From Thermomonas flagellata (GTDB lineage Bacteria; Pseudomonadota; Gammaproteobacteria; Xanthomonadales; Xanthomonadaceae), in NCBI RefSeq assembly GCF_022419185.1, contig NZ_JAJOZK010000002.1, positions 195,104 through 259,103 of the forward strand: a stretch of 64,000 nucleotides of DNA. Direction: 5' to 3'. The notes under the pieces are model-generated. The model had not been told where the DNA came from. It saw only the letters and a list, made by a program, of their open reading frames with translations, and searched no databases. Within the stretch, counting starts at the first letter, position 1. Every line of letters starts with the position of its first letter. Shown here piece by piece: positions 1-64,000 of the stretch. A program made the position numbers and the translations under genes.

Positions 1-466
1 AGGCGCGGTAGGCGGCGGCGTCGCGCAGCTCGGCGCGCGCCATGAAGTCCAGGTCCGACCAGAACGCGCTGTCGGAATTGAACGGCATCTCGTACTCGCG
101 CAGGCGCAGCGCCGCCGCCATGTGCGCGATCTGCGGCCGGTACACCGCGTAGTTCAGGCGCTCGCCGGGCGAGAGCGCGGCCACGTCGATCGCCTCCAGC
201 CGGCGCAGCACGTCCTCGAGATAGGCCAGGCGCGCCGCCTGCGCGGGCGCGCCGACGTCGGGCAGGCGGTCGGCCGGGGCGGCGGCGGGGTCGGCGTCCT
301 CGCCCCAGGCCGGGGCCTGCTGCTGGCGCCACGCCCATTCGGCCTGGTAGAGCGCACGCAGCGCGGCGTCCGCGGCCTGGGTGCGCTCTGTGTCCTGGGC
401 GAAGGCGGGCGCGCAGCCGCCCAGCAGCAGCCCGCCCAGCAGCAGGATCCACAGCCCTCGACGCAT
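1..466 (-). CDS. DUF885 family lipoprotein (partial, N-terminal part)
   Basis: The gene runs off the left edge; about 155 N-terminal codons are present. The start at 464-466 is followed by a signal peptide MRRGLWILLLGGLLLGGC with lipobox LGGC, so a lipoprotein is likely; an alternative signal peptidase I site (AFA-Q) lies just after it. The segment EMPFNSDSAFWSDLDF matches the signature near the start of DUF885 proteins, a family of unknown function with a metallopeptidase-like helical fold. It lies downstream of the RND efflux operon on the same strand after a gap of under 60 bp, so it could be co-transcribed. The function is not established. Confidence 0.75.
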   Translation of the reverse strand, partial: MRRGLWILLLGGLLLGGCAPAFAQDTERTQAADAALRALYQAEWAWRQQQAPAWGEDADPAAAPADRLPDVGAPAQAARLAYLEDVLRRLEAIDVAALSPGERLNYAVYRPQIAHMAAALRLREYEMPFNSDSAFWSDLDFMARAELRDAAAYRA

Positions 467-524
467 TCCCGGCCTCCGCATCCGACCGCCGGCAGCCTAG
501 CATCCGCGCGAGGGGCGGCGGGGT

Positions 525-1787
525 TCACTCGCGCGGGTGGCCATCGGCCTCGTCGGCGTTGTCGTGCCACAGCTCGTGGCTGTCGATGCGCACCCGCAGC
601 GCCGCTTCCAGCGCGTCCAGCCGGCTGCGTACTTCGGCCGCGCGGGCCTGGCGCGCGCTGCGCTGCGCCAGCAGCCATTCCGCCAGCGGCGCCTCGCCCA
701 GCTCCCAGGCGCGGCGAGTGCGCGCGGCGGCCGCGTCCTGTGCGGCGGCGGCGCCCTGCATCGCCCGCCATTCGGCATGCCGGGTCTCGGCGAGGTCGGC
801 GGTCGCCTGCGCCTCGCGCGCGATCATCCGGCGCACCCCGTCGGCTTCGGCCTCGGCCATGTCGGCGCGTGCGGCCTCGCGTGCGGCGACGTCGCGGCGG
901 TAGCGCCCGCCGAGCGGCATCGACACCACCAGCCCGACCGCGCGCTCGGCGCCGCCGCGGTCGTCGAGCACGCGCAGGCCGAGGCTCGGGTCGGGCAGGC
1001 GGTCGGCGCGCGCGCGCGCGGCCAGCGCCTGCTGGTGCAGGGCCTGCTGGCGGGCGATGCCGATCTCGTGGCTGCGCGCGATGATCAGGTCGCGCCAGTA
1101 ACCGGGACCGCCCGGCAGCGGCGCCGGATCCGGCAGCGCCGGCAGCGCCTCCGGCAGTGGCAGGCCGGGATAGGTGGCGGCCAGCGCCTTGCGCGCGGCC
1201 TCCGCCTCGCCGGCGGCGCGCACCGCTTCGGCCTGCGCCTGCGCCAGTTCGGCGTCCATCTGCTCCAGTTCGCGGCGGGCGGCGTCACCCAGCTGCACCC
1301 GCCGCGCCAGCGCCGCGCGCGCCTGCTGCAGCAGTTCCAGCTGTCCCTGCGCCGCCTGCGCCAGCGCGCGTGCGCGCAGCCAGCCCATCCAGTCCTGGCC
1401 GAGCCGGCGCGCGGCCTGGTGGGTGGCGTCGTCGATCCCGAGCCGGGCCGCGGTCAGCGCGGTCGCGCCGATCTCGCGGTCGAGCGCGGCCTTGCCCGGC
1501 AGGCGGATGCGGCGGCTGAGCTGGCCCTCGAACTCGCGGTAGCGCAGGTTCGGATCCACGCTGCGCCGCTGCGGGATGAGGACGGCCTCCCACTCGTTGC
1601 TGCCGGCCGCCAGCGCGCGCGCATCGGCCGCGGCCGCCTGCGCGGCGGCGTCGGCGGCACGCACCTCCGGCTGCGCCAGCAGCGCGCGCAGGGCCAGATC
1701 CTCCGGCGGCAGGAAATCGGGCTCGGTGGCCCGGGCCGCGGGCAGCGCGAGCGCCAGCGCCAGCAGGAGGATGCGATGCCGGCTCAT
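525..1787 (-). CDS. Outer-membrane channel of a heavy-metal RND efflux system (CusC/CzcC-like)
   Basis: A 420-residue TolC-type outer-membrane efflux protein, the exit duct of a tripartite CBA pump. The start MSRHRILLLALALALPAARA gives a signal peptide, and its ATG overlaps the TGA of the upstream DUF3240 gene (ATGA), which fixes the start. Long Ala/Arg/Glu-rich helical stretches, repeated in two halves, are typical of the coiled-coil barrel of this family. It is the last gene of the four-gene run fusion protein-pump-DUF3240-channel. The C-terminus is His/Asp-rich (HELWHDNADEADGHPRE), which could touch metal, but that is inference. Metal specificity cannot be read from this component. Confidence 0.88.
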   Translation of the reverse strand: MSRHRILLLALALALPAARATEPDFLPPEDLALRALLAQPEVRAADAAAQAAAADARALAAGSNEWEAVLIPQRRSVDPNLRYREFEGQLSRRIRLPGKAALDREIGATALTAARLGIDDATHQAARRLGQDWMGWLRARALAQAAQGQLELLQQARAALARRVQLGDAARRELEQMDAELAQAQAEAVRAAGEAEAARKALAATYPGLPLPEALPALPDPAPLPGGPGYWRDLIIARSHEIGIARQQALHQQALAARARADRLPDPSLGLRVLDDRGGAERAVGLVVSMPLGGRYRRDVAAREAARADMAEAEADGVRRMIAREAQATADLAETRHAEWRAMQGAAAAQDAAAARTRRAWELGEAPLAEWLLAQRSARQARAAEVRSRLDALEAALRVRIDSHELWHDNADEADGHPRE

Positions 1788-2089
1788 GCCAGCCGCCCCG
1801 CGGCCAGCACCGGCTCGGTCCACCAGCGCACGTCGGTGGCCGCCACCTGCGCGCGCAACGCGTCCAGCGCGGTTTCCACCTGCTCGGGCGCGATCAGCAT
1901 CCACAGCACCCGCCGCTGCACGCGCCCGCGCACGCGCTCGGCGGTGGAGGCGCGCGCGAAGTCGTGGGCATGCCCCTCGGCGCGCACCAGGGTGTAGCCG
2001 GGCAGGCCGGGGTGGGCGGTGAGGGCATCGGTCACGGCATCCTCCAGCCGCGGCGGAAAGACCAGGGTCAGGCGTACCAGGGCACTCAT
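1784..2089 (-). CDS. DUF3240 family protein in metal efflux operon
   Basis: A small soluble protein of 101 residues (MSALVRLTLVFPPRLEDAV...), recognised as DUF3240-like from its length, its beta-strand start, its PII-like ferredoxin-fold pattern and its position in a cation-efflux operon. The start overlaps the pump stop codon and the stop overlaps the channel start (ATGA on both sides), so it is translated in lockstep with both neighbours. Small proteins of this family often sit in CBA efflux operons of betaproteobacteria and Xanthomonadaceae. A regulatory or metal-sensing role is plausible, but nothing in the sequence proves it. Confidence 0.75.
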   Translation of the reverse strand: MSALVRLTLVFPPRLEDAVTDALTAHPGLPGYTLVRAEGHAHDFARASTAERVRGRVQRRVLWMLIAPEQVETALDALRAQVAATDVRWWTEPVLAAGRLA

Positions 2090-5000
2090 GCGGACGCTCC
2101 GGCAGGGGCCGCCGGTGGCTGTCCGAAGCGGCGGTACAGCAGCGGCAGCAGCAGCAGGGTCAGGGCGGTGGAGCTCACCAGCCCGCCGATCACCACGATG
2201 GCCAATGGGCGCTGGATCTCGGAGCCGGGGCCGCTGGCCAACAGCAGCGGCACCAGCCCGAACGCGGTGATGCTGGCGGTCATCAGCACCGGGCGCAGCC
2301 GGCGCAGCGCGCCCTCGCGCACCACCCGCGCGAGCGGCAGGCCCTGCGCGTGCAGCTGGTTGAAGTGCGCCACCAGCACCAGCCCGTTGAGCACGGCGAT
2401 GCCGAGCAGGGCGATGAAGCCGACCGAGGCCGGCACCGACAGGTATTGCCCGGCCAGCCACAGCGCGAGGATGCCGCCGACCAGCGCGAACGGGATGTTG
2501 CCGAGGATCAAGAGCGCCTGGCGCGCCGAGCCGAAGGTCATGAACAGCACCACGAAGATCAGCCCGAGCGCGACCGGCACCACCAGCCCGAGGCGCGCGG
2601 CGGCGCGCTGCTGGTTCTCGAACTGGCCGCCCCACACCAGCCGGTAGCCGGGCGGCAGCGGCACTTGGCGCGCTACCGCGGCGCGCGCCTCGGCGACGAA
2701 GCCGACCAGGTCGCGCCCGCTGACGTTGGCCTGGATCAGGGCGAAGCGCGAGCCGCCCTCGCGCCGCACCGCCACCGGGCCGGTGGCCGACGCGACCGTG
2801 GCCAGCGCCGCCAGCGGGATGTCGCCGCTGCCGTCGCCGCGCGCCAGCAGGCCTTGGCCGAAGCGCGCGGCCGAGGCGCGCAGGCCGGCATCGCCGCGCA
2901 CCAGGATCGGGGTGCGCTTGTCCGGCTCGATCACGCTGCCGGCGCGCATGCCCTCCAGCTGCGCGCGCAGCTCGTCCTGCACCGCGGTCACGCTCAGCCC
3001 GGCGCGGCCGGCGGCCTGCGGGTCCACCCGCACCTGCAGGTACTGCACGTGGTCGGCGGCCTGGGTCAGCACGTCCTGCGCGCCGCGGATGCCCTCCAGG
3101 GTGGCGGCGATGCGCGCGGACAGCTCGCCCAGGGTCTGAAGGTCCGGCCCGAACACCTTGATCGCCACGTCGCCGCGGCTGCCGGTCAGCATCTCCGACA
3201 CCCGCATCTCGATCGGCTGGGTGAAGCCGTAGTCCAGGCCCGGGAAATCCGCCATCACCTTGCGGATGCGCTCGGCCAGCGCCTGCTTGTCCGGCACCTG
3301 CCACTGATCGCGCGGGGCCAGCTGCATGAACATGTCGGTCTCGTTCAGGCCCATCGGGTCCAGCCCGAGTTCGTCCGAGCCGGCGCGCGCGATGACGTGG
3401 CGCACCTCCGGCACCCGCGCCAGGATCGCGCGCGCCACCGCGTCGTCGGTCGCCAGCGAGGCCGGCAGGCTGATCGACGGTGGCTTCTGCAGCTGCAGCA
3501 GGAGGTCGCCTTCGTCCATGGTCGGCATGAAGGTCTTGCCGGTGCCCAGCCAGGCCAGCACGCCCAGCACCAGGGCGCCGCCGGCGGCGGCCAGCGCCAG
3601 CCGCGGGCGCCGCAGCGCGCCGTCCAGCAGCGGCTGGTACAGCGCGTGCACCCGCCGCATCAGCCACGGCTCGCCGTGCGCGCGTTCCTTCAGCAGCAGC
3701 GAGGCCAGCACCGGCACCAGGGTCAGCGACAGCAGTAGCGAGGCGCCCAGCGCGAACACGATGGTCAGCGCGACCGGCGCGAACAGCTTGCCCTCCAGCC
3801 CCTGCAGGGTCAGCAGCGGCATGAAGGTGAGGCAGATGATGAGGATGCCGGCGGCGACCGGCACCGCCACCTCGCGGGTGGCGGCGTATACCCGGTGCAG
3901 GCGCGGCAGGTGCGCGCCCGGCGCATGCGGGTCGAGCCGGCTGACCGCGTTCTCCACCACCACCACCGCGGCGTCCACCAGCATGCCGATCGCGATCGCC
4001 AGCCCGCCCAGGCTCATCAGGTTGGCGCTCATCCCGGTCAGCCGCATCAGCAGGAAGGTGGCCAGCGCCGCGAACGGCAGCATCAGCGCCACCACCAGCG
4101 CCGCGCGCAGCTCGCCGAGGAACAGCAGCAGCAGCACCACCACCAGCACGGTGGCCTCCAGCAGGGCGTGCTCGACGGTGCCGACCGCGCGCTGGATCAG
4201 GCTGCTGCGGTCGTAGAACGGCACGATCCGCACCCCCGGCGGCAGGCTCGGGGCGAGCTCGTCCAGGCGCTGGCGCACCGCCGCCACCAGCGCCGAGGCG
4301 TCCGCCCCGCGCAGCGCGACCACGATGCCTTCCACCGCCTCGCCCTTGCCGTCGCGGGTGACCGCGCCGTAGCGGGTCAGGGCGTCCACCCGCACCTGCG
4401 CCACGTCGCCGACCCGCACCAGCGGCGGGCCGTCGCGCACCGGCAGCGCGGCGATGTCGGCGGCGTCGCGCAGCGCGCCCTCCACGCGCACGATCAGGGT
4501 CTCCTCGCCGGCGTCCACCCGCCCGGCGCCGTCGTTGCGGTTGTTGCGTTCGATCGCCTGCGCGAGGTCGGCGTGGCTCAGCCCGGCCTGCGCCAGCTTG
4601 GCTGGGTCCGGCACCACCACGAAGCTGCGTGCCTGCCCGCCGAGCACGTTGACGTCCGCCACCCCGGGCAGGGTGCGCAGCGCCGGGCGCAGGGTCCAGT
4701 CGAGCAGGGTGCGGCGCTGGGCCAGGGTCAGGCCGCCGCCCTCGATGGTGAACATGTACACGTCCGACAGCGGGGTCGAGATCGGCGCCAGCCCGCCGTC
4801 CACCCCCGCCGGCAGCTGCGGCGCGACCGCGGCGTAGCGCTCGGCCACCTGCTGGCGCGCCCAGTACACGTCGGTGCCTTCCTCGAAGTCGAGGGTGAGG
4901 TCCGCGATCGCGTACTTGGCGGTCGAGCGCAGCATGGTCACCCGCGGGGTGCCGAGCAGCTCCATCTCCAGCGGCGCGATCACCCGCTGCTCCACTTCCT

Positions 5001-5175
5001 CCGGGGTCATGCCCGGGGCCTTCAGGATCAGCTTGACCTGCGCCGGCGAGATGTCCGGGAAGGCGTCGATCGGCAGGCGTGCGAACGCCCACGCCCCGGC
5101 CAGCGCCAGCCCGAGCGCGGCGAGCAGGACCAGCAGGCGCTGGCGCAGCGAGAATTCGGTCAGGCGCGCGAGCAC
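2086..5175 (-). CDS. Heavy-metal efflux RND pump (HME family, CusA/CzcA-like)
   Basis: A 1029-residue inner-membrane proton/metal antiporter, the usual size for HME-RND pumps. Visible hallmarks are the N-terminal helix followed by PIDAFPDISPAQV, the porter-domain start APGMTPEEVEQRVIAPLE, the TM4 motif GGLAIAIGMLVDAAVVVVEN, and TFMPTMDEGDLLLQL after TM6. Two halves, each a periplasmic loop followed by a six-helix membrane block, can be followed. The TM4 motif is nearer the CusA form (AIAIGxMVDAAIVMIEN) than the DFGxxVDG form of CzcA, so Cu/Ag or another substrate is as likely as Zn/Co/Cd; I do not assign a metal. It starts 10 bp after the fusion protein gene, and its stop overlaps the DUF3240 start. 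Confidence 0.93.
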   Translation of the reverse strand: MLARLTEFSLRQRLLVLLAALGLALAGAWAFARLPIDAFPDISPAQVKLILKAPGMTPEEVEQRVIAPLEMELLGTPRVTMLRSTAKYAIADLTLDFEEGTDVYWARQQVAERYAAVAPQLPAGVDGGLAPISTPLSDVYMFTIEGGGLTLAQRRTLLDWTLRPALRTLPGVADVNVLGGQARSFVVVPDPAKLAQAGLSHADLAQAIERNNRNDGAGRVDAGEETLIVRVEGALRDAADIAALPVRDGPPLVRVGDVAQVRVDALTRYGAVTRDGKGEAVEGIVVALRGADASALVAAVRQRLDELAPSLPPGVRIVPFYDRSSLIQRAVGTVEHALLEATVLVVVLLLLFLGELRAALVVALMLPFAALATFLLMRLTGMSANLMSLGGLAIAIGMLVDAAVVVVENAVSRLDPHAPGAHLPRLHRVYAATREVAVPVAAGILIICLTFMPLLTLQGLEGKLFAPVALTIVFALGASLLLSLTLVPVLASLLLKERAHGEPWLMRRVHALYQPLLDGALRRPRLALAAAGGALVLGVLAWLGTGKTFMPTMDEGDLLLQLQKPPSISLPASLATDDAVARAILARVPEVRHVIARAGSDELGLDPMGLNETDMFMQLAPRDQWQVPDKQALAERIRKVMADFPGLDYGFTQPIEMRVSEMLTGSRGDVAIKVFGPDLQTLGELSARIAATLEGIRGAQDVLTQAADHVQYLQVRVDPQAAGRAGLSVTAVQDELRAQLEGMRAGSVIEPDKRTPILVRGDAGLRASAARFGQGLLARGDGSGDIPLAALATVASATGPVAVRREGGSRFALIQANVSGRDLVGFVAEARAAVARQVPLPPGYRLVWGGQFENQQRAAARLGLVVPVALGLIFVVLFMTFGSARQALLILGNIPFALVGGILALWLAGQYLSVPASVGFIALLGIAVLNGLVLVAHFNQLHAQGLPLARVVREGALRRLRPVLMTASITAFGLVPLLLASGPGSEIQRPLAIVVIGGLVSSTALTLLLLPLLYRRFGQPPAAPAGASA

Positions 5176-5185
5176 GGTGCCGCCC

Positions 5186-6322
5186 TCAGCGCGTGCTGGC
5201 CGGCTGCGGCGGCGGCAGCAGCGCCTTCAGCGCCGCGGTGCCGCGCACCACCACCTGCATGCCCGGGCGCAGCCCCGGCGCCAGCACCACCGCCTGGCCG
5301 TCGGCGCTGCCGAGCACCTGCGCCACCGGCAGCGCGCGGAAGCGCTCGCCTTGGCGCACGAACGCGACTTGCCCGGCGCCTTCCGGCAGCAGCGCCGCGG
5401 CCGGCAGCGCCAGCGCACCGGCCGGCGCCGGCAGCAGCAGGGTCGCTTCCAGCCGGGTGCCCGGCAGCAGCCCGTCGGCGGTCTCCAGGCGCGCGCGCAG
5501 CGGCAGTTGCTGGCTGGCCGGGTCGAGGTCGGCGCCGACCGCCACCACCTGCGCACGCTGGCCGTCGCCCAGGCGCAGCGCCAACCCCGGCGCCAGCTGT
5601 GCGCGCAGCGCGGCCGGCACCGCGACCGCCACGTCGACCCGCGCCGGATCGGCGATCAGGAGCGCCGCGGCCTGTGCCGGCAGCGGATCGCCGGGGCGCA
5701 CCATCCGCCGCAGCACGCGCCCGGCGAGCGGCGCCAGCAGTTCGACCTCGCCGCCGGCGGCCAGCCGCACCCGTGCCCCGGCCAGCGCATCCTGCGCGCG
5801 CGCCAGCTCCGCCTGCGCGCTGCGCGCCTGGGCCTGGCTCTGCGCGTTGCGCGCGGCCGGGATGATGCCTTCCGCCAACAGCTGCGCATCGCGCCGGGCC
5901 TGCTGCGCGGCGACCCCGGCCTCGGCCGCGGCGCGCGCCAGTTCGGCGCCGGCGCGCAGCGCCTCCGCGCTGCGCAGGCGTAGCACCGGCTGCCCGGCGC
6001 GCACCGCCACGCCCTCGTGCACCAGCACCGCGCTGACCGTGCCGGCCCACGGCGTCACCACCTGCTGGCTGGCCTCCAGCGGCGCCTCGACCTGTGCCGG
6101 CAGGCCCGGCACCGGCACCTCGCGCGCGGCCTGCACGTCGGCCAGCGCGATCCCGAGCGCCTGCACCTGCGACGGCGCCAGCTGCACGCTGCCGTCCGCC
6201 GCGGCCTGCGGGGCGAGCGGCTCGCTCGCCGCCTCGCCGCGCGGCCACAGCCGCCAGCCGAGCAGGGCGAGGATCACCGCCGCCACGGCGAGCCCGGCGG
6301 CACGACGCAGGCGCGGGCTCAC
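5186..6322 (-). CDS. RND efflux membrane fusion protein (CusB/CzcB-like)
   Basis: A 378-residue periplasmic adaptor linking the pump to the outer-membrane channel. The start is GTG with a GGAGG ribosome site about 7 nt upstream. An N-terminal membrane anchor (residues 8-25) is followed by a lipoyl-like half (VVTPWAGTVSAVLVHEGVAV), an alpha-hairpin rich in Ala, Glu and Gln (about 115-170), the second lipoyl half, and beta-barrel/MP domains. There is no obvious Met- or His-rich N-terminal metal chaperone segment. It is the first gene of the efflux operon; the 244-bp gap upstream should hold the promoter. The two-component genes upstream on the same strand are candidate regulators. Confidence 0.88.
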   Translation of the reverse strand: MSPRLRRAAGLAVAAVILALLGWRLWPRGEAASEPLAPQAAADGSVQLAPSQVQALGIALADVQAAREVPVPGLPAQVEAPLEASQQVVTPWAGTVSAVLVHEGVAVRAGQPVLRLRSAEALRAGAELARAAAEAGVAAQQARRDAQLLAEGIIPAARNAQSQAQARSAQAELARAQDALAGARVRLAAGGEVELLAPLAGRVLRRMVRPGDPLPAQAAALLIADPARVDVAVAVPAALRAQLAPGLALRLGDGQRAQVVAVGADLDPASQQLPLRARLETADGLLPGTRLEATLLLPAPAGALALPAAALLPEGAGQVAFVRQGERFRALPVAQVLGSADGQAVVLAPGLRPGMQVVVRGTAALKALLPPPQPASTR

Positions 6323-6566
6323 GGCCGGCCTCCGCGGCGGCAGTGGGAAACGGGACGGACGAACGGGCGCGGCATGGCGAGGCTCGCGGCAGGGGATCCA
6401 CGGCCAGCCTGCCGCGGCAGGCTTTGGGCTTGCTTAAGGACCGCCGGGCGTGCGCGCGCTCCGCCGTCCGTCCCGCGCCTGGCGCGGGATGCGCGCGGGC
6501 AGGCAAGCCCGTCGGTGGTTCGACGGGCTCACCCCGAACGCGAAAGGCGCGCCACGCATGCGGCGC

Positions 6567-7937
6567 TCACAGCGCCGGCAGCGGGCCGATGCGCGCGTGC
6601 AGGTGGCCGTCCTCCAGCGCGAACCCGAGCGTGATCCCGAGCGCGTCGGCCAGCGCCCGGCACAGGGCGAGGCCGAGGCCGGCGTGCAGCGCGGTGCCGC
6701 CCTCGGCCTCGCGCCGCCAGAAGCGCTCGCCGAAGTGGGCGACGTCGTCCGCGCCGAGGTCGGGGGCGGGATTGGCGATGTCCAGCTGCCAGCCGGCGGG
6801 GGTGCGCCACAGGTGCAGGTGCAGGAGGCTGCCGGCCGGGGCGTAGTCGATCGCGTTGTCCAGCAGGTTGCTGGCCAGCCGCTCGAGCATCCCGGCATCG
6901 CCCAGGGCCCAGGCGGTGTCCGGCACGGTCGTGGTCGCGCGCAGCCCGCGCGCGGCCAGGCGCGGCGCGGCCGCCGCCAGCAGGGCGCGCAGCAGCGCGG
7001 CCAGTTCGACCGGGTCGGCGGCGGGGCGCTCCAGCCCGGACTCGACCCGCGCCAGTACCAGCAGCGATTCGATGCTGCGCTGCATGCGCCGGCCGGCCTC
7101 GAGCATCGCCTGCAGCGCGCTGCGCGCCGGCGCCTCGCGCAGCTGCGGCAGGGCGGCCTCGGCGCTGGCCTGGATTTCCGCGACCGGGGTGCGCAGCTCG
7201 TGCGCGAGGTCGCGCGCGAAGCGGCGCTCGCGCTGGGCCGCCTCGCGCAGGCGCTCCATCGCCGCGTGCAGGCTGCGTGCGAACGGCTGCAGTTCGCGCG
7301 GCAAATCGGCCGGCGGCGGCGCCGGGGTGTCGGCATCCACCGCCGCCAGATCCGCGCGCAGGCCCTCGAGCAGGCCGAAGCTGCGCCCGACCAGCCAGAC
7401 CGCGAGCACCACCACCGCCAGCAGGGCCAGCCCGATGCCGAGCATCAGCAGGGCGTGCACGCGGCGTTCCACCGCGTCCCAGTGCGCGCGCTCGGTGCCG
7501 ACCACCAGCCGGGTGCCGGCGACCGGATCGAGCGTGCGCGCCAGCAGGCGGCCGGGATGGCCGTCCGGCAGGCCGGCGTCGTAGAACGCCGGCAGCCGCG
7601 TGCCGGCGCGCGGCGGCGGCAGCAGCAGGCCGCGGCTGTTGGGCGAGGTCGCCAGCACCCGCCCGTCGCCGGCGTACACGGTGAAGAACTCGGTGTGGCC
7701 GTCCTCCTGGTAGTCCGGCAGCGGCAGGTCGGCGCCGTGCCGCTGCAGGGCGTGGGTGATGACCTCGGCGCGCAGCGCCAGGCCCTGGTCGAGGTGGGCA
7801 TAGATCTCGCGGTCGATCAGGGTGTCCAGCAGCACGAACAGCAGCGCCAGCACCGCGCCGGCGACCAGCGCCAGCTGCCAGGCCAGGCGCCGGCGCAGCG
7901 ACCAGCCGGCGCGGGCGGACGGCGCGGCGGCGCTCAT
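6567..7937 (-). CDS. Two-component sensor histidine kinase
   Basis: A 456-residue membrane sensor of the QseC/CusS type. TM helices lie at about 20-40 and 162-186 and flank a periplasmic loop of about 120 residues. The H-box is RDLAHELRTPVAEI with His246. The N-box NLLDNAIDYAP and G-box GLGLALCRALADAL are intact; the catalytic domain is slightly short, as in many CusS-like kinases. Its ATG overlaps the response-regulator TGA (ATGA). The loop has no diagnostic metal-binding cluster. The signal may be a metal, given the efflux operon 244 bp downstream, or a cationic peptide, given the lipid-A-type genes upstream; the sequence does not decide. Confidence 0.92.
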   Translation of the reverse strand: MSAAAPSARAGWSLRRRLAWQLALVAGAVLALLFVLLDTLIDREIYAHLDQGLALRAEVITHALQRHGADLPLPDYQEDGHTEFFTVYAGDGRVLATSPNSRGLLLPPPRAGTRLPAFYDAGLPDGHPGRLLARTLDPVAGTRLVVGTERAHWDAVERRVHALLMLGIGLALLAVVVLAVWLVGRSFGLLEGLRADLAAVDADTPAPPPADLPRELQPFARSLHAAMERLREAAQRERRFARDLAHELRTPVAEIQASAEAALPQLREAPARSALQAMLEAGRRMQRSIESLLVLARVESGLERPAADPVELAALLRALLAAAAPRLAARGLRATTTVPDTAWALGDAGMLERLASNLLDNAIDYAPAGSLLHLHLWRTPAGWQLDIANPAPDLGADDVAHFGERFWRREAEGGTALHAGLGLALCRALADALGITLGFALEDGHLHARIGPLPAL

Positions 7938-8599
7938 GGGATGGTGTAGCCGAAGCCGCGCCGGGTCTGGATCGGGTTGCCGGCGCCGGCGCGCGCCAGC
8001 TTGCCGCGCAGGGTGCTCAGGATCACCTCGATCACCTTGTCCGAGGCCTCGCTGGCGTGGTCGTACAGGCGCTCGAACAGCTGCGCGCGCGACAGCACCT
8101 GGCCGCGCTCGCGCAGCAGCACCTCCAGCAGCGCGTATTCCTTGGGCGAAAGGTCGAGGTCGCGGCCGGCATGGCGGGCCAGGCGCAGGCGCGGGTCCAG
8201 CTCCAGCGCGCCCAGCCGCAGCTGCGGCGGCTGCGCCTGCGGCGGCCGCCGCACCAGCGCGCGCAGGCGCGCGAGCAGCTCGTCCAGCGCGAACGGCTTG
8301 ACCAGGTAGTCGTCGGCGCCGGCGTCCAGCGCGCGCACGCGGTCGGACACCTGGTCGCGCGCCGACAGCACCAGCACCGGCACCGCGTCGCCGCGCGCGC
8401 GCAGGCGGGCGAGCAGGGCGAAGCCGTCCAGCCGCGGCAGCATCAGGTCGAGCACTAGCGCATCGTAGGCGTGCGCGTGCAGGTGCGCCAGCGCCTGCAT
8501 GCCGTCGGCGGCCAGGTCGCAGGCGTGCCCGGCGCGCTCCAGGTGGTCGTGCAGGGCCTGTCCGAGTACCGCCGAATCCTCCACCAGCAGCACCCGCAT
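7934..8599 (-). CDS. OmpR-family response regulator
   Basis: A 221-residue DNA-binding response regulator. The receiver domain (about 1-115) shows the acidic pair VEDS, phospho-acceptor Asp51 in LVLDLMLPRLDGF, the conserved Thr/Ser region LVLSARD and Lys in DYLVKPF. The C-terminal winged helix (about 125-220) has LSPKEYALLEVLL and ends TRRGFGYTIP, as in the PmrA/QseB/CusR class. It is translationally coupled to the kinase and starts 11 bp after the LabN-domain gene. It probably controls the downstream RND operon, the upstream glycosyltransferase genes, or both. Confidence 0.93.
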   Translation of the reverse strand: MRVLLVEDSAVLGQALHDHLERAGHACDLAADGMQALAHLHAHAYDALVLDLMLPRLDGFALLARLRARGDAVPVLVLSARDQVSDRVRALDAGADDYLVKPFALDELLARLRALVRRPPQAQPPQLRLGALELDPRLRLARHAGRDLDLSPKEYALLEVLLRERGQVLSRAQLFERLYDHASEASDKVIEVILSTLRGKLARAGAGNPIQTRRGFGYTIP

Positions 8600-8610
8600 C
8601 GGCGCTCCCC

Positions 8611-8958
8611 TCAGTGGCTGGCGCGGTCGCGCTTCCAGCCGCGGTGGCGGATGTCCAGGTACAGGCTGTAGCCGGCGGTGAACGCCGGGAACAGGTTCTG
8701 CAGGATGCCGACCGCGTCGTTCTTGCCGAAGATGAAGTAGCTGAGCGTCATCAGGCTGCCGACGATGCTCATGTACCAGAACAGGCGCGGGATCACCGGC
8801 TTGCGGTGGCGGCGGCTGGCGACGAACTGCACCAGCCAGCGCCCGCCGAACATCAGCGCGCCGACCAGGCCGATCAGCTTCCACGGGCTCATGTGGATGC
8901 CGGTCCATTCCAGCCACGGCAGCGGGGTGTCCATGAAGCCGGCAGGGGCGAGGATCAC
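8611..8958 (-). CDS. Small membrane protein with lipid-A biosynthesis N-terminal (LabN) domain
   Basis: A 115-residue membrane protein starting at a GTG that overlaps the TGA of the glycosyltransferase gene (GTGA); an ATG at 8934 is an alternative start. It has three hydrophobic segments, with WKLIGLVGALMFGGRWLVQF and the RLFWYMSIVGSLMTLSYFIF block typical of the LAB_N family (short proteins related to the N-terminus of some lipid-A-disaccharide synthases). Such proteins usually pair with a GT2 dolichol-phosphate-mannose-synthase-like enzyme, as here, in lipid A or cell-wall sugar transfer. The exact reaction is unknown. Confidence 0.82.
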   Translation of the reverse strand: MILAPAGFMDTPLPWLEWTGIHMSPWKLIGLVGALMFGGRWLVQFVASRRHRKPVIPRLFWYMSIVGSLMTLSYFIFGKNDAVGILQNLFPAFTAGYSLYLDIRHRGWKRDRASH

Positions 8959-9695
8959 GGCGCCAGCTCCTCCACCGCGGTGCGCCGGCTGCGCGCGATC
9001 AGCCAGGACACGCCGAGCAGGTCGCGCACGCCGACCAGCGCGCGCCCGAGGTTGGTGTACTTGGAAGCGCCGGCGCTGCGCGGGCGGTGGTTGACCGGCA
9101 CGCTCACGGTGCGCCAGCCGGCGCGCTGCATCAGTGCCGGCAGGTAGCGGTGCATGTGGTCGAAGTAGGGCAGGTCGAGGAAGGCCGCGCGCTCGAACAG
9201 CTTGATCCCGCAGCCGGTGTCCGGGGTGGCGTCGCGCAGCAGGCGCGCGCGCAGCGCGTTGGCGAACTTGCTGGCCCAGCGCTTGCTGCCGCTGTCCCGG
9301 CGGTTCACGCGCCAGCCGGCGAACAGCTTGACCTCGGGCGCGGCGGCGGCGCGCTCGGCCAGCAGGCGCGGGATGTCGGCCGGGTCGTTCTGGCCGTCGC
9401 CGTCGAGGGTGGCGATCCACGGCGCGCGCGCGGCCTTCACCCCGTTGCGCACCGCGGTGCTCTGCCCGGCGTTGCTGAGGTGGCGGACCACGCGCAGCTC
9501 CGGGGTCGCGGCCTGCAGCGCGCGCAGGCGTGCGAGGGTGGCGTCGCGCGAGGCGTCGTCCACGTACACGATTTCGAATGCGATGCGCCCGCGCAGCGCG
9601 GCGAGGATCTCGGCGATCAGCGGGGCGACGTTGTCCTCCTCGTTGTGCACGGGGACGACCACCGACAGCTGCGGGGCGGCGGGCGGCAGGCTCAT
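8955..9695 (-). CDS. GT2 glycosyltransferase (polyprenyl-phosphate sugar transferase, ArnC/DPM1-like)
   Basis: A 246-residue family 2 glycosyltransferase with the A-fold start LSVVVPVHNEEDNVAPLI, the DDASRDAT nucleotide-binding loop, the DxD-like motif TLDGDGQNDPAD, and the acceptor segment DTGCGIKLFERAAF typical of the polyprenyl-phosphate mannose or glucose synthase group. It lacks the two C-terminal TM helices of ArnC and relies on the adjacent LabN membrane protein for that. The start lies 7 bp after the parB stop, so it may be transcribed with parAB. A role in sugar modification of lipid A or another envelope glycan is inferred from the LabN partner. Confidence 0.88.
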   Translation of the reverse strand: MSLPPAAPQLSVVVPVHNEEDNVAPLIAEILAALRGRIAFEIVYVDDASRDATLARLRALQAATPELRVVRHLSNAGQSTAVRNGVKAARAPWIATLDGDGQNDPADIPRLLAERAAAAPEVKLFAGWRVNRRDSGSKRWASKFANALRARLLRDATPDTGCGIKLFERAAFLDLPYFDHMHRYLPALMQRAGWRTVSVPVNHRPRSAGASKYTNLGRALVGVRDLLGVSWLIARSRRTAVEELAP

Positions 9696-9702
9696 GGCGC
9701 GC

Positions 9703-10647
9703 TCAGCCCGGCCGGCGCAGGCGCGCGAGCACGCCGTCGAGGGCCTCGAGGTCGGCGTAGTGGATCACCAGCCGGCCCTTGTTGCCGCGGCCGTTGCGCA
9801 CCTCGACCCGGCTGCCGAGGGCGTCCGACAGCTCGCGCTCGAGCGCGGCGATGTCGGCCTGCGGCGGCTTGGCCTTGGGCGCGGCCTTCTTCGGGTCGGT
9901 CGGGACCTTGCCGGCGGCCAGCTGCTGCACCCGGTGCTCGACCTGGCGCACCGACCAGCCCTCCTCGGCGGCCTGGCGCGCCAGCGCCACCGCCATCGGC
10001 TCGGCCAGCGCCAGCAACGCGCGCGCATGGCCCATCTCGATCGCGCCGGTCTGCACCAGCACCCGCACCGCCTCCGGCAGTTCCAGCAGGCGCAGCAGGT
10101 TGGACACCGCCGCGCGCGAGCGGCCGACCGCCTCCGCGGCGGCGGCATGGGTGAGGTCGAACTCGTCGATCAGCCGCTGCAGCGCCTGCGCCTCCTCCAG
10201 CGGGTTGAGGTCCTCGCGCTGGATGTTCTCGATCAGCGCCATCGCGACCACGGTGCGGTCGTCCACCTCGCGGACGACCACCGGCACGTCGGCGAGCCCG
10301 GCGCGCCGGCTGGCACGCCAGCGGCGCTCGCCGGCGATGATCTCGTACACCCGGCCGCCGCGGCCCTGGGCGTCGCGCAGTTCGCGCACGACGATCGGCT
10401 GGATCAGGCCCTGGGCGCGGATCGAGGCGGCCAGCTCCTCCAGCTTGCCCTCGTCCATCTGCCGCCGCGGCTGGTACTTGCCGGGCACCAGCGCGTCCAC
10501 CGGCAGGGTGCGCAGTTCGTCGCCCGGCATCGCCTGCTGCAGGGCCGGCGCCTCGGCCGCGGCCTTCGGCCCCAGCAGCGCCTCCAGCCCGCGTCCCAGC
10601 CCGCGCTTCTTGCCTGCGGCCTTGCCGGCCTCCTTGCCTGCCGTCAT
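9703..10647 (-). CDS. parB: Chromosome partitioning protein ParB
   Basis: A 314-residue chromosomal ParB. The basic N-terminal tail (KKRGLGRGLEALLG) contacts ParA. The CTP-binding/clamp domain follows, with PRRQMDE...LAASIRAQGLIQP, EIIAGERRWRA and ENIQREDLNPLEEA, then the helix-turn-helix (LTHAAAAEAVGRSRAAVSNLLRLL) and a C-terminal dimerisation segment after an Ala/Lys/Pro-rich linker (about 230-255). Its ATG overlaps the parA stop (ATGA). ParB loads on parS sites to separate replication origins; no parS palindrome was seen in this window. Confidence 0.97.
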   Translation of the reverse strand: MTAGKEAGKAAGKKRGLGRGLEALLGPKAAAEAPALQQAMPGDELRTLPVDALVPGKYQPRRQMDEGKLEELAASIRAQGLIQPIVVRELRDAQGRGGRVYEIIAGERRWRASRRAGLADVPVVVREVDDRTVVAMALIENIQREDLNPLEEAQALQRLIDEFDLTHAAAAEAVGRSRAAVSNLLRLLELPEAVRVLVQTGAIEMGHARALLALAEPMAVALARQAAEEGWSVRQVEHRVQQLAAGKVPTDPKKAAPKAKPPQADIAALERELSDALGSRVEVRNGRGNKGRLVIHYADLEALDGVLARLRRPG

Positions 10648-11438
10648 GCCGCGGCCTCCTTCGGTGGCGTGGTGCGTTCGCGCTGGCGGCGCAGGACCTC
10701 GCCGGCCAGGCCGAGGTAGGCCACCGCGCCGCGGCTGGCGCGGTCGTAACCCAGGATGCTCTGGCCGTGGCTGGGGGCCTCGGCCAGGCGCACGTTGCGC
10801 GGGATGATGGTGCGGAACACGCGCTCGCCGAAGTGCGCGGTCAGCTCCGCCGAGACCGCGTTGGCGAGGTTGTTGCGCACGTCGTACATGGTGCGCAGCA
10901 CGCCCTCGATCTCCAGGTGCGGGTTCAGCCGCGCCTTCAGCGCCTCGATGGTGTCCAGCAGCGCCGACAGGCCCTCCAGCGCGTAGTACTCGCACTGCAT
11001 CGGCACCAGCACCGCGTCGGCCGCGCTCAGCGCGTTCAGGGTCAGCAGCGACAGCGACGGCGGGCAGTCGATCAGGATGAAGTCGTAGCCGGCGCGCAGC
11101 GGTTCCAGCGCCGCGCGCAGGCGCGCCTCGCGCTGCGGTGCGTCCATCAGCCGGATCTCGGCGGCGGTGAGGTCGATGTTGCCGGGCAGCAGGGCGTAGC
11201 CGTCGGCGGTCTGCACCAGCGCCGCGTCCGCGCCGGCCTCGCCGAGCAGGACCTCGGTCACCGAGGCGTCCAGCTCGCGCTTGTCCACCCCGCTGCCCAT
11301 GGTGGCGTTGCCCTGCGGGTCGAGATCCACCAGCAGCACCCGCTGCGGGGTGCGCGCCAGCGCCGCGGCCAGGTTGACCGCGGTCGTGGTCTTGCCGACC
11401 CCGCCCTTCTGGTTGGCGATGGCGATGATGCGGGCCAT
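10644..11438 (-). CDS. parA: Chromosome partitioning ATPase ParA (Soj)
   Basis: A 264-residue deviant Walker ATPase. IAIANQKGGVGKTTTAVNL carries the deviant Walker A with the signature lysine, VLLVDLDPQGNAT is A', and FILIDCPPSLSLLTLNAL is Walker B. The absence of an N-terminal HTH and the length identify the chromosomal type. It forms an operon with parB (4-nt overlap) and lies 52 bp downstream of rsmG, the usual gidB-parA-parB order near replication origins in proteobacteria. That makes proximity to oriC plausible, although no DnaA-box cluster was found here. Confidence 0.97.
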   Translation of the reverse strand: MARIIAIANQKGGVGKTTTAVNLAAALARTPQRVLLVDLDPQGNATMGSGVDKRELDASVTEVLLGEAGADAALVQTADGYALLPGNIDLTAAEIRLMDAPQREARLRAALEPLRAGYDFILIDCPPSLSLLTLNALSAADAVLVPMQCEYYALEGLSALLDTIEALKARLNPHLEIEGVLRTMYDVRNNLANAVSAELTAHFGERVFRTIIPRNVRLAEAPSHGQSILGYDRASRGAVAYLGLAGEVLRRQRERTTPPKEAAA

Positions 11439-11490
11439 GCGGCGTGGAATCCTCGTGGGGTGCCGGGCGCGGCGGGCGCCGGGCAGCCGA

Positions 11491-12138
11491 TTATGCCCCA
11501 GCCGGGTCGCGCCCGACCTCCACCAGGTGGCGGCGGGCCTCCAGCCCCGGCACCGTGAGCGGATGCACCGCCAGCACCCGCCACGGCGGCGGCAGCGCGG
11601 CGATCTCCTCCTCCGGCACTGCGCCCTTCATCGCCAGCAGCCGCCCGCCGGGGGCCAGCAGGTGCCCGCCCAGCGCCAGGATCTGCGGCAGCGTGGCCAG
11701 CGCGCGCGCGGTGATCGCCGCGAACGGGGCGGGCGGGCGGAACGCCTCGATCCGCGACTCGGCCACCTGCACGTTGCCCAGCCCGAGCTGGCGCACCGCC
11801 TCGCGCAGGAAGCGCGCCTTCTTGCCGTTGCTTTCCACCAGGGTCACCCGAAGCCCCGGCGTGGCGATCGCCAGCGGCAGGCCGGGCAGCCCGGGGCCGC
11901 TGCCGAGGTCGGCCAGGTCCGGCCGCGCGCGCGCGAACGGTTGCATCGCCAGCGAATCCAGCAGGTGCTTGGCCAGCATCTCGCGCGGATCGCGGATTGC
12001 GGTGAGGTTGTAGGCGGCGTTCCAGCGCACCAGCAGGGCGAGGTAGTCCAGCAGCGGCGTGGCCAGCGCCGGTTCCAGCGCGAGCGCGGCGAGGCCCTGC
12101 TGCAGCGGCGCGCGCAGGTCGGAGAGGTCGGGATTCAT
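11491..12138 (-). CDS. rsmG: 16S rRNA (guanine527-N7)-methyltransferase RsmG
   Basis: A 215-residue SAM-dependent methyltransferase (GidB) that modifies G527 of 16S rRNA. Visible features are [20 protein letters not shown] before the SAM-binding loop [15 protein letters not shown], then [14 protein letters not shown] and [13 protein letters not shown], all characteristic of RsmG. The start ATG overlaps the TGA of the phosphopantetheinyl transferase gene. Loss of this enzyme is a known low-level streptomycin resistance route in other bacteria; the copy here looks intact. Confidence 0.96.
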
Positions 12139-12713
12139 GGCGCCAGTATGCCGTCGTGGCGCGCGATCACCGCGACGTGCGCAGGATCCGGCGCCAGCAG
12201 GTGCAGCCGCCAGCCGGCCGCATCGCCCAGCGCCGGATCGCAGGCCAGCAGCCGCGGGGCGTCCCCGCCGGCGGCGACCGCCAGCCGGTGCAGCCCGAAC
12301 GCAAGCCCGTGCCCGTGCGCCTTGAGCACCGCTTCCTTGGCGCACCACAGGCGCAGGAAATGCGCCCGCCGCGGCCCCGGTGCCAGCGCGGCCAGCTGCG
12401 CGCATTCCTCCGTGCGGAAATAGCGGCGCGCGATGCGCAGCGCATCGGCATGGCGGTCGGCGTGCTCGGCATCCACCCCGATCTGCCCGTGCGGCGTCCA
12501 CGCCAGCAGCAGGCCGTCGCCGGTGTGCGACCAGCCGATGTCGCCGGCGCCGGGCGCCAGCCGCGGCCGCCCGCGCACGTCGCGGTGCAGGCCGGCCGCG
12601 GCCTGCGCGCCGGCCAGCGCGGACAGCCACGCGCGCGCCGCGGCGAGCGCATCGCGCGGGCGCGCCTGCCAGCGCCAGTGCACCTCCTCCCAGCGGCCGT
12701 CGCGCGCCTCCAT
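12135..12713 (-). CDS. 4'-phosphopantetheinyl transferase (Sfp/Gsp type)
   Basis: A 192-residue enzyme that transfers phosphopantetheine from CoA to carrier proteins. It carries the P-pant motifs IGVDAEH (Mg binding) and [14 protein letters not shown], and SHTGDG in the N-terminal half. I chose the ATG at 12713; a GTG lies one codon upstream. The stop overlaps the rsmG start. In Xanthomonadaceae such enzymes serve aryl polyene (xanthomonadin) and other PKS/NRPS carriers, which fits the xanB2 gene about 7 kb away, but its target here is unknown. Confidence 0.9.
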
Positions 12714-12842
12714 CACGCCAGCTCAACATGCCTGAACCCTGCGCCGCAAGCGCCCACGCGCCCGTCACGCCGGCGCGCCGAGACTGCGCCCGCGGCCCGG
12801 CTGCGTGCCGGCGCCGTTCCCATCCATACGAGGAGCCACACC

Positions 12843-13097
12843 ATGAACCTGATCATCATGCTCATCGTCGGCGGCATCGCCGGCTGGCTGGCCAGCCTGG
12901 TCATGCGCACTGACGCCCAGCAGGGGATCATCCTCAACATCGTGGTCGGCATCATCGGCGGCGTGATCGGCGGTTTCGTGCTGCCGATGGTCGGCCTGAG
13001 CTTCGCCGGCTGGATCGGCTACCTGGTCACCGCGCTGATCGGCGCGATCATCCTGCTGGCGATCGTCAACCTGTTCCGCCGCGGCAGCGTGCGCTGA
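12843..13097 (+). CDS. GlsB/YeaQ/YmgE family membrane protein
   Basis: An 84-residue protein with three hydrophobic helices and the Gly-rich pattern of the transglycosylase-associated family ([50 protein letters not shown]). A GAGGAG ribosome site lies about 8 nt before the ATG. Members are often stress-induced; the biochemical role is not known. It is a monocistronic gene ending before a strong hairpin. Confidence 0.9.
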
Positions 13098-13150
13098 CGC
13101 CGCCGCCGGCGCCGGCCTCCCCCACGGCGCGGCGCGCCAGGGATGTCCTC

Positions 13151-13176
13151 CGAAGGCCCGGCTCGCCGGGCCTTCG
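13151..13176. terminator. Hairpin terminator between convergent genes
   Basis: A perfect 11-bp stem (CGAAGGCCCGG / CCGGGCCTTCG) with loop CTCG lies between the stops of the YeaQ-type gene and xthA, which converge here. The T tract is weak (TGTGT), so termination may be partial or bidirectional. Confidence 0.6.
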
Positions 13177-13199
13177 TGTGTCCGGCCTCCGCCGGCGGC

Positions 13200-13970
13200 T
13201 CAGCCGAGGACGACGAACGCCGGCGCGTGGTCGCTGGGGCGTTCCCAGGTGCGCGGGGTGCGGTCGATGCCGGCTTCGACGGTGGCCGCGCGCAGCGCGT
13301 CCGACACCAGGGTCAGGTCGATGCGCAGGCCCAGGTTGCGGCGGAACGCGGCCTGCCGGTAGTCCCACCAGCTGAAGATGCCGCCGTCCTCGCGGTGCAG
13401 GCGCAGGCCGTCGTGCAGGCCCAGCGCCAGCAGCCGGCGCAGCGCCTCGCGTTCCGGCGCGGAGGTGAGGATGTGGGCGTCGTTCCACACCGCCGGGTCG
13501 TGCACGTCGCGCGCGTCGGGCGCGATGTTGAAGTCGCCCAGCACCACCAGCCGCGGATGCCGCGCGAGTTCGTCCGCCACCCAGGCGCGCACCGCCTCCA
13601 GCCAGCGCAGCTTGTAGGCGTATTTCTCGGTGCCCACGTCCTGCCCGTTGACCACGTACAGGTTGACGATGCGCACGCCGCCCACCGTCGCCGCGATCGC
13701 GCGCGCCTGCGCGTCCTCGAACCCCGGGATGCCCACCTGCACGTCCTCGGGCGCGTGCCCGCGCGCCAGGATCGCCACCCCGTTGTAGGTCTTCTGCCCG
13801 TGGAACACGCTGCGGTAGCCAGCCTCCAGCAGCGCCGCGTCCGGGAAGCGGTGGTCCTCCAGCTTGGTTTCCTGCAGGCCCACCACGTCCGGCGCGGCCT
13901 CCTGCAGCCACTGTTGCAGCTGCGGCAGGCGCACGTTGAGCGAATTGACGTTCCAGCTGGCGATCTTCAT
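13200..13970 (-). CDS. xthA: Exodeoxyribonuclease III (AP endonuclease)
   Basis: A 256-residue EEP-fold nuclease for abasic-site repair and 3'-5' exonuclease activity. The catalytic landmarks are intact: WNVNSLNVR, GLQETKLED with the metal-binding Glu34, NLYVVNGQDVGTEKY, VVLGDFNIAPDARD, and the terminal WERPSDHAP histidine. The start at 13970 is the only one that retains the MKIASWNVNS strand. A 32-bp gap separates it from the aldehyde dehydrogenase gene upstream on the same strand. Confidence 0.96.
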   Translation of the reverse strand: MKIASWNVNSLNVRLPQLQQWLQEAAPDVVGLQETKLEDHRFPDAALLEAGYRSVFHGQKTYNGVAILARGHAPEDVQVGIPGFEDAQARAIAATVGGVRIVNLYVVNGQDVGTEKYAYKLRWLEAVRAWVADELARHPRLVVLGDFNIAPDARDVHDPAVWNDAHILTSAPEREALRRLLALGLHDGLRLHREDGGIFSWWDYRQAAFRRNLGLRIDLTLVSDALRAATVEAGIDRTPRTWERPSDHAPAFVVLG

Positions 13971-14002
13971 GCGCGTTCGATGCGAGGTCCGGGTGCGCGG
14001 CG

Positions 14003-15415
14003 TCAGCGGATGATACGGTCCAGCAGCCAGCGCACCTTCGCGTACGGGGGCTTGAGCAGGTCGCCGGCGGTCAGCGCGGCCTGGCGGAACACCGGCAGCG
14101 GCTTGCTCATGGCGTCGAAGCCGGCGCGCGCGTGGTAGGCGCCCATGCCGCTGGGGCCGACCCCGCCGAACGGCAGGTTGGCGATCGCGAAGTGGAACAG
14201 GGTGTCGTTGATGCTCACCCCGCCGGCCAGGGTGGCCTCGAGGATGCGGCGCACGTTGGCGGCGTCGCGGCTGAAGGGGTACAGCGCCAGCGGGCGGTCG
14301 TGGGCATTGACGTAGGCGATCGCCTCGTCCAGCGTGCGGTAGCCCTTGACCGGCAGGATCGGGCCGAAGATCTCCTCCTGCATCACCCGCGCATCGTCGC
14401 CCGGGTCCAGCAGCACGGTCGGCGGCAGCAGGCGCTGCGCCGGGTCGGCGCCGCCGGCGAGGGTGACGGCCGCGACGCCGCGCGCGCGCGCATCGTCGAG
14501 GTAGCCCTGCAGGCGCGCGTACTGGCCGGCGTTGACGATCCGGGTGTAGTCCTCGCGGTTGTCGAGCTGGGCGCCGTAGCGCGCCACCACTTCCGCGCGC
14601 AAGGCCGCGACGAACGCATCGCGCTGCGCCGCCGGCACCAGCACGTAGTCGGGCGCGATGCAGGTCTGGCCGCAGTTGAACCACTTGCCGGTGGCGATCC
14701 GCGCGGCCGCCTTCGCCAGCGGATAGTCGGGGCACACGATCGCCGGCGACTTGCCGCCCAGCTCCAGGGTCAGCGGGGTCAGGTTGGGCGCGGCCGCGGC
14801 CATCACCTTGCGCCCGACCGCGGTGGAGCCGGTGAACACCAGGTGGTCGAACGGCAGGCCGGCGAACGCGGCGCCGACCTCGGGCCCGCCGGTGGCGACC
14901 GCCACCCGGTCCGCGGGGAACACCTCCGCCAGCAGGTCGCGCAGGAACGCGCTGGTGCGCGGGGTGTGCTCGGAGGGCTTGAGGAACACGTGGTTGCCGG
15001 CGGCGATCGCCGTCGCCAGCGGGATCAGCGCGAGGTTGACCGGGTAGTTCCACGGCGCGATCACCCCGACCACGCCCAGCGGATGCGGTTCGATCCACGC
15101 CCGCCCCGGCCAGAAGCGCCAGCCCACCGCCACCCGCCGCGGGCGCATCCAGCCGCGCAGGTGCGCCAGCAGGTGGTCGATGTCGTTGAGCACGGTCATG
15201 CCGTCGGCGATCCGGCTCTCGTCCAGCGCGCGGTGGCCGAAGTCGGCGGCGATGGTGCGCGCCATCTCGTCCAGCCGCGGCTTGAGCGCCGCGCGCAGCC
15301 GGCGCAGGTCGTCGCGGCGCTGGGCGAAATCGGGCTTGCGCGCCTGCCAGGCCGCGCGCAGGCGGTCGAGGGTGGGGCGCAGGTCGGTGGTCGGGGTGTC
15401 GGCGGCGGTGTCCAT
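14003..15415 (-). CDS. Aldehyde dehydrogenase (coniferyl aldehyde dehydrogenase type)
   Basis: A 470-residue NAD(P)-dependent aldehyde dehydrogenase. GVIAPWNYPVNLALIPL, the nucleotide-binding FTGSTAVGRKV, the catalytic Glu in LELGGKSPAIV and the nucleophilic Cys in NCGQTCIAPDY are present. The shortened C-terminus ending in a hydrophobic KVRWLLDRIIR tail puts it with the coniferyl/fatty aldehyde (class 3) branch. It is divergent from the gamma carbonic anhydrase gene, with 98 bp between starts. The likely substrates are aromatic or medium-chain aldehydes; this is inferred from family only. Confidence 0.9.
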   Translation of the reverse strand: MDTAADTPTTDLRPTLDRLRAAWQARKPDFAQRRDDLRRLRAALKPRLDEMARTIAADFGHRALDESRIADGMTVLNDIDHLLAHLRGWMRPRRVAVGWRFWPGRAWIEPHPLGVVGVIAPWNYPVNLALIPLATAIAAGNHVFLKPSEHTPRTSAFLRDLLAEVFPADRVAVATGGPEVGAAFAGLPFDHLVFTGSTAVGRKVMAAAAPNLTPLTLELGGKSPAIVCPDYPLAKAAARIATGKWFNCGQTCIAPDYVLVPAAQRDAFVAALRAEVVARYGAQLDNREDYTRIVNAGQYARLQGYLDDARARGVAAVTLAGGADPAQRLLPPTVLLDPGDDARVMQEEIFGPILPVKGYRTLDEAIAYVNAHDRPLALYPFSRDAANVRRILEATLAGGVSINDTLFHFAIANLPFGGVGPSGMGAYHARAGFDAMSKPLPVFRQAALTAGDLLKPPYAKVRWLLDRIIR

Positions 15416-15422
15416 GCGGGCC

Positions 15423-15428
15423 AGTGTA
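15423..15428 (-). promoter_or_regulatory. -10 box of leaderless promoter for the aldehyde dehydrogenase
   Basis: TACACT on the minus strand ends 7 nt before the ATG, so transcription would start at or next to the start codon. No clear -35 was seen. Confidence 0.5.
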
Positions 15429-15501
15429 GTGCGGCGGCGGGGCAATCCCGCGCGCCGGCGCCGCGGGCGGCCGGTTGCGCGCGGCGCACGCGGGAACCCG
15501 C

Positions 15502-15507
15502 GATAAT
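15502..15507 (+). promoter_or_regulatory. -10 box of leaderless promoter for the gamma carbonic anhydrase
   Basis: GATAAT ends 6 nt before the ATG at 15514, the spacing expected if the mRNA begins at the start codon. No purine-rich ribosome site precedes the gene. Confidence 0.6.
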
Positions 15508-15513
15508 CCGCCC

Positions 15514-16059
15514 ATGGACCTGCGACCCTACCGCGGCATCACGCCCACCCTCGGCGCGCGCGCCTACGTCGACCCCCGCGCCAGCGTGATCGGCGACGTG
15601 GTACTGGGTGATGATGTGTCGGTGTGGCCGTACACGGTCATCCGCGGTGACGTCAATTTCATCCGTATTGGCGACCGCACCAATATTCAGGACGGCACCG
15701 TCATCCACGTCAGCCACGACGGCCCGCACGCCAAGCTGGGCGGTTTCGCCACCCGCATCGGCAGCGACGTCACCATCGGCCACAAGGCCATCATCCATGC
15801 CTGCACGATCGAGGATGCGGTGCTGATCGGGATGGGTGCCATCGTGCTGGACGGCGCAGTGGTGAGAAAGCACGCCTTCGTCGGTGCCGGCGCGCTGGTG
15901 CCGCCGGGCAAGGTGGTGGGCGAGGGGGAGCTGTGGCTGGGCAACCCGGCCAGAAAAGTGCGGATGCTGAGTGATGCCGAGATCGAGGCGCTTTACTACA
16001 GCGCCGGCCACTACGTACGCTTGAAAGACGAGTATCTGGCGGGCGACGCGGGGTCATGA
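15514..16059 (+). CDS. Gamma carbonic anhydrase family protein (left-handed beta-helix)
   Basis: A 181-residue hexapeptide-repeat protein. Successive turns such as ASVIGDVVLGDDVSVWP and TRIGSDVTIGHKAIIHAC give the left-handed beta-helix. The metal-binding histidines are in VIHVSH and TIGHKAIIHACTI. Length and motifs match the short YrdA/PaaY/CaiE class. CO2 hydration or CoA-related roles have been proposed for the family; the substrate is uncertain. Confidence 0.92.
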   Translation: MDLRPYRGITPTLGARAYVDPRASVIGDVVLGDDVSVWPYTVIRGDVNFIRIGDRTNIQDGTVIHVSHDGPHAKLGGFATRIGSDVTIGHKAIIHACTIEDAVLIGMGAIVLDGAVVRKHAFVGAGALVPPGKVVGEGELWLGNPARKVRMLSDAEIEALYYSAGHYVRLKDEYLAGDAGS

Positions 16060-16126
16060 GGGGCGCGTCTTGCGCGGTAGATTTCGGGTGTGTGGGGATG
16101 TGATCGAACATCAGGGAGAGACAATC

Positions 16127-17032
16127 ATGCGTTTGTTGCAAGCAGGCGTGCTGGCGCTGTGGCTGGCCTGTGCCGGGGCGCAGGCCGGGACGGCACCGGC
16201 GGAGCAGGGGTCGGGCGAAAGCGTGTTGACCATGCGGGTGGACGGGGAGTTGACCATTGGCACCCAGGGCGAAGTCGAAGCCTATGCCCTGCGTACCGAG
16301 CTCACCCCGGACATTCAGAAGATGCTGGATAAGGCAATCCCGAAGTGGGCATTTGTGCCGATCGAGCAGGATGGCAAGCCGGTTCGGGCGAAGACGCCGA
16401 TGCGGATCACCCTGGTGGCTCGGGAGATCGGGGAGCAAAAATACGAGGTCAAAATCGACAATGTCATATTTGCGCCGTTGACCAAGGAAGACCGAGAGGC
16501 AGCCGAACGTGCGGCTGGCAAAGCGGTGGCCAGGTTGAATAGTCTGCAGTCTCACCTATACCCAAAATACCCATACGAATTGTTTGCGGCTGGTGTTGAA
16601 GGCATCGCGTTGCTGCGCCTGCGCGTCAATTCGGATGGCAGTGTGGCGGATGTATTTGCTGAACAATCAAGCCTGTATAACGTCAAAGGCAGCCCAAGAG
16701 TCCTCGACAAGGCAAGAGCGCTGCTGGAAAAAAATGCGATGGGGGCTGCGCGAAAGTGGACGTTCAGTGTCGAAAACTCAAGCCCTGGGCAGAAGCATAT
16801 GGTGAGAGTGCCGGTGGAATATGTAATAAACAAGAAACCGGATGAAGTCGAGCGCTATGGAGTCGGCGTCTGGCGTTACGAATACCGCGGCCCCCGGCTG
16901 GATCCGCCATGGTCGAAAGCGGATGACATGGAGCTGGCTGTGGGCGTGTCCGATCTCAATAGCGGCGAGATGGTGTCAGGCAACACGCCGTTCCGGTTGC
17001 GTGACCGCAGCGTGTTGAACCAGGCGCTTTGA
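16127..17032 (+). CDS. Secreted protein with TonB C-terminal-like domain
   Basis: A 301-residue protein with a signal peptide (MRLLQAGVLALWLACAGAQA) and AGGGAGA-like ribosome site. Two segments look like TonB/TonB-like C-terminal folds: KAIPKWAFVPIEQDGKPVRAK and the later KVS-like VEGIALLRLRVNSDGSVADVF followed by AARKWTF. There is no N-terminal anchor beyond the signal and no ExbBD genes nearby, so it is more likely a stand-alone periplasmic TonB-C protein than a true energy transducer. Base composition in 16060-17030 is visibly less GC-rich than the flanks (for example aaaaaatgcg, gtaataaaca), which suggests relaxed or foreign origin. The function is unknown. Confidence 0.75.
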   Translation: MRLLQAGVLALWLACAGAQAGTAPAEQGSGESVLTMRVDGELTIGTQGEVEAYALRTELTPDIQKMLDKAIPKWAFVPIEQDGKPVRAKTPMRITLVAREIGEQKYEVKIDNVIFAPLTKEDREAAERAAGKAVARLNSLQSHLYPKYPYELFAAGVEGIALLRLRVNSDGSVADVFAEQSSLYNVKGSPRVLDKARALLEKNAMGAARKWTFSVENSSPGQKHMVRVPVEYVINKKPDEVERYGVGVWRYEYRGPRLDPPWSKADDMELAVGVSDLNSGEMVSGNTPFRLRDRSVLNQAL

Positions 17033-17080
17033 GCGTTGACGAAAGGCGACGCGCACAGGGGCGCACGTCGCGCTCTGGGT

Positions 17081-18942
<1,862 letters not shown>

Positions 18943-19028
18943 CGCTTTGCTGGTTGGTGCCGAGGCCGGGATCGAGCGACTGGCGATGGCACGAGGGCAG
19001 CCATCAGGCCCGCGGCGCAGCGGCGCCC

Positions 19029-19277
19029 TCACAGCAGCCCGCCGCCGAGTCCGAGCCGCCAGACGGCGACCACGATCACCAGCAGGTTGACCGCCAGCCC
19101 GGCCTTGGCGCGCGCGTTGCGCTCGCGGCGGGTGACCAGCAGGCCGAGCGCGGCGAGGATCGCGCCGAGGGCGGCGAACGGGATCAGCAGCCAGTTGGTG
19201 ATGCCGACCACCGGCAGCAGCGCCAGCACCATCCATACCAGCGCCACGATGCCCCACAGCAGGCTCAGCAGGCCCAT
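19029..19277 (-). CDS. Small hypothetical membrane protein
   Basis: An 82-residue protein, mostly hydrophobic, with three probable TM helices (LWGIVALVWMVLALLPVVGI; LIPFAALGAILAALGLLVT; LAVNLLVIVVAVW) and one basic cytoplasmic loop TRRERNARAK. Codon use is like the neighbours, and an ATG with downstream GC-rich third positions supports it as real. No family was recognised with confidence. It lies between xanB2 and hemB on the same strand. Confidence 0.65.
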   Translation of the reverse strand: MGLLSLLWGIVALVWMVLALLPVVGITNWLLIPFAALGAILAALGLLVTRRERNARAKAGLAVNLLVIVVAVWRLGLGGGLL

Positions 19278-19319
19278 GTCCGCTCCTGTCGCGATGCGGC
19301 ACCCGTGCGGTGCCCGCGT

Positions 19320-20309
19320 TCAAGCATGCACGCCGTCGAGTTCGACCGCCAGTTCGCGCCGGCACACATGGCCGTGCAGGACCAGCGCCGGCACCTCCGG
19401 CAGGTGCGCCTGCAGCCAGGCGGCGACCTCCGGCAGCGCCTGCGGATCGCGCACGTAGGCCTTCAGGCGGGTGCCGGGGCCGGGCCGCTCCGCCAGCGCG
19501 GGACGCAGGCGGCGTGCGGCGGCGATCAGGCTGTCGAGATTGGCCAGGATCTCCTCCAGCTGCGCCGGCACCGAATGCGGATGATGCGAGGCATGCCCGA
19601 CCACCGCGGCGGTGCCGGACAGCAGCAGCGGCATGCCGGGACTGGCCGGCAACTGCGCGCGCGCGAAGCCCGGCGGCTGCGGCCCGTACTGGCGCGGGTA
19701 GCGCCAGGCCGCGACCTGGCGCGGGTTCTCCAGCGCGGTGCCGGGCTGCGCGGCGGCCAGCCAGTAGAGCTGGAAGCGGCCGCTCGGCTGCGGATGCCCG
19801 ATCGCGGTCGCGGCCGGCAGCTCGGCCGGGGCGAGCGCGCGCCCGATGCCCTGCGCGCGGCCGACGCAGAAGCGGCGGTAGCGCTCGGCATCGCCGTCGC
19901 CGGCGGTGATCGCGTCCAGGTAGTTCCAGATGCGCAGCGCATGCGGGGTGTCGCTGGCGGCCAGCCAGGCCTGCAGGCGCGCATAGGCCGTCGCGGCCAC
20001 CGCGGCGGCGTCGGCGGTGTCGGGCAGCGCCAGCGCGGCGAACGCCAGCCCGCCGCCGCGGCTCCAGGCCAGGCCGTCGTGGCGGCCGCTGGCCACCGGC
20101 CCCGCCACCGTCCAGCATTCGAACGCGGGCGGGCCGTACGCGGGCAGGGCGACGTGCAGGTAGCGCGGATCCGGGTGCACGGCCGGCGCTGCGTCGCCGA
20201 ACCCGAACACCGCCAGGGTGCCCGGTTCGGCCAGCAGCGCCTCCAGCGGCGCAGGCCGGTAGTCCACCCGGAGCGCGGGCGCGGCGGCGGCGAGCGGGAG
20301 CACGGACAT
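19320..20309 (-). CDS. xanB2: Chorismatase XanB2 (3-/4-hydroxybenzoate synthase)
   Basis: A 329-residue enzyme of the FkbO/Hyg5/XanB2 chorismatase family. Recognised segments are LRIWNYLDAITAGDGDAERYRRFCVGRAQGI (split here by reading positions about 124-154), AIGHPQPSGRFQLYWLA, ENPRQVAAWRYPRQYGP and LLLSGTAAVVGHASHHP. In Xanthomonas, XanB2 cleaves chorismate to 3-HBA (precursor of the xanthomonadin pigment) and 4-HBA (precursor of ubiquinone). A GT2 glycosyltransferase gene ends 26 bp upstream, but the rest of the xanthomonadin cluster is not in this window. The nearby ubiJ-ubiB genes would use the 4-HBA branch. Confidence 0.88.
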   Translation of the reverse strand: MSVLPLAAAAPALRVDYRPAPLEALLAEPGTLAVFGFGDAAPAVHPDPRYLHVALPAYGPPAFECWTVAGPVASGRHDGLAWSRGGGLAFAALALPDTADAAAVAATAYARLQAWLAASDTPHALRIWNYLDAITAGDGDAERYRRFCVGRAQGIGRALAPAELPAATAIGHPQPSGRFQLYWLAAAQPGTALENPRQVAAWRYPRQYGPQPPGFARAQLPASPGMPLLLSGTAAVVGHASHHPHSVPAQLEEILANLDSLIAAARRLRPALAERPGPGTRLKAYVRDPQALPEVAAWLQAHLPEVPALVLHGHVCRRELAVELDGVHA

Positions 20310-20334
20310 GCGGCGCGCAGGATACCCGGAGGGG

Positions 20335-21171
20335 TCAGGAGGCAGCCGGCAGCTGCGCCACGCGCGGCTCGGCGGCGGCCGCGTCCGGGTCCGGGTCGAA
20401 CACCACCGGCGGCTGCCGGCGCGCTTGCCGGTGCAGGCGCCAGGGGTGGTGGCGCAGGGCCTGGCCGACGATGTGGTGGGTGATCCGCCACAGGTCGCGG
20501 AGCGGGCGGAAATGGCTCGGGCGGAACTGCGGCGCGCCGTGCACGCTGTTGTAGCGGGCCTCGATCGGGACCGACACGCAGCGGGTGCCGAGCACGCGCG
20601 CGGCCGAGATCAGCACCTGCGCCTCGAACACGAAGTCCTCGCCGGGGATGCCGGCCAGCGCCAGCCGGCACACCTCCGCCGGGTACAGGCGCTGCCCGCT
20701 CTGGCTGTCGGCGATCTGGTAGCCCAGCGCCCAGGCCAGGCCCCAGTCGCCGAAGCCGTTGGCCCAGCGCCGCAGGCGCGGCTGCAGCTCGCGCCGACGC
20801 AGGCGCGCGCCGATCACGATCCAGCCCGGGTGGCGGTTGCCGGCCGCGAGCAACCGCGGGATGTCGGCCGCCGCGTGCTGGCCGTCGCCGTCCATGGTCA
20901 GCACCGCGCGCGCGCCCTGGCGCAGGGCTTCGGCGAAGCCATCGCGCAGCGCGGCGCCCTTGCCCATCCGGTGCGTATGGCGCAGCAGGGTCAGCGGCAG
21001 GTCGGCGACCGCCTCGGCGGTGCCGTCGTCGGAGCCGTCGTCGACCACGATCACGCGCGGGCATTCGCGCAGGGCGGCGCTGGCCACCTCGCGGATGCGG
21101 CGGGCCTCGTTCAATGCCGGGATCACCACGGCGATCGCGTCGGGGGTCAGCGGGGACGGGTCGGCAACCAT
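20335..21171 (-). CDS. GT2 family glycosyltransferase
   Basis: A 278-residue glycosyltransferase with IAVVIPALNEARRIREV, VIVVDDGSDDGTAEAV, VLTMDGDGQHAAADIPRL (DxD-like) and DSQSGQRLYPAEV. It is soluble or peripherally bound, with no clear TM helices. It resembles the dolichol-phosphate-type GT2 enzymes found next to xanB2 in aryl-polyene (xanthomonadin) loci, so a role in pigment head-group or envelope glycosylation is a reasonable inference. The Ala/Pro/Asp-rich C-terminal tail after about residue 250 looks disordered. Confidence 0.85.
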   Translation of the reverse strand: MVADPSPLTPDAIAVVIPALNEARRIREVASAALRECPRVIVVDDGSDDGTAEAVADLPLTLLRHTHRMGKGAALRDGFAEALRQGARAVLTMDGDGQHAAADIPRLLAAGNRHPGWIVIGARLRRRELQPRLRRWANGFGDWGLAWALGYQIADSQSGQRLYPAEVCRLALAGIPGEDFVFEAQVLISAARVLGTRCVSVPIEARYNSVHGAPQFRPSHFRPLRDLWRITHHIVGQALRHHPWRLHRQARRQPPVVFDPDPDAAAAEPRVAQLPAAS

Positions 21172-21311
21172 GCGTGCAAGTATGGCCTGCGCCGGCGTTA
21201 AGCGCGCCTTGCGGGCGCCGCGCGGGACGTTCGGCAGGGGTGGCGGCGGCGCCGTCGCGCTAGCATCGCCGCGGTGTCCCGCAGGGGGCGAGCGAACGCG
21301 ATGGAGTCTGC

Positions 21312-23630
21312 ATGCGCAGGATCGACGGATGGGCCGGACTGCTGGCCGGGGGGCTGCTGATGCTGGCGGCGGGCGCGCAGGCGCAGGTGCCGCAGGTGAC
21401 CGCGGCCGACTACGAGCGCGCCGCGCGGATGCTGGGCGACCGCACCGCGCCCCTGGTCGACCACCTGCTGGTCAATCCGGCCTGGCTGGACGACGGCAGC
21501 CTGGTCTACGGCGAGAGCGTGGACGGCCAGACCCGCTGGTGGCGGGTGCTGCCCGGGCAGGAACCGCGCCCGGCGTTCGACGCCGCGGCGCTGGCGGCCG
21601 CCGCCAATGCCGGCGACGGCGCCCGCGCGGTCGCGCCCGGACGGCTGCCGGTGGCGACGGTCGCGCGCGACGGCGACGCGCTGCAGCTCACCCTGCGCGA
21701 CGGCCGCCGCTTCCGCTGCGACGCGGCGGGCTGCCGCCCGTTGGCCCGTCCGGCGACCGGCAGCGAGCCGGGCGCGGCGTCCCCGGACGGCACCCGCGAG
21801 GTCTTCATCCGCGACTGGAACCTGTGGCTGCGCGACCTCGCCAGCGGGGCGGAGACCCAGCTGACCTTCGACGGCCAGCCGGACTACGGCTATGCCACCG
21901 ACAACGCCGGCTGGAAGCACACCGACAATGCGGTGGTGGTGTGGTCGCCGGACGGCCACAAGCTCGCCACCTTCCGCCTCGACCAGCGCAAGGTGCGGCA
22001 GATGACCCTGACCGCGACCAACGTCGGCGCGCCCAAGGTCGAGCAGTGGCGCTATCCGTTCGCCGGCGATCCGGACATCCTGATGCTGGAGCGGGTGATC
22101 GTGGACCTCGGCGGCGGCACGCCGCGGGTGATCCGCCTGCAGCTGCCGGCCGAGCCGCACCGCTCCACCTGCGCCGACGACCTGCTGTGCGACGACCGCT
22201 GGCAGGACGTGCAGTGGGCGGCGGACGGCAAGACCCTGGCCTTCATCAGCACCGACCGCGGCCACAAGTCCGCGACCCTGCGGGTAGCGGACGCCGCCAC
22301 CGGCCGGGTGCGCGACGTGTACACCGAGACCGTGGCCACCCAGTACCAGAGCGCGCCGGCGCTGGACACCGCCAACTGGCGCTACCTGCCGGAGAGCAAC
22401 GAGTTCCTCTGGTTCAGCCAGAAGTCCGACTGGGGCCACCTGTACCTGCACGATCTGGCCACCGGCAAGCAGAAGCGCCAACTCACCCACGGCGACTGGA
22501 ACGTCACCCGCATCGACCACTACGACCCGCAGCGGCGCACCCTGCTGGTGGAGGGCGTCGGCCGCGAGCCGGGCCGCGATCCCTACTTCGTGCACGCCTA
22601 CGAGGTCGGCCTGGACGACGGCCGCGTGCGCCTGCTGACCCCGGAGGACGCCAACCACGTGCTGACCGTGGCCGCGGACGGCCGCCACTTTCTGGACGTG
22701 GCCTCGACCGTGGACAGCGCGCCGGTGGCGCGCCTGCGCGCGCGCGACGGCACGCTGGTGCGCGAGCTGGCGCGCGCGGACCTCACCCGCCTGAAGGCCG
22801 CCGGCTGGGTGCCGCCGCAGCCGTTCACGGTGAAGGCGCGCGACGGCAAAACCGACCTGTACGGCCAGCTGTTCAAGCCCTCGCAGTTCGATCCCAACAA
22901 GAAGTACCCGATCATCACCTACATCTATCCCGGCCCGCAGGTCGGCTCGGTGCGCAGCCGCAGCTTCCTGCCGGCGCACCTCGACCACCAGGCGCTGGCC
23001 GAGCTCGGCTTCGTGGTGATGGCCCTGGACGGCATGTGCACGCCGCTGCGCAGCAAGGCGTTCCAGGACAGCTGCTACGGCAACATGGCCGACAACACCC
23101 TGCCCGACCAGGTGGCCGCGCTGAAGCAGCTGGGCGAGCGCTATCCGTGGATCGACACCGCGCGCGCCGGCATCTGGGGCCATTCCGGCGGCGGCAATGC
23201 CACCGCGGCGGCGATGTTCCGCTACCCGGACGTGTACAAGGTCGGCATCGCCGAATCCGGCAACCACGACAACCTCAGCTATGAGGACGATTGGGGCGAG
23301 CGCTACCAGGGCCTGCTGGAGAAGCGGCCGGACGGCACCACCAACTACACCGGCCAGGACAACGCGCCCTACGCCAAGCAGCTCAAGGGCAAGCTGTTCC
23401 TGCTGCACGGGCTGATGGACGACAACGTGCCGCCGCAGTCCACCCTGCTGGTGGTGGACGCGCTGATGAAGGCCAACAAGGACTTCGACCTGCTGCTGCT
23501 GCCGCAGGCCCGGCACGGCTTCGGCGCCGACAGCTACTACGTCATGCGCCGGCGCTGGGACTACTTCGTCAGGCACCTGCTCGGCGCCGAGCCGCCGCGG
23601 GAGTTCGCGCTCAAGCCGCTGCAGCCGTGA
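21312..23630 (+). CDS. Dipeptidyl peptidase IV family serine peptidase (S9B)
   Basis: A 772-residue secreted or periplasmic peptidase. The signal peptide ends near AAGAQA-Q. An N-terminal beta-propeller (about 60-520) with repeated WSPDGHKLA-type blades precedes the alpha/beta hydrolase domain. The triad is Ser625 in WGHSGGG, Asp703 in [10 protein letters not shown] and His735 in ARHGFG. The nucleophile elbow is GHSGGG rather than the classical GWSYGG. Xanthomonadaceae carry several such enzymes that trim proline-containing peptides. A GGAG ribosome site precedes the ATG. Divergent from the GT2 gene, with 140 bp between starts. Confidence 0.92.
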
Positions 23631-23712
23631 GCGCCGCGGCCTCCGCGCGGGGCTTGGCCGCGCGCGGCGGCTTGGCTACCCTGCGCGCCGGTTCCGCCCC
23701 GCCCGACGCGCC

Positions 23713-24300
23713 ATGAGCCCACCCCGCCTGAACCCGCTGCCGGCCCTGATCTTCTCCTCGCGCTGGCTGCAGCTGCCGCTGTACCTCGGCCTGATCGTGG
23801 CCCAGGGCGTGTACGTGTTCCTGTTCCTCAAGGAACTCTGGCACCTGATCCACGACGCCAACCGGCTCAGCGAGCAGGGCATCATGCTGATCGTGCTCGG
23901 CCTGATCGACGTGGTGATGATCAGCAACCTGCTGGTGATGGTGATCGTCGGCGGCTACGAGACCTTCGTCTCGCGCCTGCACCTGGAGGGCCATCCCGAC
24001 CAGCCGGAGTGGCTCAGCCACGTCAATGCCAGCGTGCTCAAGGTCAAGCTGGCGATGGCGATCATCGGCATCTCCTCGATCCACCTGCTCAAGACCTTCA
24101 TCGAGGCCGGCCAGCTCGGGCTGCCGCTGTGCGCCGCCGCGGTCGGCGGCGCGCCGTGCACCAACAGCACCGCCACCGGGGTGATGTGGCAGACCATCAT
24201 CCACGCGGTGTTCATCCTGTCCGCGCTCGGCATCGCCTATACCGACAAGGTGATGAACGCCGGCATCGCCGCCGCGCGCCGCGTCCACGGCGGGCATTGA
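23713..24300 (+). CDS. YqhA family (UPF0114) inner-membrane protein
   Basis: A 195-residue protein with four TM helices: [65 protein letters not shown] and [18 protein letters not shown]. The FVSRL between helices 2 and 3 is the UPF0114 signature region. An extra loop, ...[14 protein letters not shown]..., sits before helix 4. The function is not known. It follows the peptidase by about 80 bp and ends before hairpin sequences. Confidence 0.9.
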
Positions 24301-24349
24301 GCCGGGCCTGCCGCGCGCCGTGTGCGCGCCGCGCGGTGCGCGCACATGG

Positions 24350-24367
24350 GCGGCCGCCTGCGGCCGC
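24350..24367 (+). terminator. Possible terminator hairpin after the YqhA-type gene
   Basis: A GCGGCCGC palindromic stem repeated around a 2-nt centre (effective 7-bp stem) lies between the YqhA-type gene and uvrD. It has no T tract, so it may only slow transcription. Confidence 0.35.
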
Positions 24368-24373
24368 ATTCCC

Positions 24374-24379
24374 TAGAAT
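24374..24379 (+). promoter_or_regulatory. -10 box of leaderless promoter for uvrD
   Basis: TAGAAT ends 6 nt before the uvrD ATG. There is no ribosome site between the box and the start. Confidence 0.6.
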
Positions 24380-24385
24380 GCGCGG

Positions 24386-26587
24386 ATGGATGTCTCCCAC
24401 CTGCTCGACGGCCTGAACCCGGCCCAGCGCGAGGCGGTGTCGGCGCCGCCCGGGCACTACCTGGTGCTGGCCGGCGCCGGCTCCGGCAAGACCCGCGTGC
24501 TCACCCACCGCATCGCCTGGCTGCACGAGGTGTACGGGGTGCCGCTGCACGGCATCTTCGCGGTCACCTTCACCAACAAGGCCGCCGGCGAGATGCGCGC
24601 GCGCATCGCCGCGCAGCTGCGCGGAGACCCGCGCGGGATGTGGATCGGCACCTTCCACGGCCTGGCCCACCGCCTGCTGCGCCTGCACTGGCAGGAGGCC
24701 GGACTGCCCGAGGGCTTCCAGGTGCTCGACAGCGACGACCAGCTGCGCCTGGTCAAGCGGGTGGCGCAGGCGCTGGAGCTGGACGAGGGCCGCTACCCGC
24801 CGCGCCAGATCGCGTGGTGGATCAACGCGCAGAAGGACGAGGGCCGGCGCCCGGCGCACATCCAGCCGGCGCCCGGCGACGACTGGGGCCAGGCCCTGCT
24901 GCAGGCCTACGCCGCCTACCAGGAGCGCTGCGAGCGCGCCGGGCTGGTCGATTTCGCCGAGCTGCTGCTGCGCGCGCACGAGCTGCTGCGCGGGCAGCCG
25001 GCCCTGCTGGAGCACTATCGGCGCCGGTTCGGGCAGCTGCTGGTGGACGAGTTCCAGGACACCAATGCGATCCAGTACGGCTTCGTGCGCCTGCTCGCCG
25101 GCGGCGGCACCGATGAAAGATGCGGGCAGGTGTTCGTGGTCGGCGACGACGACCAGGCCATCTACGGCTGGCGCGGCGCGCGGGTGGAGAACGTGCAGCG
25201 CTTCCTGCGCGACTTCCGCGGCGCCACCACCCTGCGCCTGGAGCAGAACTACCGCTCCAGCGGCAACATCCTCGCCGCCGCCAACGCAGTGATCGCGCAC
25301 AACGACGACCGCCTCGGCAAGCGCCTGTGGACCGAGGCCGGCGAGGGCGAGCCGATCGACGTGTACGCCGCCTGGAACGAACTGGACGAGGCCGCCTACG
25401 TGGCCGACCGCATCGCGCAGTGGGTGCAGGGCGGCGGCAACTGGGGCGACGCCGCCATCCTGTACCGCAGCAACGCGCAGTCGCGCGCGTTCGAAGAGGA
25501 ATTGCTCAAGCGCCAGATCCCGTACCGGGTGTACGGCGGGCTGCGCTTCTTCGAGCGCGCCGAGGTCAAGGACGCGCTGGCCTACCTGCGCCTGCTGGCC
25601 AACCGCGACGACGACGCGGCGTTCGAGCGGGTGGTGAACACCCCGCCGCGCGGGATCGGCGAGCGCACCCTGGACGAGATCCGGCGCCTGGCGCGCGCCG
25701 AGGGCAGTTCGCTGTGGCGCGCCGCGGCGCGGCTGGCCGCGGGCGACGCCCTGGCCGCGCGCGCGCGCAACGCGGTGGCCGGCTTTTTGCGCCTGCTGGA
25801 GGCGATCGCGGAGGAGGCCGCACCGCTGCCGCTGGCGGAGAAGCTGGACCATGCGCTGGCGCGCTCCGGCCTGCGCGCGCACTACGAGGCCGAGTCGCGC
25901 GGGCAGCTCGACTCGCGCACCGACAACCTCGACGAGCTGGTCTCGGTGGCCTCGCGCTTCGTGCACGGCGACGACGAGGACGCCGCGGCGATGCCGGAGC
26001 TGTTGGCCTTCCTCGCCTACGCCGCGCTCGAGGCCGGCGAGGGCCAGACCGAGGCCGGCGAGGACGGGGTGCAGCTGATGACCCTGCACAGCGCCAAGGG
26101 GCTGGAGTTCCCGCTGGTGTTCCTGGTCGGGCTGGAGGAGGGGCTGTTCCCGAACGCGCGCTCGGCCGAGGAGCCGGGGCGGATGGCGGAGGAGCGCCGC
26201 CTGGCCTACGTCGGCATCACCCGCGCGCGCCGCCAGCTGGTGCTGTGCCACGCCGAATCGCGGCGCATCCACGGCAGCGACCTGTACGGCATGCCCTCGC
26301 GCTTCCTGCGCGAGATCCCCAAGGCCCTGCTGCACGAGATCCGGCCGCGGCCGCAGCCCGGGTTCGGCGCGCGCGCGTTCGCCCCGGCGCCGCGCCGCGC
26401 GCCCGGGCCTGCCGCGCTGGAGCCGCCGCCGCTGGCGCTGGGGTCCGCGGTGCGGCATCCGACCTTCGGCCTCGGCGTGGTCACCGACGTCGAGGGCCGC
26501 GGCGCCCACGCGCGGGTGCAGGTCAATTTCGACGAGGCCGGCAGCAAGTGGCTGGTGCTGGCCTACGCCCACCTCGCCCCGGCCTGA
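24386..26587 (+). CDS. uvrD: DNA helicase II UvrD
   Basis: A 733-residue SF1A helicase for nucleotide-excision and mismatch repair. Motif I is LAGAGSGKTRVLTHRI (about 28-43), Ia VTFTNKAAGEMRAR, II LLVDEFQDTN, III VVGDDDQAIYGWRGA, IV NYRSSGNIL, V LMTLHSAKGLEFPLVFLVGLEEG and VI LAYVGITRARRQL. The C-terminal Tudor-like segment (ALGSAVRHPTFGLGVVTDVEG...) binds RNA polymerase in UvrD/PcrA, so UvrD is preferred over Rep. Length is normal. It converges on the DUF2782 lipoprotein gene with 4 bp between stops. Confidence 0.96.
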   Translation: MDVSHLLDGLNPAQREAVSAPPGHYLVLAGAGSGKTRVLTHRIAWLHEVYGVPLHGIFAVTFTNKAAGEMRARIAAQLRGDPRGMWIGTFHGLAHRLLRLHWQEAGLPEGFQVLDSDDQLRLVKRVAQALELDEGRYPPRQIAWWINAQKDEGRRPAHIQPAPGDDWGQALLQAYAAYQERCERAGLVDFAELLLRAHELLRGQPALLEHYRRRFGQLLVDEFQDTNAIQYGFVRLLAGGGTDERCGQVFVVGDDDQAIYGWRGARVENVQRFLRDFRGATTLRLEQNYRSSGNILAAANAVIAHNDDRLGKRLWTEAGEGEPIDVYAAWNELDEAAYVADRIAQWVQGGGNWGDAAILYRSNAQSRAFEEELLKRQIPYRVYGGLRFFERAEVKDALAYLRLLANRDDDAAFERVVNTPPRGIGERTLDEIRRLARAEGSSLWRAAARLAAGDALAARARNAVAGFLRLLEAIAEEAAPLPLAEKLDHALARSGLRAHYEAESRGQLDSRTDNLDELVSVASRFVHGDDEDAAAMPELLAFLAYAALEAGEGQTEAGEDGVQLMTLHSAKGLEFPLVFLVGLEEGLFPNARSAEEPGRMAEERRLAYVGITRARRQLVLCHAESRRIHGSDLYGMPSRFLREIPKALLHEIRPRPQPGFGARAFAPAPRRAPGPAALEPPPLALGSAVRHPTFGLGVVTDVEGRGAHARVQVNFDEAGSKWLVLAYAHLAPA

Positions 26588-26591
26588 AGCC

Positions 26592-26876
26592 TCACCAGCT
26601 GAACAGCTTGTAGTAGGTCATCGGGCCGCCGTTGGTGTTGTCGCGCTCGTCCACGATGCCGTCGCCGTTGCGGTCGTAGATGTAGTAAGTCGGACCGCGC
26701 AGCGGCACCACCTTGACCATCTTCAGCACCCCGGCCACGCGGTACTCGGTCACGGTGTCGCCGTTGGCCTCGGTGCGGGTGACCGGCTGCGCCTCCTTGG
26801 GCAGCAGGGCCTCCGGGCCGGGGCTGGCGCAGGCGGCGAGCAGGGCGGCGCAGGTCAGGGGCAGCAGGGCGCGCAT
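26592..26876 (-). CDS. DUF2782 family lipoprotein
   Basis: A 94-residue protein with a lipoprotein signal (TCAALLAACAS; lipobox LAAC). The conserved core is TEYRVAGVLKMVKVVPLRG followed by PTYYIYDRNGDGIVDERD, which includes an EF-hand-like DRNGDG loop. DUF2782 proteins occur next to polA in gammaproteobacteria, and here it is divergent from polA with 81 bp between starts. The role is unknown. Confidence 0.88.
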   Translation of the reverse strand: MRALLPLTCAALLAACASPGPEALLPKEAQPVTRTEANGDTVTEYRVAGVLKMVKVVPLRGPTYYIYDRNGDGIVDERDNTNGGPMTYYKLFSW

Positions 26877-26945
26877 CGGGTCGTCCTCGGCAGTGCGATG
26901 CCGACAGTATGCGCGAAGCCGCGCCGGGCCGGGCTGCGCGCGCCG

Positions 26946-26951
26946 TAGAAT
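26946..26951 (+). promoter_or_regulatory. -10 box of leaderless promoter for polA
   Basis: TAGAAT ends 6 nt before the polA ATG, matching the arrangement at uvrD, hemB and others in this window. Confidence 0.6.
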
Positions 26952-26957
26952 CCGGGC

Positions 26958-29711
26958 ATGTCCCGCCTGGTCCTGATCGACGGCTCCTCCTACCTGTACC
27001 GCGCGTTCCACGCGCTGCCGCCGCTGTCGAATGCGGCCGGCGAGCCGACCGGCGCGCTGTTCGGGGTGGTCAACATGCTGCGCGCGCACCTGAAGGAGCA
27101 GCCCGAGCACATCGCCTTCGTGGTGGACGCGCCGGGGCCGACCTTCCGCGACGCGCTCGATCCGGCCTACAAGGCCAACCGCCCGCCGATGCCGGAGGCC
27201 CTGCGCGCGCAGGTGGCGCCGATGCTGGAGGTGGTGCAGGCGCTGGGCATCCCGATCCTGCGCGTGCCGGGGGTGGAGGCCGACGACGTGATCGGCACCT
27301 TGGCGATGCGCGCGGCGGAGCAGGGCATGGCGGTCACCATCTCCACCGGCGACAAGGACTTCGCCCAGCTGGTGCGGCCGCCGGGGCAGGACGGCCGCGG
27401 CGCGATCGCGCTGGTCAACACCATGAGCGGCAGCCGGTTGGACTCGGAGGAGGCGGTGCTGGCCAAGTTCGGCGTGCGCCCCGCGCAGATCGTCGACTGG
27501 CTGGCGCTGATGGGCGACAAGATCGACAACGTGCCGGGCGTGGAGAAATGCGGCGAGAAGACCGCGGCCAAGTGGCTCGCCGACTACGGCTCGCTGGACG
27601 CGGTGATGGCGCAGGCCGCGGCGATGAAGGGCAAGCTCGGCGAGAACCTGCGCGCGGCGCTGCCGCGGCTGCCGCTGAACCGCGAACTGGTCACCATCAA
27701 GACCGACGTGGCGCTGGACGTGGCGCCGCAGGATCTCGCCCTGCGCGCGCGCGACGTGGAGGCCCTGCGCGCGCTGTACACCCGCTACGGTTTCAACCAG
27801 GCGCTGAAGGAGCTGGACGCCGCCGCTGCGGCCGCGGGCCCCGCGCCGGCCGCCGCGGCCGCTCCGGGCGACGCCGCCCAAGCCGCGGCCGGCGCGTACG
27901 AGACCGTGCTGACCCGGGCCCAGCTGGATGCCTGGATCGCGCGGCTGCAGGCGGCCGCGGAATTCGCGTTCGACACCGAAACCGACAGCCTCGACCCGCT
28001 GCGCGCCAACCTGGTCGGGCTCAGCTTCAGCGTGGAGCCCGGGCAGGCCTGCTACATCCCGCTGGCGCACGCCTATCCCGGCGTGCCCGCGCAGCTGGAC
28101 CGCGGCGAGGTGCTGGAGGCGCTGCGCCCGCTGCTGGAGGATCCGGCGAAGAAGAAGCTCGGCCAGCACGGCAAGTACGACCTGCACGTGCTGCGCCGGC
28201 ACGGCATCGCAGTGCGCGGCTACGCCGACGACACCCTGCTGGAGAGCTTCGTGCTGGAAGCCGGACAGGCCCGCCACGACATGGACTCGCTGGCGCGCCG
28301 CCACCTCGGCTACACCACCGTCAAGTACGAGGACGTGGCCGGCAAGGGCGCCAAGCAGATCCCGTTCGCGCAGGTCGCGCTGGAGCCGGCCACCCGCTAT
28401 GCCGCCGAGGACGCCGACATCACCCTGCGCCTGCACCGCGCGCTGCTGCCCAAGCTGGAGGCGGAGCCGGCGCTGCTGGCGGTCTACCGCGAGATCGAGA
28501 TGCCGCTGGTGCCGGTGCTGGCGCGGATCGAGGACAACGGCGTCATGATCGACGTGGAGGCGCTGCGCCGGCAGTCGGCCGACCTCGCGCGGCGCATGCT
28601 CGCCCTGCAGCAGCGCGCCACCGCGCTGGCCGGGCGCAGCTTCAACCTGGATTCGCCCAAGCAGCTGGGCGCGCTGCTGTTCGACGAGCTCCGGCTGCCG
28701 GCGCGGGTGAAGACCCCGGGCGGCGCGCCCTCCACCAACGAGGAGGCGCTGGAGGCGATCGCCGACCTGCACGAGCTGCCGCGGGTGATCCTCGACTACC
28801 GCGGCCTGGCCAAGCTCAAGAGCACCTACACCGACAAGCTGCCGGAGATGGTGAACCCGGCCAGCGGGCGCGTGCACACCAGCTACCACCAGGCCGGCGC
28901 CGCCACCGGGCGGCTGTCCTCGTCCGATCCCAACCTGCAGAACATCCCGGTGCGCACCGAGGAGGGCCGCCGCATCCGCGCCGCGTTCGTCGCGCCGCCG
29001 GGGCGCCGGATCGTCTCGTTCGACTATTCGCAGATCGAGTTGCGGATCATGGCCCACCTGTCGCAGGACCCGGCGCTGCTGCGCGCGTTTGCGCAGGGCG
29101 CGGACATCCACCGCGCGACCGCCGCCGAGGTGCTGGGCAAGCCGCTGGAGGCGGTGACCGCCGAGGAGCGGCGCGCGGCCAAGGCGATCAACTTCGGGCT
29201 GATCTACGGCATGGGCGCGTTCGGGCTGGCGCGCCAGCTCGGGATCGACCGCGGCCAGGCGCAGGACTACATCGCGCTCTACTTCAGCCGCTATCCGGGC
29301 GTGCGCGACTACATGGAGCGCACCCGCGCGCAGGCGCACGCGCAGGGCTACGTCGAGACCGTGTTCGGGCGCCGGCTGGCGCTGGAGCACATCCACGCGC
29401 GCAATGCCGCGCAGCGCGCCGGCGCCGAGCGCGCCGCGATCAACGCGCCGATGCAGGGCACCGCCGCCGACATCATCAAGCGCGCGATGGTGGCGGTGGA
29501 TGCGTGGCTGGACGGCCAGCGCACCGCCGCCGGCGCGCCGCGCGCGCTGATGATCCTGCAGGTGCACGACGAGCTGGTGTTCGAGGCCGACGCCGACTTC
29601 GTGCCCGCGCTGATGGCGCAGGTGCCCGCGCTGATGGCCGGGGTCGCCGACCTGCGCGTGCCGCTCAAGGTGGAGGGCGGGGTGGGGACCAACTGGGACG
29701 AGGCGCATTGA
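26958..29711 (+). CDS. polA: DNA polymerase I
   Basis: A 917-residue enzyme for Okazaki-fragment processing and repair synthesis. The N-terminal 5'-nuclease (about 1-290) shows LIDGSSYLYRAFHALP, STGDKDFAQL and MGDKIDNVPGV. The 3'-5' exonuclease acidic pair is kept (Asp339 and Glu341 in FDTETDSLDP), so proofreading is probably active. The polymerase domain carries TGRLSSSDPNLQNIPVR, SFDYSQIELRIMAH (motif A), AKAINFGLIYGM (motif B) and ILQVHDELVFE (motif C). A low-complexity Ala/Pro linker (about 290-315) joins the first two domains. Confidence 0.97.
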   Translation: MSRLVLIDGSSYLYRAFHALPPLSNAAGEPTGALFGVVNMLRAHLKEQPEHIAFVVDAPGPTFRDALDPAYKANRPPMPEALRAQVAPMLEVVQALGIPILRVPGVEADDVIGTLAMRAAEQGMAVTISTGDKDFAQLVRPPGQDGRGAIALVNTMSGSRLDSEEAVLAKFGVRPAQIVDWLALMGDKIDNVPGVEKCGEKTAAKWLADYGSLDAVMAQAAAMKGKLGENLRAALPRLPLNRELVTIKTDVALDVAPQDLALRARDVEALRALYTRYGFNQALKELDAAAAAAGPAPAAAAAPGDAAQAAAGAYETVLTRAQLDAWIARLQAAAEFAFDTETDSLDPLRANLVGLSFSVEPGQACYIPLAHAYPGVPAQLDRGEVLEALRPLLEDPAKKKLGQHGKYDLHVLRRHGIAVRGYADDTLLESFVLEAGQARHDMDSLARRHLGYTTVKYEDVAGKGAKQIPFAQVALEPATRYAAEDADITLRLHRALLPKLEAEPALLAVYREIEMPLVPVLARIEDNGVMIDVEALRRQSADLARRMLALQQRATALAGRSFNLDSPKQLGALLFDELRLPARVKTPGGAPSTNEEALEAIADLHELPRVILDYRGLAKLKSTYTDKLPEMVNPASGRVHTSYHQAGAATGRLSSSDPNLQNIPVRTEEGRRIRAAFVAPPGRRIVSFDYSQIELRIMAHLSQDPALLRAFAQGADIHRATAAEVLGKPLEAVTAEERRAAKAINFGLIYGMGAFGLARQLGIDRGQAQDYIALYFSRYPGVRDYMERTRAQAHAQGYVETVFGRRLALEHIHARNAAQRAGAERAAINAPMQGTAADIIKRAMVAVDAWLDGQRTAAGAPRALMILQVHDELVFEADADFVPALMAQVPALMAGVADLRVPLKVEGGVGTNWDEAH

Positions 29712-29859
29712 GCTGCTGCCATGGCGTTGCGCCGCGCGCCGCCTGCGTCGCAAGACCGAGCACAACGCCGCGTCCGACGCAATGAATCATTCCTGAACCC
29801 AACAGTTTTTTAACCCGAATCTTCACGAACCATCCATGTGGCGGGTGGTCTCATGTGCG

Positions 29860-29986
29860 CAACGGGTGCAACGCCCGTTGCGATGATCACAACCCCTCCC
29901 CTGGTGTGATCACACCGGAGTCCAGGTCCTCCCCAACCTGCGCTCCCCCGGCCCTGCAGCCCTCCCCCTGGCTGCGGGGCTTTTTA
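29860..29986 (+). ncRNA. sX13: sX13-family small RNA (three C-rich-loop hairpins)
   Basis: Within the 344-bp polA-DUF421 gap are three consecutive hairpins with C-rich loops. SL1 has stem TGATCACA/TGTGATCA (29884-29912) and loop ACCCCTCCCCTGG. SL2 has stem CAGGT/ACCTG (29923-29940) and loop CCTCCCCA. SL3 has stem CCCTGCAGCC/GGCTGCGGGG (29952-29979) and loop CTCCCCCT, followed by TTTTT, making it a Rho-independent terminator. This matches the sX13 RNA of Xanthomonas: about 115 nt, three stem-loops with CCCC loops, Hfq-independent, acting on G-rich mRNA sites. From memory, sX13 also lies next to polA. An additional 9-bp hairpin (29858-29882, CGCAACGGG/CCCGTTGCG) is at the 5' side, so the true 5' end is uncertain (29855-29880). 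The 29712-29855 stretch before it shows nothing else recognisable. Confidence 0.8.
29952..29985 (+). terminator. Rho-independent terminator of the sX13-like RNA
   Basis: A ten-pair stem (CCCTGCAGCC / GGCTGCGGGG, one G-T pair) with loop CTCCCCCT, then C and TTTTT at 29981-29985. It is the clearest intrinsic terminator in the window and also forms the third C-rich loop of the RNA. Confidence 0.85.
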
Positions 29987-30055
29987 TTTGCGGCCGTGCT
30001 GGCATCGCCGCGGCGCATCCGGCACAGTGCCGGCCGTCGTTCCCGGGATTCGTCG

Positions 30056-30589
30056 ATGGACGCCGTGCTGCAACTTTCCGCGCCGTGGTGGGTGTTCGTC
30101 CTGCGCGGGGTGGTCATCTATGCCCTGGTGATGGTGCTGGTGCGGCTGTCCGGCAAGCGCGCGATCGGCCAGTTCACCCCGTTCGACCTGGTGCTGCTGA
30201 TCCTGGTCGGCAACGCGGTGCAGAACGGCCTCAACGGCGGCGACAACTCCGTCACCGGCGCGGTCATCCTGGCCGCGACCCTGATGGTGCTGAACTACGC
30301 CGTGGCCTGGGTCACCGCGCGCTCGCCCGCGGCCGAGCGCCTGCTCGAGGGCCGCCCGGTGGTGCTGGCGCACGACGGCGTGGTGTTCTCCGAGATGCTG
30401 GAGCAGGAGTTGGTCAGCCGGCAGGACTTCGAGGAGGCGATGCGGCTCAACGGCATTGCCAACGTGGCCGACATCGGCCTGGCCCTGCTCGAGACCGACG
30501 GCAAGATCAGCGTGCTGCCGCGCCACCGCATCGACGGCGTGGTGCGCGTGCATCCGGCCAGCCGCCGGCGGCGGCGACCGGGGCATTGA
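30056..30589 (+). CDS. DUF421 family membrane protein (YetF/YcaP-like)
   Basis: A 177-residue protein with three N-terminal TM helices (WVFVLRGVVIYALVMVLVRL; FDLVLLILVGNAVQNGL; AVILAATLMVLNYAVAWVT) and the signature RLSGKRAIGQFTPFDLVLLILVGN. A cytoplasmic beta domain follows (PVVLAHDGVVFSEMLEQELVSRQDFEEAMRLNGI, then ALLETDGKISVLPR). This is the DUF421 architecture at full length. The function is unsettled; family members contribute to envelope stress or lipid-related phenotypes. The RRRRR-rich tail looks disordered. Confidence 0.9.
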   Translation: MDAVLQLSAPWWVFVLRGVVIYALVMVLVRLSGKRAIGQFTPFDLVLLILVGNAVQNGLNGGDNSVTGAVILAATLMVLNYAVAWVTARSPAAERLLEGRPVVLAHDGVVFSEMLEQELVSRQDFEEAMRLNGIANVADIGLALLETDGKISVLPRHRIDGVVRVHPASRRRRRPGH

Positions 30590-30734
30590 GGGCGGCTCGG
30601 CGCGCACACGCGCAGGAGGGTGTGCCTGCGCGCGCTCCCGGTCGTGCAATCGCCGGCTTTGCCGGCCATCCCCCTATGCGCGCAGTGACGGAATCCGGCC
30701 CTGCGCCCATGTCCCGAGTGCTGCCGGCGTATGG

Positions 30735-31667
30735 TCACTCCCCCGCCAGCCAGTCGCGCGGGCGCAGGTAGTCGGCCAGGCGCGCTTCCGGGCTGCCGGG
30801 TTCTGGGCTATAGCCGTATTCCCAGCGCGCCAGCGGCGGCAGGCTCATCAGGATGGATTCGGTGCGGCCGCCGCTCTGCAGGCCGAATACGGTGCCACGG
30901 TCGTAGACCAGGTTGAATTCGACGTAGCGGCCGCGGCGGTACAGCTGGAACTGGCGCTCGCGTTCGCCGTAGGCGGTGTCCTTGCGGCGCGCGACGATCG
31001 GCAGGTAGGCGTCGAGGAAGCCGTCGCCGACCGCGCGCAGGTAGGCGAAGTCGCGGGCGAAGTCCTCGCCGAGGTCGTCGAAGAACAGCCCGCCGACGCC
31101 GCGGGTCTCGCCGCGGTGCCTGAGAAAGAAGTACTCGTCGCACCAGCGCTTGTGCGCCGCGTAGCGCGCCTGCCCGCCGAACGGCTCGCACAGCGCGCGC
31201 GCGGTGCGGTGCCAATGCCGCACGTCCTCGTCGAACGGATAGAACGGGGTGAGATCGAAGCCGCCGCCGAACCACCAGGCCACAGTCTGGCCGTCGCGCT
31301 CGGCGCGGAAGTGGCGCACGTTGGCATGGGTGGTGGGCAGGTACGGGTTGCGCGGGTGGAATACCAGCGAGACTCCGACCGCGCGCCAGCCGGCGCCGGC
31401 CAGTTCCGGCCGATGCGCGCTGGCGGAGGGCGGCAGGCGGTCGCCCGCCACGTCGGAGAAGCCGATCCCGGCCTGCTCGAACACCGCGCCCTCGCGCAGC
31501 ACGCGGGTGCGTCCGCCGCCGCGGATGGGCGAGGCATCCGGATCCTTCGTCCAGGCGTCCTCGCCGAAGCGGGCGCCGCCGTCGGCGGCTTCGATCGCCG
31601 CGCAGATGCGGTCCTGCAGGTCGGTGAGGTAGGCGCGGACGGTGTCGAGCGGGGGGATGGCGGTCAT
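30735..31667 (-). CDS. hemF: Oxygen-dependent coproporphyrinogen III oxidase
   Basis: A 310-residue enzyme that oxidatively decarboxylates coproporphyrinogen III to protoporphyrinogen IX. It shows [65 protein letters not shown], the [31 protein letters not shown] block (as separate conserved stretches) and the terminal WEYGY. The start overlaps the hemD stop (ATGA), and a TACAAT box inside hemD lies 6 nt before the ATG, so it may have its own leaderless message as well as read-through. Confidence 0.97.
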
Positions 31668-32473
31668 CTGGGCATTGTAGGCGTGCCATCCGCGGCCATG
31701 CCCAGCAGCGGCAGCGCGGCCTGGACCAGCGCCGGCGGGGTGGGGGCGGCGGCCACTGCAAGGCGGGTGAAGCCGGCGGCGCGGGCGACCTCGGCCAGGC
31801 GGGCGCTGGCTGCCACCACCGGCAGCTGCGGCAGGCGCGCGGCGAGGTCGGGCGGCAGCTGCGCCTGCCACGCCTGCAGCGCCTCGGCGCTGCTCAGCGC
31901 CAGCCACAGCGGCACCGGCGGCACCCAGGCCGCGCGCAGCGCCTGCCAGCGCCGCGCCGGAATCATGCGCGGCTGGCGCGCATACAGGTCGGCGCGCACC
32001 GGGATCGCGCCGCGCGCGCGCAGCGCCGGCAGCAGGCGGTCGCGGCCGCCGCGGCCGGTCAGCAGGCCGATGTGCAGGCCGGCCACGTCCTGCAGCGCGG
32101 GCAGCGCGAGCAGGCCCTCGCTGTCCATCCGCTGCGGCGCAAGCGCGGGGATGCCGATCCGCGCCAGCGCGCGCCGGGTGCTGCTGCCGACCGCCAGCCA
32201 GACCTGCCCGCGGCGGGCGCGCAGCGGGGCGAGCGCGGCGGCGGCCGCGACCGCGTTGGCGCTGGTCACCACCACCCGCGGGCAGGCCAGCGCCTGTGCC
32301 AGCGCCGCGCGCACGGCGGCCTCGCCGGCCGGCACGATCGCAAGCGGCGACAGCGCCAGCAGGCGCCCGCCGGCGCGCGCCGCGGCCCGGCGCAGGCCGG
32401 CGTGCTGTCCGGCCGGGCGCAGCGAGAGCACCGTCCAGCGGGCGGCAGGCGGGGGCGGGGCGGTGGCGGGCAT
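31664..32473 (-). CDS. hemD: Uroporphyrinogen-III synthase (HemD-like)
   Basis: A 269-residue protein with the two-lobed, weakly conserved HemD pattern: [28 protein letters not shown]-type start, [54 protein letters not shown] and a final [16 protein letters not shown]. HemD closes hydroxymethylbilane to uroporphyrinogen III. HemD sequences diverge widely, so the call rests on these motifs and on coupling to hemF by a 4-nt overlap. There is no HemX fusion. Confidence 0.82.
31674..31679 (-). promoter_or_regulatory. -10 box of internal leaderless promoter for hemF
   Basis: TACAAT on the minus strand, 6 nt before the hemF ATG and inside the 3' end of hemD. Confidence 0.5.
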
Positions 32474-32518
32474 GCGCCGAGCTTGGCACAGGCCGCCATG
32501 CTGCGGCAGGCTGGCGGC

Positions 32519-32977
32519 ATGCCGACCGTGTCCGCCGCCGACCTGCTCGCCTCCCACTTCGACGCCATGCCGCCGGTGCGCGCGCTGCAGCCGCGCGTGC
32601 TCGGCTGGGCGGACGGCCGCCTGCGCTTGGGCGCGCCGCTGGCGGCGAACGTCAACGACAAGGGCTGCGCGTTCGGCGGCAGCCTGGTGTCGCTGATGAC
32701 GATCGCCGGCTGGGGCGTGCTGGCGCTGCGGCTGGCCGAGGCCGGGGTGGAGGCCGACCTCTACGTGGCCGACAGCCGGGTGCGCTACCTCAAGCCGGTG
32801 TACGAGGACCTGCAAGTGGAGGCGGCCGCCGAGGATCCTGCGGCCGCCGCGGCGCTGGCGGCCCAGGTGCGTGCCCACGGCCGCGCCGGACTGCGCGTGC
32901 GCGCGCAGGTGCGGCTGGCCGATGGCGCGGTCGCCGCCGTCCTCGATGCCCGCTACGTGGCGATCGCGCGCGGCTGA
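32519..32977 (+). CDS. YiiD C-terminal domain thioesterase
   Basis: A 152-residue hot-dog fold protein. [27 protein letters not shown] (helix region) and [20 protein letters not shown] match the putative thioesterase domain at the C-terminus of YiiD, here without the acetyltransferase part. An ATG seven codons upstream is an alternative start. Divergent from hemD by 45 bp. Acyl-CoA or acyl-ACP hydrolysis is a family inference; the substrate is unknown. Confidence 0.85.
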
Positions 32978-33022
32978 GGCGGGCGCCGGGTTAGCATGCA
33001 GGCCCCGACCGGAGCGCCCGCG

Positions 33023-33442
33023 ATGCCCCGCCTGCTGCTGCGTTGCCTGCTGCTGTGCTGCCTGGCCCTGCTGGCCGGCTGCCCGAAGTCCGCCAGCCGC
33101 GGCAGTGCGCTGGATGAAGCGCAGTACGCGTGGTCGGCGGCGATCCGCTGGGGCGACTTCGAGGGCGCGTGGAACCTGGTCGATCCGGAGGTGCGGCGCG
33201 CGCATCCGCTGACCGACCTCGACCTGTCGCGCTACGGCCAGATCCAGATCTCCAGCTACCGCGAGCTGGGCGCCAGCGTGCGCCCGGACGGCGACGTGGT
33301 GCGCGACATCGAGATCGGGGTGATCAACCGCCACACCCTGGTCGAGCGCACCGTGCGCTACCGCGAGCACTGGCACTACGACCCGCAGGGCAAGGCCTGG
33401 TGGCAGATGAGCGGGCTGCCCGACCTGTGGGGCGAGCGCTGA
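33023..33442 (+). CDS. Hypothetical lipoprotein
   Basis: A 139-residue protein with a signal peptide and lipobox LLAGC (LCCLALLAGCPKS). The mature part is acidic/aromatic, with WSAAIRWGDFEGAWNLVDPE, ISSYRELGASVRPDGDVVRDIEIGVINRHT and a terminal WHYDPQGKAWWQMSGLPDLW, which has the shape of a small NTF2-like/DUF4440-type beta-alpha domain. The first ATG at 32996 would place the signal too far inside, so I use 33023. No specific function was recognised. Confidence 0.78.
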   Translation: MPRLLLRCLLLCCLALLAGCPKSASRGSALDEAQYAWSAAIRWGDFEGAWNLVDPEVRRAHPLTDLDLSRYGQIQISSYRELGASVRPDGDVVRDIEIGVINRHTLVERTVRYREHWHYDPQGKAWWQMSGLPDLWGER

Positions 33443-33460
33443 GCCTCCCGGCGCGCGCGC

Positions 33461-33466
33461 TACAAT
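33461..33466 (+). promoter_or_regulatory. -10 box upstream of the rhodanese gene
   Basis: TACAAT after a (GC)n run. A start about 7 nt downstream would give a leader of about 44 nt to the GTG at 33517, so this one is not leaderless. Confidence 0.4.
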
Positions 33467-33516
33467 CCGCGCCCCTCCCGCGCCCCGCGCGCGCCCGTGC
33501 CGCCGAGCCTGCCGCC

Positions 33517-33954
33517 GTGACCCTCGCCGAACTGATCGCCTTCGCCGGCCGCCATCCCTACCTGTCGCTGGCACTGGCCGGCCTGACCGTGGCCATCGTC
33601 TACAACGAGATCGCCGGGCGCCTGTCCGGCATCCGCCGGATCGGCCCGGCCGAGCTGACCGCGATGATCAACCACGGCAACGCGCTGGTGGTGGACGTGC
33701 GCAGCCCGGCGGAGTTCGAGAAGGGCCACATCGCCGGCTCGCGCAACGTGCAGATGAGCCAGTTCGATCCGGAGAACAAGGCGCTGGCGCCGGCGCGCGA
33801 ACTGCCGGTGGTGATGGTGTGCCGGGTCGGGCAGACCGCGAGCGTCGCCGCCGCGCGCCTGCGCAAGGCCGGCTTCAGCAACGTGGCGGTGCTGGAGGGC
33901 GGCATCCACGCCTGGCAGGGCGCCGACCTGCCGCTGGTCAAGGGCCGGCGCTGA
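33517..33954 (+). CDS. Membrane-anchored rhodanese-like protein (YibN type)
   Basis: A 145-residue protein starting at GTG. An N-terminal TM anchor (YLSLALAGLTVAIVYNEIA, about 13-31) is followed by one rhodanese domain: ALVVDVRSPAEFEKGHIAGSRNV, the active Cys in VMVCRVGQTASVAA, and VLEGGIHAWQGADLP. The YibN position just before secB is conserved in gammaproteobacteria. A sulfurtransferase activity is possible; more recent work on YibN points to the inner membrane and translocation machinery, which would fit secB. Confidence 0.9.
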   Translation: MTLAELIAFAGRHPYLSLALAGLTVAIVYNEIAGRLSGIRRIGPAELTAMINHGNALVVDVRSPAEFEKGHIAGSRNVQMSQFDPENKALAPARELPVVMVCRVGQTASVAAARLRKAGFSNVAVLEGGIHAWQGADLPLVKGRR

Positions 33955-33996
33955 GGCCGGCGGTCGGGCCGGCGCGGCCGCGGCGCCGGGCCGTGC

Positions 33997-34002
33997 GATA
34001 AT
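33997..34002 (+). promoter_or_regulatory. -10 box upstream of secB
   Basis: GATAAT between the rhodanese gene and secB; a start 6-7 nt downstream would give a 5' leader of about 60 nt. Confidence 0.45.
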
Positions 34003-34068
34003 CCCGCCCCTGTTCGCGGTCCCGTTCCGTTCATCCTGCGCCGCGCGGCGCATCCACTGGAGTCCCCG

Positions 34069-34605
34069 ATGTCCGACGAAACCCTCAATGGCGGCGCGCC
34101 CGTCGCCGACGCCCAGCCGCAGCCGGCCGGCCCGACCTTCGCGGTCGAGAAGCTGTACGTGAAGGACCTGTCCTTCGAAGTCCCCGGCGCGCCGCAGGTG
34201 TTCACCGAACAGGGCCAGCCGGACCTGCAGATGAAGCTGGCGCAGAAGGTGCAGCGCCTGAACGAGGCCGCCTACGAGGTCAGCCTGGGCATCACCCTGA
34301 CCTGCACCCTGAACGGCAAGACCGCCTACCTGGCGGAGATCGAGCAGGCCGGCGTGTTCATCCTGGCCGGGTTCGACGAGCAGACCGTGGACGCGCTGCT
34401 GGGCATCCAGTGCGCCAGCATCCTCTACCCCTACGCCGGCGCCGCGCTCGGCCAGCTGGTGCAGTCCGGCGGCTTCCCGCCGTTCCCGCTGCAGCCGATC
34501 AACTTCGAGGGGCTGTACGCCGAGACCCTGCGCCAGCGCGCCGCGCAGCGGCAGGGCCAGGGCGACGCCGGGCTGGCCGGCACCGAGACCGCGGGCAACG
34601 CCTGA
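34069..34605 (+). CDS. secB: Protein-export chaperone SecB
   Basis: A 178-residue cytosolic chaperone that keeps preproteins unfolded and passes them to Sec[52 protein letters not shown]-type strands, [23 protein letters not shown] and [17 protein letters not shown] are hallmark SecB stretches. The Ala/Gln-rich C-terminal tail is slightly long. It is followed after 10 bp by gpsA, the conserved secB-gpsA order. Confidence 0.97.
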
Positions 34606-34615
34606 GCCGGCGCGG

Positions 34616-35647
34616 ATGGCTGCCGGCACGCCGACCGTCGCGGTGCTCGGCGCGGGCTCCTGGGGCACCGCGCTGGCCGCGCTGATCGCGCGCCACGGCC
34701 ATCCCACCGTGCTGTGGGGCCGCGACCCGGAGACGGTCGCGGCCATCGCCGGGCGCGGCGAGAACCCGCGCTACCTGCCCGGGATCGCGCTGCCGCCCGC
34801 GCTGCGCGCCACCAGCGCACTGCCGGAGGCACTGGCCGAGGCCGGCCTGGTGCTGGTGGTGGTGCCCTCGCATGCGTTCGCCGAGACCCTGCGCGCGCTC
34901 GCCCCGCTGCGGCCGCCGGCGGCCGGGGTGGCATGGGCGACCAAGGGCTTCGAGCCCGGCAGCGGGCGCTTCCTGCATGAGGTCGCCGCCGCCGAACTCG
35001 GCGCGGACGTGCCGCTGGCGGTGGTCACCGGCCCGTCGTTCGCGCTGGAGGTCGCGCGCGGGCTGCCGACCGCGCTGACCGTGCATTCGGAGGACGCCGC
35101 GTTCGCGCAGCGGGTCGCCGACCTGCTGCACGGCCCGGCGTTCCGCGCCTACACCGGCGACGATCTGCTCGGCGCCGAGTTGGGCGGCGCGATGAAGAAC
35201 GTGCTGGCGGTCGCCACCGGGGTGGCCGACGGCATGGGCCTGGGGCTGAACGCGCGCGCCGGCCTGATCACCCGCGGCCTGAACGAGATGTTGCGCCTGA
35301 ACCTCGCCATCGGCGGCCGTCCGGAGACGCTGATGGGCCTGGCCGGGCTGGGCGACCTGGTGCTGACCTGCACCGGCGACCTGTCGCGCAACCGCCGCCT
35401 CGGGCTGGCGCTCGGGCGCGGCGCCAGCATCGCCGAGGCGGTGCGCGAGATCGGCCAGGTGGTGGAATCCATCCAGACCGCGGACGAGGTCATGCGCCAG
35501 GCCGAGCGCCACGGCGTGGAGCTGCCGATCTCCAGCCACGTGCGCGACGTGCTGCACGGGCGGATCACCCCGGCCGAGGGCCTGCGGCGGCTGATGGCGC
35601 GCGAGCGCAAGCCGGAATACCCCAGCGGCCTGTTCGGCGGCCACTGA
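34616..35647 (+). CDS. gpsA: Glycerol-3-phosphate dehydrogenase [NAD(P)+]
   Basis: A 343-residue enzyme that makes sn-glycerol-3-phosphate for phospholipid synthesis. Features are [22 protein letters not shown] (Rossmann), [11 protein letters not shown], the catalytic Lys in [50 protein letters not shown] (catalytic Lys) and [21 protein letters not shown]. Length is normal. It probably shares a transcript with secB. Confidence 0.97.
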
Positions 35648-35787
35648 CGCGCCGCCGGGCGTGCCTGCTGCTGGCCCGGAGCGGCCGCTTCACCCCAGCC
35701 GTGCGCGCCTGCACCGCGATGCGACCGGACCGCTGCCGGGCCAGGGCGGCGGTCGGCCCGCTGCCATTCGTACCAAATGGCCGGCCC

Positions 35788-35823
35788 GGAAAAGGCGGTG
35801 CCCGGCCTTGCGGCCGGGCACCG
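35788..35823 (-). terminator. Rho-independent terminator of the ax21-like gene
   Basis: Read on the minus strand: a perfect 12-bp stem (CGGTGCCCGGCC / GGCCGGGCACCG, 35796-35823) with loop of 4 nt, then CC and TTTT (35790-35793). It lies about 85 nt after the stop of the ax21-like gene. The rest of 35648-35906 shows no gene. Confidence 0.75.
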
Positions 35824-35906
35824 GTGTCGGGCGGAGGGGGACTGCCGCTCGACCGAGGGGCGCGACGCCGGGACAGGAACCGGCGGCCGCGCCCTTTTCG
35901 AGGCGC

Positions 35907-36473
35907 TTACCAGGTCAGGCGCGGGCCGACCATCCACTGGGTGTCGCCACCCTTGGCCAGCTTGACGTCCGCGGCCACGCCCCAGTTCGGGTTGAACTTG
36001 ACCTGGGCGCCGAGGCGGCCGTAGACCTCGCCGCTGATCTTGTGGCCGTCCTCGTAGCCGAGCAGGGCATAGCCCTCCAGCTGCGGCAGCAGGGCCGAGC
36101 GCACACCGCCCTCGACGCTGTAGCCGTCGTACGACGGGCCGCCGTGGTGGCCCTTGTACTTGTCGTAGGCCACGTCGGCCACGAAGTCGGTGTTCTGCGA
36201 GATCGCGGTGTTGTAGCCCGCGCCCAGCCGCCACTGGTCGTAGCCGGTGCTGGTGTGCTTGATGTCCTGGTTGGCGTAGCTGCCGAACAGGAACACGTTT
36301 GGGTGGACCGCGACCGAGCCGTTCAGGCCCCAGCCGTCGGCATCGCCGGACTTGGTGTTGGTGTAGGCGTAGTTGCCCTGCACGTAGTTGTAGGACAGCC
36401 CGTCGGCCGCGGAGGCGGCGAACGGCAGGGCGGCCAGCAGGGCCAGGGCCAGCATGGAGCGCTTGGTGGTCAT
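35907..36473 (-). CDS. Ax21-family outer-membrane beta-barrel protein
   Basis: A 188-residue protein. The signal peptide SMLALALLAALPFAASA is followed by ADGLSYNYVQGNYAYTNT, GDADGWGLNGSVAVHPNVFLF, GSYANQDIKHT and a C-terminal strand ending PRLTW, i.e. an eight-stranded barrel with terminal aromatic. The start of the mature protein is nearly that of Xanthomonas Ax21 (Omp1X-like). Claims that Ax21 is a secreted quorum/immune signal were withdrawn, so I call only the outer-membrane protein family. The gene has a 9-bp hairpin in its likely 5' leader and a strong terminator, the layout of a highly expressed monocistronic gene. Confidence 0.88.
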   Translation of the reverse strand: MTTKRSMLALALLAALPFAASAADGLSYNYVQGNYAYTNTKSGDADGWGLNGSVAVHPNVFLFGSYANQDIKHTSTGYDQWRLGAGYNTAISQNTDFVADVAYDKYKGHHGGPSYDGYSVEGGVRSALLPQLEGYALLGYEDGHKISGEVYGRLGAQVKFNPNWGVAADVKLAKGGDTQWMVGPRLTW

Positions 36474-36509
36474 GGGGGAGACCTCGCTTCGGTTGTTGTG
36501 TTGTTGTGG

Positions 36510-36534
36510 CACGCCGCCGTGGGGTGGCGGCGTG
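36510..36534 (-). promoter_or_regulatory. Hairpin in the 5' leader of the ax21-like gene
   Basis: A perfect inverted repeat CACGCCGCC / GGCGGCGTG with a 7-nt loop, about 37 nt upstream of the ATG. Between it and the start lies an unstructured CAACAA-rich stretch and the GAGGTC ribosome region. It may protect the mRNA 5' side, as in other outer-membrane protein messages. The AT-rich stretch at 36565-36600 upstream is the probable promoter region. Confidence 0.45.
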
Positions 36535-36628
36535 GGGCGCATTCTCGGCGCGCCGTTGCAACCGGCGATGAATACAAAACTTTTCGGTACAGGAACTATT
36601 CGGGTCCAGCGCGGTCGTGCCCCGGGCC

Positions 36629-37108
36629 TCAGCCGCCGCCGGCGTAGCCGTGCTGGCGCCAGGCCTCGAACACCATCACCGCCACCGCGTTGGACAGGTT
36701 GAGGCTGCGGTTGTGCGGGCGCATCGGCAGCCGCAGCCGCTGCGCCGCGGGGATCGCCGCCAGCACGTCCTCCGGCAAGCCGCGGCTCTCGCTGCCGAAC
36801 AGGAAGGCATCGCCGGCGGCGAAGCGCGGCGCGTCGAAGCGCACCTGCCCGCGCGTGCTCAGAGCGTACACGCGCACCGGCGCACCGGTGGCAGCGGCGA
36901 TCGCCGTCAGCGCGGCCGGCAGGTCGGGGTGGACCTGCACCTGCGCGTATTCGTGGTAGTCCAGCCCGGCGCGGCGCAGCAGGCGGTCCTCGAGCACGAA
37001 GCCGAGCGGCTGCACCAGGTGCAGGCGGGCGCCGGTGTTGGCGCACAGCCGGATCACGTTGCCGGTGTTGGGCGGGATCTCCGGCCGGTGCAGGATGACG
37101 TGGAACAT
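36629..37108 (-). CDS. trmL: tRNA (cytidine/uridine-34-2'-O)-methyltransferase TrmL
   Basis: A 159-residue SPOUT-class methyltransferase for the wobble ribose of tRNA-Leu. It has MFHVILHRPEIPPNTGNVIRLCANTGARLHLV, FLFGSESRGLPEDVLA and the knot LRLPMRPHNRSLNLSNAVAVMVFEAWRQ (in separate conserved segments), matching YibK. Length is normal. The short-chain dehydrogenase gene lies 13 bp upstream on the same strand, so the two may be co-transcribed. Confidence 0.95.
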   Translation of the reverse strand: MFHVILHRPEIPPNTGNVIRLCANTGARLHLVQPLGFVLEDRLLRRAGLDYHEYAQVQVHPDLPAALTAIAAATGAPVRVYALSTRGQVRFDAPRFAAGDAFLFGSESRGLPEDVLAAIPAAQRLRLPMRPHNRSLNLSNAVAVMVFEAWRQHGYAGGG

Positions 37109-37121
37109 CCGCGCGCGCGGC

Positions 37122-37823
37122 TCACCACGGCAGCGGCTGGCCCTGCCAGTCGAGGAAGGCGCCGGACTGCGCCGGCGTCGCCGCCGCGATCACCTCCAGC
37201 AGGCCGGCCACCGCATCGCGGGCGGCCAGCGGCGCCTGCGGCCCGCCCATGTCGGTCTGCACCCAGCCCGGATGCAGCTGCAGCACCACGATGCCGCGCG
37301 GCGCCAGCGCCCGCGCCAGCTGCGCGCCGAGCATGTTGAGCGCGGCCTTGCCGGTGCAGTAGCTGGGCGTGCCGAAGCGGTCCACCCGTGCGATCGACCC
37401 CAGCTGCGAGCTCAAATTGGCCACGGTCGCGCCGTCGCGCAGCTGCGGCGCCAGCGCCTGGGCGAGCAGGAACGGGCCGACCGCGTTCACCCGCAGGCTG
37501 TGCTCCAGCGCGGCTTGGGTGACCGCGCCGAAGCGTTCGCCCGCATGCAGCACGCCGGCGTTGTTGACGAGCAGGTCGAGGGGGGCGCCGTCCAGCACCA
37601 GCGCCAGCTCGCGCACCAGTTCCGCGCGTGCGCCCTCGCTGGCGACGTCCAGCGGCAGCACGTGCAGCCGGCCCGGATGTGCGGCGGCCAGCGCGGTCAG
37701 CGCATCCGCGGCGGCCGGGCGCCGGCAGGTGGCGATCACCGCATCGCCGCGCGCCAGCAGCTGGCGGGTGAATTCCAGACCGAGGCCGCGGTTGGCACCG
37801 GTGACGAGGACCCGGGCGGACAT
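37122..37823 (-). CDS. Short-chain dehydrogenase/reductase
   Basis: A 233-residue classical SDR. The cofactor loop is VTGANRGLGLEFTRQLL, the NNAGVLHAGERFG motif follows, Ser is in ANLSSQLGSI, and the catalytic Tyr/Lys in YCTGKAALN are kept. The C-terminus is compact. It resembles the sniffer/CsgA-like SDR group; the substrate is unknown. Divergent from the M16 peptidase gene, with 96 bp between starts. Confidence 0.88.
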   Translation of the reverse strand: MSARVLVTGANRGLGLEFTRQLLARGDAVIATCRRPAAADALTALAAAHPGRLHVLPLDVASEGARAELVRELALVLDGAPLDLLVNNAGVLHAGERFGAVTQAALEHSLRVNAVGPFLLAQALAPQLRDGATVANLSSQLGSIARVDRFGTPSYCTGKAALNMLGAQLARALAPRGIVVLQLHPGWVQTDMGGPQAPLAARDAVAGLLEVIAAATPAQSGAFLDWQGQPLPW

Positions 37824-37919
37824 GAACGCGAGACTCCCGGCAGTGGCTTTAGGCCTAGTGTATCGGCGCGCCTGCGCCCATAACATCCGGCCATCGCCCA
37901 TCCCGTTCCGGAGTCGCGC

Positions 37920-40766
37920 ATGTCCCTGTTCCGTCCCGCCGCGCTCGCCGTCGCCCTCGCCGGCGCGCTCGCCGGCGCCGCCTATGCCCCGGCCACGCGC
38001 GCCGCCACGGCGCCGGCCGCCGCCGCGGTCGACATCCCCTACCAGACCTTCACCCTGCCCAACGGGCTGCGGGTGGTGGTGCACACCGACCGCAAGGCGC
38101 CGATCGTGGCGGTCAACGTCTGGTACCACGTCGGCAGCAAGGACGAGCCGGCCGGGCGCACCGGCTTCGCCCATCTGTTCGAGCACCTGATGTTCAACGG
38201 CAGCGAGAACGCGCCGGGCGAGTTCTTCACCCCGTTCAAGGCGGTCGGTGCCACCAACCAGAACGGCACCACCAATTCCGACCGCACCAACTACTTCGAG
38301 AACGTGCCCACCACCGCGCTGGACATGGCGCTGTGGATGGAGTCCGACCGCATGGGCCACCTGCTCGGCGCGATCGACCAGAAGACCCTGGACGAGCAGC
38401 GCGGCGTGGTCCAGAACGAGAAGCGGCAGGGCGAGAACCAGCCCTACGGCCTGGTCTGGGACACGCTCGGCAAGGCGATGTACCCCAAGGGCCACCCGTA
38501 CCACCACAGCACGATCGGCTCGATGAACGACCTCAACGCGGCCTCGCTGGAGGACGTGAAGACCTGGTTCCGCACCTGGTACGGGCCGAACAACGCGGTG
38601 CTGGTGCTGGCCGGGGACATCGACCTGGCCACCGCCAAGGAGAAGGTTGCCAAGTACTTCGGCGACATCCCGGCCGGGCCGACCATGGCCCAGCCCAAGG
38701 TGGACGTGGCCGCGCACACCACCGACACCCGCGCGACCATGACCGACCGCGTGCCGCAGGCGCGCATCTACCGGCTGTGGAACGTGGCCGAGTTCGGCCA
38801 GCCGGACCTGGACCGCCTGCAGCTGTTCGCGCAGGTGCTCGGCGGCGGCAAGTCCTCGCGCCTGGACCGCCGGCTGGTGCACCAGGACAAGCTGGTGGAC
38901 AACGTCACCGCCGGGGTCAACGGCTCCCAGCTGGGCAGCAATTTCTACGTCATCGCCAGCGTGAAGAAGGGCGTGGATCCGGCCAAGGTCGAGGCCGCGA
39001 TCGATGAGGAGCTCAAGCGCCTGCTCAAGGACGGCCCCAGCGCGGACGAACTGGCGCGCGCGCGCACCACCCTCGAGGCCGGCTGGATCCGCGGCATCGA
39101 GCGCATCGGCGGCTTCGGCGGCAAGGCCGACGTGCTGGCCGAGTGCACCGTCTACACCGGCAACCCCGGCTGCTTCCGCGACAGCTTGAAGACCCTGGCC
39201 GCGGCCACCCCGGCCAGCCTGCGCGCCACCGGCGAGCGCTGGCTCGGCGCCGGCAAGGGCAGCCATACCCTGGTGGTGGTGCCCGGCGAGCGCCAGCCGG
39301 TGGTGGAGGAGCCGGCGGTCACCCCGGCCAAGCTCGCGCTGCCGGCGGTCGATCCCAAGTACAAGACCCTGCCGAGCACGGTCGACCGCAAGGCCGGCCC
39401 GCCGATGCCCAGCCGCTTCCCCGACTTGGTGTTCCCGGCCCAGCAGCACGCCACCCTGCGCAACGGGACGAAGGTGATCCTCGCCGAGCGCCACGACGTG
39501 CCGGTGGTGCAGATGAGCTACGAGTTCCGCGGCGGCAGCGCCGCCGACCCGGCCGGCAAGCCGGGGCTGGCCGCGTTCGCCGCCGGCCTGCTGGACGAGG
39601 GCGCGGGCAAGCTCGACGCGCTGGCGTTCGCCGACCGCGCGCAGGCCCTCGGCGCCAACATCGGCGCCAGCGCCGGCCAGGACAGCAGCAGCGGCTACCT
39701 GTCCGCGCTCAAGCAGAACCTCGAGCCCTCGCTGGCGCTGTACGCCGACATGCTGCGGCGGCCGCGCTTCGACCAGGCCGACATCGACCGCGTGAAGGGC
39801 CAGTGGATCGCCGGCATCCAGCAGGAGAAGGCCAACCCGAACGGGATCGTGCAGCGGGTGCTGCCGGCGCTGGTGTACGGCCCCGGGCATCCCTACGCCG
39901 CGCCGCGCAGCGGCACCGAGGCCTCGATCGCCGCGCTCACCCGCGCCGACCTGCAGGCCTGGCACGCGCAGGCGCTGCGCCCGCAGGACGCGACCCTGGT
40001 GGTGGTCGGCGACACCACGATGAAGGAGATCCTGCCGCTGCTGGAGAAGTACTTCGGCGACTGGCTGGCGCCCGCCGCGGCGACCACCGCCAGCATCCCG
40101 CCTGCGCCCGCGCAGGCCAAGCCGCGGGTGTTCCTGATCGACCAGCCGGGCGCGGTGCAGGCGACCATCGTCGCCGCCAAGCCGCTGCCGCCCAGCACCG
40201 ACCCGAAGACGGTCGAGTACGACATGGCCAACATGGTGATCGGCGGCGACTTCACCGCGCGCCTGAACATGAACCTGCGCGAGGACAAGCACTGGTCCTA
40301 CGGCGCCCGCAGCGGCGCCGGCGGCGCGGTCGGCCCGCGCCTGTGGACGGCCTCGGCCCCGGTGCAGATCGACAAGACCGGCGAGGCGATGGCCGAGATG
40401 CAGCGCGAGATCGCCGACTATGCCAGCGGCAAGCGCCCGGCCAGTGCGGACGAGGTCGAGGGCATGGAGAAGATCCTGACCCTGAGCCTGCCCGGCGCCT
40501 ACGAGACCGCCGCCGCGGTGATGAACACCATCGCCAGCAACGCCCTGTACGGCCGCCCGGACGACTACGTGCTGCAGCGCAAGGCGCAGATCGAGGCGAT
40601 GACCCCGGCGCAGGTGAATGCCGCCGCCAAGGCCCTCGCCCCCGATGGCCTGACCTGGGTGGTGGTCGGCGACCTGTCCAAGACCGCCGGCCCGGTGCGT
40701 GCGCTCAACCTGGGCGAGGTGCAGGTGATCGACGCCGACGGCAGGCCGGTCGCCGCCAAGCCGTGA
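37920..40766 (+). CDS. M16 family zinc metallopeptidase (two-domain, periplasmic)
   Basis: A 948-residue protein with signal peptide (AALAVALAGALAGAAYA). The N-terminal M16 domain has the inverted zinc motif HLFEH (85-89) and the distal Glu of RGVVQNEKRQGEN; the second M16 half (from about 500) starts NGTKVILAERHDVPVVQMSYEF and lacks HxxEH, as usual for the non-catalytic half. Such proteins degrade peptides in the periplasm, like pitrilysin. Length is typical for the duplicated form. It is followed by a strong hairpin. Confidence 0.93.
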   Translation: MSLFRPAALAVALAGALAGAAYAPATRAATAPAAAAVDIPYQTFTLPNGLRVVVHTDRKAPIVAVNVWYHVGSKDEPAGRTGFAHLFEHLMFNGSENAPGEFFTPFKAVGATNQNGTTNSDRTNYFENVPTTALDMALWMESDRMGHLLGAIDQKTLDEQRGVVQNEKRQGENQPYGLVWDTLGKAMYPKGHPYHHSTIGSMNDLNAASLEDVKTWFRTWYGPNNAVLVLAGDIDLATAKEKVAKYFGDIPAGPTMAQPKVDVAAHTTDTRATMTDRVPQARIYRLWNVAEFGQPDLDRLQLFAQVLGGGKSSRLDRRLVHQDKLVDNVTAGVNGSQLGSNFYVIASVKKGVDPAKVEAAIDEELKRLLKDGPSADELARARTTLEAGWIRGIERIGGFGGKADVLAECTVYTGNPGCFRDSLKTLAAATPASLRATGERWLGAGKGSHTLVVVPGERQPVVEEPAVTPAKLALPAVDPKYKTLPSTVDRKAGPPMPSRFPDLVFPAQQHATLRNGTKVILAERHDVPVVQMSYEFRGGSAADPAGKPGLAAFAAGLLDEGAGKLDALAFADRAQALGANIGASAGQDSSSGYLSALKQNLEPSLALYADMLRRPRFDQADIDRVKGQWIAGIQQEKANPNGIVQRVLPALVYGPGHPYAAPRSGTEASIAALTRADLQAWHAQALRPQDATLVVVGDTTMKEILPLLEKYFGDWLAPAAATTASIPPAPAQAKPRVFLIDQPGAVQATIVAAKPLPPSTDPKTVEYDMANMVIGGDFTARLNMNLREDKHWSYGARSGAGGAVGPRLWTASAPVQIDKTGEAMAEMQREIADYASGKRPASADEVEGMEKILTLSLPGAYETAAAVMNTIASNALYGRPDDYVLQRKAQIEAMTPAQVNAAAKALAPDGLTWVVVGDLSKTAGPVRALNLGEVQVIDADGRPVAAKP

Positions 40767-40773
40767 CGCGGGC

Positions 40774-40801
40774 GACGCGGCCGCCGTGCGGCGGCCGCGT
40801 C
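40774..40801 (+). terminator. Terminator-like hairpin after the M16 peptidase gene
   Basis: A perfect 12-bp stem GACGCGGCCGCC / GGCGGCCGCGTC with loop GTGC, 8 nt after the stop codon. No T tract follows, so it could be a terminator needing other factors or a 3'-end stabiliser. Confidence 0.5.
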
Positions 40802-40871
40802 CTGCGGCTGCGCGAGGGTTCAGCCCGCGCCGGCCACACTGGCGGCCCGCGTCCGCCCGGAGCCTCAGCAC

Positions 40872-41198
40872 ATGCGCCGATCCCTCCGCCTGCTGCCCGT
40901 GCCGCTGCTGCTGGCCGTTTCGGCCTGCACCTTCGTGCATCTGGCCCCGGACGCGGCGCGGGTGCGCGTGCTCGGCGCCGCCCCGGCCGGCTGCCTCCCG
41001 CGCGGGGAGGCCAAGGTCTCGGTCCAGGACCGGGTACTGTACTACCGCCGCAGCGAACTGCAGGTGCGCGACGAGCTGGAGACCCTGGCGCGCAACGCCG
41101 CCCCCGGCGCCGGTGCGGACGCTATCAGCCCGCTCGGGCCCCCGGAGGACGGGCGCCAGCGCTGGGCGCTGTGGCGCTGCGGCGCGGGACCTGGCTGA
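40872..41198 (+). CDS. DUF4156 family small lipoprotein
   Basis: A 108-residue protein with signal and lipobox (LLAVSAC). The core AARVRVLGAAPAGCLPRGE and the LQVRDELETLARNAAPGAGADAI helix match the DUF4156/RcsF-like lipoprotein pattern, including the conserved Cys pair (Cys41 region and the terminal WRC). The function is unknown. It lies 91 bp upstream of oleA on the same strand. Confidence 0.8.
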   Translation: MRRSLRLLPVPLLLAVSACTFVHLAPDAARVRVLGAAPAGCLPRGEAKVSVQDRVLYYRRSELQVRDELETLARNAAPGAGADAISPLGPPEDGRQRWALWRCGAGPG

Positions 41199-41288
41199 AC
41201 AGGGCGCCCCCTACGCCGGCGTACTGAGGCGAAAACCGCTATGCTGTGCGGTTCCGGCGCCTTGCGCCTGCTTCCGTGAGCCCGCTCC

Positions 41289-42305
41289 ATGCTGTTCCAT
41301 CACGTCGCCATCGCCGGTCTGGCCCATATCGATGCCCCGCGCCGGCTGACCACCGAGGAGATCAACGCGCGCCTGAAGCCGACCCTCGACCGCCTCGGCA
41401 TCCGGGTGGACGTGCTCGGCGACATCGCCGGGGTGCAGGCGCGGCGGCTGTGGGACGGTGACGTGCAGGCCTCCGACGCCGCCACCCTGGCCGGGGTGAA
41501 GGCGCTGGCCGACGCCGGGATCGCCCCGGAGCGGGTCGGCCTGCTGGTCAACACCTCGGTCAGCCGCGACTACCTGGAGCCGTCCACCGCCTCGATCGTG
41601 AGCGGCAACCTCGGCCTGCCCGACACCTGCCAGAACTTCGACGTGGCCAATGCCTGCCTGGCCTTCATCAACGGCATGGACATCGCCGCGCGCATGATCG
41701 AGCGCGGCGAGATCGAGTACGCCCTGATCGTGGACGGGGAGACCGCCAACCTCGCCTACGAGAAGACGATCGAGCGCATGACCCGCGCCGACGTCACCGA
41801 GGAGGACTTCAAGAACGAGCTGGCCACGCTCACCCTCGGCTCCGGCGCTGCCGCGATGGTGCTGGCGCGCGCCGAGCTGGCCCCGGGCGCGCCGCGCTAC
41901 AAGGGCGGCGTCACCCGCGCCGCGACCGAGTGGAACAAGCTCTGCCGCGGTAATCTCGACGGCATGATCACCGATACCCGCCTGCTGCTGGTGGAGGGCA
42001 TCAAGTTGGCGACCAAGACCTTCGAGGTCGCCAAGCAGAAGCTCGGCTGGGCGGTGCACGAGCTGGACGAGTTCGTGATCCACCAGGTCAGCAAGGTGCA
42101 CACCGCCGCCTTCACCAAGGCGATGGGCATCGACCCGCGCAAGGTCATGACCATCTTCGGCGAGCACGGCAACATCGGCCCGGCCAGCGTGCCGATCGTG
42201 CTGTCCAAGCTGCGCGAGATGGGCCGCCTGCAGAAGGGCAAGCGGATCGCCCTGCTGGGCATCGGTTCCGGCCTGAACTGCTCGATGGCCGAAGTGGTCT
42301 GGTGA
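41289..42305 (+). CDS. oleA: OleA, acyl-CoA condensing thiolase-like enzyme
   Basis: A 338-residue thiolase-fold enzyme that joins two fatty acyl-CoAs head-to-head (non-decarboxylative Claisen) into a beta-keto acid, first step of long-chain olefin synthesis. Cys123 (DVANACLAF), Glu97 (SRDYLEPST), His265 (FVIHQVSK) and Asn295 (GEHGNIGP) stand exactly 20 positions before Xanthomonas campestris OleA Cys143, Glu117, His285 and Asn315 as I recall them. The difference is only in the N-terminal start. All catalytic residues are intact. Confidence 0.96.
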   Translation: MLFHHVAIAGLAHIDAPRRLTTEEINARLKPTLDRLGIRVDVLGDIAGVQARRLWDGDVQASDAATLAGVKALADAGIAPERVGLLVNTSVSRDYLEPSTASIVSGNLGLPDTCQNFDVANACLAFINGMDIAARMIERGEIEYALIVDGETANLAYEKTIERMTRADVTEEDFKNELATLTLGSGAAAMVLARAELAPGAPRYKGGVTRAATEWNKLCRGNLDGMITDTRLLLVEGIKLATKTFEVAKQKLGWAVHELDEFVIHQVSKVHTAAFTKAMGIDPRKVMTIFGEHGNIGPASVPIVLSKLREMGRLQKGKRIALLGIGSGLNCSMAEVVW

Positions 42306-42398
42306 GGCGGCCGCCGGGATCGGCCGGCGCGCCGAGGGCCTGCATGCCGCACTGACCGTCCCCCGCGGTCGCAGGACTGCGGCGCCCCGGACACCCAC

Positions 42399-43502
42399 GT
42401 GGGCGGTCCGTGGCGGGACGCGGACGACTTCGCCGAGGCGCTGCTGGAGGCGCTGGTGGCCGCCGACCGCGCGCTCGGCAGCCGCGTCATGGGCGACGCG
42501 GTGCGCACGCTGGCGCTGCTCGAACTCGGGCCGCGCGCCTGGCTGCGCGCCTCGCAGGCCTGGCATGCCGCCCTGCAGCGGCAGCCGGCGGTGGCGCCTG
42601 CCGCGCAGGCGCCGCCCGCAGAGGACACGGGTGTGGCGGACGCAGCCGCATGGCCGGCGGTCCTGGGGCAGGGCGAGGCCGCCGGCGTGCACTGGCGCGA
42701 GTTGCCGGACCTGGCCGCGCTGGCGGAGGAGGGCGCGCGCATGCGGCACTGCGTCGGCAGCCTGGGCTATGCCCAGGCCTGCCGCCTACGCGGGCACCGC
42801 ATCGTGCATCTGCACCATGCCGCCCGCGACGTGCGCGCGACCGCGCAATTCGCGCCTGAGCCCATGGGGGAGGGCGAGATCCGCTGGTCGCTGGCGCAGC
42901 TGCGCGGTGTGCGCAACAGCGCGGCGGACGATGCGCTGGCGGAGGCGGCGGATGGCCTATTGCAATGGCTCAATTCCCCCGCGGCAGCGGCGGCCAGCCG
43001 CGCCGCGCTGGCGGCGGCCAAGATCGCGGCGGAGCGCGACGCCTCCCGGTGCCGGCGGCCGGCGGTGCAGGCGGAACGGCGCCGCCCTGCGCCGCTGGAT
43101 GCCGCCAGCCAGGCCCTGCTCGCGCGCCTGCTGCCGCGCCTGCGCGCGCAGGTGCTGGCGCCTTGCGCGCTGCCGCTGGACTGGGACTGCCGGATGGTGG
43201 GGTTCGAACACCTCGGGCTGACCGCCGAGGCGTTCGCCCCGGGCCAGGCGCTGACCCTGGCGGCGGTGGCGGAGGAGGATCCGTTCGATCCGTGTGCCGT
43301 GCGGCTGTATCACGATGGCCGCCAGGTCGGCTGGGTCACGCGCGGGCGCGCGGCAGGCGTGCAGGCCCATCTGCGCGCGGGCCGGCGGCTCATCGCGCGG
43401 GTGCGCGCGGTGCAGCCGGCGCCGGGTGTGGACGCGCCGCTGGCGGTGTGGATCCGGATCGCAGCGGAGGATCCCGCGCCCCCGCCTACAATGCACGGAT
43501 GA
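42399..43502 (+). CDS. PcfJ-like/HIRAN-like domain protein between oleA and oleB
   Basis: A 367-residue protein starting at GTG (an ATG at 42489 is possible). The middle has the PcfJ-like pattern ALAEEGARMRHCVGSLGYAQAC...GHRIVHL...ATAQF...SLAQLRGVRNS (about 106-180). The C-terminal part (about 265-350) looks like a HIRAN domain: MVGFEHLG, VAEEDPFDPCAVRLYHDGRQVGWVTRG and RLIARVRAV. HIRAN domains bind DNA ends in Rad5-type proteins, but the role of stand-alone bacterial forms is unknown. Its TGA overlaps the oleB ATG, so it is coupled to oleB although nothing links it to olefin chemistry. Confidence 0.75.
   Translation: MGGPWRDADDFAEALLEALVAADRALGSRVMGDAVRTLALLELGPRAWLRASQAWHAALQRQPAVAPAAQAPPAEDTGVADAAAWPAVLGQGEAAGVHWRELPDLAALAEEGARMRHCVGSLGYAQACRLRGHRIVHLHHAARDVRATAQFAPEPMGEGEIRWSLAQLRGVRNSAADDALAEAADGLLQWLNSPAAAAASRAALAAAKIAAERDASRCRRPAVQAERRRPAPLDAASQALLARLLPRLRAQVLAPCALPLDWDCRMVGFEHLGLTAEAFAPGQALTLAAVAEEDPFDPCAVRLYHDGRQVGWVTRGRAAGVQAHLRAGRRLIARVRAVQPAPGVDAPLAVWIRIAAEDPAPPPTMHG
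43487..43492 (+). promoter_or_regulatory. -10 box of internal leaderless promoter for oleB
   Basis: TACAAT ends 6 nt before the oleB ATG, inside the 3' end of the HIRAN-like gene. Confidence 0.5.
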
Positions 43503-44401
43503 CGCGCCCCGACTATCCGTTCACCCCGCAGCGCTTCACGGTCCGCCCCGGCATCGGCCTGTCCTTCCTCGACGAGGGCCCGCGCGACGGCGAGGTGGTG
43601 CTGATGCTGCACGGCAATCCGTCGTGGAGCTACTACTGGCGGCATCTGGTGCTGGGCCTGCGCGACCGCTACCGCTGCGTCGTGCCCGACCACGTCGGCA
43701 TGGGCCTGTCCGACCGCCCGGACGATGCCCCGCACGCCGTGCCGCGCTACGACTACACCCTGCAGTCGCGGATCGACGACCTCGACGCCCTGCTGCGCCA
43801 CCTGCGCATCGACGGCCCGCTGACCCTGGCGGTGCACGACTGGGGCGGCGGCATCGGCTTCGGTTGGGCGCTGCGCGATCCCGCGCGCGTGCGCCGGCTG
43901 GTGATCACCAACACCGGCGCGTTCCCGCTGCCGGCGGGCAAGCGCTTCCCGCGCCGGCTGGCGCTCGGCCGCGACTCCCGCCTCGGCGGCTGGTTGATCC
44001 GCCGCTACAACCTGTTCGCGCGCGGCGCCGCCCACTTCGGCACCACCCGCCGCCTGCCGCGCGCCGTGCGCGCGGCCTATGCCGACGTGTACGCCGGCTG
44101 GGACAATGCCATCGCCACCCTGCGCTTCATGCAGGACATCCCGCTGCGCGCGGACGACCGCGCGATGCCGCTGGTGCAGGCGATGGCCGCGGCGCTGCCC
44201 GGCTATGCCGACCGCCCCGCCCTGATCGGCTGGGGCCTGCGCGACTTCGTGTTCGACCGCCACTTCCTCGACGGCTTCCGCCGCGCCCTGCCGAACGCCG
44301 AGGTGCACGCCTACCCGCACGCCGGGCACTACGTGCTGGAGGACACCCACGAAGTGCTGGTGCCGCGCATCCGCGCGTTCCTGGACGGGCATCCGGTGTG
44401 A
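43499..44401 (+). CDS. oleB: OleB, beta-lactone decarboxylase (alpha/beta hydrolase)
   Basis: A 300-residue haloalkane-dehalogenase-like hydrolase. The nucleophile is Asp114 in AVHDWGGGIGF, the same number as in Xanthomonas OleB, with oxyanion segment LHGNPSWSYYWRHL and the terminal His of HAGHYVLED. OleB converts the cis-beta-lactone made by OleC to a cis-olefin plus CO2. It is not fused to OleC, as in other Xanthomonadaceae. The CRISPR-Cas block begins less than 600 bp downstream. Confidence 0.95.
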   Translation: MTRPDYPFTPQRFTVRPGIGLSFLDEGPRDGEVVLMLHGNPSWSYYWRHLVLGLRDRYRCVVPDHVGMGLSDRPDDAPHAVPRYDYTLQSRIDDLDALLRHLRIDGPLTLAVHDWGGGIGFGWALRDPARVRRLVITNTGAFPLPAGKRFPRRLALGRDSRLGGWLIRRYNLFARGAAHFGTTRRLPRAVRAAYADVYAGWDNAIATLRFMQDIPLRADDRAMPLVQAMAAALPGYADRPALIGWGLRDFVFDRHFLDGFRRALPNAEVHAYPHAGHYVLEDTHEVLVPRIRAFLDGHPV

Positions 44402-44420
44402 GCCGCAGCCCCGCGGGCAG

Positions 44421-44672
44421 TCACGGCGCGTCGTCTGCCTCGTCGTTTTGCGCGCCGTGCCGCCGGTGCCAGGTCAGCCAGCGGTACGCCTTCAGCGCCC
44501 ACGGCTTGCCGAGACCGGCGCCGATCCCGACCGCGATCGAACCCCCGACGATCAGCAGCACCAGCGCCGCCGCCCACCACCACGCATCGAACCGGGCGAC
44601 CAGCAGCAGCGCCAGCAGGACGCCGGCCATCGTCAGCATGTAGCCGATCCACTGGAACAGCATTCCGAACAT
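44421..44672 (-). CDS. Small hypothetical membrane protein
   Basis: An 83-residue protein, convergent with oleB. A GGGAGG ribosome site precedes the ATG. It has two TM helices (MLFQWIGYMLTMAGVLLALLLVARF; WWWAAALVLLIVGGSIAVGIGAGLG) and a basic-then-acidic tail (RWLTWHRRHGAQNDEADDAP). No family was recognised. It is the last chromosomal-looking gene before the CRISPR array. Confidence 0.7.
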   Translation of the reverse strand: MFGMLFQWIGYMLTMAGVLLALLLVARFDAWWWAAALVLLIVGGSIAVGIGAGLGKPWALKAYRWLTWHRRHGAQNDEADDAP

Positions 44673-44965
44673 GTGCGCCTCCCTCGTATGGGCCGCTGTG
44701 ACCCCGTGTGCGCGCATGATGCGATGCCGCGGCGTCGAGGGGGCGCGAGCCCCAGGCAGGCTTGGCAGCGGGAGAGGGAGAGGCGGAAGGCGTTGCGACG
44801 CGGGAAGAGCCGACGCGAGCCGCGGCCCCGCAGCGGTCATGGCGCGGCGCGCGGTTGGTCTTGTGCCAGGCAAGCTGCCGGGCCGGAAGGGGCGATCTCC
44901 TGTGCGTGTGCGCTGGGCAGACCTCCCGCATGAAGCCGCGCCTATATCCAGGTCAACCCGCCGCG
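44673..44965. other. Non-coding stretch at the leader-distal (trailer) end of the CRISPR array
   Basis: About 290 bp between the small membrane gene and the first CRISPR repeat. I see no convincing ORF, IS end or att-like duplication. A weak repeat-like string at 44890-44922 was considered and rejected. This stretch should hold the left boundary of the CRISPR-Cas insertion. Confidence 0.6.
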
Positions 44966-45005
44966 GGTCGATCCCCGCGTGCGCGGGGGAGACGTAGAGG
45001 ACGCC

Positions 45006-45122
45006 ATGGCCGACATCGCGGTGGTGTTCCACTGGCCGCCGGCAGCGATGGACGGCATGTTCCTCGATGAACTGATGGCATGGCGGGAGCGTGCCCGCGA
45101 GCGGCATGAGGCGTCGGAATGA
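45006..45122 (+). CDS. GpE-family phage tail protein (P2 gpE/E'-like)
   Basis: A 38-residue protein, MADIAVVFHWPPAAMDGMF then LDELMAWRERARERHEASE. The VFHWPP...L.EL..WRERA pattern and length of about 39 match Pfam-type Phage_P2_GpE, the tail-assembly protein encoded just upstream of the tape-measure gene (in P2 made by a -1 frameshift from gene E). The gene is complete but outside any tail operon. Confidence 0.8.
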   Translation: MADIAVVFHWPPAAMDGMFLDELMAWRERARERHEASE

Positions 45123-45137
45123 TGGTAGGATCGAATC

Positions 45138-45371
45138 ATGGACGCGCTGGTCTTTCTGGTGGTGGTGATGCTCGCCGTAGGCGTGCACTCAGCGCTCAAC
45201 GGCGTGATCAAGCCCCTGGTCGACCGCGCCTATCCCGTGGAGGCCACTCCCCCGCCGCTGCCGCCGACCCCGGCGGCCGTGGCGGTGAGCCGCCGCAGGC
45301 GTCGCCGCATCTGGTTCTGGCTTGCCGTGTGGATCCTGGTCGGCAACCTCATGCAGTTCGTCCCGTTCTGA
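45138..45371 (+). CDS. Small membrane protein in the phage fragment
   Basis: A 77-residue protein with two TM segments (ALVFLVVVMLAVGVHSALNG; IWFWLAVWILVGNLMQFV) separated by a Pro-rich stretch and an RRRRRRI basic patch. A GGTAGGA ribosome site precedes the ATG. It lies between the gpE-like and tape-measure starts, where some P2-like phages carry an extra ORF. The function is unknown. Confidence 0.6.
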   Translation: MDALVFLVVVMLAVGVHSALNGVIKPLVDRAYPVEATPPPLPPTPAAVAVSRRRRRRIWFWLAVWILVGNLMQFVPF

Positions 45372-45398
45372 CGCTGGCGCGGCCGGCAGAGGCCGGCC

Positions 45399-45565
45399 AT
45401 GGCTGACACCCTGCGTTTACAGGTCATCCTGGACCTGGTGGATCGGGCGGGGGCCAAGCTCCGCGCCATCACCGGCGGGAGCCACACCGCCGACAAGGCC
45501 ATGGCCGCGCTGCAGGACAGGCTGCGCGGGTTGCAGGCCCAGCAGCAGCAGATCGCCCGGCATCG
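45399..45565 (+). pseudogene. Truncated phage tail tape-measure protein (P2 gpT-like), first 56 codons
   Basis: The translation MADTLRLQVILDLVDRAGAK, then LRAITGGSHTADKAMAALQD, matches the N-terminus of P2-type tape-measure proteins (L-R-L-Q-V-I-L...VD...LRAI.G). The normal protein is many hundreds of residues long, but here the frame enters the CRISPR repeat at 45566 and stops soon after, so the gene is broken exactly at the repeat edge. Confidence 0.78.
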
Positions 45566-46691
45566 GGTCGATCCCCGCGTGCGCGGGGGAGACAATTTAA
45601 CGCGTTAAATTCCCAATCACGCCTAAGGTCGATCCCCGCGTGCGCGGGGGAGACCGCTGCGGGCGCTGGGCATGCCCTGGGCCGAAGGGTCGATCCCCGC
45701 GTGCGCGGGGGAGACGATGATGGCCATGGATCAGGTCTCCGGAGTGGAGGTCGATCCCCGCGTGCGCGGGGGAGACTTCATACGCGGTTTACACGCCTCA
45801 CAGGGGTGGGGTCGATCCCCGCGTGCGCGGGGGAGACCGGGCGCTGATACCTGATATGGCTATTTTCCGGGGTCGATCCCCGCGTGCGCGGGGGAGACGC
45901 CACCTCGTCGCCGGTGGCGGTGACGGGCAGGGGTCGATCCCCGCGTGCGCGGGGGAGACGCCAGGCGGCCGGCGGCGTAGCTGGTGGCCTGGGGTCGATC
46001 CCCGCGTGCGCGGGGGAGACCTGGTGGAACTGGACGGCACGCGGGTGGCGACGGGTCGATCCCCGCGTGCGCGGGGGAGACGAAGAACCCCCCCCCGCGG
46101 GGCGCTGATCCTGAGGTCGATCCCCGCGTGCGCGGGGGAGACTATCCGAGCATTGAGGTGTCGATATGCAGCAGGGGTCGATCCCCGCGTGCGCGGGGGA
46201 GACGGTTCGCCGCGGTCGGCACGCTGGCGACATACGGGTCGATCCCCGCGTGCGCGGGGGAGACGCGGACAGGTGCTCGCCGGAAATCTCCGGCGAGGGT
46301 CGATCCCCGCGTGCGCGGGGGAGACGATCTGCCGACCAGCACGCGGTATCCGGGTTCGGGTCGATCCCCGCGTGCGCGGGGGAGACCTGGAGATCGGCGA
46401 TGCCCGCGACATCGAACGGGGTCGATCCCCGCGTGCGCGGGGGAGACTCGGGGCCTGCCTCGCCGAACACGCCGACGCCGGGTCGATCCCCGCGTGCGCG
46501 GGGGAGACCCGCAGGCATCCAGTGCCGCGTTGTTCGTGGGGGGTCGATCCCCGCGTGCGCGGGGGAGACCAGCAAAAGTATGGTGCGACGATCCGACCGT
46601 GGGGTCGATCCCCGCGTGCGCGGGGGAGACCTGGGGGCGTGGCATGGCCTGCTGGCCTCTGGAGGTCGATCCCCGCGTGCGCGGGGGAGAC

Positions 46692-46752
46692 CCTAGTATC
46701 TAAGTCTCTGGCGATAAAGCCAAATTGTCAAAGAACCCTATTTCGCTCGGTA
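46692..46752 (-). promoter_or_regulatory. CRISPR leader
   Basis: A 61-bp AT-rich stretch between the last repeat and the cas2 stop, much less GC-rich than its surroundings. On the minus strand it contains TTGACA (46731-46726), a consensus -35, followed by AT-rich sequence (TTTATC, TTAGATACT) before the first repeat, so it probably carries the array promoter and the adaptation site. I could not identify a clear IHF site. Its length is close to the minimal leader of E. coli I-E. Confidence 0.75.
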
Positions 46753-47046
46753 TCAGCGTCTGCACGCAAGGAGCAGGCCGTCGGCTTCTTGGAAGTGGAT
46801 GGGTGGGGTGCCCAATACGCGTATGGCCTGCCCACCGGGGATGCCACGCTCTTGCCACAGGAGGATCAGCGCGGCATCGCGTTCGTTAGGAAACCATTGT
46901 TCGAGCACCTGCCAGACGCGATTCCGTACTGCGGGGGAGAGGCGAGGGGCGCTATAGACGCCAGGTGCCAGTTCAAGCATTACAGAGGCCAAAAAACCGC
47001 GTATCCGCGGGGATACGTTACGGGTCACCACCACCGTCATCGACAT
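46753..47046 (-). CDS. cas2: CRISPR-associated Cas2 (type I-E)
   Basis: A 97-residue protein of the I-E (CasF/ygbF) Cas2 type: MTVVVTRNVSPRIRGFLASVMLELAPGVY, NRVWQVLEQW and a C-terminal LLLWQERGIPGGQAIRVLGTPP strand region. It forms the Cas1-Cas2 spacer integrase complex. There is no DnaQ fusion. It overlaps the 3' end of cas1 by 29 nt. The stop is 61 bp from the first repeat. Confidence 0.95.
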   Translation of the reverse strand: MSMTVVVTRNVSPRIRGFLASVMLELAPGVYSAPRLSPAVRNRVWQVLEQWFPNERDAALILLWQERGIPGGQAIRVLGTPPIHFQEADGLLLACRR

Positions 47047-47917
47047 CGAAGAGCTCCTTGATGCGGTCGATCATGCGGGGGATCAGCTTCTCCTGCCGGA
47101 AGAGCCTGGCGGCGCGTTGTCGAACCTCACGCTCCAGATGAGCGGCCTTGCCATCAGCGAGTGCACGCACTGCGCCAAACGCCAGCGGAAGGGTGATGTC
47201 GACACGGTACAGATCGGCCACATCCAGAGTGAAGGCATTGCTCGAATCTTCGTGGATGAAGCCCAGCGGTGGCAGCGCGCCGACGGCAGCGACGGCAATG
47301 TCGGCGGCGGCTTCCACGAACGTTGCCGCATGGTTGATTGCCTGGTTCGCCGGGTCTGCGCTGTTTGGATTGTCACGGTCATAGCGGCGCCCCTGCCAGG
47401 GAATGCCGAACCGTTGCGCAACGAGCTTGTAGCTCTCCTTCATGCGCGCGCCTTCGATGCCGCGCAGGGTTTCGATGTCGCGATGCGGCAGCACGCGCCC
47501 GAAGCGCCAGGCGTAGAGGCGGCGTGCGGTGTCGAGCCGCAGTTTTGCGTCGGCCCAGCGCTCGGCGTGGCGGCGGGCGACGTCGGAGCGGCCTTGCCCC
47601 ATCGGCGGTGCGGTGTAGCTCTTGACGCCGCCTTCGCCGACGGCGGCGATCAGGGTGCCGTGGCGGGCGCAAAGGCGCAGCACATCCTGCGTCAGGCTGG
47701 TGCCCGGGCCGAGCAGAATCATCGACACCGCCTGATAGGGGATGGCGTAGTCGCCAGCGTCGAGCGTCTCGCTTTTGGCCGCCACGAAGCGCAGCGTGCC
47801 GTCCTCCACCGACAGCCTGCCGTACTCCAGCCACAACAGGCCGTGGCGGTCGGCGTGCGGGATGCGCGAGGCGGCCAGTCCCAGCCGCCCGTGCAACAGG
47901 CCAGGCGCGGGGCTCAT
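47018..47917 (-). CDS. cas1: CRISPR-associated integrase Cas1 (type I-E)
   Basis: A 299-residue spacer integrase. The metal ligands are in place: Glu155 (RGIEGARMKESY), His222 (GFIHEDSS) and Asp232/Asp235 (LDVADLYR). N-terminal beta domain: YGRLSVEDGTLRFVAAKSE. The ATG overlaps the cas6e stop by 4 nt. Nothing suggests inactivation, so the adaptation machinery looks functional, which bears on the odd insert in the array. Confidence 0.97.
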   Translation of the reverse strand: MSPAPGLLHGRLGLAASRIPHADRHGLLWLEYGRLSVEDGTLRFVAAKSETLDAGDYAIPYQAVSMILLGPGTSLTQDVLRLCARHGTLIAAVGEGGVKSYTAPPMGQGRSDVARRHAERWADAKLRLDTARRLYAWRFGRVLPHRDIETLRGIEGARMKESYKLVAQRFGIPWQGRRYDRDNPNSADPANQAINHAATFVEAAADIAVAAVGALPPLGFIHEDSSNAFTLDVADLYRVDITLPLAFGAVRALADGKAAHLEREVRQRAARLFRQEKLIPRMIDRIKELFDVDDGGGDP

Positions 47918-48612
47918 CGCGGCGGGCTGAGCAGGACCATGCCAAAACCGAAGGCGCGATGGCGGCCGATGCCGCGGGCCAGTTGCGCCGCGAAGGCCGT
48001 GCCGTCCTGCACCACGGCATCCGCGCCAAACAGGGCCTGCGGCCGCTCGACGAGGCGGAGGCGGTTGCCGCCGTTGCGGGCGCGGCGCAAGAGCCGGCTG
48101 CGGGCGCTCATTCCCAGCAGTTCCACCTGTTCCAGCCGCAGCGCCTCGCCCCATTGGGCCATGAACCATTGGCGATAGACCTCGGCGCGTGGCGGTGTGG
48201 CCGCGCCCGTGCGGTCCAGCGCCCGCAGGTACACGTCTTTCTCCTCGTCGTCCTTGCGCGAAACGGGGCAGACCAGAACCTCCAGCCGCAGGCGCTGGCC
48301 ACGACGCCACTCACCGGGCATGGGCTTGCTGGCCAGGCCTTCGGCATCCAGGGCCGCCCAGCCGCCGGGGGAGGCGAAGGCCTGCGCCCGCGCCAGAAGT
48401 TCTTCGGCGGGGATCCGGGCGTAGCCCAGCACCTCGTCGCGCCGCTCGAAGTAGCGGAAGGGCTTGGGCGCGTGTTCCCCGAACAGGGCCGCGAACCAAG
48501 CGTGCAGGGTGTAGCCCAGGGTTTCGTCTTCCTGGGCGATGCCGTGTTCATGGGCGAAGCGCAGCAGGCGCGGTGCATGGACGGGAATGCGCACGAGATG
48601 CAGCGCGCTCAT
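47914..48612 (-). CDS. cas6e: crRNA-processing endoribonuclease Cas6e (CasE)
   Basis: A 232-residue RAMP protein that cuts the repeat hairpin and stays on the crRNA. The start MSALHLVRIPVHAPRLLRFA carries the N-terminal RAMP strand; the DETLGYTLHAWFAALFGEHAPKPFRYF region (two pieces) is typical. His23 (AHEHGI) is near the usual catalytic His, and the C-terminal GIGRHRAFGFGMVLL is the Gly-rich loop. Slightly longer than the E. coli protein. Overlaps cas5e by 4 nt. Confidence 0.95.
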   Translation of the reverse strand: MSALHLVRIPVHAPRLLRFAHEHGIAQEDETLGYTLHAWFAALFGEHAPKPFRYFERRDEVLGYARIPAEELLARAQAFASPGGWAALDAEGLASKPMPGEWRRGQRLRLEVLVCPVSRKDDEEKDVYLRALDRTGAATPPRAEVYRQWFMAQWGEALRLEQVELLGMSARSRLLRRARNGGNRLRLVERPQALFGADAVVQDGTAFAAQLARGIGRHRAFGFGMVLLSPPR

Positions 48613-49325
48613 GCCAGTACCTCCAGAAAGCCCACGGCATGGCGCTGCGTGCCGCGGTGGATGTTGTTGCGCCAGTCGCGCGGGGCGTAGCGCTCTTCGA
48701 CCTGGGCACCTTGCCCCTCATCCAGCGGCCACAGGGCCGGGATGGGGCCGGGGCGCCGGCGCGGGCCGATATCGGCCAGTGGCTCGGCGGCGAGCGCGGC
48801 CCGCACCCCCTCCGCCTCGCGCCGCCCCAGCAGCAAGGGGCTCGCGGGCAGGCAGGGCTTGCGGCCGAGGAACAGCGGCCGGGCGGGAAAGCGCAATGCC
48901 TGCTCCAGGGCCGCAAGGCCGAGGTCGCCTTCTCCGTCCAGCGCCAGGGCGATGGTGGCGACGCCGTTGGCCCAGTGGTCGCGGTGGCGGATATGGGTGC
49001 CGGTGGCGTTCTTTTTGTCGCCTTTCCGATCCTCCCGGCGCCCACGCGTGGTCCAGCCGGTATCGACCAGGAAATCCTGCCCCAGGTCCACGGTCTGGTA
49101 GTCAGTCAGCAACTCCGGTTCGGCATCCCAGCGGGCGGCGAAGCGCAGCCGGTCCTGCAGGGCCTGCAGCCGGTGGGTGTCGCGGTGATCCCAGCCCAGG
49201 GCATTGCCCAAGAGGCCCGTGAGCATGGCCACGCCGGGGAAACGCCAGACCGGATGGTTCTGGTCCACCACCACGGCGCCGAAGCTCATCAAGGGCGCAT
49301 CGAGGCGCAGCAGCAGTACGTCCAT
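48609..49325 (-). CDS. cas5e: Cascade subunit Cas5e (CasD)
   Basis: A 238-residue RAMP protein that caps the crRNA 5' handle. LLLRLDAPLMSFGAVVVDQNHPVWRFPG (two segments), SMLTGLLGNALGW-like MLTGLLGNALGWDHRD, and FLGRKPCLPASPLLLG are the Cas5e signature stretches. It lies 9 bp after cas7e. An extended basic loop (TTRGRREDRKGDKKNATG, about 92-109) is probably the thumb. Confidence 0.95.
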   Translation of the reverse strand: MDVLLLRLDAPLMSFGAVVVDQNHPVWRFPGVAMLTGLLGNALGWDHRDTHRLQALQDRLRFAARWDAEPELLTDYQTVDLGQDFLVDTGWTTRGRREDRKGDKKNATGTHIRHRDHWANGVATIALALDGEGDLGLAALEQALRFPARPLFLGRKPCLPASPLLLGRREAEGVRAALAAEPLADIGPRRRPGPIPALWPLDEGQGAQVEERYAPRDWRNNIHRGTQRHAVGFLEVLA

Positions 49326-49334
49326 GCCGGGGCC

Positions 49335-50477
49335 TCATGCCTGGGGGCCAAAGATGGCATCCAGCGCCGCCGCCACGGCCTGCGGCACCGGCTGTTTGGG
49401 CGGGAGCTGCGCGGGCTGCTCGAGCGTGGTGGAGAGGTGTCGCGTCTCGCCCTCGGCTGGGTCGCCGTACATCGCATCAAGCTGCTTGACATAAGCCGCC
49501 AGGCGGCTGAGTGCCGCGTTGCGCAGGTCGCTCTTGCCTTCCGGGCGCAGGGCATCGAGGAAGGCGTTCGACAGCGCCCGCGGCTGGCTGCGTCCCGTTT
49601 CGAGGTAGAGCGCATCGGCCCAGGCGTAGGGCGCGGTGCTGCCCTTCTTCGCGCCGGGGCTCTGGCGCAGGATGCTGTCGATCAGGGCCTCCAGCACGCG
49701 CCGGGCGGTGCTGCCATCCTGGGCGCGCCAGTCCCTCGCCTCGCAGCCGGTGAGGTTGGAAACCAGCAGCGGTACATCCACGGCCACGTAGCCGTAGTAC
49801 AGGCCGGCGCCCAGTTCAGCTTGGTTGGCGTGCGCCGCGCCAGTTTCATCTTCGCGGTTGAGGTCGTCCACCACCGTGAAATAGTCCATCTCGGTGTTGG
49901 CGGTGTGCACAGTGAAGGCATGCGCGACATGCACCGGGGCATCGACGCGGGCGAGCAGGTCGGAGGTGACCATGCGGCCGAAGAGTGCGGCGGTCAGGCC
50001 CGCGGCCGACTTGCTCATCGCCTTCAGGTTGTCTTTTTCCTCCTTGGATTTCAGCCGCTCCTCCAGCGCTTTCTTTGGGTCACCCGCCTGGCTGGCCTCG
50101 CGCAGCAGTTGCACGAAGTAGTCGGCTTCACGCAGCCCAAAGAGCACCGGCTGGTTCAGATCGCCACCTTCCTTGACGCCGCCGTCGATCACGGCTTTGG
50201 CCAGCGGCTCGATCAGGCTCTTGGCCAGGTCTTCTGGCACGCCGGCCGCGACGGCGCGCGGCAGCACAGTTCGGGTAAAGAAGGCGCGGGTGCGCTGCCC
50301 GTCAGGGAGTTCGGGCAGCCGGGGGGCGAGGTCCTCGCGCCAGTGCCGCTTCAGGCACTGCGAGGAGACGCGCAGCCGCACGGCGTTGCCGAAGGGAATG
50401 CGCTTGGCCAATCCTGCGTCATCGCGGTTCAGCAGGCTGGCGGGGTAGGCGGTGAGGGTGTGGATCTGCAGAAACAT
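49335..50477 (-). CDS. cas7e: Cascade backbone subunit Cas7e (CasC)
   Basis: A 380-residue RAMP protein, present in six copies along the crRNA. The start MFLQIHTLTAYPASLLNRDD and IPFGNAVRLRVSSQCLKRHWRE are highly typical. ALFGRMVTSDLLARVDAPVHVAHAFTVH (two parts), DYFTVVDDL and GAAHANQAELGAGLYYGYVAVD match CasC. Length is slightly above the E. coli form. Confidence 0.97.
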   Translation of the reverse strand: MFLQIHTLTAYPASLLNRDDAGLAKRIPFGNAVRLRVSSQCLKRHWREDLAPRLPELPDGQRTRAFFTRTVLPRAVAAGVPEDLAKSLIEPLAKAVIDGGVKEGGDLNQPVLFGLREADYFVQLLREASQAGDPKKALEERLKSKEEKDNLKAMSKSAAGLTAALFGRMVTSDLLARVDAPVHVAHAFTVHTANTEMDYFTVVDDLNREDETGAAHANQAELGAGLYYGYVAVDVPLLVSNLTGCEARDWRAQDGSTARRVLEALIDSILRQSPGAKKGSTAPYAWADALYLETGRSQPRALSNAFLDALRPEGKSDLRNAALSRLAAYVKQLDAMYGDPAEGETRHLSTTLEQPAQLPPKQPVPQAVAAALDAIFGPQA

Positions 50478-50499
50478 CAGCGGCTCCTTGCGGTGAGGA

Positions 50500-51018
50500 T
50501 CAGTCGTTCTTGGGCAGATGGCGGTAGAAGGCCTGGGCGATGCGGCGATGCACGGCTTCGCGCTTGTCGGCGTCGGTGGTGAGCAGGAAGCGGGCGGCCT
50601 CGGTGAGGTCGAAGCGCTCGCCCTTGGCGGCGAGGAAGCGCACGGCGGCCATGAACAGGTCTGGCCGCACGTCGTCGGGGGCGGAGAGCAGCCGTTCCAG
50701 CCGGCCTTCGGCAAAGCCGCTTTCGGCCAGCGCTTGGCCCCAGGGGCGCCCGGGTGTGTGGGCCTCCGCGCCCAGCGTGGCAAGGCTCCAGGCCAGCTGC
50801 ATCCAGGCTTGGGTCGCAGCCTCGGCGGGAAGGTCGGCGTCGATCTGGCGCAGCCACAGGCGGTAGAAGGCCAGCGGCAGCGGCTGGCCCGGCGCCCAGC
50901 GGCGCAGCGCGGCGCGGTCGCCATTGGGATAGTGCTCGGCGCCGATGGCATGCGCCAGGCGGCCCACGGTGCTGGCGAGGGGCGATGCCTTGGGGGATGT
51001 GGGGGCGGGTTCGCTCAT
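50500..51018 (-). CDS. cse2: Cascade small subunit Cse2 (Cas11e)
   Basis: A 172-residue helical protein, two copies per Cascade. GDRAALRRWAPGQPLPLAFYRLWL, TLGAEAHTPGRPWGQALAESGF, RLERLLSA and VRFLAAKGERFDLTEAARFLL are the CasB pattern. Its stop is 22 bp before cas7e and its start overlaps the cas8e stop by 4 nt. Confidence 0.94.
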   Translation of the reverse strand: MSEPAPTSPKASPLASTVGRLAHAIGAEHYPNGDRAALRRWAPGQPLPLAFYRLWLRQIDADLPAEAATQAWMQLAWSLATLGAEAHTPGRPWGQALAESGFAEGRLERLLSAPDDVRPDLFMAAVRFLAAKGERFDLTEAARFLLTTDADKREAVHRRIAQAFYRHLPKND

Positions 51019-52616
51019 ACCGTTTGCTCCTCGGGTTCGGGGGTTTCGGTGGCGGCGCGCCCCGGCAGGGGCAGGCCGGCCTTGTGCAACATGCCGCGCC
51101 AGGCGCTCTGCGCCTGCGTCAGCGCCCGCCAGCGCCGGTTGGACGGCAGCGGCAGACGGGCGGCGGCCGCATCGAGCAGGGCCTGGCCGGCATCGACGAG
51201 GCGCTGCTGCCAGTCATGGCGCACCGCCTCATGGGCCTCGTCGGCGCCGCGCCAGAGGGTGGGGAAGTAGTGCGGTTCCCAGGTCTTTGCAAAGCCGGCG
51301 CGTGCCGCCTTGATCCATGTCTCGACGCGCTCGAAATCCGCTTTGTCCGGCCCGCCCTCGCTCAAGACCGTCAGCGCCGTGGCCAGGGCCCGTTGCACGT
51401 CCTTGGCATCGCCCAGCAGCTGCTGCCCGAGTTTCCCCAGCGTCTCCCGGTTCGCCTTTTGCAGCAGGGCGCGGCGGGCTTTGGCGGGAACGGGGATCTG
51501 GGCGCGGTGAAAGCCTTCCGTGGTGCCCTGCCCGCGCACCAGGCAGGACGCCACGAACCAGCCATCGCCCTCACCTGCCGGTGGCCGTTGCAGCGGGGTG
51601 AGCTCGAAGCCCTGTTCGAACAGCAGGTCGGTTAGGCGCTGGGGGGTGAATCCGTCATCGGAAAGGGTGAGGGCGGATCGACCTTTCTTTTTGTCGCCGA
51701 CGTTGATGGCGGTCCAGGGGTCGCCGATGTCGCCGTTCTCGGCCGTCTTGGGGCCGATCTGCCGCGCCTCGCTGGTGGCCCCCAGTGCCATCAACCCGCC
51801 CTCTGCACGCGGCCACAGGCGGATCGGGCGGGCGGCTTCGATGAACCAGGGTTCGAGCTGATCGAGGCTAAGGTGGTGCTGCTTGCGGTTCCAGTGGGTC
51901 AGCCAGGTGAGCACGATGCCGCGCTGCGGATAGCGCGACTCGCGGCAGACTGGCTCGCGAAGGCGGGCGAGCGCCCGGGTTTCGTCGGCGAATCGGGCCG
52001 AGGGGTGGAGGTCGCGCACCCAGGCGGCGATGCTGCGGCTGGCAAATCCGCCGTTCATGCGCACGATGCCGTAGTTGCCCTTGCCGAGAAAACCACTGGT
52101 GGTCTGCAACACCACCAACGCGAAAATCCAGGCCTCCACCGAATCCGCCGTGACGCGCGCCATCTTGACGTCGTGGTTCTTGGCGGTGACGAGCACGTCC
52201 AACTCATCCGGCGAGCTGGCCTTGGGGTCGAACACGGTCTGCCCGCGGCTGGTTTTCACCCCGTAATCTGCCGCCTCGGCCTCCCAGCTTTTCCACGGGT
52301 GCTGCATGAAGGCCGGCTTGGTTACGTCCTCCACCACCAGCTGCCAGGCCTCGGGAATACCGTCGGACAGATCGAGCAGTCCCTCGCGCCAGTAGGCCGC
52401 GTCGGTGGGCAGGGCGTTGGTGGGGCGTCGCGCCTGGATGCTGGCGGCCAGCTGCACCAGGAACACATGCCAGGGGTCGGCCTGATGGGCGCGCAGCCCG
52501 GTGTAGCCCTCGATCTGGCCGGCGCTCAGCGCAGCCAATAACTCGGGCAAATTCAGGCGCTGCGATCCCTGCGCGGTGCGCACGCCGATCAAGGGGTCAT
52601 TGAGCAAGTCGTGCAT
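51015..52616 (-). CDS. cas8e: Cascade large subunit Cas8e (Cse1)
   Basis: A 533-residue PAM-recognition subunit. LNDPLIGVRTAQGSQRLNLPELLAAL, AHQADPWHVFLVQLAA, AFMQHPW, FLGKGNYGIVRMNGGFASR and the glycine loop region correspond to Cse1; the C-terminal four-helix bundle is also present. The start MHDLLNDPLIGV lies within the last 20 nt of cas3, giving a short overlap. It recruits Cas3 after R-loop formation. Confidence 0.96.
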   Translation of the reverse strand: MHDLLNDPLIGVRTAQGSQRLNLPELLAALSAGQIEGYTGLRAHQADPWHVFLVQLAASIQARRPTNALPTDAAYWREGLLDLSDGIPEAWQLVVEDVTKPAFMQHPWKSWEAEAADYGVKTSRGQTVFDPKASSPDELDVLVTAKNHDVKMARVTADSVEAWIFALVVLQTTSGFLGKGNYGIVRMNGGFASRSIAAWVRDLHPSARFADETRALARLREPVCRESRYPQRGIVLTWLTHWNRKQHHLSLDQLEPWFIEAARPIRLWPRAEGGLMALGATSEARQIGPKTAENGDIGDPWTAINVGDKKKGRSALTLSDDGFTPQRLTDLLFEQGFELTPLQRPPAGEGDGWFVASCLVRGQGTTEGFHRAQIPVPAKARRALLQKANRETLGKLGQQLLGDAKDVQRALATALTVLSEGGPDKADFERVETWIKAARAGFAKTWEPHYFPTLWRGADEAHEAVRHDWQQRLVDAGQALLDAAAARLPLPSNRRWRALTQAQSAWRGMLHKAGLPLPGRAATETPEPEEQTV

Positions 52617-55164
52617 CGTTTTTCTCCAGGCCGAGGCGGGTATAGCGGAAGGCCGTCTCACCGATTGAGAACGAGAAGCCCGCAGCCTCCTGTCGTCCCT
52701 GCACTTGCTCGGGCACGTTGCGCTCGCCAAGCCAATGCGCGGGGATCGAGATGCGCGAGATCATCGCGCCAAGGGGCGAACGCATCGGCGCGGCCAACGG
52801 GATGTCGAAGGTCGGTCGGCCAAGGCGGGTGAGCACGCGTTCGCCTTTGTCGGCGTAGTGCAGGTCGCCGAACGGCCGGTCGTCGACGACCGAGCGCAGC
52901 GCCTGGCGGATTTCGCTGAGTTCTTTGCCTTCGATGGCCGCGCCGTGCGCCGGCCAAGGTTCGGGCAACCGGGCGAAGCACTCCGGATGGGTGGCGGCTT
53001 CGATGCGCGCGCGGGCCTGGGCCGGGAGCCGCAAGACGGGATCTGCGGCCAGCGATTGCCAGGTCAGCGCGAGGACGCGCCCGTCCGGGTAGACGCTGCC
53101 CAGCCCGGCCGGGCCGCACAGCAACCCATCGCGGGTAAGGAGGGCGTCGAGGTCGCGGTCGGGCACGCGCACCAGCACCCGCGGCGTCTCGAAGCCCTTG
53201 GGGCGCTCGGCACGGGTGTGCCGGTGCAGGCGGCCGATGCGCTGAATCAGCACGTCCATCGGCGCCAAGTCGGTGATCAGCCAGTCGGCATCGATGTCCA
53301 GGCTCTGCTCCAGGGTCTGCGTGCCGACGAGCAGGCGAGGGCCGGCGGGGGAACCTTTGCCCAGCTGTGCCGTCACGGCCGCATCGAGCCGTTCGCGGTC
53401 TTCGCGCGCGAAGCGGCCGTGATGCGGACAGCGCACGCCATCGAGGCCGAACAGGGCGGGTAGCAGCTCGGGGTGATGTTGCTCCAGATACGCCTCGACG
53501 CCGCGGAACAACGCATTGGCCCGCGCCACGGTGTTGCACACCACCAGCACCCGCGCGCCGGCTTGCAGCGCCGCGGCCAGATCCGGCAATAGCGCGTCGT
53601 CGTGCGTCAATGTCGGCGATGTCGTCACCTCGATACGGCGCTCGCGCGGGGCGGGCATCGGCCAGGCGCCTTGCCGCGCGGACAGCAAGGGATAGGGTCG
53701 TTGCACGGCCTGGGCAAACGGCACCGGGTCGCGTTCGAAATACGCCGCGGCAGCGGATTCGCCGAGGGTCGCCGACAGCAGCAGCGCCCAGCCGCCGCGG
53801 GCGAGATGCCCGCGCAACAGCGCGCGCAGCACCTCGCGCATGTAGGGGTCGGAAGCATGGACTTCATCGACCACCAGCAGATGCCGATCCAAGCAGACCG
53901 AGCGCAGCAGGCTGTGCTTGACCTGCAGGGCCGACAGCAGCGCCTGGTCGATGGTGCCGACCGCGATCGGCGCGGCGAGGAAGCGCTTGGGCCGCTCGGC
54001 CGACCACAGGCGCTCGCGGCGCTGATCGGCCGCGCTGTCGTCCCACAGCGTGCCCTGCGGGTCGGTCAGCATCGTGCCGACCGCCTGTCCGTCCACCTGG
54101 ACATAACCAGGGGCGGCCAGCAGCACCGGTCCAGGACGGTCGTCACCGTCGAAAGCGGAGTGCACGGCCGCGAGTACCCGGCCATACAGCTCGCGCGCCG
54201 CTACGCGCGTGGGCAAGGCGAAGTACAGCCCATCGACCTTTCCTTGCGCGTACAGACGGAAGAACCAGGCCAATGCCGCTTCGGTCTTGCCCGAGCCGGT
54301 GTCGGACTCGGCCAGCAGCAGCCGGGTGTCCTCATCGGGGGCGATCTCCCCGGCCAGCGCGGCTTGCAACGGCGTGGGGCAGAACTTGAACGTGTCTTTG
54401 AACGGCTTGGGCTGGCGATGCGGCGGAGGCGACAGCCCGATGCTGCGCAAGGCCCGCCGCGCTGCCGCCCGAGCCAGCGCCATGCGGTCTTCGGTCGGGC
54501 TGGCCCGATAGGGGAAGAACTGCGTGTCCGAGCCGATCCAGTCGGCCAGCATCACCAGCCCGGCAAAACGCTGTTGCAGCGCAGCAGTGGCGTCGATCGG
54601 CGGAATGTCGGGGTCGAAAGCCGCAGGAAACACGTTGCGTGCGGCCGCTGCCAGGGCATCGAGCGCCGCCAGCGGGTCGTAGCCAGAAGCAGCGGTCCAC
54701 CAGCGCCTGGCCGAGCGGTCGATGCCAGCACCGCGATAGTCGTTTTTCGATACCGGGCGGCCGTGATGGGAGACGCTGGCCAGCAGCACTTGCAGCGCCT
54801 GTTCCTCGTCGCCGAACCAGCCGGCAATATCGGTCAGCAGCGCGGTCCATCCGGGCGGCCGGAGGTCTTGCAGGTCGAACAGCAGGGCCGCGGCTTCAAG
54901 CACATGCCCCGCGGTGTCGCGCGGGGCTGGATCGATCTTGGCCTGGAAGCCGCGGTTGCACTTGCCGAAGTCATGCAGGAAAGCGACGACGGCAAGGCGG
55001 TCACACTGGGTGGGGCTGAGGGTTCCGAGCCGTGCGATCAGTGGCAGATCGCACAGATGGCGGAATGTGACGGCGACATCCAGGCAATGGTCGGCCAGCG
55101 GGTGACGATCACCGCCGGCTGGACGGAATTTTCCCCAGGGCGGCTGCGGCTTCATGGCATCCAT
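52597..55164 (-). CDS. cas3: CRISPR-associated nuclease-helicase Cas3
   Basis: An 855-residue enzyme that unwinds and shreds target DNA. The N-terminal HD nuclease has His26 (HPLADHCLDV), His64-Asp65 (AFLHDFGKCNRGF) and His133-His134 (VSHHGRP), then LADWIGSD. The helicase has Walker A ESDTGSGKTEA (286-296), ALPTRVAARELY, DEVH at 433-436, LLSATLGES and QRIGRLHRHTRAERP. I chose the ATG at 55164, preceded by AAAGGGGGTG; an ATG three codons later is possible. It is the first gene of the cas operon, all on the minus strand. Confidence 0.97.
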   Translation of the reverse strand: MDAMKPQPPWGKFRPAGGDRHPLADHCLDVAVTFRHLCDLPLIARLGTLSPTQCDRLAVVAFLHDFGKCNRGFQAKIDPAPRDTAGHVLEAAALLFDLQDLRPPGWTALLTDIAGWFGDEEQALQVLLASVSHHGRPVSKNDYRGAGIDRSARRWWTAASGYDPLAALDALAAAARNVFPAAFDPDIPPIDATAALQQRFAGLVMLADWIGSDTQFFPYRASPTEDRMALARAAARRALRSIGLSPPPHRQPKPFKDTFKFCPTPLQAALAGEIAPDEDTRLLLAESDTGSGKTEAALAWFFRLYAQGKVDGLYFALPTRVAARELYGRVLAAVHSAFDGDDRPGPVLLAAPGYVQVDGQAVGTMLTDPQGTLWDDSAADQRRERLWSAERPKRFLAAPIAVGTIDQALLSALQVKHSLLRSVCLDRHLLVVDEVHASDPYMREVLRALLRGHLARGGWALLLSATLGESAAAAYFERDPVPFAQAVQRPYPLLSARQGAWPMPAPRERRIEVTTSPTLTHDDALLPDLAAALQAGARVLVVCNTVARANALFRGVEAYLEQHHPELLPALFGLDGVRCPHHGRFAREDRERLDAAVTAQLGKGSPAGPRLLVGTQTLEQSLDIDADWLITDLAPMDVLIQRIGRLHRHTRAERPKGFETPRVLVRVPDRDLDALLTRDGLLCGPAGLGSVYPDGRVLALTWQSLAADPVLRLPAQARARIEAATHPECFARLPEPWPAHGAAIEGKELSEIRQALRSVVDDRPFGDLHYADKGERVLTRLGRPTFDIPLAAPMRSPLGAMISRISIPAHWLGERNVPEQVQGRQEAAGFSFSIGETAFRYTRLGLEKNDARLAQ

Positions 55165-55280
55165 GCAATACACCCCCTTTGGGTGGCCGCGTGAGGCGAT
55201 TATTCCTTGATCGCAGCGCTCACGGATACCAAGCAACGGTATCAGAACTGTGGTCTGAAGGATGACCCTGAAGCCTGCCG

Positions 55281-55661
55281 CTATCCCCTAGGCAGCGGAT
55301 TCTTCTCGCTTTCCGCCACGCCGATCCAGTCGTCCGGCGTCAGCACCGGCAGGCCGTGGGCGCGGCGGGCCTTGTCGCACTGCGGGCTGGGCTGGCCGAA
55401 TTCCCAAGAGGCGGGCACTTCGCGGCAGACCGAGGGGCGGTGGGGATGGATGGTGCAGCGCGCGTGGCGGCCGATGTCGGCGTCCAGCGCCACGCAGCGG
55501 ATCGGCGGGGCGTAGGTGCCACGCATGCACAGGCGGTGGGCGTCCACGCGTTCGGTGAGCGCGGCCGGCACCCCGCCCGGGGTCACCGCGTCCGATTCCA
55601 TCCAATGGAAGGCGACGCGGTATTGGGTGCAGCAGGCGCCGCAGGTCAGGCAGGGATGCAT
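55281..55661 (-). CDS. YkgJ family cysteine-cluster protein
   Basis: A 126-residue protein with the zinc/iron-chelate pattern CLTCGACCTQYRVAFHW, CVALD..IG.HARCTIHPHRPSVCREVP (split) and a late CDKARRAHGL, giving about eight conserved Cys. The UPF0153/YkgJ family is proposed to bind a metal cluster. It lies between the cas operon and oleC, so it marks the right boundary of the CRISPR-Cas insertion. Divergent from oleC, with 98 bp between starts. Confidence 0.88.
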   Translation of the reverse strand: MHPCLTCGACCTQYRVAFHWMESDAVTPGGVPAALTERVDAHRLCMRGTYAPPIRCVALDADIGRHARCTIHPHRPSVCREVPASWEFGQPSPQCDKARRAHGLPVLTPDDWIGVAESEKNPLPRG

Positions 55662-55747
55662 GCGCGGGCGATGCGCGGCGGGCGGGGCGGTGATTGTTCG
55701 CCGCGGGATGCCGCCGCGCAAGCCGCGGGCGTGGGCGCGCGAGCGGC

Positions 55748-55753
55748 GATAAT
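55748..55753 (+). promoter_or_regulatory. -10 box of leaderless promoter for oleC
   Basis: GATAAT ends 6 nt before the oleC ATG. This gives oleC-oleD a promoter of their own, independent of oleA on the far side of the CRISPR-Cas block. Confidence 0.6.
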
Positions 55754-55759
55754 GCCGGC

Positions 55760-57415
55760 ATGAGCGAACCCTGCAACATCGCCGCGGCGCTGCCGCGGCT
55801 GGCGCGCGAGCGCCCGGACCAGGTGGCGATGCGCTGCCCCGGCGCCGGCGGCCGCTACGATCTGGCGCTGACCTATGCCGAGCTCGATGCGCGCAGCGAT
55901 GCGATCGCCGCCGGCCTGGCGCGGCGCGGGATCGTGCGCGGCACCCGCACGGTGGTGATGGTGCGGCCCACCCCGGAGTTCTTCCTGCTGATGTTCGCGC
56001 TGTTCAAGGCCGGCGCGGTGCCGGTGCTGGTGGATCCCGGGATCGACAAGCGCGCGCTCAAGCAGTGCCTGGACGAGGCACGGCCGCAGGCGTTCATCGG
56101 CATCCCGCTGGCGCTGCTGGCCAAGACGCTGCTCGGCTGGGCGCGCGCGGCGCGGGTGCGCATCAGCACCGGGCGCTGGCCGCTGCTGGCGGATGCGACC
56201 CTGGCCCGGGTCGAGGCCGAGGGCGCCGGCGCCGGGCCGCAGCTGGCCGCGACCGACGGCGAGGAGGTTGCGGCGATCGTGTTCACCAGCGGCAGCACCG
56301 GCGTGCCCAAGGGCGTGGTGTACCGGCACCGCCACTTCGTGGCGCAGATCGCCATGCTGCGCGAGGCGTTCGGGATCGCGCCGGGCGGGGTGGATTTCCC
56401 CACCTTCCCGCCGTTCGCGCTGTTCGATCCGGCGCTCGGCCTGACCAGCATCATCCCGGACATGGACCCCACGCGCCCGGCGCGCGCCGACCCGCGCAAG
56501 CTGCACGCGGCGATCGCGCGCTTCGGCGCCGACCAGCTGTTCGGCTCGCCGGCCCTGATGCGCGTGCTCGCCGACCATGGCCAGCCGCTGCCGACCCTGC
56601 GCCGGGTCACCAGCGCCGGTGCGCCGGTGCCGCCGGACGTGGTGGAGCGGATGCTGGCCCTGCTGCCGGAGCAGGCGCAGTTCTGGACGCCCTACGGCGC
56701 CACCGAATGCCTGCCGGTGGCGGTGATCGAGGGCCGCGAGCTGCTGACCCTGCGCGCCCGCACCGAGCATGGCGCCGGCACCTGCGTCGGGCGCCCGGTG
56801 GCGGGCAATACGGTGCGCATCATCCGCATCGACGACGGCGCGATCCCCGACTGGCACGATGGCCTGCAGGTCGCGCCGGGGCAGGTGGGCGAGATCACGG
56901 TCGCCGGCCCCAGCGCCACCGATGCCTACTTCAACCGCGACGCGCAGACCGCGCTCGCCAAGATCCGCGAGGCCCTGCCCGGCGGCGGCGAGCGCATCGT
57001 GCACCGCATGGGCGACCTCGGCTGGTTCGACGCCGAGGGCCGGCTGTGGTTCTGCGGGCGCAAGTCGCAGCGGGTGGTGGTGGACGCGCACACCATCCTG
57101 TGCACCGAGCAGGTGGAGCCAGTGTTCAACAGCCATCCCGAGGTGGCGCGCAGCGCGCTGGTCGGGGTGGGGGCGAAGGGCGCGCAGGTGCCGGTGCTGT
57201 GCGTGGAGCTGGCGGAGGGCGTGCGGGCGGGCGCCTGGCCGCGGATCGCCGGGGAGTTGCGCCAGCGCGCCGACGGCTTCGTGCACACCGCCAAGATCGC
57301 GCACTTCCTGCACTATCCCAGGCCGTTCCCGGTGGACATCCGCCACAACGCCAAGATCGGCCGCGAAAAACTAGCGGCCTGGGCGGCGCGCCAGCTGCAC
57401 AAGGAGATCGCATGA
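55760..57415 (+). CDS. oleC: OleC, beta-lactone synthetase (AMP-ligase fold)
   Basis: A 551-residue adenylate-forming enzyme that converts the beta-hydroxy acid from OleD into a cis-beta-lactone. The P-loop is [19 protein letters not shown], with [10 protein letters not shown] (A5), [22 protein letters not shown] (A7-A8) and the C-terminal catalytic Lys in [15 protein letters not shown]. The family-specific [29 protein letters not shown] (two stretches) is present. Its stop overlaps the oleD start (ATGA). Fatty acyl-CoA ligase annotation is common for this family, but the ole context decides. Confidence 0.95.
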
Positions 57416-58410
57416 ACGTGTTGGTGACCGGCGGCGGTGGCTTCCTCGGCCAGGCGCTGTGCCGCGCGCTGCTGGCGCGCGGGGCGCGGGTGACCAGCGT
57501 CAGCCGCAGCCGCTATCCGGCGCTGGATGCACTCGGCGTGCAGCAGGTGCAGGCCGATCTGGCCGACCGCGAGGCGGTGCTGCGCGCATTTTCCGGCGGC
57601 TACGACGCGGTGCTGCACAACGCCGCCAAGGCCGGGGCCTGGGGCCCGCAGGCCGAGTACTTCCGCGCCAACGTGCTCGGCACCCGTCACGTGCTGGAGG
57701 CCTGCCGCATGCATGGCATCCGCCGGCTGGTCTACACCTCGACCCCGAGCGTGACCCACCGCGCCACCCGTCCGGTGGCCGGCGGCAGCGCCGACACGGT
57801 GCCCTACGGCGAGGACGTGAAGGCGCATTACGCCGCGACCAAGATCGTCGCCGAGCGCGAGGTGCTGGCGGCCAACGACGCGACGCTGGCCACCGTCGCC
57901 CTGCGCCCGCGCCTGATCTGGGGGCCGGGCGACAACCACATCCTGCCGCGGCTGGTCGCGCGCGCGCGCGCCGGGCGCCTGCGCCTGGTCGGCGACGGCA
58001 GCAACCTGATCGACTCGACCTACATCGACAACGCCGCGCAGGCGCATCTGGACGCCCTCGAGCATCTCGCGCCCGGTGCGGCCTGCGCCGGGCGCGCCTA
58101 CTTCATCAGCAACGGCGATCCGCGCAGCCTGCGCGAGACGCTCAACGCGCTGTTGCGCGCGGCCGGTGCGCCGGAGGTGCAGGCCTCGCTCCCGTTCGGC
58201 GCCGCCTATGCGATCGGCGCGGTCTGCGAGGGCCTGTGGCGGGCGCTGCCGCTGCGCGGCGAGCCGCCGCTGACGCGCTTCCTGGCGGAGCAACTGGCCA
58301 CCACCCACTGGTATTCGATGGCCCCGGCGCAGCGCGACTTCGGCTATGTGCCGCGGGTCGGGTTCGAGGAGGGGCTGCGCCGGCTGCAGGCGGCGTGGCA
58401 GGGCGGCTGA
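57412..58410 (+). CDS. oleD: OleD, NADPH-dependent beta-keto acid reductase
   Basis: A 332-residue extended SDR. The cofactor loop is [17 protein letters not shown] (5-20), Ser/Thr in VYTSTPSV, and catalytic Tyr140/Lys144 in [10 protein letters not shown]. It reduces the 2-alkyl-3-ketoacid from OleA to the hydroxy acid for OleC. It overlaps oleC by 4 nt. Resemblance to 3-beta-HSD/isomerase proteins is normal for OleD. Confidence 0.95.
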
Positions 58411-58433
58411 GCGCGGCGGCCGGCCACGCCGCC

Positions 58434-58439
58434 TACAAT
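58434..58439 (+). promoter_or_regulatory. -10 box of leaderless promoter for ubiJ
   Basis: TACAAT ends 6 nt before the ubiJ ATG. Confidence 0.6.
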
Positions 58440-58445
58440 GGCGCG

Positions 58446-59084
58446 ATGACGCCGCTGCCCTTCGACTGGAAGCCACTCGCCGGGCGCGCGCTGGAGCGTG
58501 CGCTCAACCGCCTGCTGGCACTCGATCCGGACACCCGCGCCGCGCTGGCGGCGCTGGACGGGCGCCGGGTGTCGCTGCAGTTGGCGGCGCCGCCGCTGGC
58601 GCTGCAGATCCGGGTGGACGGCGCGGCGCTGCGGGTCGGCCCGCCGGATCCGGCGCAGGCCCCCGACCTCGGCGTGCGCGCCACCCTCGGCGCGCTGCTG
58701 CGCCAGCTGCCGCCGCTGCGCGAGGCCGGCGCCGCGCCGGTCGGGCAACTGCGGATCGAGGGCGATGCCGAGCTGGCGCGCCGCTTGCAGCAGCTGGCGC
58801 GCGGCTTCGATCCGGACTGGCAGCAGCCGTTCGTGCAGGTGTTCGGCGAAGTGCTGGGGGTGCAGGTGGCGGATGCGCTGGCGGCCGCGCTGCGCGGGGC
58901 TGGCCGCGCCGGGCGCGGACTGGCGCAGATGGGCGCCGAGTACCTGACCGAAGAGGGCCGCGACGTGGTCGGGCGCGCGGAGCTGGAGGCCTTCCACGAC
59001 GACGTGGACGCGCTGCGCGACGATGTCGAGCGGCTGGCGGCGCGGATCGCGCGCCTGCGCCGCGCGCGGGGCCTGCCGGCATGA
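58446..59084 (+). CDS. ubiJ: Ubiquinone biosynthesis accessory factor UbiJ
   Basis: A 212-residue protein with an SCP2 lipid-binding domain ([47 protein letters not shown]) and a C-terminal coiled-coil ([29 protein letters not shown]). UbiJ helps assemble the soluble Ubi complex with UbiK in coenzyme Q synthesis. Its stop overlaps the ubiB start. The ubiE gene that often precedes it is not here. Confidence 0.9.
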
Positions 59085-60745
59085 GGCCGGCGCTGCGCGC
59101 GTGGCGGATCGGCCGGGTGCTGCTGCGCTACCGCCTCGACACCCTGCTCGACGATACCCCGGCCGAGCGCTGGCTGCGGCTGATGCGGCCGCTGGTGCCG
59201 CGCGCCTCCGGCGAGGTCGCGCGGCTCGGGCGCGGCGCGCGCCTGCGCCTGGCGCTGCAGGAGCTGGGGCCGATCTTCGTCAAGTTCGGGCAGGTGCTGT
59301 CCACCCGCCGCGACCTGGTGCCGGCGGACATCGCCGACGAACTGGCGCTGCTGCAGGACCGGGTGGCGCCGTTCCCCGGCGCGCAGGCGCAGGCGCTGGT
59401 GGAACAGGCGCTGGGGCGGCCGATCGCCGAGCTGTACGAGGCGTTCGACCCGCAGCCGCTGGCCTCGGCCAGCATCGCCCAGGTGCACGCCGCGCGCCTG
59501 CCCGGCGGGCGCGAGGTGGTGGTCAAGGTGCTGCGCCCGGACATCGGCGCGCAGATCGCCGCCGACATCGCGCTGCTGGCGTGGCTGGCGCAGCTGGTCG
59601 AGCGCACCCATCCCAACGCCGACAAGATCCGTCCGCGCGCGATCGTGGCCGAGATCGAGAACACCCTCGCCGCCGAGCTCGACCTGCAGCGCGAGGCCGG
59701 CAACGCCAGCCTGCTGCGGCGCAACTGGGCCGGCTCGCCCGACCTGTACGTGCCGGAGGTGATCTGGAGCCACACCGGCGAGCGCGCGCTGACCATGGAG
59801 CGCGTGCGCGGCATCCCGGCCGACGACATCGCCGCGCTGGATGCCGCCGGGATCGACCGCAGGGCGCTGGCGGCCAAGGGCGTGCGCGTGTTCTACCAGC
59901 AGGTGTTCCGCGACAACTTCTTCCACGCCGACGCCCACGCCGGCAACATCTGGGTCGATCCCGACCCGCAGCGGCGCGCCAACCCGCGCTTCATCGCGCT
60001 GGACTTCGGGATCATGGGCCAGCTCTCGCGCGAGGATCAGTACTGGCTGGCCGAGAACTTCATGGCCATCTTCAACCGCGACTACCGGCGGATCGCGGAG
60101 CTGCACGTGCAGGCCGGCTGGATGCCGGCGCACATCCGCCTCGACGAGCTGGAGGCGGCCGCGCGCGCGGTGTGCGAGCCGTACTTCACCCGCCCGCTGG
60201 CGCAGATCTCGCTGGCGGAGGTGCTGTCCAAACTGTTCCGCACCGCGCAGCGCTACGAGCTGACCCTGCAGCCGCAGCTGATCCTGCTGCAGAAGACCCT
60301 GCTCAACATCGAGGGCGTCGGCCGCCAGCTCGATCCCGACCTCGACATCTGGGCGGTGGCGCGCCCGGTGCTGGAGCAGATCCTGGCCGAGCGCTACAGC
60401 CCGCAGCGGCTGCTGGCCGAGTTCCGGCGCCGGCTGCCGGAGCTGGTCACCCACGCCCCGGAGATGCCCGGGCTGGTGTACGCCTGGCTGCAGCAGCAGG
60501 TGCAGGGCCGGCACGAACTGCAGATGCGCTCGGCCGACGTGCGCGCGATCGCGCAGGGCCTGCTCGGCCTGCAGCGGCGGGTGGTGGCCTCGATCCTCGG
60601 GGTCGGCCTGTTGATCGTGGCGGCGGTGCTGTACGTGATGGATGCCGGCGGCCCGCGCCTGCTGGCGCTGCCGGTCTCGACCTGGATCGCCGGCCTCGGC
60701 GGGCTGTGGGCGCTGCTGGCGGCGTGGCCGCCGCGGCCGCGCTAG
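59081..60745 (+). CDS. ubiB: Ubiquinone biosynthesis protein kinase-like UbiB
   Basis: A 554-residue ABC1/ADCK family atypical kinase. The KxGQ motif lies in [20 protein letters not shown], the Ala-rich loop in [24 protein letters not shown] supplies the ATP-site Lys, [14 protein letters not shown] is the catalytic loop and [10 protein letters not shown] is the DFG. Two C-terminal TM helices (about 505-545) anchor it. It is needed for coenzyme Q synthesis; its ATPase may extract lipid precursors from the membrane. Confidence 0.96.
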
Positions 60746-60747
60746 GC

Positions 60748-61467
60748 ATGGCGGCTCCCTGCGCGGATCCGCTGCCGGTGCTGTACCGCGATGCTTGGCT
60801 CGCAGTGGTGGTCAAGCCGGCCGGGCTGATGGTGCACGCCAGCGCATTGGCGCGCGGCGAGACCGACTTCCTGGCCGACCGCCTGCGCGCGCAGTTCGCC
60901 GCGCCGGTGCACCTGCTTCACCGGCTGGACCGCGCCACCAGCGGCTGCCTGCTGCTGGCGTTCGACGCGGAGACCGCCGGGGCGCTCGGGCGTGCGTTCA
61001 TGGCGCAGGCGGTGGAGAAGGACTATTGGGCGATCTGCCGCGGCTGGCCGCGCGAGTGCGCATTCGTGGTCGACCACCCGCTGGACGGCGGGCCCGGCAA
61101 GCCGGCGAAGAAGCCCGCGCTGACCGAGTTCGAGGTGCTGGCCACCTGCGAGTTGCCGCTGCCGTCGGCGGGGTTTACGACCTCGCGCTATGCCTGGCTG
61201 CGCGCGCGCCCGCGCACCGGGCGCTTCCGCCAGATCCGCCGCCACCTCAAGCACATCTCGCACCACCTGATCGGCGACACCAGCCACGGCGACGGCCGCC
61301 ACAACCGCCAGTTCCGCCAGCTCGGCATCCACCGCATGCTGCTGCACGCGCGCCGGCTGGCGTTCGCGCACCCGCACGGCGGCCACGCGGTCGTGGTCGA
61401 GGCGCCGGTGGATGCCGAGTTCGCGCGCGCGCTGGCGCTGTTCGCGCCGCCCGCGGCCGGCGGATGA
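60748..61467 (+). CDS. truC: tRNA pseudouridine(65) synthase TruC
   Basis: A 239-residue RluA-family synthase. LYRDAWLAVVVKPAGLMVHAS, catalytic Asp in HLLHRLDRATSGCLLLAF, and the PRTGRFRQIRRHLKHISHHLIGDTSHGDG region (two parts) match TruC rather than RluA by the HxxHHxxGDTxHGDG signature. It starts 2 bp after ubiB. The FTTSRYAWLRARP insert is typical. Confidence 0.93.
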   Translation: MAAPCADPLPVLYRDAWLAVVVKPAGLMVHASALARGETDFLADRLRAQFAAPVHLLHRLDRATSGCLLLAFDAETAGALGRAFMAQAVEKDYWAICRGWPRECAFVVDHPLDGGPGKPAKKPALTEFEVLATCELPLPSAGFTTSRYAWLRARPRTGRFRQIRRHLKHISHHLIGDTSHGDGRHNRQFRQLGIHRMLLHARRLAFAHPHGGHAVVVEAPVDAEFARALALFAPPAAGG

Positions 61468-61500
61468 GGTCGCCGGCGTGGTGCTGGCCGCCAACCCGCC

Positions 61501-61506
61501 TACAAT
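61501..61506 (+). promoter_or_regulatory. -10 box of leaderless promoter for arfB
   Basis: TACAAT ends 7 nt before the arfB ATG. Confidence 0.6.
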
Positions 61507-61513
61507 CCGCCGC

Positions 61514-61927
61514 ATGCGGGTGGGGACCCTGGACATCGACGATGCCGAACTGGTCGAGCGCTTCGTGCGCGCGTCCGGCCCCGGCGGGCAGCACGTCAAC
61601 AAGGTCGCCACCGCGGTCGAACTGCGCTTCGACGTCGCCGGCTCGCCGTCCTTGCCGGACGCCGTGCGCGTGCGCCTGCTCGCGCGCCGCGACCGCCGGG
61701 TGACCGCGGACGGCGTGCTGGTGATCGCCGCGCAGCGCTTCCGCACCCAGGAGCGCAACCGCGCCGATGCGCGCGCACGCCTGGCCCACTTCATCGAAGC
61801 CGGCCTGCAGGCGCCGAGGCCGCGGATCGCCACCCGGCCCACCCGCGCTTCGAGGGAGCACCGCCTGGGCGAGAAGCGCAGCCGGGCGGCGATCAAGCAG
61901 GGCCGCGGCGGGCGGGGCTGGGAGTGA
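61514..61927 (+). CDS. arfB: Alternative ribosome-rescue factor ArfB
   Basis: A 137-residue codon-independent peptidyl-tRNA hydrolase for stalled ribosomes. The GGQ motif is at 24-26 (SGPGGQHVNK), with AVELRFDV and the basic C-terminal tail EKRSRAAIKQGRGGRGW that inserts into the mRNA channel. Length is normal (YaeJ). The stop overlaps the next gene's GTG. Confidence 0.94.
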   Translation: MRVGTLDIDDAELVERFVRASGPGGQHVNKVATAVELRFDVAGSPSLPDAVRVRLLARRDRRVTADGVLVIAAQRFRTQERNRADARARLAHFIEAGLQAPRPRIATRPTRASREHRLGEKRSRAAIKQGRGGRGWE

Positions 61928-62553
61928 GGCCGATGCCGGAGGCCGCGCCGCCGCGGATCCCGCCGCTGCCGCCGCAGGTGCCGCGGATGCCGCGCAACCG
62001 CGTGCTGGAATGGCTCGGGCGCGCGGTGCTGCGGCTCGGCGGCTGGCGCATCGAGGGCCAGTTCCCGGACCTGCCGCGGGTGGTGGTGATCGCCGCGCCG
62101 CATTCCTCGAACTGGGACGGCATCTGGGGCTTCGCCGCCAAGCTCGCGCTCGGCATCCGCCTGACCGTGCTCGGCAAGCACACCCTGATGCAGGTGCCGC
62201 TGCTGGGCCCGCTGCTGCGCTGGCAGGGCGTGATCGGGGTCGACCGGCGCGCGCCGCACGGCGTGGTCGAGCAGGCGATCGCGCTGCTGCGCGGGCAGCC
62301 GCGGCTGTGGTACGCGATCGCGCCGGAGGGCACGCGCAAGCCGGTGGAGCGCTGGAAACCCGGGTTCTGGCGGATCGCCAAGGGGGCCGGGGTACCGGTG
62401 CTGCCGGCCTATTTCGACTACCCGCGGCGGGTGATCGGGATCGGCCCGCCGTTCACGCTGGGCGAGGACATGGCCGCCGACATCGCGCGCATCCAGCGCT
62501 GGTACCGGCCCTGGCGCGGCCGCCACCACGACGTGGTGCAGCCGCCGGACTGA
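61924..62553 (+). CDS. 1-acyl-glycerol-3-phosphate acyltransferase family protein (PlsC-like)
   Basis: A 209-residue acyltransferase. The HxxxxD motif is His60-Asp65 (APHSSNWDG), followed by LGKHTLMQVPLLGPLLRWQGVIGVDR and IAPEGTRKPVERWKPGFW (EGTR substrate box). GTG at 61924 overlaps the arfB stop; ATG at 61933 is an alternative. The short form without TM helices resembles the GPAT-like glycerol acyltransferases of small size; the acceptor is uncertain. Confidence 0.88.
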   Translation: MRPMPEAAPPRIPPLPPQVPRMPRNRVLEWLGRAVLRLGGWRIEGQFPDLPRVVVIAAPHSSNWDGIWGFAAKLALGIRLTVLGKHTLMQVPLLGPLLRWQGVIGVDRRAPHGVVEQAIALLRGQPRLWYAIAPEGTRKPVERWKPGFWRIAKGAGVPVLPAYFDYPRRVIGIGPPFTLGEDMAADIARIQRWYRPWRGRHHDVVQPPD

Positions 62554-62554
62554 G

Positions 62555-62583
62555 GGCGCGGGCCGCGGTGCGCGACCCGCGCC
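62555..62583. terminator. Hairpin between convergent genes
   Basis: An 8-bp stem GGCGCGGG / CCCGCGCC with a 13-nt loop between the acyltransferase and TonB-dependent receptor stops. There is no T tract. Confidence 0.4.
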
Positions 62584-62590
62584 GCCGCGC

Positions 62591-64000
62591 TCAGTCGAGC
62601 CGGCCGCCGCCGAACTTGTAGGTGAACTCGAGGAAGTAGGTGCGGCCCTGGGTGTCGAACCAGGCGATGTCGTAGTACGGGTAGCTGGTGTAGGTCGGGT
62701 CCTTGGGCGGCATCGCGTCGGTCAGGTTGACCACGCTCAGCGCCAGCCGCGCGTGCTCGCCGAAGCGGTACTGCACGCTGCCGTTGTAGCGCCAGGTCGC
62801 CGGGATCCACGGGCCGGGGTCGCCGGGCTCCCACACCTTGTCGTACGACCAGCCGTTGGGCAGGCGCCCGAGGCGGTTGCCGGTGAGCGAGACCGTCCAC
62901 GCCTCGCGGTCCCACCACAGGCGCGCGCTGGCCTTGGTGCGCGGGATGTCGTAGCCGCTGTTGACGGCGAACTGGTCGATCACCGGCTCGTCCGGATACA
63001 CCCGGATCTCGTGCCGGCGCACCCAGGTGTAGCTGCCGCTGAAGCCGAAGCGGCCCCAGCCGGTGTCCCACTTCAGGTTGGCGCTGGCGTCCACGCCGCT
63101 GGTGCGCTCGCGGGCGATGTTGATCGGGTTGACGTACACGCTGTAGATGCGCCCGGTGGGGGTGCGCACGATCCGCGCGAAGGTGTCGCGGCAGATCGCC
63201 GAGGCCGGGTCCAGCTGGCCGGTGCGGCAGCGCCATTCGTTCTGCATCACCTCGTTCGCGCGCAGGTCCTCGACCTGGTTGCGCATGTCGATGTCGAACC
63301 AGTCCAGCGAGACGTCGACCGCCGCCGACGGCGACCACACCAGCCCGGCGGTCCAGGAGGTGCTGGTCTCGGCGTTCAGGGCGCGGTTGCCGGCGCGGCC
63401 GCGGATGATGCCCTGGTCGTTGTAGCTGCAGTCCTCGATCGGCACGCCCGGCTCCTCGCTGGCGCAGCGGTAATAGTCGATCACCGTGGTCTCGTCGTTG
63501 CCGGGGCCGGCGAACACATAGTGCAGGTCGGGCGCGCGGAACGCGGTGCCGTAGGAGCCGCGCACCAGCAGGCTGCGCAGCGGGCGCCACTCGATCCCGC
63601 CGCTCCAGGTGGCCTTGCCGAGGCTGCGCCCGGCGAAGCGGTACTGGTCGTAGCGGCCGGCCAGGCTGAGGTTGAGCGAGGCCAGCACCGGCATGCGCAG
63701 CTCGCTGGCCAGCGCCCAGCGGTCGCGGCTGCCCTTGCCGTCGGAATCCTTCCAGCTGTAGTAGTAGTACTGCAGCGCCAGCGGGTCGGGCTTGAGGTCG
63801 TAGCGCTGGTGCCCGAGCTCGGCGGTGGCGGCGAAGCCCGCGCTGCCGCCGGGCAGCGCGAACAGCTCGCCCTGGGTCAGGGTCAGGGCCAGGGTCTGGG
63901 TCGCCGATTCGGGGTGGTAGGTGGTGGTGGCGGCGATGCTGTCGTACTCGGCGCGGGTGAGCGGGGTGTACAGCCGCGCCGGATCGGCGTCGTAGATCGG
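62591..64000 (-). CDS. TonB-dependent outer-membrane receptor (partial, C-terminal beta-barrel)
   Basis: The frame is open to the right edge; about 470 C-terminal residues are visible. Barrel strands include the ...LFALPGGSAGFAATAELGHQ..., LNLSLAGRYDQYRFAG, GIEWRPLRSLLVRGSYGTAFRAPDLHYVF and LSLDWFDIDMRNQVEDL-type segments. It ends YFLEFTYKFGGGRLD, slightly beyond the usual terminal Phe. RGSYGTAFRAPDL and the lack of a siderophore-specific feature place it with the large oar-/CirA-like receptors of Xanthomonadaceae; the ligand is unknown. An internal ...RCASEEPGVPIEDCSY... loop with cysteines faces outside. Confidence 0.9.
   Translation of the reverse strand, partial: PIYDADPARLYTPLTRAEYDSIAATTTYHPESATQTLALTLTQGELFALPGGSAGFAATAELGHQRYDLKPDPLALQYYYYSWKDSDGKGSRDRWALASELRMPVLASLNLSLAGRYDQYRFAGRSLGKATWSGGIEWRPLRSLLVRGSYGTAFRAPDLHYVFAGPGNDETTVIDYYRCASEEPGVPIEDCSYNDQGIIRGRAGNRALNAETSTSWTAGLVWSPSAAVDVSLDWFDIDMRNQVEDLRANEVMQNEWRCRTGQLDPASAICRDTFARIVRTPTGRIYSVYVNPINIARERTSGVDASANLKWDTGWGRFGFSGSYTWVRRHEIRVYPDEPVIDQFAVNSGYDIPRTKASARLWWDREAWTVSLTGNRLGRLPNGWSYDKVWEPGDPGPWIPATWRYNGSVQYRFGEHARLALSVVNLTDAMPPKDPTYTSYPYYDIAWFDTQGRTYFLEFTYKFGGGRLD

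Follow-up and report, generated by a model that had tools for sequence, protein, structure and literature searches.

The window analysed here, a stretch of 64,000 nucleotides from Thermomonas flagellata, contains a CRISPR array whose leader-distal interval holds 572 bp of a P2-like phage tail module, and the question raised by this locus is how phage genes came to be enclosed, at base precision, by two perfect repeats. A preliminary description of this DNA, made from the sequence alone, proposed either the capture of a long prespacer or the recombination of a phage fragment into the array, and knew of no standard explanation. Our analysis leads us to favor, tentatively and with slightly less than even confidence, the interpretation that the block was left behind when the array underwent homologous recombination with a P2-like phage. 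If so, and we hold this with the same reserve, recombination between spacers and protospacers, an event type that has been published, would supply the missing explanation for the base-precise edges.

The array and its cas genes

In the array, at positions 44966-46691, a 28-nt repeat (GGTCGATCCCCGCGTGCGCGGGGGAGAC) recurs 20 times without a mismatch, its copies separated by 18 intervals of exactly 33 nt and one of 572 nt (44994-45565, with no strand assigned), where ordinary spacers leave 32-34 nt between repeats. The arrangement outlined in the preliminary description was fully reproduced: the terminal, leader-distal repeat (44966..44993, minus strand) and the repeat on the other side of the insert (45566-45593) are both perfect, both edges of the insert are flush with them, and the remainder of the array continues regularly with 19 perfect repeats and 18 spacers of 33 nt (45566..46691, minus strand). 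It had also been remarked that the difference between 600 and 61 cannot be divided evenly by 61, which is correct as arithmetic and has no bearing on the origin of the block.

The orientation of the array goes beyond what had been described earlier. The crRNAs are read from the minus strand and the leader lies on the cas2 side, to the right of the array (46692..46752, minus strand; placed by its position and A+T-rich by eye), and it follows that the 572-bp interval is number 19 of 19 counted from the leader, that is, the leader-distal and oldest one. The 27-nt core of the repeat, searched with up to 3 mismatches, had no copy outside the array in the 2.52-Mb assembly. Spacer S18 (45594-45626) holds a palindrome, AATTTAACGCGTTAAATT, and no protospacer was seen for it in the loci scanned.

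Beyond the leader region, and on the minus strand throughout, lie cas2e (46753..47046; TIGR01873, 1e-20) and cas1e (47018..47917; TIGR03638, 9.9e-93), which the preliminary description had called intact in appearance, followed by cas6e (47914..48612; TIGR01907, 4.2e-9, under the curated cut-off but in its expected place) and cas5e (48609..49325; TIGR01868, 3.5e-43). The next open frame (49335..50951) contains cas7e (TIGR01869, 9.5e-79), and the true start of this gene is probably internal to the frame because the family match begins only at residue 160. The series is completed by cse2 (casB, 50500..51018; TIGR02548, 2e-14), cse1 (casA, 51015..52730; TIGR02547, 6.9e-24) and cas3 (52597..55236; TIGR01587, 3.7e-53, and TIGR01596, 6.8e-19). 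The locus is of type I-E, with cas3, cse1, cse2, cas7, cas5, cas6e, cas1 and cas2 accompanying an array of 28/29-nt repeats.

Gene content of the insert and its phage relatives

The plus strand of the insert encodes a complete P2 gpE-like tail gene (45006..45122; Pfam PF06528, 3.2e-20; PHROG 6416, 6.8e-21), as stated in the preliminary description, followed by a 77-aa small ORF of the tail module (45138..45371) and by the start of the tape-measure gene T (45399..45565; PHROG 28, 5.7e-10), which is cut at the repeat. The truncated gene had been credited with 56 codons, and 55 whole codons plus 2 nt were counted. The 77-aa ORF had been called a small membrane protein; it is indeed hydrophobic by eye and has a DNA relative in the congener locus L012, but no significant match to any family was obtained for it. 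The three ORFs scanned in the insert thus correspond to gpE, to no family and to the tape measure, with no transposase among them, and insertion of an IS element was rejected as the origin of the block, in line with the earlier assertion that it is not IS sequence.

The closest relative found was a viral contig from IMG/VR (L410), which aligns to bases 1-555 of the insert at 67%, extends past both edges and carries a tape-measure start 62% identical to that of the insert at the protein level. Since this contig runs through and beyond both edges, the insert reads as a continuous stretch of phage tail-module DNA that was cut by the repeats at both ends. In a search of 395 genomes of the family, many gpE-region matches start at insert base 1, as expected if the left edge cuts conserved phage sequence. 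The continuation of a matching phage on both sides, which the preliminary description had suggested looking for, was thereby found in L410, although the source phage itself was not. Among annotated phages only gpE matches of about 90-110 bp at 73-80% were recovered, and in viral contigs the T start had a single relative (40%) and the 77-aa ORF none. One search with a degenerate pattern returned 65 viral contigs unrelated to the insert, and two further searches of this kind returned 51 viral contigs, with L410 as the closest. Relatives of the T start were present in 32 of 394 other genomes of the family (best 48%), and none was found among genome contigs. Within the assembly, the block has no further complete copy, the only two other matches measuring 55 and 38 bp.

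Some features of the related tail modules are recorded here in their own right. In L012, L016 and L027 a motif like GATGGTAGGATCG stands upstream of the small ORF that follows gpE, and L027 carries a near copy of it, TAGTGGTAGGATCG, before a second ORF, a duplication which suggests a slot for small genes after gpE in these modules. Besides, positions 1501-1804 of L012 retain only the middle of the module, from the end of gpE to the start of T, next to unrelated DNA, and represent a separate phage-module remnant.

Spacer features at the two edges

Half of the 18 short spacers (S3, S4, S6, S7, S11, S12, S13, S15 and S16) match, with 0-5 mismatches, a single region of the congener G051 (G051:C1, about 253.8-268 kb; L084, L085), and all nine protospacers lie on one strand. 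Clustering of protospacers on one strand is the pattern of primed adaptation, and the matches to this region are a signature of that process. We take the region to be prophage-like, as its proteins have, by eye, the look of a Mu-type head and a lambda-type tail. Because AA immediately precedes the 33 nt on the 5' side in eight of the nine protospacers, it is taken as the working PAM of the system; the exception is S7, which matches perfectly and is preceded by GC. Weaker matches of spacers outside G051, with 4-5 mismatches, had AA in one case of five (L075, and not L067, L070, L074 or L081), while the 18 short spacers had no match at up to 5 mismatches in 58 P2-like or related contigs. The first nucleotide of the short spacers is C in 14 of the 18 and T in the other 4. 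Spacer S7 (46265-46297), the only one of the nine without AA in G051, contains an inverted repeat, CTCGCCGGAGATTTCCGGCGAG.

At the trailer side, the outermost 33 nt of the insert (44994..45026, minus strand; hereafter segment A, a putative ancestral spacer) have AA directly 5' on the crRNA strand. This dinucleotide (45027..45028, minus strand; TT on the plus strand) lies within the insert and would be the native PAM of segment A, judged by the PAM derived from the G051 protospacers. It was spotted, exactly 33 nt inward from the trailer-side repeat, before the PAM had been derived, and TT on the plus strand makes up 11 of the 571 dinucleotides of the insert (1.9%). A segment of spacer length is here continuous with PAM and phage flank, and this edge of the insert resembles an ordinary spacer that has kept its own PAM. 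The AA is conserved in 27 gpE-region loci (and in L089, a refetch of one of them); since it sits in a conserved codon, this conservation adds no evidence, and it is the position of the AA that does.

The leader-side edge is less telling. Its outermost 33 nt (45533..45565, minus strand; segment B, the second putative ancestral spacer) begin with C, as do most of the short spacers, and this fits the PAM-derived base. The first-base argument for segment B is weak, because four intervals of other arrays that were set aside in the survey below (L231a, L231b, L377 and L382) also start with the base that dominates in their arrays. The PAM of segment B would fall outside the insert, and none of the 49 tape-measure homologs that could be placed there without gaps has TT at the position concerned, which is occupied by CG in 20, CA in 11, GC in 5 and other dinucleotides in fewer; a further 15 homologs could not be placed at this edge and were left out. 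GC stands there in L410, the closest homolog. These counts have to be read with the facts that TT is rare in such phage DNA anyway and that the 49 homologs are distant.

Large intervals in other arrays and the origin of the insert

The preliminary description had pointed to oversized spacers in related strains. Within the genus, the 27-nt repeat core is absent from all 24 other genomes; elsewhere such intervals do occur. The survey covered the surroundings of Cas1e relatives and some related arrays, in sets of 36, 80 (the best 80 of 482, from named genome contigs), 29 and 1 loci, and yielded 128 arrays: 100 with 3271 normal spacers, 27 with 1287, and L456, an array of 84 repeats in which no interval was unusual. 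One of the 128 is a duplicate, as L245 and L255 are the same array. Most arrays were fetched through a Cas1e relative and seven loci (L244-L250) through array similarity, so that type I-E is established for part of them. Intervals containing N (three in L275, two in L279 and one in L366), those below 300 bp and gaps above 6000 bp (100-array set) or 8000 bp (27-array set) were excluded; intervals of 87-95 bp, also left out of the count, fit two spacers around a degenerate repeat.

Outside the window, 14 intervals above 300 bp and free of N were found in 12 arrays (L215, L225, L231 with two, L242 with two, L248, L249, L252, L303, L304, L371, L377 and L382). AA stands at the distal offset of 33 in five of them (L242a, L242b, L248, L249 and L382), against 0.76 expected (P 5.8e-4), and among 300 offsets this is the maximum, all others giving 4 or fewer. 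With the window included the count is 6 of 15 against 0.78 expected (P 5.7e-5), again with 4 or fewer at other offsets. A core set of 11 intervals, window included, leaves out L231a (IS-like), L231b, L377 and L382, which are IS-like, TA-like or two-locus by eye; in this set without the window the AA is present in 4 of 10 (P 8.6e-4). All these P values are optimistic, because L242a and L242b share an array and L248 and L249 a genome. L382, which has the AA, is A+T-rich and probably consists of two arrays with host genes between them, as judged by eye.

In the window, L242a, L242b, L248 and L249 the AA is combined with a first base that is the dominant one of the array (C in the window and G elsewhere). 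L215, L225 and L252 have no AA, and they start with a base that few or none of the normal spacers of the same array start with; L303, L304 and L371 also have no AA but start with an ordinary base; and L231a, L231b, L377 and L382 start with the G that dominates in their own arrays. Large intervals without AA may have a different origin. Concerning their content, foreign-looking genes were detected in L215 (minor head protein, 4.3e-10), L303 (primase, 6.2e-31), L242b (PHROG 2266, 2.2e-26) and L248 (a resolvase), together with a weak tape-measure match in L242a (0.012) and no PHROG tail match in L252. When compared with annotated phages, the intervals of L252, L242 and L215 gave no match and that of L248 gave the resolvase match only, while in viral sequences an ORF of L242b had two relatives (34-41%) and L242a had none. 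Across six genomes from the genus of G589, all matches fell in G589, at its own locus and at short repeats; across four from the genus of G056, a single match of 103 bp was seen apart from those in G056.

The position of the large intervals is biased. Eight of the 15 are the very last interval of their array, against 0.78 expected, and L231a, which is IS-like (96 of 113), and L382 (45 of 53) are likewise closer to the trailer than to the leader, while none of 14 falls in the first third; L248 (19 of 52) belongs to an array that runs to the contig start, with its trailer end out of sight. This bias would reflect survival, since no other spacer is silenced when the insertion lies at the trailer end.

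The origin that we favor can be outlined as follows. The array would formerly have held, at its trailer end, segments A and B as two spacers on the same strand, adjacent or nearly so and both derived from one P2-like phage. DNA of this phage would then have recombined with the array at both A and B, each offering 33 bp of identity, either by a double crossover or by Campbell integration followed by excision, so that the repeat between A and B, with any spacers located there, was replaced by the native phage DNA between the two protospacers, giving the product repeat-A-phage-B-repeat. The edges would be base-precise because they are old Cas1-Cas2 spacer boundaries, and the insertion could persist because, at the trailer end, it costs little transcription. 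We infer that B was once a spacer and that the joining took place by recombination instead of acquisition. Five pairs of adjacent spacers in the present array both match the G051 region, two of them in the right order (S15/S16 and S12/S13, with targets 1.7 and 2.8 kb apart). Against the proposal stand the nine of 15 large intervals without AA at offset 33 and the lengths of the blocks, which in the window, L242a, L242b and L249 are 570-940 bp, compared to 1.7-12 kb between the targets of adjacent spacers in the G051 region; moreover, a sister array that keeps A and B apart was not found. Integration of a phage through a single spacer (Campbell) is a different matter and was rejected for the window, since the first and last 33 nt of the insert would have to be the same, and the first 20 nt were absent from the last 60 nt in all 14 intervals checked (window included, L231b left out).

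The same product, with the PAM of A inside the insert, would arise if Cas1-Cas2 had loaded protospacer A and integrated its non-PAM end normally while the PAM side remained on a phage fragment of several hundred bp, whose far end, trimmed at another PAM (B) or untrimmed, was joined to the other side of the repeat. Over-long acquisition of this kind needs neither earlier spacers nor a PAM at B, many insert sizes (385-1601 bp) resemble those of fragments, and the two oldest spacers of L242 are two such intervals in a row. However, the Cas1-Cas2 complex of type I-E has a 33-bp ruler. Since this ruler measures both ends within one complex, the distant end would require a second one; a ruler is described in PMC5059440. 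The lack of large intervals in the first third of the arrays is likewise at odds with acquisition, which occurs at the leader, unless the loss of trailer-ward spacers has masked a leader-side origin. This route is the main rival, and the observations accord with both; we regard it as rather unlikely, and recombination is preferred to it because only normal spacers and a published type of event are needed. As to the alternatives of the preliminary description, recombination explains the base-precise edges, whereas a plain long prespacer does not predict a trailer-side edge whose last 33 nt resemble a canonical protospacer with the AA inside. Phage DNA might also have entered the array at its old end by ordinary insertion or by illegitimate recombination, the AA at offset 33 being a coincidence; this would agree with the absence of the PAM from most large intervals, with L231a, by eye an IS5-type insertion in an array, and with the insertions and deletions that gather at leader-distal ends according to the accessible text of PMC4869251; however, the insert meets a perfect repeat flush at either edge, and the AA, with a chance of about 2% at that place here, is enriched at the same offset in other arrays, so that we consider this explanation improbable. 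An assembly artefact is very improbable indeed: the assembly is a draft of 15 contigs, but similar blocks are present in unrelated genomes, the block has no other full copy in the assembly and the repeat occurs only in this array, so that no shared sequence for a flush misjoin is evident.

Recombination between spacers and their phage targets was reportedly described in staphylococci by Varble et al. 2019 (Nat Microbiol), in connection with the transfer of CRISPR loci, and Varble et al. 2021 are said to have described prophage integration into CRISPR loci of Streptococcus pyogenes. The former study is cited for spacer-protospacer recombination in PMC8616872 and PMC10434264 and, as far as these citing sources go, the two cases share recombination through a short identity of spacer and target that joins phage DNA to an array, while here two spacers would serve as arms in a type I-E system and a small, permanent phage block would be left. 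From what is available on it, the Streptococcus case has in common with ours phage DNA within an array, and differs in being a prophage, whereas the insert is a fragment of 572 bp that lacks an integrase gene. Aberrant spacers of non-standard length also arise at acquisition when the complex slips or flips, but the slips described in the accessible parts of PMC5059440 amount to a few nt and not to hundreds. Finally, IS and other insertions, often leader-distal, enlarge intervals at the trailer end in the portions of PMC4869251 and PMC10359306 at hand, in contrast to the insert described here, in which no transposase was found, the repeats are intact and the edge lies at a spacer boundary. In the literature that could be searched, partly through excerpts, no report was found in which intact repeats enclose a phage fragment that has a PAM one spacer length from its edge, which is weak evidence of novelty, most subscription journals lying outside the search. 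What is known is recombination between arrays and phages, and what is new is a signature of spacer selection at one edge of the insert that is enriched in other arrays.

It is possible, although we consider it rather doubtful, that throughout Pseudomonadota phage and plasmid DNA is trapped time and again in type I-E arrays, as repeat-bounded giant spacers, through recombination of spacer pairs with their targets. If this were true, the array would be a site of phage-host recombination besides a memory, some oversized intervals would be fossils of recombination between immune memory and target, and each block would preserve an old spacer together with its original PAM surroundings, so that PAMs could be read directly from arrays. 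It would also show natural recombination through 33-bp identities and account for the disappearance of repeats from arrays and the arrival of phage genes in them.

Two of the surveyed arrays have further peculiarities. An interval of L231 (18049-18547) contains repeated units, 154 bp apart, each opening with the initial part of a CRISPR repeat. At the trailer end of L242 (11948-13805), two giant intervals of 889 and 940 bp follow one another, both with AA-G at spacer distance.
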